Positions 1-32,048 of a stretch of DNA of 32,048 bases are shown here, in pieces; position 1 is the stretch's first letter, and the number at the start of each line of letters is the position of its first letter. This DNA is from Pseudomonadota bacterium (GTDB lineage: Bacteria; Pseudomonadota; Gammaproteobacteria; PS1; Pseudothioglobaceae): the NCBI GenBank assembly GCA_022600805.1, contig JAHZJR010000131.1, forward strand, positions 1 to 32,048, read 5' to 3'. The position numbers were made by a program, and so were the translations under genes. The notes beneath the pieces are model-generated. The model was not told where the DNA came from, did not search any database, and saw nothing but the letters and a program-made list of their open reading frames with translations.

Positions 1-2
1 CT

Positions 3-1028
3 GAACAACAACCACAAACAGAAGAAATTGCTGATAAGACAGAGCGTATTAAAAGATTAGAAGCACTCAAAAAAATATTAAATGATCCAAAGAACACAAC
101 TAAAAAAGGAACTTTTGATAGAAGAAAGATAGGTAAGCTAAGAAAAGAGTTTTTAAATTATACAAGGTATATGGCTAGCTCAGCAGGTTCATTTGTAAAT
201 GAAGATGCAGTTAATCAAGCATTACAACTCTATGGAGTATTAACAGGTGATTTAGCAACAGCTAGTCTAGCTTCACTAGGAGTTAATGAAAGAACAGATG
301 CATATCAAATGTTAGCTGATGCATTAAATAGAAGTCTTAACACAGAAGTATTTACTCGTAAGAACTGTAAAAAGTCTCTTATGGTAACTTTATATGGTTC
401 ACAAAATGGTGCTACTGAAATTCTCAATGCAATGAAAATGCATGACAGTATGGAACTAGCCAACAAACTAGGTCTACAAGGTGTAGATGATGAATGGTTG
501 GACAAAGAATTCAATCTAGCTATGGCTACTATTGCACCTAAAGCTATGGAGGCTATGGAGTGTATGCAAGAACTTAATGATGAAAACATTGGAATATACA
601 ACTGGGTAATGCCTGATGGTTTCAGAGTTAAATATGATGTTAAATCTAATCAATCAGTTGAACTAAAAGCTAAATCTCGTGGTGGAATAAACTTCTCCTA
701 CAGTGGTTCTCACAAAGTCTATGCACCATCTAAATTCAATCGTGGTATGTCTCCTAATATTATTCACTCAGTCGATGGATATGTAGCGAGACAAATGGTT
801 AGACGTATGGGTGATAAGTTCATTAGTACAATCCATGACCAATTCAACTGTAGAGCTTGTGATGCACATATAATGCAACAGAACTATAATGACATCATGG
901 TAGAATTGCTGAACAGTGACTTGCTTAATGATATTATTAAACAAATCAATCCAAATGCAAGAACTATCAATAAATCAAATACACTAACAGAAGAGCTTAT
1001 TCAGTCTTCTTCTTACAGTATCTCTTAA
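3..1028 (+). CDS. T7-like single-subunit DNA-directed RNA polymerase, C-terminal part (5' end outside window)
   Basis: Frame of ORF 171..1028 is open to the window edge. Motif B-like TRKNCKKSLMVTLYGS (cf. T7 TRSVTKRSVMTLAYGS), PNIIHSVDG (cf. PNFVHSQDG), motif C-like IHDQFNCRACDA (cf. IHDSFGTIPADA), and a C-terminus resembling T7 RNAP ends. Confidence 0.9.
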   Translation, partial: EQQPQTEEIADKTERIKRLEALKKILNDPKNTTKKGTFDRRKIGKLRKEFLNYTRYMASSAGSFVNEDAVNQALQLYGVLTGDLATASLASLGVNERTDAYQMLADALNRSLNTEVFTRKNCKKSLMVTLYGSQNGATEILNAMKMHDSMELANKLGLQGVDDEWLDKEFNLAMATIAPKAMEAMECMQELNDENIGIYNWVMPDGFRVKYDVKSNQSVELKAKSRGGINFSYSGSHKVYAPSKFNRGMSPNIIHSVDGYVARQMVRRMGDKFISTIHDQFNCRACDAHIMQQNYNDIMVELLNSDLLNDIIKQINPNARTINKSNTLTEELIQSSSYSIS

Positions 1029-1348
1029 TGGCTAATTCTACATGGACAAATCAGTACAAGCTAGAGAAAGGCAAAATATATCTAGCGGTCCTAAGAGTAG
1101 ATGAAACAATATTCTACAAAATTGGATACACACTAAGCGAACCAAGATTAAGAGTAGAATCATGGTTATACAAAAAGAATATTAACGCTGAAATACTAGA
1201 ATTGATATACTTTAAAACAAAGGAACCCTTCAAGAAAGAACAGCATATACACAAACAACTCTGTTCATACTCAAACTACCAAGAATTAAATGAGACGTAT
1301 CTACAAGCAATTGAAATCAAAACAGCTTTTCTCACATTGTGTGAGTAG
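1028..1348 (+). CDS. GIY-YIG-like / T5orf172-like small protein
   Basis: 106 aa; KIYLAVLRVDETIFYKIGYTLSEPRLRVESW resembles the 'Y...YKIGYT..p..R' pattern of GIY-YIG/T5orf172 proteins; TAATG overlap with the RNAP stop. Confidence 0.55.
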   Translation: MANSTWTNQYKLEKGKIYLAVLRVDETIFYKIGYTLSEPRLRVESWLYKKNINAEILELIYFKTKEPFKKEQHIHKQLCSYSNYQELNETYLQAIEIKTAFLTLCE

Positions 1349-1358
1349 TTGTTTTTTT
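1331..1358 (+). terminator. Putative intrinsic terminator after RNAP/GIY-YIG-like gene
   Basis: CTCACA-TTG-TGTGAG perfect 6-bp stem followed by TAGTTGTTTTTTT. Confidence 0.5.
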
Positions 1359-1365
1359 CAAGACT

Positions 1366-1585
1366 GGCAAAGTGCTATTGAAATGGAAACTGGTCCAGTT
1401 CGTACATAGCAATGTTTTAGTCCATCTACCCGATGGACAATCTCCTGCCCGTCGATTTGGATTCTCTCTATTAATAGTCGCTACCGCTGGGTCCACTACG
1501 TGGGGTGCTTTCTTCGAAAGCTTCCTCAGTGATTAAAAAGACACTACGTAGTTGTCTTAACAATCTAGCTTCCCTTTAGGGTTAA
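1366..1585 (+). ncRNA. Candidate structured non-coding RNA / cis element
   Basis: No ORF; visibly more GC-rich than surroundings; multiple stems: GCTAT..AACTG-GTC-CAGTT..ATAGC, GTCCATC-TACCC-GATGGAC, GGGG-T-GCTTTC-TTC-GAAAGC-TT-CCTC, CCC-TTTA-GGG. Confidence 0.4.
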
Positions 1586-1623
1586 TGAATGAGATTATCA
1601 AACAAAACAGAAAGGTCCAAATT

Positions 1624-1851
1624 ATGGCATACACTAACAATAACACAACACAAAGAACATACAGCACTGAACCAGAAGAAATGCTTAAAGAAGCAAAACA
1701 GATGGCTAAGAGAGAATTTACTACTACTAAAGCAGTAATTGAACGTCTAGGACAAAAGATTGATGATGAGATTGTTGCAGAAGCATTAATCCAAGTTAAA
1801 TATGACCAAATTGTAAATGCACGTACTAAACGTGTAACTTACTTTGATTAA
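1624..1851 (+). CDS. Hypothetical protein (start refined to MAYTNNN...)
   Basis: ORF 1585..1851; the internal ATG at 1624 looks a more natural start than the first ATG, which lies in the structured element. Confidence 0.6.
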   Translation: MAYTNNNTTQRTYSTEPEEMLKEAKQMAKREFTTTKAVIERLGQKIDDEIVAEALIQVKYDQIVNARTKRVTYFD

Positions 1852-1860
1852 GGAGATAAA

Positions 1861-2049
1861 ATGAATTTTAATGTAGGTGATTTAGTACACGTAGAGTCAT
1901 CAGAAAAAGATGCATTTTATAATGATTTCAAAACATATCAAGGAAAAGTGACAGGATTTGAACGGACTGGAGGCTGTTACATTAATGAAAAATACTTTCT
2001 TCAGTTAGAAGGTCAAAGTGAACTTAATTTAGTGAGAAAAGCAAAATGA
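1861..2049 (+). CDS. Hypothetical small protein
   Basis: 62 aa ORF with RBS-like AAGGAG upstream (1851-1856). Confidence 0.6.
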   Translation: MNFNVGDLVHVESSEKDAFYNDFKTYQGKVTGFERTGGCYINEKYFLQLEGQSELNLVRKAK

Positions 2050-2279
2050 TTGATGAAAGTTACAAACCTATGATAGGTGATAAATTAACATGGAAAGGCA
2101 ATGGCACCATGATGAAAACTGAATACGAAGTATACGAGGTAAAATCAAATGGAACTGCTGAATTAACAGACAATGGAGATGATTGGTTTTTGAACGGATG
2201 GATAGTTCAGATGTATAAAGGCTCGAAGGAATATCTTGGAGAGATTGTGAAAGTAGAACTAAAGGAACGAAATGAATAA
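2046..2279 (+). CDS. Hypothetical protein
   Basis: 77 aa ORF, ATGA overlap with upstream gene. Confidence 0.6.
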   Translation: MIDESYKPMIGDKLTWKGNGTMMKTEYEVYEVKSNGTAELTDNGDDWFLNGWIVQMYKGSKEYLGEIVKVELKERNE

Positions 2280-2349
2280 CATTATTAAAGAAAAGAAACC
2301 TATCCCTAAAGAAGGAATGGATGAAGAAGAAGGTTACACATGGCTGTAA
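2272..2349 (+). CDS. Hypothetical 25-aa ORF (MNNIIKEKKPIPKEGMDEEEGYTWL)
   Basis: RBS-like AAAGGAACGAA before ATG; overlaps both neighbours; below the ORF-track cutoff. Confidence 0.35.
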   Translation: MNNIIKEKKPIPKEGMDEEEGYTWL

Positions 2350-2570
2350 CAGGAACATCTAAAGAGAAATATCCAGAAAAGAGAGCATGGTTTCAACCTG
2401 AACTAAGAGCATTCCTAAAAGAGATTAATATGCTTGAAGAAGCAACAAAGAATGCAGAGTACAGATGGTCAGAAGACTTATGGGAATCATTCTCTTGGGC
2501 AGATTCACCTGAAGGATTTATTGTTTGGGAGAACTTACAAAAGGAGTTTCAGACATGGAAGAATCAGTAA
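2340..2570 (+). CDS. Hypothetical protein
   Basis: 76 aa ORF in a tightly packed cluster. Confidence 0.5.
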   Translation: MAVTGTSKEKYPEKRAWFQPELRAFLKEINMLEEATKNAEYRWSEDLWESFSWADSPEGFIVWENLQKEFQTWKNQ

Positions 2571-2773
2571 GAGGCGATGGTTCAACAGCTAATTACTATG
2601 AGTTACCTGAAGGAGCTACACAACTAAGAGATATCATTAAACATAAAAAGATGTCTCATAGTATTGGTGAAGCATTTTGTGCTTTATATAGATTAAATGA
2701 TAATGGTGAAAGAGAACGTAATTTACGTAAAGCTCTAAGCTATATCCAATTTGAATTAAAGGAATACGAATGA
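2555..2773 (+). CDS. DUF3310-like small phage protein
   Basis: Start refined to ATG 2555 (AAAAGGAG upstream). TANYYELPEGATQLRDIIKHKKMSHSIGEAFCALYRLNDNGERERNLRKALSYIQFELKEYE matches the DUF3310 pattern (YY.lP.G.e..d.i......G.a.kYl.R......dl.KA..yl..el). Confidence 0.55.
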   Translation: MEESVRGDGSTANYYELPEGATQLRDIIKHKKMSHSIGEAFCALYRLNDNGERERNLRKALSYIQFELKEYE

Positions 2774-2886
2774 GAGAAACAGCAATTGTAATATTCATTA
2801 TAGCTTTTGCTACAGGATGGGTAATGAACATTGTCCAACTTGCATCAAATGATTATGAATTAGGTATGACTATTGTAAAGCAGTAG
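2770..2886 (+). CDS. Small membrane protein, first part (possibly frameshifted with -1 continuation to 2933)
   Basis: MRETAIVIFIIAFATGWVMNIVQLASNDYELGMTIVKQ*; the -1 frame continues as ..AVGIIVGPLGAILGFVG* (stop ends 2933). Confidence 0.5.
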   Translation: MRETAIVIFIIAFATGWVMNIVQLASNDYELGMTIVKQ

Positions 2887-2950
2887 GAATTATAGTTGGA
2901 CCACTAGGTGCAATTTTAGGTTTTGTAGGGTAATCCCTGCAAATAAGTAT

Positions 2951-3026
2951 GTCCTGTTAGCTCAGTGAATAGAGCAGTAGACTTCTAATCTACAGGTCAC
3001 TGGTTTGAATCCAGTACGGGATACCA
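2951..3026 (+). tRNA. tRNA-Arg (anticodon UCU), encoded CCA
   Basis: Cloverleaf by eye: acceptor GTCCTGT/ACGGGAT, anticodon stem GTAGA/TCTAC with loop CTTCTAA (anticodon TCT), T-arm CTGGTTTGAATCCAG, 3' ACCA. Confidence 0.9.
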
Positions 3027-3044
3027 TATAAATATTAAAACAAT

Positions 3045-3064
3045 AACAGTATTATTTTACTGTT
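3045..3064 (+). other. Perfect 7-bp inverted repeat downstream of the tRNA
   Basis: AACAGTA-TTATTT-TACTGTT, no T-tract; followed by TATATAAGGA. Confidence 0.45.
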
Positions 3065-3086
3065 TATATAAGGACAAGGATACAAA

Positions 3087-3323
3087 ATGAGAATTGAAAA
3101 GAGCGAACAGACAATAGTCATCACAGACCCACAACGAAGAGTTTATAACGGATGTATACACAGCTACGAGACAGTATTTAAAGATTGGGAAGTTCTTGAA
3201 TCAAACCTATCTGAGGATAAGGCTAAAAAGAGACTAAAATTCTGGAATGAACTAAGCGATTTTGCAGTCTCTCAGCGTGGTGAAAGCAGTAGAACCAAAT
3301 ATCGAATTACTAAGGATGAATAA
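3087..3323 (+). CDS. Hypothetical protein
   Basis: 78 aa ORF with upstream AAGGA. Confidence 0.6.
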   Translation: MRIEKSEQTIVITDPQRRVYNGCIHSYETVFKDWEVLESNLSEDKAKKRLKFWNELSDFAVSQRGESSRTKYRITKDE

Positions 3324-3490
3324 TGATTGATTTCTGGACAAACAGAGACATTGAAGAGTTGTTACATAAACAAAGACTACATATAGATGATTACATACAA
3401 ATTAAACAAATTAGAGCTGAAGTTAAAGGAGAAATCTTATTAGCTTTAGGGGTAGCACTGTTTATAGTAGGAATTACAATTGGAAGTTAA
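3323..3490 (+). CDS. Hypothetical small protein with C-terminal transmembrane helix
   Basis: MIDFWTNRDIEELLHKQRLHIDDYIQIKQIRAEVKGEILLALGVALFIVGITIGS; TAATG overlap; not in the ORF track. Confidence 0.5.
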   Translation: MIDFWTNRDIEELLHKQRLHIDDYIQIKQIRAEVKGEILLALGVALFIVGITIGS

Positions 3491-3701
3491 AGAAGTACAA
3501 CTACTGTACGGATTAGACGTAGATACGACATTATGGAATAGTATGCCATACAGCTTTGTTTTACGTATAAAGGTTAAATTAGCTAAACGTAGAGCTAAGG
3601 TACTCCAGAACGTTAATTATAGATGGAGAGATACAGTAGGTGTAACTAGGTGCTTAAATGCAGTTAAACACAATGAAAAATTATTAAAGGAATTAGACTA
3701 A
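3480..3701 (+). CDS. Hypothetical protein (TTG start)
   Basis: 73 aa ORF overlapping neighbours. Confidence 0.45.
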   Translation: MEVKEVQLLYGLDVDTTLWNSMPYSFVLRIKVKLAKRRAKVLQNVNYRWRDTVGVTRCLNAVKHNEKLLKELD

Positions 3702-3889
3702 TGGATTTTAAAGCAGAAAAAATAGTAATCAAAACAACTGGGATAGAAAAAGTAACTTTAGTGGATGTAGAAGTTATTGTAAATCCAAAGAGAATTATAG
3801 TGGTTCAAGAATATTTAAATAAACAAACAACATTCAATAAAGATGCAATCATTTACATGGAAGTAACAGGGAAACGATATGTCAGCTAA
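3701..3889 (+). CDS. Hypothetical protein
   Basis: 62 aa ORF; TAATG overlap with upstream stop. Confidence 0.5.
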   Translation: MDFKAEKIVIKTTGIEKVTLVDVEVIVNPKRIIVVQEYLNKQTTFNKDAIIYMEVTGKRYVS

Positions 3890-4814
3890 ATATTGGAGAT
3901 TCTACTATATCTTTCAAGAGCTATTAGCTCAGAATAAGACATTCATGGAGACTGTAGTATCTACTGAATCAGGTACAGGTAATGGAGTAAGACCAGAGAG
4001 TTCTTTACCATTTAAACTAAATGATATTGCACATGATTGTGCTAGGATTGAAATGGGAATAGATTATAAAGACAAACAATCAATTCATCATTATGAAGTT
4101 ATGAAAAGTCATCCTAGAATCATTTTAAGACGTTCTAAGGACAAAAGTAACTACAAAGCAGTAAAATGTACCAGAGAAGATTATATTGAGCTTCTAGGGT
4201 GCTTAAAAGACGATTTAAGAGCTATGCTAGATGATGATAATGATATACAATCGGATAATTACTATTTCATTGTTAATTCCATCAATGAACCAATAGCAGG
4301 ATTTACTACAAATGGAAATGGATACTTAGGTGGGTTCTTTTCATTATTAAAAGGTAAAGGTGAAGAATTCTACAAAATAAGATTAGACCAAGCATTAATG
4401 GATGCAAACATTAATGTAGAAGAATTCAAATTGTTTTGTACAGGAGACTTCTTGAGAGAATTCTATGAGAGACATGGATTTGAAGTATCTTCTATTGTAA
4501 TATGGGATGATAATCATGCACCTGATAAATGGGATTATGATAAACATGGTAGACCTAATCTATATATGATGAGAGCAAGTGTAAGTGCATTAGCAGAGGT
4601 TTCTAATATGAAAACATCAGATATGTTAGCTATGATAGAAGCATATTCAATTGAACCAAAATGGGAAACGTTTACTAATAAAGAAGGAAGTAAGATAGAA
4701 TATTTATCATATGATACTATCGAGGTAATAAAAACAGTATTGGTAGATATTGAGAGGAAGAGGAAGGTAGAAAAACCAATAACTCAAGAAGAACTGGATG
4801 AAATTCCATTCTAG
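3879..4814 (+). CDS. Putative GNAT-like acyltransferase-fold protein
   Basis: 311 aa; NEPIAGFTTNGNGYLGGFFS...LFCTGDFLREFYERHGFEV resembles the C-terminal GNAT 'YxxxGF' region in phage proteins. Confidence 0.4.
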   Translation: MSAKYWRFYYIFQELLAQNKTFMETVVSTESGTGNGVRPESSLPFKLNDIAHDCARIEMGIDYKDKQSIHHYEVMKSHPRIILRRSKDKSNYKAVKCTREDYIELLGCLKDDLRAMLDDDNDIQSDNYYFIVNSINEPIAGFTTNGNGYLGGFFSLLKGKGEEFYKIRLDQALMDANINVEEFKLFCTGDFLREFYERHGFEVSSIVIWDDNHAPDKWDYDKHGRPNLYMMRASVSALAEVSNMKTSDMLAMIEAYSIEPKWETFTNKEGSKIEYLSYDTIEVIKTVLVDIERKRKVEKPITQEELDEIPF

Positions 4815-4835
4815 CATATAAATATATATAGTAAG

Positions 4836-4866
4836 GTAGTAGTGGTAGTAGTAGTAGTAGTAATAA
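4836..4866 (+). repeat. Imperfect (GTA)n trinucleotide tract, intergenic
   Basis: GTAGTAGTGGTAGTAGTAGTAGTAGTAATAA read directly. Confidence 0.85.
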
Positions 4867-4914
4867 CAATCTTCTACTTAAACTACCCTTAAAGAATTAA
4901 TTAAAAGGAAATAA

Positions 4915-5133
4915 ATGAAATATAGTAAAATTATATTGGAATGGGAACTTCCTTTTACTGAAGGCTTTAAAGGGAGCATTCCTAAAAACAGAAATGGAAA
5001 CAGAGGTATTGATGCACATGATTTTGAATTGCTTTGGATTATCCAAGATTGTAAATTGTGTAGTCAAAGAGACAAAAAGATAGCAAAGATTATATTAGAT
5101 GCTAGATTGCAAGAATTAGAGGAGTTATTATGA
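4915..5133 (+). CDS. Hypothetical protein
   Basis: 72 aa ORF, RBS-like AAAAGGAAATAA upstream. Confidence 0.55.
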   Translation: MKYSKIILEWELPFTEGFKGSIPKNRNGNRGIDAHDFELLWIIQDCKLCSQRDKKIAKIILDARLQELEELL

Positions 5134-5315
5134 TTTATGAATTAGAGTTTGATGAAGAGCTTACAGACTATGTAGATATCTACAGGAATGGAACTAGAAT
5201 ATCTTGGATAAGAAAAGATGGAACTCACTCAAGATACAGTACCGTACCAAAAGAATCAATGGTTAGGTTAAAAAGAATGGCAATGAAATTATTTAAGGAG
5301 TATGAGATTGAATAA
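5130..5315 (+). CDS. Hypothetical protein
   Basis: 61 aa ORF, ATGA overlap. Confidence 0.55.
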   Translation: MIYELEFDEELTDYVDIYRNGTRISWIRKDGTHSRYSTVPKESMVRLKRMAMKLFKEYEIE

Positions 5316-7446
5316 GCTAGAATTAGTTACACAAGAATTGAACAAGATGAATGTATTTGATGTACATAAAAACAAAACAGCAGAGCAAATGAGTGAGATT
5401 TTAGGAGAAGACATTCCTTTTCCAATGAGTCTAACTATTGCTAATTACACTATGGCTACATTCTCAGGACATTTTCATCTAAAGATTAAACTAGCAGAAG
5501 ATAACCTAATACCATGTAATGTAATTGCATTCGTATTAGCTAAGTCAGGTGCTAAGAAGACATCATCTATGTTGAAGCTTGAGAAAGCTCTTAAAGAGGG
5601 CTACAATGTAATCCAGAGATATAGATATCAGAAAGCTGAACAATTAGCAGAAGAGACTGAAACTGATGTTAAACATCCAGCTCCTTTAAGTAATGCTTTA
5701 GCAACAGAAGCAGGTATGATTCAGAGATTGAATGATTTTGCAAGAGAAGGAATTGGTTTACCCAGTTTATATGTAGATGAGATTTCAACAGAGTTAGCTT
5801 CAAATGCAGATATGATTCCTAATATTAAATTAGTTGCACAACTATTTGATGTAGGAGATATGAAGAGTAAACCATTAAAAGACAGAGCACAACAAAGTGA
5901 AGAAGTTCATGGAATGGGTATGTCAGCATTATTTATTGGTTCAGAACATGGTATCTTAGAAGATGAATCTGTACAAAAGAAATTTGAAACAGAATTCATG
6001 TCTAAGTTAGCAAGAAGAAGCTATTTTGTATATCCAGATTTTATTGATGAAGAAGAAGAGATTAACTCTATTGATGATTTAATTAACTCTATTGATAGTG
6101 GAGAAGAGAAATCAAGAGAGATTTTAAAGGAAGTATCACTAAGAAGTCGAGAATTGGCTTCTAAGGCTATTGAAACAGATTATATGAACATTGAGCTGGA
6201 TGATGATGCTAGTAGGCTCTATAAGCTTTATAAGGTCTATTGTGAAGAATCAAGTAAATTAGATACTGAATATGAAGCAGTACAATTAGAACATCAACAT
6301 AGACACTGGAAAGCATTTAAGTTAGCTGGTGTGTATGCATTCTTTAATGGGAACAGTGAAGTCACTGAGCAAGACTTAAAAGAAGCTATTTATGTATCAG
6401 AACTTAATGGTTCAGATTTAACTAAATTCATGTATAAAGCTAATAGACAAAAGTATGAAATTCTATTAGACCATTACTTAGAAGGTGGACAGATTTTATC
6501 TGCTCATCAAATGGTTAAGAAGAAATGGATACAAAAAACAGGAGCACCTCTAAAGAGTATTGTTGAGTTAGCTAATTCAAAGCTAGGTTCCAAGGGAATG
6601 CTTGAGATTACAGAAAATAATACAGTAGAGTTTAAGTCATTTGAAACAACAGAAGGTTTAGGAACTTCTTATATCATGGTTGAAGGAACTAAAGAAGAGA
6701 GACAAGCAAGAACAGCAGTTGGATATATTTATAAGAAGACTACATTTGAAAAGATTGGTAATCTATTGAAGAATGATACTGCTTATTGTCCTTTTGAGTT
6801 CAAAGGTGGTATTAGAGGTAAAGACTATATCTTAGGTGGTGCAGACTACATTGTATTAGATGTGGATGATGATGGTATCACTGATGAAGAAGCTAGTGAT
6901 TTACTATGTGACTACAATCACATTATCGCTAGAACGAGTTCAAATACACCAGAGAAATTCAGAGTAATCATGCCTACTGATATTACAGTAGATATTGAAA
7001 ATGATAAATGGAAACCTTTTATGAAGAAAGTATCTGAACATCTGGGTATAAAAATTGATTTATTACCTAAGTCACAGATTTATTATGGATATAAGGGTAG
7101 AGAATTGATTATTAATTCAGATATGTATGATTTACCAGCAAGTGATTTAGTAAAGAATTTAGAAGCAGTTAGTCCTAAAGCCAAGAGATTGGTAGGAAAG
7201 GCTAAAGCTAATGCAATTGACGATTCATTTAATACATATAAATGGTTCTATGAAAATGAAGACAAAGGGTATCATAATACATTATGGTTGCTATCTGTTC
7301 AACTACATGATAATGGATTAGACTTTGAGCAAGCAGTAGAGATTATTAATGATGTAATTGATTATAGAACTAGAAAACCTAGAGCTGATTATCTAGAGTC
7401 ACTACATAAAAGAATGAGAGGTTATGATGGTTGGATGGACAAATGA
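5302..7446 (+). CDS. DUF3987-like helicase with C-terminal primase-like domain
   Basis: 714 aa; N-terminal FPMSLTIANYTMATFSGHFHLKIK...AFVLAKSGAKKTSSMLKLEKAL (P-loop-like) and SLYVDEIS (Walker B-like); C-terminal YIVLDVDDDGIT..HIIARTSSNTPEKFRVIMPT..IYYGYKGREL resembles AEP/primase-like domains. Confidence 0.65.
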   Translation: MRLNKLELVTQELNKMNVFDVHKNKTAEQMSEILGEDIPFPMSLTIANYTMATFSGHFHLKIKLAEDNLIPCNVIAFVLAKSGAKKTSSMLKLEKALKEGYNVIQRYRYQKAEQLAEETETDVKHPAPLSNALATEAGMIQRLNDFAREGIGLPSLYVDEISTELASNADMIPNIKLVAQLFDVGDMKSKPLKDRAQQSEEVHGMGMSALFIGSEHGILEDESVQKKFETEFMSKLARRSYFVYPDFIDEEEEINSIDDLINSIDSGEEKSREILKEVSLRSRELASKAIETDYMNIELDDDASRLYKLYKVYCEESSKLDTEYEAVQLEHQHRHWKAFKLAGVYAFFNGNSEVTEQDLKEAIYVSELNGSDLTKFMYKANRQKYEILLDHYLEGGQILSAHQMVKKKWIQKTGAPLKSIVELANSKLGSKGMLEITENNTVEFKSFETTEGLGTSYIMVEGTKEERQARTAVGYIYKKTTFEKIGNLLKNDTAYCPFEFKGGIRGKDYILGGADYIVLDVDDDGITDEEASDLLCDYNHIIARTSSNTPEKFRVIMPTDITVDIENDKWKPFMKKVSEHLGIKIDLLPKSQIYYGYKGRELIINSDMYDLPASDLVKNLEAVSPKAKRLVGKAKANAIDDSFNTYKWFYENEDKGYHNTLWLLSVQLHDNGLDFEQAVEIINDVIDYRTRKPRADYLESLHKRMRGYDGWMDK

Positions 7447-7837
7447 AACAGGAATCAATGACTTCTCAGGATATGAAGGATTCACTTATAGAATTAACTA
7501 CACTGATGGAACAGTATATTTTGGGAAAAAAAACTTTATCATCAATCGTACTCTACCTCCTCTCAAAGGAAAAAAACGAAAGAGAAGAGTTGTTAAAGAG
7601 TCTAACTGGAGAAGTTATCAAGGTTCATCGGATTGGGGAACTTTTAAAACAGTACAGAAGAAAAGTATACTTAGAGTGTACAGAAGTAAAGGTGCACTTA
7701 CCTACGGTGAAGTCGAATTGCTTGTTCAAGAGAGAGTTTTGTTTAGAGCAGACTGTTTAAACAATAATATTAGTGGTAAATTTTACCCTAAGAATGTAGG
7801 TACTAGACCTATTAAATGGAGGACAAAATGTGTTTAG
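7424..7837 (+). CDS. Seg-like / GIY-YIG-type putative endonuclease
   Basis: GYEGFTYRINYTDGTVYFGKKNFIINRTLPPLKGKKRKRRVVKESNWRSYQGSS is the recognisable N-terminal pattern of Seg-like phage endonucleases. Confidence 0.6.
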   Translation: MMVGWTNETGINDFSGYEGFTYRINYTDGTVYFGKKNFIINRTLPPLKGKKRKRRVVKESNWRSYQGSSDWGTFKTVQKKSILRVYRSKGALTYGEVELLVQERVLFRADCLNNNISGKFYPKNVGTRPIKWRTKCV

Positions 7838-8385
7838 CATGTTTTAAAGAAGAAAAAATAACAATGACAGAGTTGTATGAAGTTGCTAATAAATTAGATG
7901 GATTGGCTTATATTGCAGGTGGGTTTTATAAAGACATGTTGAATGGTGTACAGCCTAAAGACATTGATGTGTTTTGTATAGCACCAGAAAACTATCAAGA
8001 TACAATAGATATACTAATAGAGTACACAGGATTAGAAGGTGAACAAAAACCAGTATCATACTCAATTGGTATTTTTGAAGTGATTAAACCAGTAGTAATT
8101 AAAGATAGAGCTTTATTCGGACAGCCTGAAGACATGGTAGAAACTTTTGATATAAATATAACAAGAGTTTGGATTGATTCATTCTATGGATTAATGTTTA
8201 TTGATGAAGAAGAAGAGATAGAAGAGCAAATAAAAAATAAAGAATTTAGAGCAACAATTTTTCTTGACGATGAAGAGAGAACAAGGGAGAGAATAGAAAG
8301 ATACAAGTCATATGGATACAATTGCATAAGAACAGAATATAGTTCTGCTCCAATGAGAGGTTCAAGTATGGTTGGTGGATATTAA
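7828..8385 (+). CDS. Nucleotidyltransferase-fold protein
   Basis: AYIAGGFYKDMLNGVQPKDIDVF matches the pol-beta/CCA-adding-type GG..RD...G...DiD signature; start refined to ATG 7828 downstream of GGAGG. Confidence 0.55.
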   Translation: MCLACFKEEKITMTELYEVANKLDGLAYIAGGFYKDMLNGVQPKDIDVFCIAPENYQDTIDILIEYTGLEGEQKPVSYSIGIFEVIKPVVIKDRALFGQPEDMVETFDINITRVWIDSFYGLMFIDEEEEIEEQIKNKEFRATIFLDDEERTRERIERYKSYGYNCIRTEYSSAPMRGSSMVGGY

Positions 8386-9098
8386 TGACTTATAATTTAG
8401 TAATAGATGCAGATAGTATTTTGTATACTAGCTGTTACAGGAATCAAGATATTGAATTATTACATTGGTTTCCAGAGTTAGCTTATAAAGATTTTGTATC
8501 TACAGTAAGCAACATAGAATCCTCTTTGTATAAACAATTTGACTTACAGTCGGAAGATAAGATTGAAACAGAGATTATCTTCAGTCCAAAGAAAACATTT
8601 AGAAATGAACTCTCAGAAGCCTATAAAGCTAAGAGGAAACCAACAACGATAATTGGTATACCTGAACTAAAACAAATGGTTTCTATACGTCTAGGAATGA
8701 CTCAGGGAAATAATATCGAAGCTGATGACCTAGTGATAACTAGAGCTAAAGAAAAAGAAAATGTAGTAATTGCATGTATAGATAAAGATATCTTTACACA
8801 CACTCCTGTTCCTTGTTTCAATTACAAGAAGTGGGAATGGGTAGAAGTAATGGAAGATTCTCATATAGAAAGAGAATATTATAAACAAGCACTAATTGGT
8901 GATAGTACAGATGGAATATCTGGAGCTAAAGGAATTGGAGCTAAGAATAAAATATTTAAAGATGGAACAAAATACTGGAATTGGGATGAATATAAGACTT
9001 TTTTTGAAACAGATGAAGAAGCATTACTATCTATGAGACTTGTAAGAATGGACCAATATTCAACAAAGGAAGGATTACAATTATGGCAAAACCAGTAG
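8385..9098 (+). CDS. 5'-3' exonuclease (FEN/T7 gp6-like)
   Basis: LVIDADSILY, YKAKRKP, EADDLVI, CIDKDI, IGDSTDGISGAKGIGAKNK motifs. Confidence 0.85.
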   Translation: MTYNLVIDADSILYTSCYRNQDIELLHWFPELAYKDFVSTVSNIESSLYKQFDLQSEDKIETEIIFSPKKTFRNELSEAYKAKRKPTTIIGIPELKQMVSIRLGMTQGNNIEADDLVITRAKEKENVVIACIDKDIFTHTPVPCFNYKKWEWVEVMEDSHIEREYYKQALIGDSTDGISGAKGIGAKNKIFKDGTKYWNWDEYKTFFETDEEALLSMRLVRMDQYSTKEGLQLWQNQ

Positions 9099-9742
9099 TA
9101 GGTGTAATTGGAGAGTCAGGAACAGGAAAGAGTTCAATGTTTGAAACTTTACCTAGTGACAGAACTATTCTAATTAACGCAGAATTAAAACCATTACCTA
9201 TCAAAAACTTTAGACAGTTTAAGAATGTAATGACAGACACATATAAGAAGATTACAACAGTAATTAAACAACTAGGAACAGATGATGGAGCAAAATACGA
9301 TTATGCAGTATTAGATAGCTTCACTTCTTTAACAGAGATTGTAAACAAATATGCTAGTACAGCATTTAATGGTTACGAAGTATGGGCTATGTACAATCAA
9401 ATGATTGTAGATGTAATCTGGGATTTAAAAAAGTTACCTCAACAAGTATTTATTATTGCATTACCAGAGCAAAAAGCAATGGAATTTGGTGAGACTAAAT
9501 CATATGCAAGAGTAAAAGGTAAAGAACTTAAATATGGTTACCTTGAGAAAGAATTAGCAGTTGTATTATTTACCAACCCAGTACATGATGATGAAACTGG
9601 TGAAATGTTAGATGTGCATATGCATTATAAAGCTAATAAATTCAACACAGCTAAATCTCCAAGAGGAATGTTTGATGGTGTACTAAAAAATGATGCATTA
9701 GATATTGCAAACAAAGTAGAAGCCTATTATGGCAGTGACTAA
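9083..9742 (+). CDS. Sak4-like / AAA_24-type RecA-fold ATPase
   Basis: Walker A GESGTGKSS, YAVLDSFTSLTE, 219 aa; adjacent to exonuclease and SSB-like gene. Confidence 0.7.
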   Translation: MAKPVVGVIGESGTGKSSMFETLPSDRTILINAELKPLPIKNFRQFKNVMTDTYKKITTVIKQLGTDDGAKYDYAVLDSFTSLTEIVNKYASTAFNGYEVWAMYNQMIVDVIWDLKKLPQQVFIIALPEQKAMEFGETKSYARVKGKELKYGYLEKELAVVLFTNPVHDDETGEMLDVHMHYKANKFNTAKSPRGMFDGVLKNDALDIANKVEAYYGSD

Positions 9743-9959
9743 AGAGCAGTTACAAAAGGGTTTATTGAAACATTTTGGAACTAAAGATAGATTGGTAGAA
9801 TTTGCAGAAAACTGTAAATACTTAGGATTCCCAATTGGGGATAATATAGATAAAGTGGAAGCTGAAATAGCTCACTTTAATACTTTGATAACTTGGCAAG
9901 ACATAGGAGTTTTACCAAAGTTAATAGAGACAATGAAAAAACTTAAAGGGGAACAATAA
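9729..9959 (+). CDS. Hypothetical protein
   Basis: 76 aa ORF overlapping upstream gene. Confidence 0.5.
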   Translation: MAVTKEQLQKGLLKHFGTKDRLVEFAENCKYLGFPIGDNIDKVEAEIAHFNTLITWQDIGVLPKLIETMKKLKGEQ

Positions 9960-10150
9960 TGTTCGGTGGAAATTTAAAAACAGTATTAGCAAAAGTATCT
10001 AAATTCGTAGAAGAATTAGAGAATGGAATTGAAAAGAATAATGGTGTAGTGCTTGGTAAAAAAGATGAAATTCAAGTATTAGAAACAGAGATTGCATTAG
10101 TAAATGCAGAAACAGCAACAGCAAATAAACTGTTAGCAAAACTTAAGTAA
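9959..10150 (+). CDS. Hypothetical coiled-coil protein
   Basis: 63 aa helical ORF. Confidence 0.5.
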   Translation: MFGGNLKTVLAKVSKFVEELENGIEKNNGVVLGKKDEIQVLETEIALVNAETATANKLLAKLK

Positions 10151-10161
10151 GGAAAAAAGAA

Positions 10162-10782
10162 ATGGCAGATTTAGTATTTAATTTAGAAGAAGTAGAAGCA
10201 GTAGAGGAAGCACAAGAACGTTCGTTTGGACTAATTGACACAGGTGTATATAAGAATGCAGAGATTGTTCGTGCAGTGTTAGGTAAAACTAAAAAAGGTA
10301 ATAACATTCTTGATGTTACAGTAAAAACAGAAGATGGACATGAAGTTACAGTTTACCAAGCTTATTGTGTAGATACAAAATGGGCATCTGGAGCAGATAA
10401 CAAATACGGTTATGAAGCATGGTTACGTTTTGCTAAAGTAGTTGGAATCAAATCTTTCAATACTTTTCAAGAAGCAATCACTGATGCTGATGGAAAACCA
10501 ATCCTAAAGAAATCAGACCAAACACCAATTGTGTTTAATACACTAAAAGATTCAGTAGGTAAAAAGTGTGATGTAGCTATTCAGAAAGTATTTGGATATT
10601 ACAATAATGAAGTTACTGAAAAGAATGAAATCTATGATGTATATGCTGTAGGTTCTGAACGTTCAGATAAAGTAGCTTCTCGTCTAAAAGACAAAGAAGA
10701 TGCAGACTACAAACAAGCATTTGCAAATGGTGATACGAATGCACCAGAAGAAGTAGAAGAAGATGTAGGGAGTCTTATCTAA
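10162..10782 (+). CDS. Putative ssDNA-binding-like (DUF669-like) protein
   Basis: 206 aa, beta-rich with acidic C-terminal tail (EEVEEDVGSLI), next to a Sak4-like ATPase. Confidence 0.45.
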   Translation: MADLVFNLEEVEAVEEAQERSFGLIDTGVYKNAEIVRAVLGKTKKGNNILDVTVKTEDGHEVTVYQAYCVDTKWASGADNKYGYEAWLRFAKVVGIKSFNTFQEAITDADGKPILKKSDQTPIVFNTLKDSVGKKCDVAIQKVFGYYNNEVTEKNEIYDVYAVGSERSDKVASRLKDKEDADYKQAFANGDTNAPEEVEEDVGSLI

Positions 10783-11123
10783 TGAATGAAAATATCCAAC
10801 AAATTAATGAAGAAATTGAAACTTTAGAAAAAGCAATTGCAATCTCTAAAGCAATGCAACGTTTATCTGAATCAGATGATTTCAAATTAGTGTTCAAAGA
10901 TAACTTTATTAAAGCTTATCGTGATACTGCTGTTGTTAACATTGGTTTAGTTCGTGCAGATGCACAAGAAGGTATCAAAGTAGGTCTAATTGGTAGAGCA
11001 CATTTTGAAGCTTACTGTGAAGATTTAGTAGAACCATTGCCACAGCTAGAAGATGGTTTGAAAGAACTAAAAGAAGCTCTTGAAGAAGAAGAAAAATTAG
11101 AAGCAAGTCAGGATGAGGAGTAA
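10782..11123 (+). CDS. Hypothetical protein
   Basis: 113 aa ORF, helical and acidic. Confidence 0.55.
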   Translation: MNENIQQINEEIETLEKAIAISKAMQRLSESDDFKLVFKDNFIKAYRDTAVVNIGLVRADAQEGIKVGLIGRAHFEAYCEDLVEPLPQLEDGLKELKEALEEEEKLEASQDEE

Positions 11124-11126
11124 TCC

Positions 11127-11483
11127 TTGTCCTACAAATTAGAAGAGGAATTCTTTCCAGATGAAATGACAGAAGCAAATACAATACATTGCTTTGGGGA
11201 GAGTTTCTTCATAACGAAGAAAGACCCAGATGGCATTTCAAGAAAAAACTGGAATGTATATAACTGGGAGACAAGAAACCTTGTGATATGTAACACAAAC
11301 AAAGAGAGGGTTATTGGACTTACAGCAATATACTATGAAAGGATTGCAGACAAAGATAAGATTAGTGAACCACTGTTTTTCTCACCACCACAAATTGTGA
11401 AGAAAATAAAAGCAGAAGATGTTCAATCAACACACAATATAGGATGTGGAAGTCCAGATTGTGAATTTTGTAAAGGAAAGTAA
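11127..11483 (+). CDS. Hypothetical protein (TTG start)
   Basis: 118 aa ORF with C-terminal CGSPDCEFC cluster. Confidence 0.5.
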   Translation: MSYKLEEEFFPDEMTEANTIHCFGESFFITKKDPDGISRKNWNVYNWETRNLVICNTNKERVIGLTAIYYERIADKDKISEPLFFSPPQIVKKIKAEDVQSTHNIGCGSPDCEFCKGK

Positions 11484-11948
11484 ATGGGAACAGCATTAGA
11501 AGAATTAGAGAGATTTCAGACAGACAGATTGCTACATAAGCAAGAATTTAATTTAGAAATAGCATCAATGAATATTCTAGAAGAATTACTAGAAGCTCAT
11601 GGAGTGCATGATAATAAGGAACGAATATTAGTAAGAGATATGTACTTGGAATTAATTAAAGTAGTGCACGAAACATATACTGATAAATTATACGGAAAAG
11701 ATATGAATGGTGTAGATTTCAACACACCAACAATAGGTAACCAAGTAGATGCATTTTGTGACATCCAAGTATTCGCTGGTGGAGAAGTGAATAAGCTAGG
11801 TTATTCAAATGAGAAGTGTTTAATTGAAGTTGGGAAAGAAATCAACAGTAGAGTAGGTGAGATTGTGGATGGTAAGTTTACAAAAGATAAATCTCCAGAA
11901 GCTATGAAGAACTGGTATAAAGCAGACTTTTCAAACTGTAAATTATAG
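11484..11948 (+). CDS. MazG/PRA-PH-like all-alpha NTP pyrophosphohydrolase
   Basis: EELLEAHG...NQVDAFCDIQVFAGGEVNKLGYSNEKCLIEVGKEINSRVGEIVDGKFTKDKSPEAMKNWYKADFSNCKL matches phage MazG-like proteins. Confidence 0.65.
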   Translation: MGTALEELERFQTDRLLHKQEFNLEIASMNILEELLEAHGVHDNKERILVRDMYLELIKVVHETYTDKLYGKDMNGVDFNTPTIGNQVDAFCDIQVFAGGEVNKLGYSNEKCLIEVGKEINSRVGEIVDGKFTKDKSPEAMKNWYKADFSNCKL

Positions 11949-11959
11949 GAAAGGCAAAA

Positions 11960-13075
11960 ATGGAAAATTGGGATGAAATCTTAATTGATTTAAAAACAAT
12001 GTCAGTAAGAGCAGTTGAACGAAAGTATGATTGTTATGATGGACAAGTAAGAAAAGCTTTAGTTAAAGCTGGACTAGACAACAATGGAAACATTAAAGAA
12101 GTAGTAAAAGAAGGTAAAGAACTGGTTAAAGGTGAATCTACTTTATATGATGAAGATGGAAACATTAAACTTAAATGGGTTAAAACTCATGTTAAGGAAC
12201 AGAGTGCATTAGAATCATTCTCAGAAGCATTAGAAGCATTAATTGATAATCCTAAGGTAATTAGTCCAGAAGAGATTAAAGAGCCTGTAGTGACCGATTA
12301 TGAGACGATGAGTGTATATACTATTGGTGATGCACATATTGGAATGTTAGCATGGGATAAAGAAACAGGTGAAGACCATGATTTAGAGATTGCTCAAAGA
12401 GATTTGTTAAGAGCAATGGATTTGCTAGTGGAACAATCTCATCCTAGTGAGAGAGCACTAATTGTAGATGTAGGTGATTGGTTTCACTCAGATAACATGA
12501 ACAATGTAACAGCACATTCAGGGAATTCTCTAGATGTAGATGGAAGATACCCCAAAGTATTAGAAATTGGATTGAGATTAGCTACTAAATTAATTGATAG
12601 AGCTTTACTGAAACATGAAAGAGTAGAATGGAGAAGTGCAATCGGAAATCACAATGAACATTCAGCTATTATGATGAGTGCATTCATTAAAGCATGGTAC
12701 AGAAATGAGCAGAGAGTTATCGTACATGATACACCTAATATGTTTTTCTATAGACCATTCGGTAAGAACTTAATTGGAATTACTCATGGACATACTTGCA
12801 AAGCAGAGAAACTAGGTGAAGTAATGAGTGTTGATTGTAAGGACCAATGGAGTGCTTCAGAGCATAGATATTGGTATACTGGACACATTCATCACCAGTC
12901 AGTAAAAGAGTTCTCTAACTGTGTTGTAGAGACGTTCAGAACACTTGCAGGTAAAGATGCTTGGCATTCAGCTAGTGGTTATCGTTCAAAGCAAGATATG
13001 AAGTGTATTACACTACATGAAGAATATGGTGAGATTAGTAGAAACACTGTTTCGTTAGGTATGATTCGTGGATAA
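11960..13075 (+). CDS. Calcineurin-like metallophosphoesterase (SbcD-like) with N-terminal HTH-like segment
   Basis: GDAHIG, DVGDWFH, GNHNEH, THGH, GHIHH metal-binding motifs. Confidence 0.8.
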   Translation: MENWDEILIDLKTMSVRAVERKYDCYDGQVRKALVKAGLDNNGNIKEVVKEGKELVKGESTLYDEDGNIKLKWVKTHVKEQSALESFSEALEALIDNPKVISPEEIKEPVVTDYETMSVYTIGDAHIGMLAWDKETGEDHDLEIAQRDLLRAMDLLVEQSHPSERALIVDVGDWFHSDNMNNVTAHSGNSLDVDGRYPKVLEIGLRLATKLIDRALLKHERVEWRSAIGNHNEHSAIMMSAFIKAWYRNEQRVIVHDTPNMFFYRPFGKNLIGITHGHTCKAEKLGEVMSVDCKDQWSASEHRYWYTGHIHHQSVKEFSNCVVETFRTLAGKDAWHSASGYRSKQDMKCITLHEEYGEISRNTVSLGMIRG

Positions 13076-14225
13076 AAAGGTTCTATATAATCCACAAGGT
13101 GTTGATTCATTAGAAGAAAAGCTTATTGGTGGTAATCCATCTGGTCTACTCAACTTCAATAAATCAAGATATGAATGGGCAGGTAAATTATACAAGTCTA
13201 TGAGAGATTGCTTCTGGACTCCAGAATCAGTTAATACAACAAGAGAGAAACTAAACTACCTAAAGTTGTCAGATGATGAAAAGTTCTCATACGATAGAGT
13301 GTTTGCACAATTATCATTCCTAGATAGTTTGATTGCAGATAGTCTAGCAGATAACCTAAATGGATATATTACCAATAAGGTAGTAAATGCATGTATCATA
13401 GAACAATCAGCACAAGAGGTACTACACAGTAAAAGCTATGCTGTTTTACTTGCAGACACAGTAGAGAACTCAAATGAAGTATTTGAATTGTATAAAAGTG
13501 ATTTAACACTAAATGCAAAGAATTCAGAAGTTCATAAAATGTTTGCAGAACTAACAGATGGTGAAGTAACTAGAGAAAAGATATTCTATGCTTTAGTAGC
13601 TAACCAATTACTAGAGGGAATCTTCTTTCAAACAGGATTTGCTACAATCTACTATCTTGGAGACAGAATGGTAGGAAGTGCAGATATGGTAAAAGAGATT
13701 CACAAGGATGAACTACATCATCTTAAACTATTTGAGAATATCATTAAAGAGTTCATTAAAGAAAATGATGATTTAGCTTGGTTTATGATTAGAGCTAAAG
13801 TAAATGCAATGTTTGATAAAGCTTATGAATTAGAATCTAGTTGGATGCATTACATATTAGGACATGCGTTTTCGAAACAAATTACAGATTCAACAGTAGC
13901 TTATTTCATCAAGAAGAGACAACAAGCAATTGGAATGTATGATGAACATAACGATAAATATGGATTTGGTGAAAAGACAATTTTAGTTAATGCTTTAAAT
14001 CAAAGAGAAATGGCAAATGAAACAAGAACTAATTTCTTTGAAGGTAAAGTATCCAACTATTCAAAACAAGAATTGAACTTTGATGATGCAGATGATGAGG
14101 TAATTAATCCAGAAGTAGGAACTACATGGAGATTAAAACAACCATCTTATCAGGAAGCAATCAGAGAGAAATCAACTGTAATAGATGTAGAAGACAGAAG
14201 TGGAGACTGCATAGGCTGTCAGTAA
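13068..14225 (+). CDS. Class I ribonucleotide reductase beta subunit
   Basis: ExxHxxxY motif (QEVLHSKSY), HKDELHHLKLFE and overall R2-like pattern; ends DRSGDCIGCQ. Confidence 0.85.
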   Translation: MDKKVLYNPQGVDSLEEKLIGGNPSGLLNFNKSRYEWAGKLYKSMRDCFWTPESVNTTREKLNYLKLSDDEKFSYDRVFAQLSFLDSLIADSLADNLNGYITNKVVNACIIEQSAQEVLHSKSYAVLLADTVENSNEVFELYKSDLTLNAKNSEVHKMFAELTDGEVTREKIFYALVANQLLEGIFFQTGFATIYYLGDRMVGSADMVKEIHKDELHHLKLFENIIKEFIKENDDLAWFMIRAKVNAMFDKAYELESSWMHYILGHAFSKQITDSTVAYFIKKRQQAIGMYDEHNDKYGFGEKTILVNALNQREMANETRTNFFEGKVSNYSKQELNFDDADDEVINPEVGTTWRLKQPSYQEAIREKSTVIDVEDRSGDCIGCQ

Positions 14226-14246
14226 ACTTAAATAAACCTTAGAATG

Positions 14247-14288
14247 CTTATTGACACACAAGAACGAATGTGATACAATGTCAGTAAG
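14247..14288 (+). promoter_or_regulatory. Sigma70-like promoter embedded in an interrupted inverted repeat upstream of HNH gene
   Basis: TTGACA (14251-14256) - 17 nt - TACAAT (14274-14279); arms CTTATTGACA (14247-14256) and TGTCAGTAAG (14279-14288), one G-U wobble. Confidence 0.65.
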
Positions 14289-14300
14289 AAAAGGATTAAA

Positions 14301-14750
14301 ATGTATGAAAAATATGAAATAAAAGAAGACGGAACTATTTGGAATAAGAAACTGAATAGATGGGTAAAAATGAAAGTAGAATCTCAAGGATATGTCTCTT
14401 GTTGTTTAAATAATAAAAAAGTAAGAGTTCACAGAATTTTAGCAGAAGCTTTTATTCCAAACCCAGAAAATCTACCAACAGTCAATCATATAGACGGAGA
14501 TAGAACAAACAACAGTCTGTCTAACCTAGAGTGGGCTAGTTATTCAAAGAATAATGCACATGCACACAAGGTGATTCAAAATAGGAAAAGTGTAAGGAAA
14601 CTTTCATATGAAGATATAGAATATATAAAATCTTCAGGAAAGTCAGGAGTGGAGTTAGCTGAGGAATTCAATATGAGTCCACAGCACATGAACTCTATCA
14701 AAAGAGGAATGTATCAAGTTGAGTATAAGGAGGCTAGAATATGCCAATAA
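14301..14750 (+). CDS. HNH homing endonuclease (NUMOD4-like N-terminus, HTH-like C-terminus)
   Basis: YEIKEDGTIWNKKLNRWVK..., VHRILAEAFIPNPENLPTVNHIDGDRTNNSLSNLEWAS HNH core. Confidence 0.9.
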   Translation: MYEKYEIKEDGTIWNKKLNRWVKMKVESQGYVSCCLNNKKVRVHRILAEAFIPNPENLPTVNHIDGDRTNNSLSNLEWASYSKNNAHAHKVIQNRKSVRKLSYEDIEYIKSSGKSGVELAEEFNMSPQHMNSIKRGMYQVEYKEARICQ

Positions 14751-14875
14751 GCACTTGTATGGTAAAGATTGATGGTGAACACTACTTTGGGTATGCAGAG
14801 ACTCTTTTAGAGGCTTGTAGCATAGCTACTGCTTCGTCTACAGATACAGTATTTAAAATCATAGGAGTATGGTAA
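14741..14875 (+). CDS. Hypothetical 44-aa protein
   Basis: MPISTCMVKIDGEHYFGYAETLLEACSIATASSTDTVFKIIGVW; RBS-like AAGGAGG upstream; not in the ORF track. Confidence 0.5.
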   Translation: MPISTCMVKIDGEHYFGYAETLLEACSIATASSTDTVFKIIGVW

Positions 14876-15453
14876 TGAAGGTAGTATTATTAAATTCTAC
14901 ACCATTAGAAGTAGCTGATTTAGCTATTGGTAAATGTTGGGATAAACAATGTGATACCGTAAATAAAGAGAGAATGAAAAGAGTTGGTATCAAGTTTAAA
15001 CATGCATCTACATTAGAGCATATTACATATAACTTTGATATTGATGGAATAAGTAGAGCATGCCTACAAGAGCTTGCAAGACACCGTATAAGCTCTTTCT
15101 CTGTAAAGTCAACTCGTTACACTCTAAAAGAGGTTAGAGAGCATGAAGGTTGCTTAGATGAGTTCTTAGTTAAAACAGGGAATCCTTATATAGAACAATT
15201 CAATTTGATTCAATTATTGGACTTACAAAAGGTATTGAGAAGTGGGATTTCTAATGACGAAGCAAAGTACATGATTCCAGAAGCATTCAAGACTTCTTTA
15301 GTATGGACTATAAACCTGAGAGCATTAAGAAATTTCTTGCAACTAAGACTAAGTAAGAGTGCATTATGGGAGATTAGAGACTTAGCAAATGAGATACTTA
15401 AAGTAATTCCAAATGAGCATATGTTTCTATTTGAGGATTTAATAGATGAGTAA
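14875..15453 (+). CDS. thyX: Flavin-dependent thymidylate synthase
   Basis: RHRISSFSVKSTRY (ThyX RHRxxSxxxxSxRY motif), NLRALRNFLQLRLSKSALWEIRDLA. Confidence 0.92.
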   Translation: MKVVLLNSTPLEVADLAIGKCWDKQCDTVNKERMKRVGIKFKHASTLEHITYNFDIDGISRACLQELARHRISSFSVKSTRYTLKEVREHEGCLDEFLVKTGNPYIEQFNLIQLLDLQKVLRSGISNDEAKYMIPEAFKTSLVWTINLRALRNFLQLRLSKSALWEIRDLANEILKVIPNEHMFLFEDLIDE

Positions 15454-15559
15454 AAAAGCAACATACGAACAAAGAGAATGGTTTTTAGAACATTATGGAT
15501 GGTATGCACCAGACCATATTGTGATTGAATACTACAATAAAGATAACAACAGAAAGTAG
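15446..15559 (+). CDS. Hypothetical 37-aa protein
   Basis: MSKKATYEQREWFLEHYGWYAPDHIVIEYYNKDNNRK; overlaps the thyX stop and ends in the terminator stem. Confidence 0.45.
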   Translation: MSKKATYEQREWFLEHYGWYAPDHIVIEYYNKDNNRK

Positions 15560-15582
15560 GTTTAGTTGCCTACTTCTTTTTT
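15554..15582 (+). terminator. Rho-independent terminator
   Basis: AAGTAGG-TTTAGTTG-CCTACTT followed by CTTTTTT. Confidence 0.8.
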
Positions 15583-15608
15583 GACAGCACATATTATTAA
15601 ATTATATC
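15581..15608 (+). promoter_or_regulatory. Possible sigma70-like promoter upstream of terminase genes
   Basis: TTGACA - 16 nt - TATATC. Confidence 0.4.
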
Positions 15609-15638
15609 TTGGTGAGATTCCTTGACATATGTGTTGTC
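15583..15638 (+). repeat. 12-bp inverted repeat upstream of terS
   Basis: GACAGCACATAT (15583-15594) and ATATGTGTTGTC (15627-15638): 11 Watson-Crick pairs plus one G-U, 32-nt spacer. Confidence 0.75.
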
Positions 15639-15681
15639 CTGAAAGAAACAGGTTAAAACAATTAATATAAAGGAGAGCATA

Positions 15682-16224
15682 TTGGAAAATTTGCCAGAAG
15701 TAAGTAATGAAGAGTTGTTAGACGATAATCTAAAACGAATCCAAAGTCATTTTAGAATAGATGATGTAATGTTCAACAAAGGAGTACGATATGTCTCCAA
15801 AGTCTTAGATGGTGAAAGTAGAACTAACTCTATTATGTTTGCTTTTGATATTTCAAAGGATAGAGCAAGAAGTAAAGCTAGTGACTTTCATAGGAGGAAA
15901 TGGGTACAGGAAGTTCTTAGGTACTTGTCTCCAGATGAAGGAACCTTATATATAGGTGAAGTTGATACTGTTATAAAAACAGCAATGGAAATGATTAGAG
16001 ACCCTAGAAGAGATGATAGAGTTAAAATTGAAGCCATTAAAGCAGTACAACCTTTTATTAAACAAATGGTTCAACGTGAAGAGACTAATATTAAGATTAC
16101 AGCAGAGGCTAATCCAGCAGAAGCAGTGATGACACAGATGGTGGATGCAGTGAAGCAACTAACAGCAAATGGAAAGATGATTAATCAGAAGGGTGAAATC
16201 ATTGATGTAGAAACGGTTCAGTAA
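15682..16224 (+). CDS. Putative terminase small subunit (TTG start)
   Basis: 180 aa, immediately upstream of TerL with TAATG overlap; helical. Confidence 0.6.
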   Translation: MENLPEVSNEELLDDNLKRIQSHFRIDDVMFNKGVRYVSKVLDGESRTNSIMFAFDISKDRARSKASDFHRRKWVQEVLRYLSPDEGTLYIGEVDTVIKTAMEMIRDPRRDDRVKIEAIKAVQPFIKQMVQREETNIKITAEANPAEAVMTQMVDAVKQLTANGKMINQKGEIIDVETVQ

Positions 16225-17762
16225 TGGATTTAGAAAACAGTAGAGTATACACACCTGATTACACTGTTCCTTACAAACCAAAAAAAGAGTCACTAGACTT
16301 TTTATCTTGGTGTAACTTAAACCTTGTAGAAGAAGACAATAAGACACCTAGAATGCATTATGAGATGTTAGATATAGTATTAAGTGAAGAAAAGAGAGTT
16401 CAAGCTATCGTCCATAGGGGTGGAGCTAAAACTACATTACTGAATACTAAAATGGCATTATATGTAGCAAGTCTAGGGTATATGCCTAACTTTAAAAACA
16501 AAGATGGTGAAGAACAGCAGATTAAGAACATGATGATTTTCTCTGGTAGTGAGGAACAAGCAATTGGTCTACTTGAAGAGATTGTGTTTATGTGGGAAAA
16601 CAGTGAGGTATTGCAACAAACTTTAACACTTGAAAAAGCAACTAAGAAGAATGCTAGATTCAAGAATGAAAAAGGTGATGTAATATATATGCAAGTGAAA
16701 GGTTCTGGACAATCTTTACGTGGTACTAAGAGAGCAGGTAAACGTCCTCAGTTAATGATGTTTGATGATATCCTTCCTGATGATGCTTTATTCTCTAAAA
16801 CAGAAAGGATGAAAGTAACTAAATGGTTTACTTCATCTGTTCAACCAGCAGTAGATGTTAACTTTAACAAGATGATTGTAGTAGGTACTCCATTTGCAGA
16901 AGATGATATTCTTATGAAGATGAAAAAAGGTAAAGCTTACATGACTATCTTTTGTCCAGTTGCACATAAGTTTCCAGTAGCTAAAGAGGATATTGTATCT
17001 TCTTGGGCTGATAGATTCACACAAGATGAAATCTGGAATTTATATGAAGGTGCAAAGGAACTTAACGAAGAAGCATCATTTTACAGAGAGTACATGCTTC
17101 AGGTAACTTCTGAAGAGACAAGAACCTTTAAAGACAAATGGTTAAAATATTATAATTACTCAGATTTAAAACCTAGACTATCAGAACTAAATTTCTTTAC
17201 ATCATTAGATATTGCTGTTTCTACTAAGACAAGTGGAGATTACAGAGTAATTATGACTATTGGTGTAGATAAAGATAAGAACTGGTTCTTAGTTAGAATT
17301 GATGTAGGACATTACAATCCTAGTGAAATTATTGATATTCTATTTAGTCATGTAAAGCAATATAGACCATTAGAAACAAGAGCTGAGAAAGCTTCACTAC
17401 AACAAGTATTAGACCATTTCATTCAGTTGCAAATGCATAAGACTGGAACATACTTTAACTATGATGGATTGGTAAACAATTCAATGCAAGGTAAAGAATT
17501 TAGAATTACTGCATTGCAACCAATGTTTAAAACAGGAAAGATATGGTTTCCATCTGATAAAGACCAAACATCATTAGCAGAACTGGATTATGAATATAAA
17601 GGCTACACCAAAGAAGGACCAACAACTCCACATGATGATGCACTGGATTGTCTAGCTAACTTCCTAGACCCAGACTTCATTGTCTATCCTACGGATGATA
17701 GAGGAACAGAAGTCGGAGGAGATGAGTTTGAATTTGGTGAAGAAGATGATTATACTTACTAA
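16224..17762 (+). CDS. Terminase large subunit
   Basis: P-loop-like VHRGGAKTTLLNTK, LMMFDDILPDD, nuclease-like FTSLDIAVSTKTSGDYR and HDDALDCLANF. Confidence 0.88.
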   Translation: MDLENSRVYTPDYTVPYKPKKESLDFLSWCNLNLVEEDNKTPRMHYEMLDIVLSEEKRVQAIVHRGGAKTTLLNTKMALYVASLGYMPNFKNKDGEEQQIKNMMIFSGSEEQAIGLLEEIVFMWENSEVLQQTLTLEKATKKNARFKNEKGDVIYMQVKGSGQSLRGTKRAGKRPQLMMFDDILPDDALFSKTERMKVTKWFTSSVQPAVDVNFNKMIVVGTPFAEDDILMKMKKGKAYMTIFCPVAHKFPVAKEDIVSSWADRFTQDEIWNLYEGAKELNEEASFYREYMLQVTSEETRTFKDKWLKYYNYSDLKPRLSELNFFTSLDIAVSTKTSGDYRVIMTIGVDKDKNWFLVRIDVGHYNPSEIIDILFSHVKQYRPLETRAEKASLQQVLDHFIQLQMHKTGTYFNYDGLVNNSMQGKEFRITALQPMFKTGKIWFPSDKDQTSLAELDYEYKGYTKEGPTTPHDDALDCLANFLDPDFIVYPTDDRGTEVGGDEFEFGEEDDYTY

Positions 17763-17770
17763 GGAGCAAT

Positions 17771-18190
17771 ATGACTCTAAATGAATTTAGAACAGTCTTA
17801 CTAGCTAAAAGTGTAAACAGAACACAGCTACCAGATGATACAGAATTAAAAGAACGTATCTTTACTGGACTAAAACTAATTGCAAAAGAAACAATACCGT
17901 TGAAGCTATTGATTACCACTGCACAAGGTTATAGTGTCTTAAGAAGACTAGACGATGAACTGTTTGTAAAGATGCCAGTAAGACCAGCAGAAGAGGATTC
18001 AGAACTAGATACTGACGAGTCATTAATAGATGCATTAGCGTACTATGTAATGGCAGGGCTTGAAAGAGCTAAAGCACCAGTTCATATGGGAATGTATCAC
18101 TCAGAGATTGACTTTAACAATGATAGGTTAATCGAAACATTTTTATCAGACACAACTAATGAATCTGATAAATTTCAACCATATGTATAA
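17771..18190 (+). CDS. Hypothetical structural/connector protein
   Basis: 139 aa ORF between TerL and fibre genes. Confidence 0.5.
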   Translation: MTLNEFRTVLLAKSVNRTQLPDDTELKERIFTGLKLIAKETIPLKLLITTAQGYSVLRRLDDELFVKMPVRPAEEDSELDTDESLIDALAYYVMAGLERAKAPVHMGMYHSEIDFNNDRLIETFLSDTTNESDKFQPYV

Positions 18191-18199
18191 AGGAATAGA

Positions 18200-18742
18200 A
18201 TGGAAGAATTGTTAACATTTTACCAATCATGTACATATGATAAACCTAACAATATAGGTGCAACAGGGGTAGAATTACAGGATACTTTTCAGGAAGATAC
18301 TCCTTATTCTATTGTTAAAATTATTACTGGTGATTGTATTCAATGGGATGAAGACTTTGTTTTAGAATGTCTAACAGCAATGTCGACAGACTCACTGTTA
18401 GGAATGTCAGATAATGAACTTAACATTTGGTATGAATTTGTAGCTTATGAAGATGCAAGAACACACTCAGCTAATACTGATTCAGGAGTAGTAAATCCAG
18501 TAGGATGTACAATTCCAGATGAAAATGGTAATAGTTATACAGTACAAGCAGATGGTACAATAACCACTGTTTTATGTGATGACCCAGTAAACAAAGTTGC
18601 AAAAGAAAACATTTCAAAATCTTTAGATGGAGTGTTTATGGCAATCTACAATTGTGAAGAATATAACAATTGTGGTATTAAAGAAGGAGACTTGGTAGAT
18701 ATTTCACCATGTCCAGAACCACTATTTTTAGTGGATAATTAA
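18200..18742 (+). CDS. Hypothetical structural protein with many cysteines
   Basis: 180 aa ORF; about nine cysteines. Confidence 0.5.
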   Translation: MEELLTFYQSCTYDKPNNIGATGVELQDTFQEDTPYSIVKIITGDCIQWDEDFVLECLTAMSTDSLLGMSDNELNIWYEFVAYEDARTHSANTDSGVVNPVGCTIPDENGNSYTVQADGTITTVLCDDPVNKVAKENISKSLDGVFMAIYNCEEYNNCGIKEGDLVDISPCPEPLFLVDN

Positions 18743-18754
18743 GAAAGGAGATTT

Positions 18755-20638
18755 ATGGCAACAGTACCAGAATTTATTAGTTTGTTAAGAGATATTAGAG
18801 ATAGAATTTATCCATCTGTAAATCAATCAGAGCAAGTAGTAGCTGATGCAGAAGCAAACGTAATAGCTATTGAAGATAATGTAGAATTAATTCAAGCAGA
18901 TGTTACAGAGAAGAATCAAGAGATTAAAAATATCTCAGTCGTAAACCCAGTAACCACTGTTCCAAACTTACCAAACGGTAATGCAGGTTCAGCAGATGTT
19001 ATATACAGTGGAGTAAATAATCAATTTACTTTTAGTGTACCAGTAGGTCCTAAGGGTGATTCACAGAGAATTGACTTTACAGTAGATACACCACCAGATT
19101 TATTAAATCTAACAGCAAATACAGGAGACATTGCATTTGTTAATTCAAATTCATCTCAGTATGTAAAGTTAGATACAGGTAATAATACTGATGTAGCTAC
19201 AGACTGGTCAACACCAATTGTTGTTACACCTACAACTGAATTCATTGCTTTAACAGATACACCATCAGGATATACTGGGCAGGCTAAAAAGATTCCAGTT
19301 GTCTCAGATGCAGAAGGAAGTCTAATCTTTAAGACATCAGCAGAGATTGGTGTAGTAGGATATAATTATGTAGACAATCCATTATTCGAGAATCCTTTAT
19401 CGGAACAGAAGGTTATTACGAATGTATCATTCGGTTCAGAAAATAGAGGATACGGAACATTCACACAGCATGTAGGAACACCTACACTTCAATCAGATAG
19501 TGTGAGAATTTCAAATGGTGTAACAATTACTAACCCTAATGCAAGCGTATCTAAAGAGTCAATGATTGCTTTAGACTTTCAGTTAGAATCTGGATTTGCA
19601 ACTAACTCAACATTGTTAACAACAGGGAATATTACTATTAGGATTTCAGGAACAGGTGGATTATCGGTTGATGATGGAACTACTGCAACAGAAATGCCTT
19701 CATTCACACCTGTTACCACTTCTAGATACAACATTATAGTAACTGAAGAAGATTTCATTGTGATTGATTCGACATTAGGAACAATGACATCTACAGCTTC
19801 AGGATTAGCTATTCAGGAACAAACTAATGGAGTAGTAACTCTAGGTGGTTCAGGAATGGTATGTAAATACTACGGAGTATCTGTATCGGATAGACAAGGG
19901 TATTTAAGAGTTGAAAATGGGGAAGAAGAAATTGCTGAAGGTTGGTCTAAAGTACAAGCTGGAGCAGACTTAACTACTTTTCCAAATATTTCAGGTTCAA
20001 GAAAAGGTATGTACTTCATAGCTGGTGGATTACAAACAGAATCAAAAGTAAGGATGAAAGTTGGAGATGGAGCTGGATTCTCAGGAAGAGAAGTCACATT
20101 CTCGTTTAATGCAAATTCTCTAGGAGTTGGTTCTAATGCTGTTACTGCAACATTTGTAACAGATAGAGGTTCAGAAATTACTACTAATAGATTGATTTCT
20201 CAATCATTAGGAACACTAATCCTTGAAGATAAAGTAGATAAAGAATACAGTTTAACTTTTACAGTAAATGCATTCCCACAAGATACTTTCATTGATAGAG
20301 ATGGTAGAGACTATATTGAATTCACCTTACCATCAAGTGCAAACTTTTCAATTGAAGTAAGTGAACCTAAATTAGAATTAGGTCAAGTAGGAACTACTTT
20401 TACACCTCAAGGTGGAAGCGGTTCAGGTGAAGGAACTCCATCTATCGGAAAAGAATCTGGTAGAATGCTAGGTCTAAGAGATGACTCTGTAGAATGGACT
20501 CCTTTCAATACAACACCAAATACAATTAAAGAAGACTACACTATCCCTACTAATAGTAGTGCAAGTATTGTAAGTCCTACAATTGAAGATGGTGTTAATG
20601 TAACAATTCCAGAAGGTTCTAAGTTGGTGATTTTATAA
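18755..20638 (+). CDS. Tail fibre / receptor-binding protein
   Basis: N-terminal helical/coiled-coil segment, then S/T/G/N-rich beta-type sequence with a VPVGPKGD segment. Confidence 0.65.
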   Translation: MATVPEFISLLRDIRDRIYPSVNQSEQVVADAEANVIAIEDNVELIQADVTEKNQEIKNISVVNPVTTVPNLPNGNAGSADVIYSGVNNQFTFSVPVGPKGDSQRIDFTVDTPPDLLNLTANTGDIAFVNSNSSQYVKLDTGNNTDVATDWSTPIVVTPTTEFIALTDTPSGYTGQAKKIPVVSDAEGSLIFKTSAEIGVVGYNYVDNPLFENPLSEQKVITNVSFGSENRGYGTFTQHVGTPTLQSDSVRISNGVTITNPNASVSKESMIALDFQLESGFATNSTLLTTGNITIRISGTGGLSVDDGTTATEMPSFTPVTTSRYNIIVTEEDFIVIDSTLGTMTSTASGLAIQEQTNGVVTLGGSGMVCKYYGVSVSDRQGYLRVENGEEEIAEGWSKVQAGADLTTFPNISGSRKGMYFIAGGLQTESKVRMKVGDGAGFSGREVTFSFNANSLGVGSNAVTATFVTDRGSEITTNRLISQSLGTLILEDKVDKEYSLTFTVNAFPQDTFIDRDGRDYIEFTLPSSANFSIEVSEPKLELGQVGTTFTPQGGSGSGEGTPSIGKESGRMLGLRDDSVEWTPFNTTPNTIKEDYTIPTNSSASIVSPTIEDGVNVTIPEGSKLVIL

Positions 20639-21051
20639 TGGCAAATAATTTACAATTTGTAGGTGGAAAACTTACAGCAAACGGAAAAGAGGTTGCATTA
20701 ACAGAAAGTATACCGGCATCTCCTACTTATGGTTGGGTATCGAAATGGACAGGTGCAGACAATAGTCTTGACGTGAGTGATTGGGGAGCTGGGAAGTACC
20801 AGTTCGTAAGTGGAAATGGTGATGCTGTTTTCATGGAAATAGATGGAAATGGAAAAATGGTAACAGCACAAACTCTGTACGAGAATACATCAACATCAGC
20901 CGATTACTTTTATGCAAAAGCATCAGTAGGTGGACCATTCACTGTATATACACAAAAAATGACATTTAATTTAGGTTCTGGAACAATTGTGTTCAATGTA
21001 GTAGATAGTGCATCGAAAACGGTAGAAATATTAAAATGGGAGGAAATTTAA
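20638..21051 (+). CDS. Putative small tail fibre/appendage protein
   Basis: 137 aa beta-rich ORF in the fibre cluster. Confidence 0.5.
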   Translation: MANNLQFVGGKLTANGKEVALTESIPASPTYGWVSKWTGADNSLDVSDWGAGKYQFVSGNGDAVFMEIDGNGKMVTAQTLYENTSTSADYFYAKASVGGPFTVYTQKMTFNLGSGTIVFNVVDSASKTVEILKWEEI

Positions 21052-21533
21052 TGGGTTTAGTAATTAAATCACAAGCAGGTGGTTCGATAGAGCTTAAAGC
21101 AGACTCCAGTTTGAACTCAGATACAGAAATGATTGTAGGAGCTGAAGGAGGTTTAGTTAAAGCAGTAGGAACTGAGCAAGAAGTAAGAGATGGACTAGCA
21201 ATGATGCATAGTGGTGGAACACTTCTAAATTCTTACACAATGTGGATAGATGGAAGAATGGAAACACAAACAGCAGTTACGCAAACTATTGCAGTAAATA
21301 ATGCAAGTGGTAGCATATTCCTTGGTATTTTTCCAAGTATTACATTCCCTAAGACATTTTCAGGTGGAATCTATAGTACAATGCTTCAGCCTAGTTCTGG
21401 AGCAGGAGTATGGGTGTTTAGACAAATTGATTCATCAAGTGTAGAGACAGGTCACATAGGAATATTTTCTGAAATGAGCTATACATCAATTGATATTAAA
21501 ATGACAGTACATGCAATAGGGAGATGGAAATAA
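21051..21533 (+). CDS. Putative tail fibre/appendage protein
   Basis: Start refined to ATG 21051 (GGGAGGAAATTTAATG); beta-rich. Confidence 0.5.
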   Translation: MGLVIKSQAGGSIELKADSSLNSDTEMIVGAEGGLVKAVGTEQEVRDGLAMMHSGGTLLNSYTMWIDGRMETQTAVTQTIAVNNASGSIFLGIFPSITFPKTFSGGIYSTMLQPSSGAGVWVFRQIDSSSVETGHIGIFSEMSYTSIDIKMTVHAIGRWK

Positions 21534-22543
21534 TGAGTACATTAACAACAAATACAATTGAAAATGTAGCTGGGACAAAGTCAGTAAGTGTTGATATGCT
21601 TGCTGTCACATCACCATATTCTATGAGAAACAAACTTATTAATGGTGGGTTTGACATATGGCAGAGGGGTACTACACCTGCTTTAATCGACGGATATATT
21701 GCCGATAGATGGATATTGAGTGGTGTAACAAATATAGGAACATTATTTAAGGCAAATGTAGGAGGGATTGATTCAGGTAATGCATTGGTTTGCACAAAGA
21801 CTGGAGCAGGCCAATCTTGGCTTACTCAAAAAATAGAGAACCCTAGGATTTATTCAGGGAAGACCATGACTTTATCGTTTAGAGCTTTTAGTAATACTGG
21901 TAATAATATGTCATCCTCTGTATATCTACGTGTCTATAACCCAACGGATGGCCTAACTACAATTGTAGACCCAATCCCGTTTACTTGGGACGATGATTGG
22001 AATAAAAAGACTATAACATTTACTATACCAAACATAGACAATAGTCATTATAATGATTCAAGTTCATATCTAGAGCTGACTTTCGCACTAGGAACTGATA
22101 CTTCAACTGGAGTATATCTCGCTGATGTACAACTAGAAGAAGGATTAGTAGCTACACCATTTGAACAACGACCTATTGGCATGGAATTAAGTTTATGTCA
22201 GAGGTATTATGAAAAATCATACAATTTATCAACACCACCTAGTTCAATAACTCAAAGTGGAGCAGTAAGAACAAAAGCAGATGTAACTGATACAAGCCAC
22301 TTTGATACTTCTTATATACCTTACAAAGTAAGCAAAAGAGTTACACCTACACTACTACTATATTCAACTGCTACGGGTAATGCAGGTATGTATAACTCAA
22401 CTGCAATTGGAGATTATAATACAGTAGGCTCATTTATAGCAACACAAGGAGAAAATTCATTTGGTATATTTGACAGTGGGTTTGGATTATCAGTGAACAA
22501 TAAATATATATTTCACTACACAGCAGATGCAGAAATCTACTAG
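21533..22543 (+). CDS. Tail fibre protein with carbohydrate-binding-type domain
   Basis: NKLINGGFDIWQRGTTP...DRW...VQLEEGLVATPFEQRPIGMELSLCQRYYEKSY, a recurrent phage fibre pattern; start refined to ATG 21533. Confidence 0.75.
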   Translation: MSTLTTNTIENVAGTKSVSVDMLAVTSPYSMRNKLINGGFDIWQRGTTPALIDGYIADRWILSGVTNIGTLFKANVGGIDSGNALVCTKTGAGQSWLTQKIENPRIYSGKTMTLSFRAFSNTGNNMSSSVYLRVYNPTDGLTTIVDPIPFTWDDDWNKKTITFTIPNIDNSHYNDSSSYLELTFALGTDTSTGVYLADVQLEEGLVATPFEQRPIGMELSLCQRYYEKSYNLSTPPSSITQSGAVRTKADVTDTSHFDTSYIPYKVSKRVTPTLLLYSTATGNAGMYNSTAIGDYNTVGSFIATQGENSFGIFDSGFGLSVNNKYIFHYTADAEIY

Positions 22544-22553
22544 AGAATAACTA

Positions 22554-24311
22554 ATGGCTAATTTACCAGTATTTAAAAGTTCTGGTAATATAAATCAGGA
22601 CTTAAAGAAGATAGAAGTAGCTAAAGCATTAGGCTTTGGTTATTGGAAAGGTCAAATAGGTACATTAGGGGAAAAGGTTAATGGAAGTTTTGCATACATT
22701 AATGGAGAACCAACGATACCTAACTTCAGAGTAGACGGAAACCTTAGTGGGAGTAAAACAGCATATGGAAAAAGACTTGCTAAATACTTAGAGAATCTAG
22801 GTATGACACAAAAAGATTTCAGTGAAATAGCTTCTATATGGTCAGAAGACAGAGTAAGTGGAATAAATCTAATATGGAAAGAACAACTTGTTCCGACCAG
22901 AGAATTGTTCGGATTTATGTATGAAGACTTAATAGAAGAGTTTCCAGACTTGAATAAAATAGAAATGACTTATGAGAATACAGTTCATTACAAAGTATTG
23001 GATTACCCAACTCCAGCAGATAGACCAGCAGTAGAAGAAGTTCTACCAGCTAGTTTTGGACCAGTAAACAATTACTATGGACAACCTTCAGATACTATTG
23101 GGATAGTTGATACAACTGTATTAAAACTATTAAACAGCATAGGAAGCGATTTAACACACATAGAAGAGACAGAAAGTTCTAGAGCAATGATTGGGTTAAT
23201 GTTAATGTATGGACAGGATTTGATGCCTTTACTAAGCGTAGAGAAGATTTCTGAAAGGTCATACTTTAAAACAGAAGGTCTAGGGCAAGTAGAGTACATT
23301 GCTGTTACATCTAAAGTTATTTATGAAGGAACTATGTCAACTTCTTTATCGGATGATAAAGTAGATGTTATAGTAGATAATGGAACTAAGTACACAACTG
23401 GTAGAGGTGGATTTCAGAGGGAATACTGGACACAAAATCTAGCTAACACATTTTGGCAATATGTTTTTAAGAACCAAGACAAGATAGGGAATAGGTTAAC
23501 AATAAAAAACAAGTTCACAGAAAAATTCTTTATACTGTATGACAATAATTTGTATTTAAAAGTAAATGAAGTAAAGAGGGCTGGACCAGAGGAATTGAAG
23601 TTCCTATTTGCAAACTATATAGACTTTAGAGTAACCACCAAAACAGAATGGTATGACCCAATTGTTAAATTCTTCGTAGCAATCTTTACAGCAATTAAAG
23701 TTGTTGGTCAAGGAGTGTTTGATTTCATTATGAATATTACTCCAATTGGATTGTGGGTAAATATTATAATTGGATTATCAGGATACATACTAGAGAGGTT
23801 TGGTGTAGATTTTGATAGGCAGAGTGTAGTTGACTTCCTTAGGGATAATATTGGTAGAGCTATTGTAACAATAGCAACACTAGGAATATCTGCAAAAATA
23901 CAGATAGGATTAGAAACATTGAAACAGTTACTTTTTACAGCAGTTGAGAAATTAGCAGAGATAGGTTTAACTATTATCTCACAAATATTGTATGTAGCAA
24001 CAGAAGTGTTTGTATTCATACTAGATACTGTTGTGTCACAAGTAGCAGATGTAAGAAACTTACTGAACAACTTTTCAAATTCAATGTTTGATTTAATACA
24101 GCAAATTGAATTCGGAGAACAACAACAAGAAATACTTGAAGCTATGAAAGAAATTGAAAAGCTTCAGGAAGAACTAGATGCTGAAAAGGAAACTGAATCC
24201 TATTCTTTCACAGATGGAATAGAAGATGAATACGACCTATTAGGTAAACTAGAAAAACAATTTGATATGGACACAGAGTTTGTGTCAGAAATAAATTATA
24301 AAGGAGGTTAG
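22554..24311 (+). CDS. Large putative virion protein with C-terminal hydrophobic helices
   Basis: 585 aa; hydrophobic segments (FFVAIFTAIKVVGQGVFDFIMNITPIGLWVNIIIGLSGYI; ILYVATEVFVFILDTVV) and coiled-coil C-terminus. Confidence 0.55.
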   Translation: MANLPVFKSSGNINQDLKKIEVAKALGFGYWKGQIGTLGEKVNGSFAYINGEPTIPNFRVDGNLSGSKTAYGKRLAKYLENLGMTQKDFSEIASIWSEDRVSGINLIWKEQLVPTRELFGFMYEDLIEEFPDLNKIEMTYENTVHYKVLDYPTPADRPAVEEVLPASFGPVNNYYGQPSDTIGIVDTTVLKLLNSIGSDLTHIEETESSRAMIGLMLMYGQDLMPLLSVEKISERSYFKTEGLGQVEYIAVTSKVIYEGTMSTSLSDDKVDVIVDNGTKYTTGRGGFQREYWTQNLANTFWQYVFKNQDKIGNRLTIKNKFTEKFFILYDNNLYLKVNEVKRAGPEELKFLFANYIDFRVTTKTEWYDPIVKFFVAIFTAIKVVGQGVFDFIMNITPIGLWVNIIIGLSGYILERFGVDFDRQSVVDFLRDNIGRAIVTIATLGISAKIQIGLETLKQLLFTAVEKLAEIGLTIISQILYVATEVFVFILDTVVSQVADVRNLLNNFSNSMFDLIQQIEFGEQQQEILEAMKEIEKLQEELDAEKETESYSFTDGIEDEYDLLGKLEKQFDMDTEFVSEINYKGG

Positions 24312-25046
24312 ATGGCTAGATTAGATTTAACACAAGAGTACGTAGAAAGGTACAAATCTTTATCAACGGAGTTCCTTAACAAAGGAGCAATCTTTGATAC
24401 TCAATTGGAGAAGATGAAAGATACTTTCGATGACTGGGGAATGACAGCAGAGCAATTAGCAGAAGCTACTACTCAGATGTTCATTCAAGTTACATTGCAG
24501 TATAACAAAGATGCTATCACAGCAGTCAATTCATTAATGAGACAAGAAGCAGATGAACCAACTAAAGATGCACAGGTTGAGTTGACTTTAAGACAAAAGC
24601 AAGGATACGATGATAACTTACTAGTTAAGTCAGCAGAGTATGTATCAGGACTGACATCATTCGCTGTTAATAGTGGAAGTTCAACAGCAGAGAAAGCAAT
24701 TGAAGAACTTAACTCAAGAATCAAACTAATGGACAACAGGGTAATACCACTAGACGAAGAAAATAATTGTCCTCTACCTATACCAATCACACCTATTCCA
24801 GCGAATCTTGGAGTACAAGCTCAAACAGACACTACAATCACTGTTTCTTGGTCTACTGTTTTAAATGCAACTTCATACGAACTATTCTTAGATGGAATTA
24901 GTATTACAACTACAGGACAATCAATTCAAATTATTGATTCGTTAAGTCCAGATACTAAGTATTCATTTAATGTTAAAGCAACAGTAGATGGGATTGAATC
25001 ATCATTATCACCAACTGTAGTAGGAGCGACAAATGCAAGTCCATAG
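24312..25046 (+). CDS. Virion protein with C-terminal fibronectin type III-like domain
   Basis: ANLGVQAQTDTTITVSWSTVLNATSYELFLDG...SLSPDTKYSFNVKATVDGIESSLSP is a classic Fn3 pattern; N-terminal half helical. Confidence 0.7.
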   Translation: MARLDLTQEYVERYKSLSTEFLNKGAIFDTQLEKMKDTFDDWGMTAEQLAEATTQMFIQVTLQYNKDAITAVNSLMRQEADEPTKDAQVELTLRQKQGYDDNLLVKSAEYVSGLTSFAVNSGSSTAEKAIEELNSRIKLMDNRVIPLDEENNCPLPIPITPIPANLGVQAQTDTTITVSWSTVLNATSYELFLDGISITTTGQSIQIIDSLSPDTKYSFNVKATVDGIESSLSPTVVGATNASP

Positions 25047-27027
25047 TAGAGAAAGATTCACAGACCATGAGAAGAAGTTATTCTCAGGGTTTAAAGATGA
25101 CTTTAAGAACTCAAAGAAATCTAAGACACTAATTGACAAGCTAATAACAGAATGGAATAATATCTATGAAGGTAAAGTAACTAAAAAGATTCCTGCTAAT
25201 AGGTCCAAGTTAGTTATGAAAGAAGTAGCTAAACAGATTGAATGGCAGAAACCAAACATTACTGAACCTTTTGTGTCGACAAGTAATCCGATTAGAATCA
25301 CTGGTCCAAGTCAGAGAAGAAGTCAGATTATGCAGAAGTATGCTAATATGCAATTCACTGGACAATTCGACAGAGATGCATTCATGGACCAACTTTCAGA
25401 TGTACTTCTGAGAGAAGGTACTGTTTGGACATGTTCTAAATGGGATTACCAAGAGGATTTAGTAAAAGAACAGTATGATAATATCTCAGCAGAAAGATTA
25501 ATCTCTATAGGTGATACACCTTCTACTTTTGAAGAGAATCCAGACGGAACTTTTAACGTAACATATGAAAAAGTGAAACGAAAGAAGAATCAACCTACTG
25601 GTGAAATAGCAAGAAATGAAAATGTATTTCCAGACCCTTCAGCTAGAACTAGAGAAGAGATGGACTTCATTATGGTTAGACGTTATGAAACAGTAGAGTC
25701 AATGAAAGCCTCTGGTAACTATAGTGATGCTATTTTAGCAAGACTACAAGGTAGTAATGAAACTAATACAGAATCAAGCTTGGCTTCTCAAAGAAACAGA
25801 GATGATTTAACTTATGGTTATGACTCTGCACATATGAAAGCAAACAGTAAGAAGATTGCTATTATTGAATATTGGGGAACAGCAGACCTGAATAATGATG
25901 GTAAGCCAGTTCCAATTGTAGCTGAATGGGCAGAGAAGGAAGAAATCTATTTAATGATAGATGAAAATCCTATGCCAGATAAGGAAATCCCTTATGAAGT
26001 AGCTGTTTATAGTTCAAGACCATTCTCTATCTGGGGTAATGGTTTAGCATTCTTTTTAGGTGATAGTCAGGAAATCAAATCAGGAATGATGAGAGGAATG
26101 ATGGATAACCTATCTAATGCTAATAATGGACAAACATTTGCTATGAGGGGTTCTATGGATTATGTGAACTTTAAACGTTGGAGAAACGGAGAGAGACATG
26201 TAATTGTAAACAAGCATCCAGCAGAGTCAATGTATCAAGGTAACTTCAATAATCTACCACCAAGTATTTTTAATGCTTTACAAATGGTAGACGGAGAAAT
26301 AGAAAGGCTTAGTGGAACACAAGTAAGTGGACCAGCTCTAAGTAACTCGAACACAGCTAAAGACGATACAGGTAATCAACAACTAACTATGGCTCAACAG
26401 AGGATGTCAGCAGTAGTAAGAACAGTAGCTTCGTTAATATCTAAGATGATTAAGAAATGGGTTATATGTGCTGAACACTGGCTAGATGATGACCAAATAG
26501 AAATGATGTTTACAGATTCAGAAGCAGTTGATATTAATGCATTTAGGGATTCTGGAGAGACTATTGTTAAAATGAAAGTTGGAACAGAAGTTACTAGAAA
26601 TATGCAGATTCAACAGCTAAATCTGTTAATGCAACAATCTAAGATATTAGACTCAACACTACCACCACAAGAATTGAATAAGATTGTAGCAGAAATGTAT
26701 GAGCTATTCGATAAATATGAAGATGCTGAGGAGATTAGAAACTATACTCCACCACCACCTTCAGAAGAAGAACTTAAACTAAACAATCTTAAAATGGAAG
26801 CAATTGAATTAGAGAATGCAAAAGTTCAAGCTGAGATAGATAAACTAAAAGCAGAAGCTCAAAACTTCATGGCAGATGCTCAAGCAACTATCATGTATAA
26901 ACAAGCTCAAACTGCTGAGAAGTTAGCCAAAGCTGAAGGTCAAAATGTAGATACTGCATTAAAACCTACTCAGCAAATGGTAGAAATAGAAAAGGCAAAG
27001 CCTAAAGAAAATACACAACAAGGATAA
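25033..27027 (+). CDS. Portal protein
   Basis: 664 aa; podovirus portal-like sequence, position before scaffold/MCP, helical charged C-terminus. Confidence 0.75.
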   Translation: MQVHSRERFTDHEKKLFSGFKDDFKNSKKSKTLIDKLITEWNNIYEGKVTKKIPANRSKLVMKEVAKQIEWQKPNITEPFVSTSNPIRITGPSQRRSQIMQKYANMQFTGQFDRDAFMDQLSDVLLREGTVWTCSKWDYQEDLVKEQYDNISAERLISIGDTPSTFEENPDGTFNVTYEKVKRKKNQPTGEIARNENVFPDPSARTREEMDFIMVRRYETVESMKASGNYSDAILARLQGSNETNTESSLASQRNRDDLTYGYDSAHMKANSKKIAIIEYWGTADLNNDGKPVPIVAEWAEKEEIYLMIDENPMPDKEIPYEVAVYSSRPFSIWGNGLAFFLGDSQEIKSGMMRGMMDNLSNANNGQTFAMRGSMDYVNFKRWRNGERHVIVNKHPAESMYQGNFNNLPPSIFNALQMVDGEIERLSGTQVSGPALSNSNTAKDDTGNQQLTMAQQRMSAVVRTVASLISKMIKKWVICAEHWLDDDQIEMMFTDSEAVDINAFRDSGETIVKMKVGTEVTRNMQIQQLNLLMQQSKILDSTLPPQELNKIVAEMYELFDKYEDAEEIRNYTPPPPSEEELKLNNLKMEAIELENAKVQAEIDKLKAEAQNFMADAQATIMYKQAQTAEKLAKAEGQNVDTALKPTQQMVEIEKAKPKENTQQG

Positions 27028-27029
27028 GA

Positions 27030-28004
27030 ATGACTGAAGAAGAAGAGTTAGAACAGTTAATGCAAGATGCATTAGCTGAGAGAGATGGTGAAACTGAAGA
27101 CACAGAAACAGAAGAGGTAGAAGAAGAGTTAGAAACAGAAGGTGAAGAAAGAGAAGACTTTACTGAAGACGAAGAAGAAACTGAAACTGAAACTGAGGAA
27201 GAACAAGAAGATGAGGAACAAGAGGAACAGGACACTGAAGAGGAAGAAGAAATCTCAGAACCAACTTTTGAACCAATTGAAGTTGATGTAGGTGGACATA
27301 GTGTAACTATTTCATCTAAAGAAGAAATGCTAGAGTTCGTAAAAAAAGGTGCTTCTACATTTGATAAGCCACAGGAAACACACTTAGAAGAGAAATTAAT
27401 CCTAGAGCAAGGCAAATTGTCATCTGATGATTTAAAGTTGCTTGTAGAGGCTAAGAATGGCTCTAAAGAAGCTATTGCTAAACTAGCTAAACAATCGAAT
27501 GTAGACTTACTAGAACTAGAAGAGGATATGGCTGATAACTATAAACAGACAATCCAGTATCAAGCACCAACGGAAGTTGATAAAGTAGCACAAGAAATTA
27601 TGCAAGATGAAGTTCATGCACAAGACTTCAGGGATACTGTTTCTAAATTACCACAAGATTTCGTAAATACTATTTCTCAAGATGCTACTCTTCTTCGACA
27701 GTTTTCAGACCAGTTGAAAGATGGTATTGCTAAAGAAGTTATCCCAGAAGCTATTAAAGCTTCAATGGTTAATGGAACTCCTTTTATTCAGAACTATGCA
27801 CAAATTGGACAAAAAATGTACCAAGAACGTACAGAGAAGACTGAAGAAAAAAGAGTAGTAGATGAGAAAGTAAAAGACCTCAGAAAGAAAGCATCAGTTA
27901 AAAAAGGTACAGCTAAAGTTAAATCTTCTGCACTTACTGATGGTGATATCTGGGATATGTCAGATGCAGAGTTTGCTGAATATCAAGCAAATTTTGAAGA
28001 GTAA
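27030..28004 (+). CDS. Scaffolding protein
   Basis: 324 aa, very acidic N-terminal region, between portal and MCP. Confidence 0.75.
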   Translation: MTEEEELEQLMQDALAERDGETEDTETEEVEEELETEGEEREDFTEDEEETETETEEEQEDEEQEEQDTEEEEEISEPTFEPIEVDVGGHSVTISSKEEMLEFVKKGASTFDKPQETHLEEKLILEQGKLSSDDLKLLVEAKNGSKEAIAKLAKQSNVDLLELEEDMADNYKQTIQYQAPTEVDKVAQEIMQDEVHAQDFRDTVSKLPQDFVNTISQDATLLRQFSDQLKDGIAKEVIPEAIKASMVNGTPFIQNYAQIGQKMYQERTEKTEEKRVVDEKVKDLRKKASVKKGTAKVKSSALTDGDIWDMSDAEFAEYQANFEE

Positions 28005-28018
28005 AATAGGTTAGAGTT

Positions 28019-28047
28019 CATCTAAAGGATGGAAGGGTGGGTAGATG
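28019..28047 (+). other. 6-bp stem with G-rich loop in MCP leader
   Basis: CATCTA ... GGATGGAAGGGTGGG ... TAGATG. Confidence 0.4.
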
Positions 28048-28083
28048 TTAATAGAAAAAGTTAGCAGAAAGCTCAAAACAAGC

Positions 28084-28106
28084 TAATCTATATATCTATA
28101 AGATAA
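28084..28106 (+). promoter_or_regulatory. Candidate phage-RNAP promoter upstream of MCP
   Basis: TAATCTATATATCTATAAGATAA shares TAAT..., CTATA and a following G with T7 TAATACGACTCACTATAGGGAGA; visual similarity only. Confidence 0.25.
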
Positions 28107-28144
28107 CTACAAAAATAGATGAAGCTCTAACAACAGGAATTAAA

Positions 28145-29191
28145 ATGTCAGGAATTGCAACAAGAACACCAGTATTAGGTACTTCAGGTTTTCTATCAAC
28201 AAAAGTTCAAGCAGTATATGACCGTAACTTACTTTTACGTGTAACACCAAACGAAGTATTTGACCGTTTCGGACAAGCTAAGGTTATCCCAGCTAAATCA
28301 AATGCTAAGAAAGGTTTTGCATACCGTTACAAAAATATTCTACCAGCAACTACTCCGATTGCAGAGTACTCTGGTTCTAATATTAAAGCACCAAACAAAA
28401 TTGTTCGTGAAGAAGTTGAATTTGCAGTAAACCATTATGGTGACTACATTGTGTACACAGACGAACTAGACCTTTATGACTTTGATACTGTCAATAGCTC
28501 ATTTTTAAACGTACTAGGGGACCAAGCTTCTATTACACTAGACACTATTCGTAGAGATGCTTTACGTGGTGGTACTAACGTAATCTTTGCTGATGGAGCA
28601 ACAGACCGTGATACAGTAGCAACAGGTGGTAAACTAATCACAGCTTCAGACCTTAAGTTAGCAACTGTTAAATTAAAAAATCAACGTGCTAAGAAATTCA
28701 AAAAAGTAATTACTGGTTCAACTAAAATTGCAACTACTCCAATTCGTGCTGGTTATGTAGGTGTAACTTCACCAGAAGTAATTGAAGACCTTCGTAACTT
28801 AGCTGGATGGAAAGATGTAGAAAATTATGCTGATTACTCTAAAGCAATGCCAGATGAAATTGGTTCATGGGGTGATATTCGTTTCATCGAATCTTACAAC
28901 AATGACCCAGTAGACCCAACTGGAGCAGGAGCAGGTACAAATGTATATCTTACTCTAGTATTAGGGGAAGATGCATATGCAACTACTTCTGTTCGTGGTA
29001 AAGGTGGTATTATGACTAAAGTTAAACCACTTGGTTCTGCTGGTGCAGAAGACCCACTAGACCAATATGGTACTATCGGTTGGAAAGCAATTGCTGGTTG
29101 TGCTATCTTAAATGAAGCATTCCTAGTAAGACTAGAATCAGTAGCATCAATCGAAGATGCAAATGCTAAACACTACTACGACTACTCATAG
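28145..29191 (+). CDS. Major capsid protein
   Basis: 348 aa after scaffold, HK97/P22-type MCP-like composition; strong codon bias shift (more CGT/GGT) consistent with high expression. Confidence 0.85.
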   Translation: MSGIATRTPVLGTSGFLSTKVQAVYDRNLLLRVTPNEVFDRFGQAKVIPAKSNAKKGFAYRYKNILPATTPIAEYSGSNIKAPNKIVREEVEFAVNHYGDYIVYTDELDLYDFDTVNSSFLNVLGDQASITLDTIRRDALRGGTNVIFADGATDRDTVATGGKLITASDLKLATVKLKNQRAKKFKKVITGSTKIATTPIRAGYVGVTSPEVIEDLRNLAGWKDVENYADYSKAMPDEIGSWGDIRFIESYNNDPVDPTGAGAGTNVYLTLVLGEDAYATTSVRGKGGIMTKVKPLGSAGAEDPLDQYGTIGWKAIAGCAILNEAFLVRLESVASIEDANAKHYYDYS

Positions 29192-29215
29192 TAGTTTCCT
29201 AAAATAGGATGGGGA

Positions 29216-29242
29216 TTGTTCCCTGTTCCTACTTGGGAACAA
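29216..29242 (+). other. Stem-loop after MCP gene
   Basis: TTGTTCCC-TGTTCCTACTT-GGGAACAA, 8-bp stem with no 3' T-tract. Confidence 0.55.
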
Positions 29243-29275
29243 AAACTAAAACTATAAAATAAATAAGGAAATATA

Positions 29276-29761
29276 TTGGCTACACAATTAACAGTAGGTA
29301 CAAAAAATCTAAAAGACTTATCTCTTACAGAGTTACGAGAATTATTAGACGAGAAAGAGGTTAGCTACACTAAGCAAGCAAAACAAGCTGGACTAATTAA
29401 ATTAATTATGGAATCAGGCAAATTTGATACACCACGTAAAGATGGTGGATTAGAAAAAGATGGAAAATTAGTACATCCTATTCATGGAGAATACATTCGT
29501 TGTATTGTTCACCCACAAGCTTTACATAATCAAAATGGTTCTATCTATGTAGGTATTAATAAGTACAATGTACAATTTGAACCTAGAACACCAATCAAAT
29601 TACCGAAGGGTGTAATTAAGTTCTTAAAAAATGCAACAGAAGCAGAGCATGTATTTGATGCTAATGCTATCTCGGATAATGGCAATATGGGAGCACATAT
29701 TACAGTTCAGAAACCTAAGTTTGTAGTAGAAGTCTTATTGGATGATGAAGACGAAGAATAA
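29276..29761 (+). CDS. Structural protein with N-terminal SAP/HeH-like motif (TTG start)
   Basis: NLKDLSLTELRELLDEKEVSYTKQAKQAGLIKLI; position after MCP. Confidence 0.5.
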   Translation: MATQLTVGTKNLKDLSLTELRELLDEKEVSYTKQAKQAGLIKLIMESGKFDTPRKDGGLEKDGKLVHPIHGEYIRCIVHPQALHNQNGSIYVGINKYNVQFEPRTPIKLPKGVIKFLKNATEAEHVFDANAISDNGNMGAHITVQKPKFVVEVLLDDEDEE

Positions 29762-29769
29762 GGAATCAT

Positions 29770-30039
29770 ATGGCTTTAACTGGATTTGGACAAACCGAAG
29801 GTAGTCCATTCAATTTCGGAAATTTCTTTGGTTCACAAGGGTTTGAAGGACTCACTAAAAGTTTAGGAACAGGTGTTGGTATTGGAACGAATTTATTTTC
29901 AGCTTTCAGTAATCAAGACTTTATGAATAAACAATTAGGGATTCAGAAAGACCAACTTGGAATGACCAGAGAAGCTTTTGAAAGAAACAAAAAACGTGAA
30001 GATGATACAGCAAATCTAGACTTTACATCAGGATTATAA
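29770..30039 (+). CDS. Small putative internal virion protein
   Basis: 89 aa Gly/Phe-rich ORF in the structural cluster. Confidence 0.5.
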   Translation: MALTGFGQTEGSPFNFGNFFGSQGFEGLTKSLGTGVGIGTNLFSAFSNQDFMNKQLGIQKDQLGMTREAFERNKKREDDTANLDFTSGL

Positions 30040-30040
30040 A

Positions 30041-31204
30041 ATGGCATTTGGTCAATTGAATTTAACAAAGACCGTTGCACCACAGCAGACAGTTTCGACT
30101 TCTGCTTTGGCTAATTTAATGCAACAAAGAGATAAAGCACTACAAAACGTAGGGCAAGGTATTACACAACTTGGAGAACAAGCTGGAGAATACGGAAGAC
30201 AAAGAAACACCAGTGAACTAACTGACTTGATTGCAAGGAGTCCGATAGCTGAATTGGATGCAGATGGAATCAGAACACTAACTGGTGAAGAAGGTATTGA
30301 TACATCCAGACTAACTAAAGAAGGAACTGATGAGTTTAATAGATTGCTTCAGGGAAAGGATGCTTTTGCCAAACAAGGAACTGGAGTAATCCTAAAAGAT
30401 GGTACTTTTAGAGACTTAGCTGGACAAGAGGGTGTAGTCCCAGAACAGGTAAGAACACCAGAGTTCTATATGGGGTTCAAGTCAGGTGATAAAACATTTG
30501 ACAGGTCATTGGAAGGTCAGACTCTAGAAGATAAAAAAGCATTGATTGACGGATACATGGATGGTCAAACAAGAGCTAAAGAATTATTTAGAGATGACAA
30601 GAACGGTAAACCAGTACATGATGGATTTGTTTTCATTCATCAAGGAAAACCAATCACAGCTCTAGAATTAAGACAAAAGATTGGTAAGAATCAAACTATC
30701 ATTGATGACCCAACTCAAACACCTTTAAAAAAAGAGAAAGCTCAACAAGAAAATGATGAACTTACTCAGACTACTTCTCAGGTGAACAAACCAACTATAG
30801 GACAAATGAATCAGCAACCTCAACTAACAAACACTGAGATGATGAATCAAAGTTTATTACCACCAGAATTACAAACTCCTAGAAAAATTCCAGTAACTTC
30901 AACACCAATAGAAACTGGAATAGGGGGATTAATAAATAGGTCACTACCTATTGACGTAGTCTTGGAACAGCAAGAGTTATCTCCACAGCAATTAGAACAG
31001 GCTAATCAAACTGCAAACACAAATGTGGCAGAGAAGCTAACTAAGAAGCAAACGGAAGAAACTAAGAAACAAATCAATACTTTACAGACATTGTTTGCAA
31101 GAACAGGTGATGAAAGATATTTACAAGGATTAAACAATCTACAAGCATTGCTACAAGGTAATCCTAATAATCCTCCTCAAGGTAAGTCTACTAGCAGACC
31201 CTAG
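30041..31204 (+). CDS. Putative internal virion protein, frame-0 product
   Basis: 387 aa, Q/T/N-rich C-terminal half; ends CCC TAG. Confidence 0.65.
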   Translation: MAFGQLNLTKTVAPQQTVSTSALANLMQQRDKALQNVGQGITQLGEQAGEYGRQRNTSELTDLIARSPIAELDADGIRTLTGEEGIDTSRLTKEGTDEFNRLLQGKDAFAKQGTGVILKDGTFRDLAGQEGVVPEQVRTPEFYMGFKSGDKTFDRSLEGQTLEDKKALIDGYMDGQTRAKELFRDDKNGKPVHDGFVFIHQGKPITALELRQKIGKNQTIIDDPTQTPLKKEKAQQENDELTQTTSQVNKPTIGQMNQQPQLTNTEMMNQSLLPPELQTPRKIPVTSTPIETGIGGLINRSLPIDVVLEQQELSPQQLEQANQTANTNVAEKLTKKQTEETKKQINTLQTLFARTGDERYLQGLNNLQALLQGNPNNPPQGKSTSRP

Positions 31205-31226
31205 TATTGCTCCTGAAGCAGGAGCA
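31199..31226 (+). promoter_or_regulatory. Candidate programmed +1 frameshift site and stimulatory hairpin
   Basis: CCC_TAG_T (CCC to CCT slip) followed by TGCTCCTG-AAG-CAGGAGCA at 31208-31226. Confidence 0.7.
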
Positions 31227-31697
31227 GTTAAGACTTTAGTATCAGGAAGTGATGAAAAGGGATTAACAAAAGGAAAAAAACACTTAGTTAACAGAGAAGG
31301 ATATAGAGATGTCTCATATAAAGATACTCAAGGAAATCTCACAGGTGGAACTGGACATCTTCTGACTGAAAATGAAAAGAAACTATATCCTGAAGGAACT
31401 AAAATTCCAAAGAGTGTAACAGACAAGTGGTTCAAGGAGGATTCAGCTAAAGCAAGAGAGAGTGGAAATAATCAAGCAAAAGACTTAGGAATTACATCAG
31501 AAGATTTTAAAGATGCTTTAATGTCAGTGAATTTTCAATTAGGTGGAAACTGGAAGAAGATTCACAAGAAAACTTGGGAAGCTTTAGAAAAGAAAGATTA
31601 CAAAGGAGCTATTGCTGAAATCAAGAAATCTACTTGGCATAAGCAAACACCAAAAAGAAGTAATGACTTCATCAAAGCTATATCAAAATTAAAATAA
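31200..31697 (+). CDS. T4-lysozyme-like (GH24) domain in the +1 frame, fused to the 30041 ORF via frameshift
   Basis: LVNREGYRDVSYKDTQGNLTGGTGHLLT keeps the E-(8)-D-(5)-T spacing of T4 lysozyme E11/D20/T26; no ATG/GTG/TTG upstream of the catalytic Glu in this frame. Confidence 0.85.
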   Translation, partial: PSIAPEAGAVKTLVSGSDEKGLTKGKKHLVNREGYRDVSYKDTQGNLTGGTGHLLTENEKKLYPEGTKIPKSVTDKWFKEDSAKARESGNNQAKDLGITSEDFKDALMSVNFQLGGNWKKIHKKTWEALEKKDYKGAIAEIKKSTWHKQTPKRSNDFIKAISKLK

Positions 31698-31706
31698 GGA
31701 GAATCG

Positions 31707-32048
31707 ATGGGATTTAATGAATTAATCAATCCAGTAGCTCAAACAATAAGAGATGCTACACCTACTTTTCTAGGTGGAGAGAATGAAGCTAATGTTAATC
31801 CATCAACTCCATTTTATCAACCAGATAGAGTAGAAGATAGTAGCAAGTTATTTGCAACTAACAATAAAACTTTCAATAGAAAGTCTCCAGAAGAATTACA
31901 GCAATTCGTAGGAGAGAATCTAAAACCTTCAAACAATCCAGAAGATAGACACTTTTATATATTAGAAGATGAATTTGGTAATCAAAAAATAGGTACTGCT
32001 AAAGGTAATGCTTATGAAAGATATAGAAATGACCCAGCTTTTCAAAGC
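31707..32048 (+). CDS. Virion protein, N-terminal part (runs off 3' edge)
   Basis: Open frame MGFNELINPVAQTIRDATPTFLGGENEANVNPSTPFYQPDRV... after AAGGAGAATCG. Confidence 0.65.
   Translation, partial: MGFNELINPVAQTIRDATPTFLGGENEANVNPSTPFYQPDRVEDSSKLFATNNKTFNRKSPEELQQFVGENLKPSNNPEDRHFYILEDEFGNQKIGTAKGNAYERYRNDPAFQS

What the first reader, a model, noticed from the sequence alone, without database searches (positions are those of the whole stretch)
30041..31697. Putative programmed +1 frameshift (CCC_TAG_T plus adjacent hairpin) producing a virion protein-lysozyme fusion
Seen directly: ORF 30041-31204 ends in AGA CCC TAG. The +1 frame (CCT AGT ATT GCT...) is open from about 31131 to 31697 and encodes a T4-lysozyme-like domain with conserved E/D/T spacing. 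That frame has no ATG, GTG or TTG before the catalytic Glu; its first Met lies well past it (DALMSVNF). A perfect 8-bp stem with a 3-nt loop (TGCTCCTG-AAG-CAGGAGCA) starts 3 nt after the stop codon. Established: +1 slippage of P-site tRNA-Pro from CCC to CCU next to a slow stop codon is a known recoding mode, reported for structural genes of Listeria phage PSA. Inference: a minor fraction of the 387-aa virion protein is extended by about 165 aa of lysozyme, giving a stoichiometry-controlled ejection lysozyme analogous in role to the T7 gp16 peptidoglycan-cleaving domain.
Basis: partly seen in the sequence, partly recalled or inferred. Interest (0 to 1): 0.9.

Follow-up and report, generated by a model that had tools for sequence, protein, structure and literature searches.

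The report
Frameshift-made phage ejection-protein lysozyme fusion
A phage appears to make some copies of an internal virion protein with an added cell-wall-cutting lysozyme by having ribosomes slip one base forward at a CCC codon next to a stop codon, and a distant relative keeps the same slip signal, although the shift has not been measured.

Summary
ORF 30041-31204 ends AGA CCC TAG. The +1 frame encodes a T4-type lysozyme (PF00959, E 1e-9) with no ATG/GTG/TTG before the catalytic Glu, and an 8-bp hairpin starts 3 nt after the stop.

A homologue in another metagenome (L003; capsid protein 78% identical, this protein 44%) also ends ACA CCC TAG and also has a hairpin right after the stop. Across this stop 12 of 14 neighbouring bases match; six other homologous gene ends of the same pair match at 2-9 of 14, and the 30 nt upstream are at chance. 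CCC is very rare (4 of 9057 codons). Codon usage switches frame at the CCC in both phages. A third relative (L004) has a transglycosylase-like domain fused in frame to the same gene. A sequencing indel is therefore very unlikely, and +1 frameshifting is the best explanation (about 0.7).

The serious rival is an independent start: in L003 the +1 frame has an ATG with a perfect Shine-Dalgarno inside the overlap; the window has ATC at the aligned place.

The mechanism and phage precedent (CCC_UGA in Listeria phages) are known. An ejection-protein/lysozyme fusion made this way was not found in the literature searched. No shift was measured, and relatives are few.

The parts
30041..31204 (+). Zero-frame gene, 387 aa; proposed internal (ejection) virion protein: helical N-terminal part, small domain about 139-245, disordered linker, helix, then linker running into the shift site
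   Evidence: 44% identical to L003:6150-7064 over 237 aa; weak N-terminal similarity to L004; position between capsid genes and the giant gene; AF2 model of low confidence
31199..31205 (+). Proposed +1 shift site CCC_TAG_T: tRNA-Pro slips from CCC to CCT while the stop codon waits in the A site
   Evidence: conserved in L003:7059-7064
31206..31228 (+). Hairpin starting right after the stop (8 perfect pairs at 31208-31226, 10 pairs in the RNA fold, 3-nt loop)
   Evidence: counterpart hairpin in L003:7061-7090
31134..31697 (+). +1 frame, stop to stop; from 31200 on it encodes PSIAPEAGAVK... and the lysozyme (165 codons)
   Evidence: codon-usage signal changes to this frame at the CCC
31293..31649 (+). 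T4-type lysozyme domain (E 31296-31298, D 31323-31325, T 31341-31343)
   Evidence: PF00959; PHROG 2083; PDB matches
31125..31139 (+). Rival element: AAGGA, 7 nt, ATC in the +1 frame, aligned with AGGAGG-AAACA-ATG in L003 (7003)
   Evidence: arms 31121-31132/31159-31170 could pair and cover the AAGGA
31707..32048 (+). Start of the next gene (SD AAGGAG), cut by the contig end; N-terminus resembles the giant, RNA-polymerase-like protein of relatives

Best explanation
The gene at 30041-31204 encodes an internal (ejection) virion protein. Most ribosomes stop at TAG and make the 387-aa form. A fraction slips +1 when peptidyl-tRNA-Pro sits on the rare CCC and the TAG in the A site is slow to be read; it re-pairs with CCU and continues in the +1 frame, adding about 165 residues that end in a T4-type lysozyme. 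The hairpin directly after the stop probably slows termination or helps the shift. The virion would then carry a mixture of plain and lysozyme-tipped copies, and the lysozyme would open peptidoglycan during DNA ejection, as the T7 gp16 transglycosylase domain or the K1E gp35 lysozyme is thought to do. Shown: the sequence layout, the lysozyme homology, conservation of CCC_TAG plus hairpin in one relative, and an in-frame hydrolase-like fusion in another. Inferred: the shift itself, its rate, virion location and function.
For: (1) The frame is open and contains a lysozyme with the T4 catalytic spacing but no usual start. (2) L003, from a different metagenome, has the homologous gene ending ACA CCC TAG with the +1 frame open to the contig end (PSIAP...). 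12 of 14 bases next to the stop match, against 2-9 of 14 at six other homologous gene ends, while the 30 nt upstream match at 8 of 30. (3) The two differences just after the stop are third positions of +1 codons (AGT/AGC, ATT/ATA), as expected if the +1 frame is read from the shift site on. (4) Both have a hairpin directly after the stop: window -14.1, z -2.9; L003 -15.3, z -5.0. The shared 3' arm GGAGC lies in different +1 reading phases in the two, so protein conservation does not explain it. (5) CCC is 4 of 9057 codons in the window and 1 of 2134 in L003; only these two of 194 long ORFs end CCC + stop. (6) Codon-usage score per codon: zero frame 0.77 up to the stop (coding mean 0.76), +1 frame -0.37 before the CCC and 1.47 just after; L003 gives 0.9, -0.5 and 0.5. 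(7) L004 has a transglycosylase-like domain in frame with the same gene, so an enzyme fusion here is natural. (8) The only tRNA-Pro found in the binned genome has anticodon UGG; the E. coli UGG isoacceptor pairs weakly with CCC and shifts readily (PMC4519876). +1 shifting at CCC_UGA is used by Listeria phages and reaches 15% at E. coli pheL (PMC5009743).
Against: No direct evidence of shifting. Only two sequences share the site, and L003 ends 19 codons into the +1 frame, so its extension is not known to be a lysozyme. L003 holds an in-frame ATG with a perfect Shine-Dalgarno in the overlap (expected by chance about 0.003 per 24 codons), and the +1 frame before the CCC is unusually hydrophobic in both phages (2.6% and 4.6% tails), as a signal or anchor would be. 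Three relatives lack any lysozyme at this gene (L041, L044, L050). The hairpin begins closer to the stop than usual stimulators, and 3' stem-loops near bacterial stops are not known to promote frameshifting (PMC5009743). A free local alignment of the whole region does not single out the site (108 of 500 shuffles as good); the case rests on anchoring at the stop.
Confidence: 0.7

Rival explanations
1. The lysozyme is a separate gene overlapping the upstream gene by about 60 nt in the +1 frame. It starts at an unusual codon (ATC 31137, preceded by AAGGA) in the window and at ATG 7003 in L003, giving a protein with a hydrophobic N-terminus (signal or signal-arrest-release type), perhaps the lysis enzyme of the phage.
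For: L003: AGAGGAGGAAACA-ATG in the +1 frame, rare by chance. The aligned window stretch is AAGGATTAAACA-ATC. The +1 N-terminal stretches are hydrophobic in both. No other lysis enzyme was recognised in the 32 kb, although the contig lacks part of the genome.
Against: ATC is almost never used as a start (general knowledge). Codon usage of the +1 frame before the CCC looks poorly coding in both phages. It does not explain the rare CCC before the stop or the hairpin conserved across it. The L003 ATG site is more paired than all seven real starts of that contig (0.23 against 0.40-0.79 unpaired). The closest relatives of the domain are internal virion lysozymes, not endolysins. Relatives L041 and L050 have an endolysin-family gene elsewhere.
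Confidence: 0.18
2. A one-base sequencing or assembly error in a gene that is really one continuous frame.
For: L004 has a continuous frame through a different enzyme domain. The window is a contig of a draft, many-contig genome bin.
Against: L003, an independent contig with a diverged sequence, has the same CCC TAG and the same frame relation. The other long ORFs of the window are intact, and there is no homopolymer longer than CCC at the site.
Confidence: 0.04
3. Stop-coupled reinitiation at the ATT/ATA codon one base after the TAG, or at a nearby codon in the hairpin (ATG in L003), makes a separate lysozyme without a fusion.
For: Ile codons ATT (window) and ATA (L003) lie one base after the TAG, and L003 has an in-frame ATG about 10 nt after the TAG.
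Against: No Shine-Dalgarno at the proper distance; ATT and ATA are very weak starts; the window has Glu where L003 has Met; the strong hairpin covers the region; CCC conservation is unexplained.
Confidence: 0.05
4. The lysozyme is a decaying, unexpressed remnant, and the hairpin acts only in mRNA stability or ribosome rescue.
For: Several relatives lack the domain.
Against: The domain is intact over 165 codons with coding-like codon usage and the catalytic residues, and the shift site is conserved in L003.
Confidence: 0.03

Closest known systems
Listeria phages PSA, A118 and A500, tsh gene (+1 shift at AAA CCC_UGA), and PSA cps (ACA_CCC_UCC)
   Same: +1 shift on a CCC proline codon, next to a stop in tsh; low-GC phage; C-terminally extended virion protein (PMC5009743)
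   Different: The product here is an ejection-type protein with an enzyme domain; the stop is UAG; a simple hairpin starts 1-3 nt after the stop; not demonstrated
E. coli pheL CCC_UGA
   Same: Same P-site codon next to a stop; 15% shifting reported in E. coli K12 (PMC5009743)
   Different: Cellular leader peptide with no functional extension; different stop codon
T7 gp16 and K1E/K1-5 gp35 ejection proteins with peptidoglycan hydrolase domains
   Same: Internal virion protein carrying a wall-cutting domain; domains are swapped among ejection proteins (PMC8954989)
   Different: Those are single-frame proteins (as far as I know); here only a fraction of copies would carry the enzyme
PHROG 2083 'internal virion lysozyme motif' (for example Pseudomonas phage phi-2) and the PDB internal virion protein 28sd/9sfd/9sfn
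   Same: Best sequence match of the lysozyme domain, also at the C-terminus of an internal virion protein
   Different: No similarity outside the lysozyme was found
T4 gene 60 bypassing element
   Same: UAG next to the take-off codon with a stem-loop at the site (PMC5009743)
   Different: [quoted passage not shown] here a one-base shift suffices

Membership tests
Programmed +1 ribosomal frameshift (CCC + stop type) | Slippery P-site codon able to re-pair in +1 (CCC to CCU) followed by a slow A-site codon | tested here: met
   CCC_TAG_T at 31199-31205 and CCC_TAG in L003; CCC rare
Programmed +1 ribosomal frameshift (CCC + stop type) | Long open +1 frame with a conserved domain and no own usual start | tested here: met
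   Window. In L003 the extension is cut at 19 codons and has a possible start
Programmed +1 ribosomal frameshift (CCC + stop type) | Conservation of site and stimulator across relatives | tested here: met
   One diverged relative only
Programmed +1 ribosomal frameshift (CCC + stop type) | Trans-frame product detected | not testable with these tools
   Needs mass spectrometry or a reporter
T4-type phage lysozyme (PF00959) | Profile match above the curated cut-off | tested here: met
   39.2 bits against cut-off 22.3
T4-type phage lysozyme (PF00959) | Catalytic E-x8-D-x5-T | tested here: met
   E 31296-31298, D 31323-31325, T 31341-31343, read from the translation; the T4 lysozyme matches start with query Glu 34 on T4 residue 11
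Podovirus ejection (internal virion) protein | Gene position in the head/ejection module | tested here: met
   Portal, scaffold-like gene, capsid, two small genes, this gene, then a giant gene, in the relatives that reach this far
Podovirus ejection (internal virion) protein | Homology to gp14/gp15/gp16-type proteins | tested here: inconclusive
   No profile match for the 387-aa part; AF2 model too poor to search
Podovirus ejection (internal virion) protein | Presence in virions and ejection into the cell | not testable with these tools
   Needs virion proteomics
Signal-arrest-release endolysin (considered) | Own start codon and N-terminal hydrophobic segment ahead of the lysozyme | tested here: inconclusive
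   Hydrophobic +1 stretch present; usual start absent in the window, present in L003

The most novel reading that the evidence does not exclude
A lineage of small podovirus-like phages with N4-like RNA polymerases uses a conserved +1 frameshift at CCC_TAG, with a hairpin at the stop, to set the number of lysozyme-bearing copies of an ejection protein per virion, while relatives fuse a different hydrolase in frame or have none.
Probability: 0.6. Interest if true: 0.72.

Novelty: new variant of a known kind. Interest (0 to 1): 0.62.

Why it matters
Programmed frameshifts in tailed phages are known for capsid, tail-tube and tail-assembly proteins. One that meters a cell-wall enzyme inside the DNA-ejection machinery would show recoding used to set how many copies of an internal particle protein are armed. 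It would also mean that annotation misses such lysozymes, because the frame has no start codon. The system is small and can be tested with a reporter or by virion proteomics.

Tried and rejected
Scans of viral contigs (8 of 8) with the lysozyme, the 387-aa protein, capsid, portal, the gene 29276-29761 and the DNA motif gave nine loci that are relatives at the capsid module; only L003 has the CCC_TAG. Both genome-contig scans, and capsid searches of 193 related genomes and 399 of the same phylum, found no close relative outside the window's own genome. The 17-base motif occurs in 27 other viral contigs, none of them relatives of this module; L015 has a 275-codon frame ending CCC TAG, but its +1 frame is open for only 18 codons. 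Readthrough of the TAG is excluded by a TGA a few codons later in the zero frame. An intrinsic terminator was not found. Rfam gave nothing relevant. The AF2 model of the 387-aa part was too poor to use (pLDDT 51). Accessibility of the rival ATC start was average and so not informative. The papers searched contain no frameshift-made ejection lysozyme that I could find; subscription journals are mostly missing from that library.

Full report
WHAT IS THERE. The 387-aa gene 30041-31204 ends AGC AGA CCC TAG. The +1 frame is open from 31134 to 31697. From the CCT at 31200 it encodes PSIAPEAGAVK and then a T4-type lysozyme: PF00959 at 1e-9, PHROG 2083 'internal virion lysozyme motif' at 1e-18, and, in the PDB, an internal virion protein at 9e-14 ahead of all T4 lysozymes. 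The catalytic spacing E-x8-D-x5-T is that of T4 lysozyme. No ATG, GTG or TTG precedes the Glu. A perfect 8-bp hairpin lies at 31208-31226; the fold gives 10 pairs and -14.1 kcal/mol, matched by 0.07% of random 32-nt stretches of the window.

SURROUNDINGS. The window is contig 114 of a 1.74-Mb, 149-contig genome and looks like an incomplete phage contig. It has the C-terminal part of an RNA polymerase at its start and a primase, terminase, an SU10-type portal and a major head protein, and ends inside the gene that follows the lysozyme. In relatives that gene is a giant protein with RNA-polymerase-like motifs.

RELATIVES. Capsid and neighbour searches gave nine related viral contigs. L003 (capsid 78%) has the homologous protein, 44% identical over 237 aa, ending ACA CCC TAG, with the +1 frame open to the contig end as PSIAPMEQLLEKPINWESE. 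L004 (capsid 66%) reads in one frame from a protein of the same position, with weak N-terminal similarity, into a transglycosylase-like domain (PHROG 3310 at 1e-3; motif ESSGKVDAKNPNSSAYGLYQF). L041, L044, L050 and L052 have shorter genes in this slot with no added domain. So the slot carries different wall enzymes or none.

CONSERVATION OF THE SITE. Anchored at the stop codon, 12 of 14 adjacent bases agree between the window and L003, while the 30 bases upstream agree at 8 of 30. Six other homologous gene ends of the same two phages, including capsid and portal, agree at 2-9 of 14. The two differences after the stop are third positions of +1 codons. The shared hairpin arms GCTCC/GGAGC are kept although the 3' arm falls in a different +1 codon phase in the two phages. 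The L003 fold takes the UAG into an outer stem: -15.3 kcal/mol, z -5.0. A free local alignment of the whole region does not stand out from shuffles, so the argument rests on position.

FRAME SWITCH. With codon usage learned from the phage's own genes, the zero frame scores as coding up to the stop; the +1 frame scores well below coding before the CCC and as coding straight after it, in both phages. CCC is 4 of 9057 codons, and only these two of 194 long ORFs end in CCC + stop.

MECHANISM. If the genome the contig was binned with is the host, its only detected tRNA-Pro has anticodon UGG. In E. coli that isoacceptor pairs weakly with CCC and slips (PMC4519876). Listeria phages use +1 shifting at CCC_UGA for a tail protein, and E. 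coli pheL shifts at 15% at CCC_UGA (PMC5009743). The simplest reading is P-site slippage from CCC to CCU while UAG awaits release factor 1. Rate and stimulation by the hairpin are inferred.

THE RIVAL THAT REMAINS. In L003 the +1 frame contains AGAGGAGGAAACA-ATG 56 nt before the CCC, a perfect ribosome-binding site expected about 0.003 times by chance in this span. The aligned stretch in the window is AAGGATTAAACA-ATC. Translation from there would give a hydrophobic N-terminus in both. Against it: ATC is not a credible strong start, the +1 codon usage is poor there, the L003 site is more paired than the contig's real starts, and CCC and the hairpin stay unexplained. Endolysin-family genes lie elsewhere in two relatives, so this lysozyme need not be the lysis enzyme, but the corresponding part of the window's genome may be missing. 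I give this rival 0.18.

VERDICT. Observation confirmed. The frameshift reading is the best supported but unproven (0.7). It is a new variant of a known kind: a known recoding mode applied to a new type of product.

Noticed in passing
L050:8613-13502, L041:4696-8784, window 31707-32048: The gene after the ejection-protein slot in relatives is giant (1363 to 1629 aa or more) and carries T7/N4-type RNA polymerase motifs (PHROG 2051 near the C-terminus in L050; similar motif by eye in L041), although separate RNA polymerase genes are also present in these phages. It may be a virion-packaged polymerase or a derived domain.
   Followed up: partly
window 3-1028: The contig begins inside an RNA polymerase gene (PHROG 414/2051, C-terminal part) and ends inside the gene after the lysozyme, so it is probably an incomplete phage genome binned with a bacterial genome.
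   Followed up: partly
L004:4055-5611: Ejection-type protein with an in-frame lytic-transglycosylase-like C-terminus in the slot where the window has the +1 lysozyme.
   Followed up: yes
L102 (contig of L050, 28172-28570, minus strand): Endolysin-family match (PHROG 894, 6e-43) that runs through several stop codons, possibly a split or interrupted gene.
   Followed up: no
L015, minus strand, about 10233: Unrelated contig with a 275-codon frame ending AGA CCC TAG and the same 17-base motif, but only 18 open +1 codons.
   Followed up: no
window 2951-3026 and 11960-15453: tRNA-Arg (TCT), and nucleotide-metabolism genes: DNA repair exonuclease, ribonucleotide reductase small subunit, HNH endonuclease, thymidylate synthase.
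   Followed up: no
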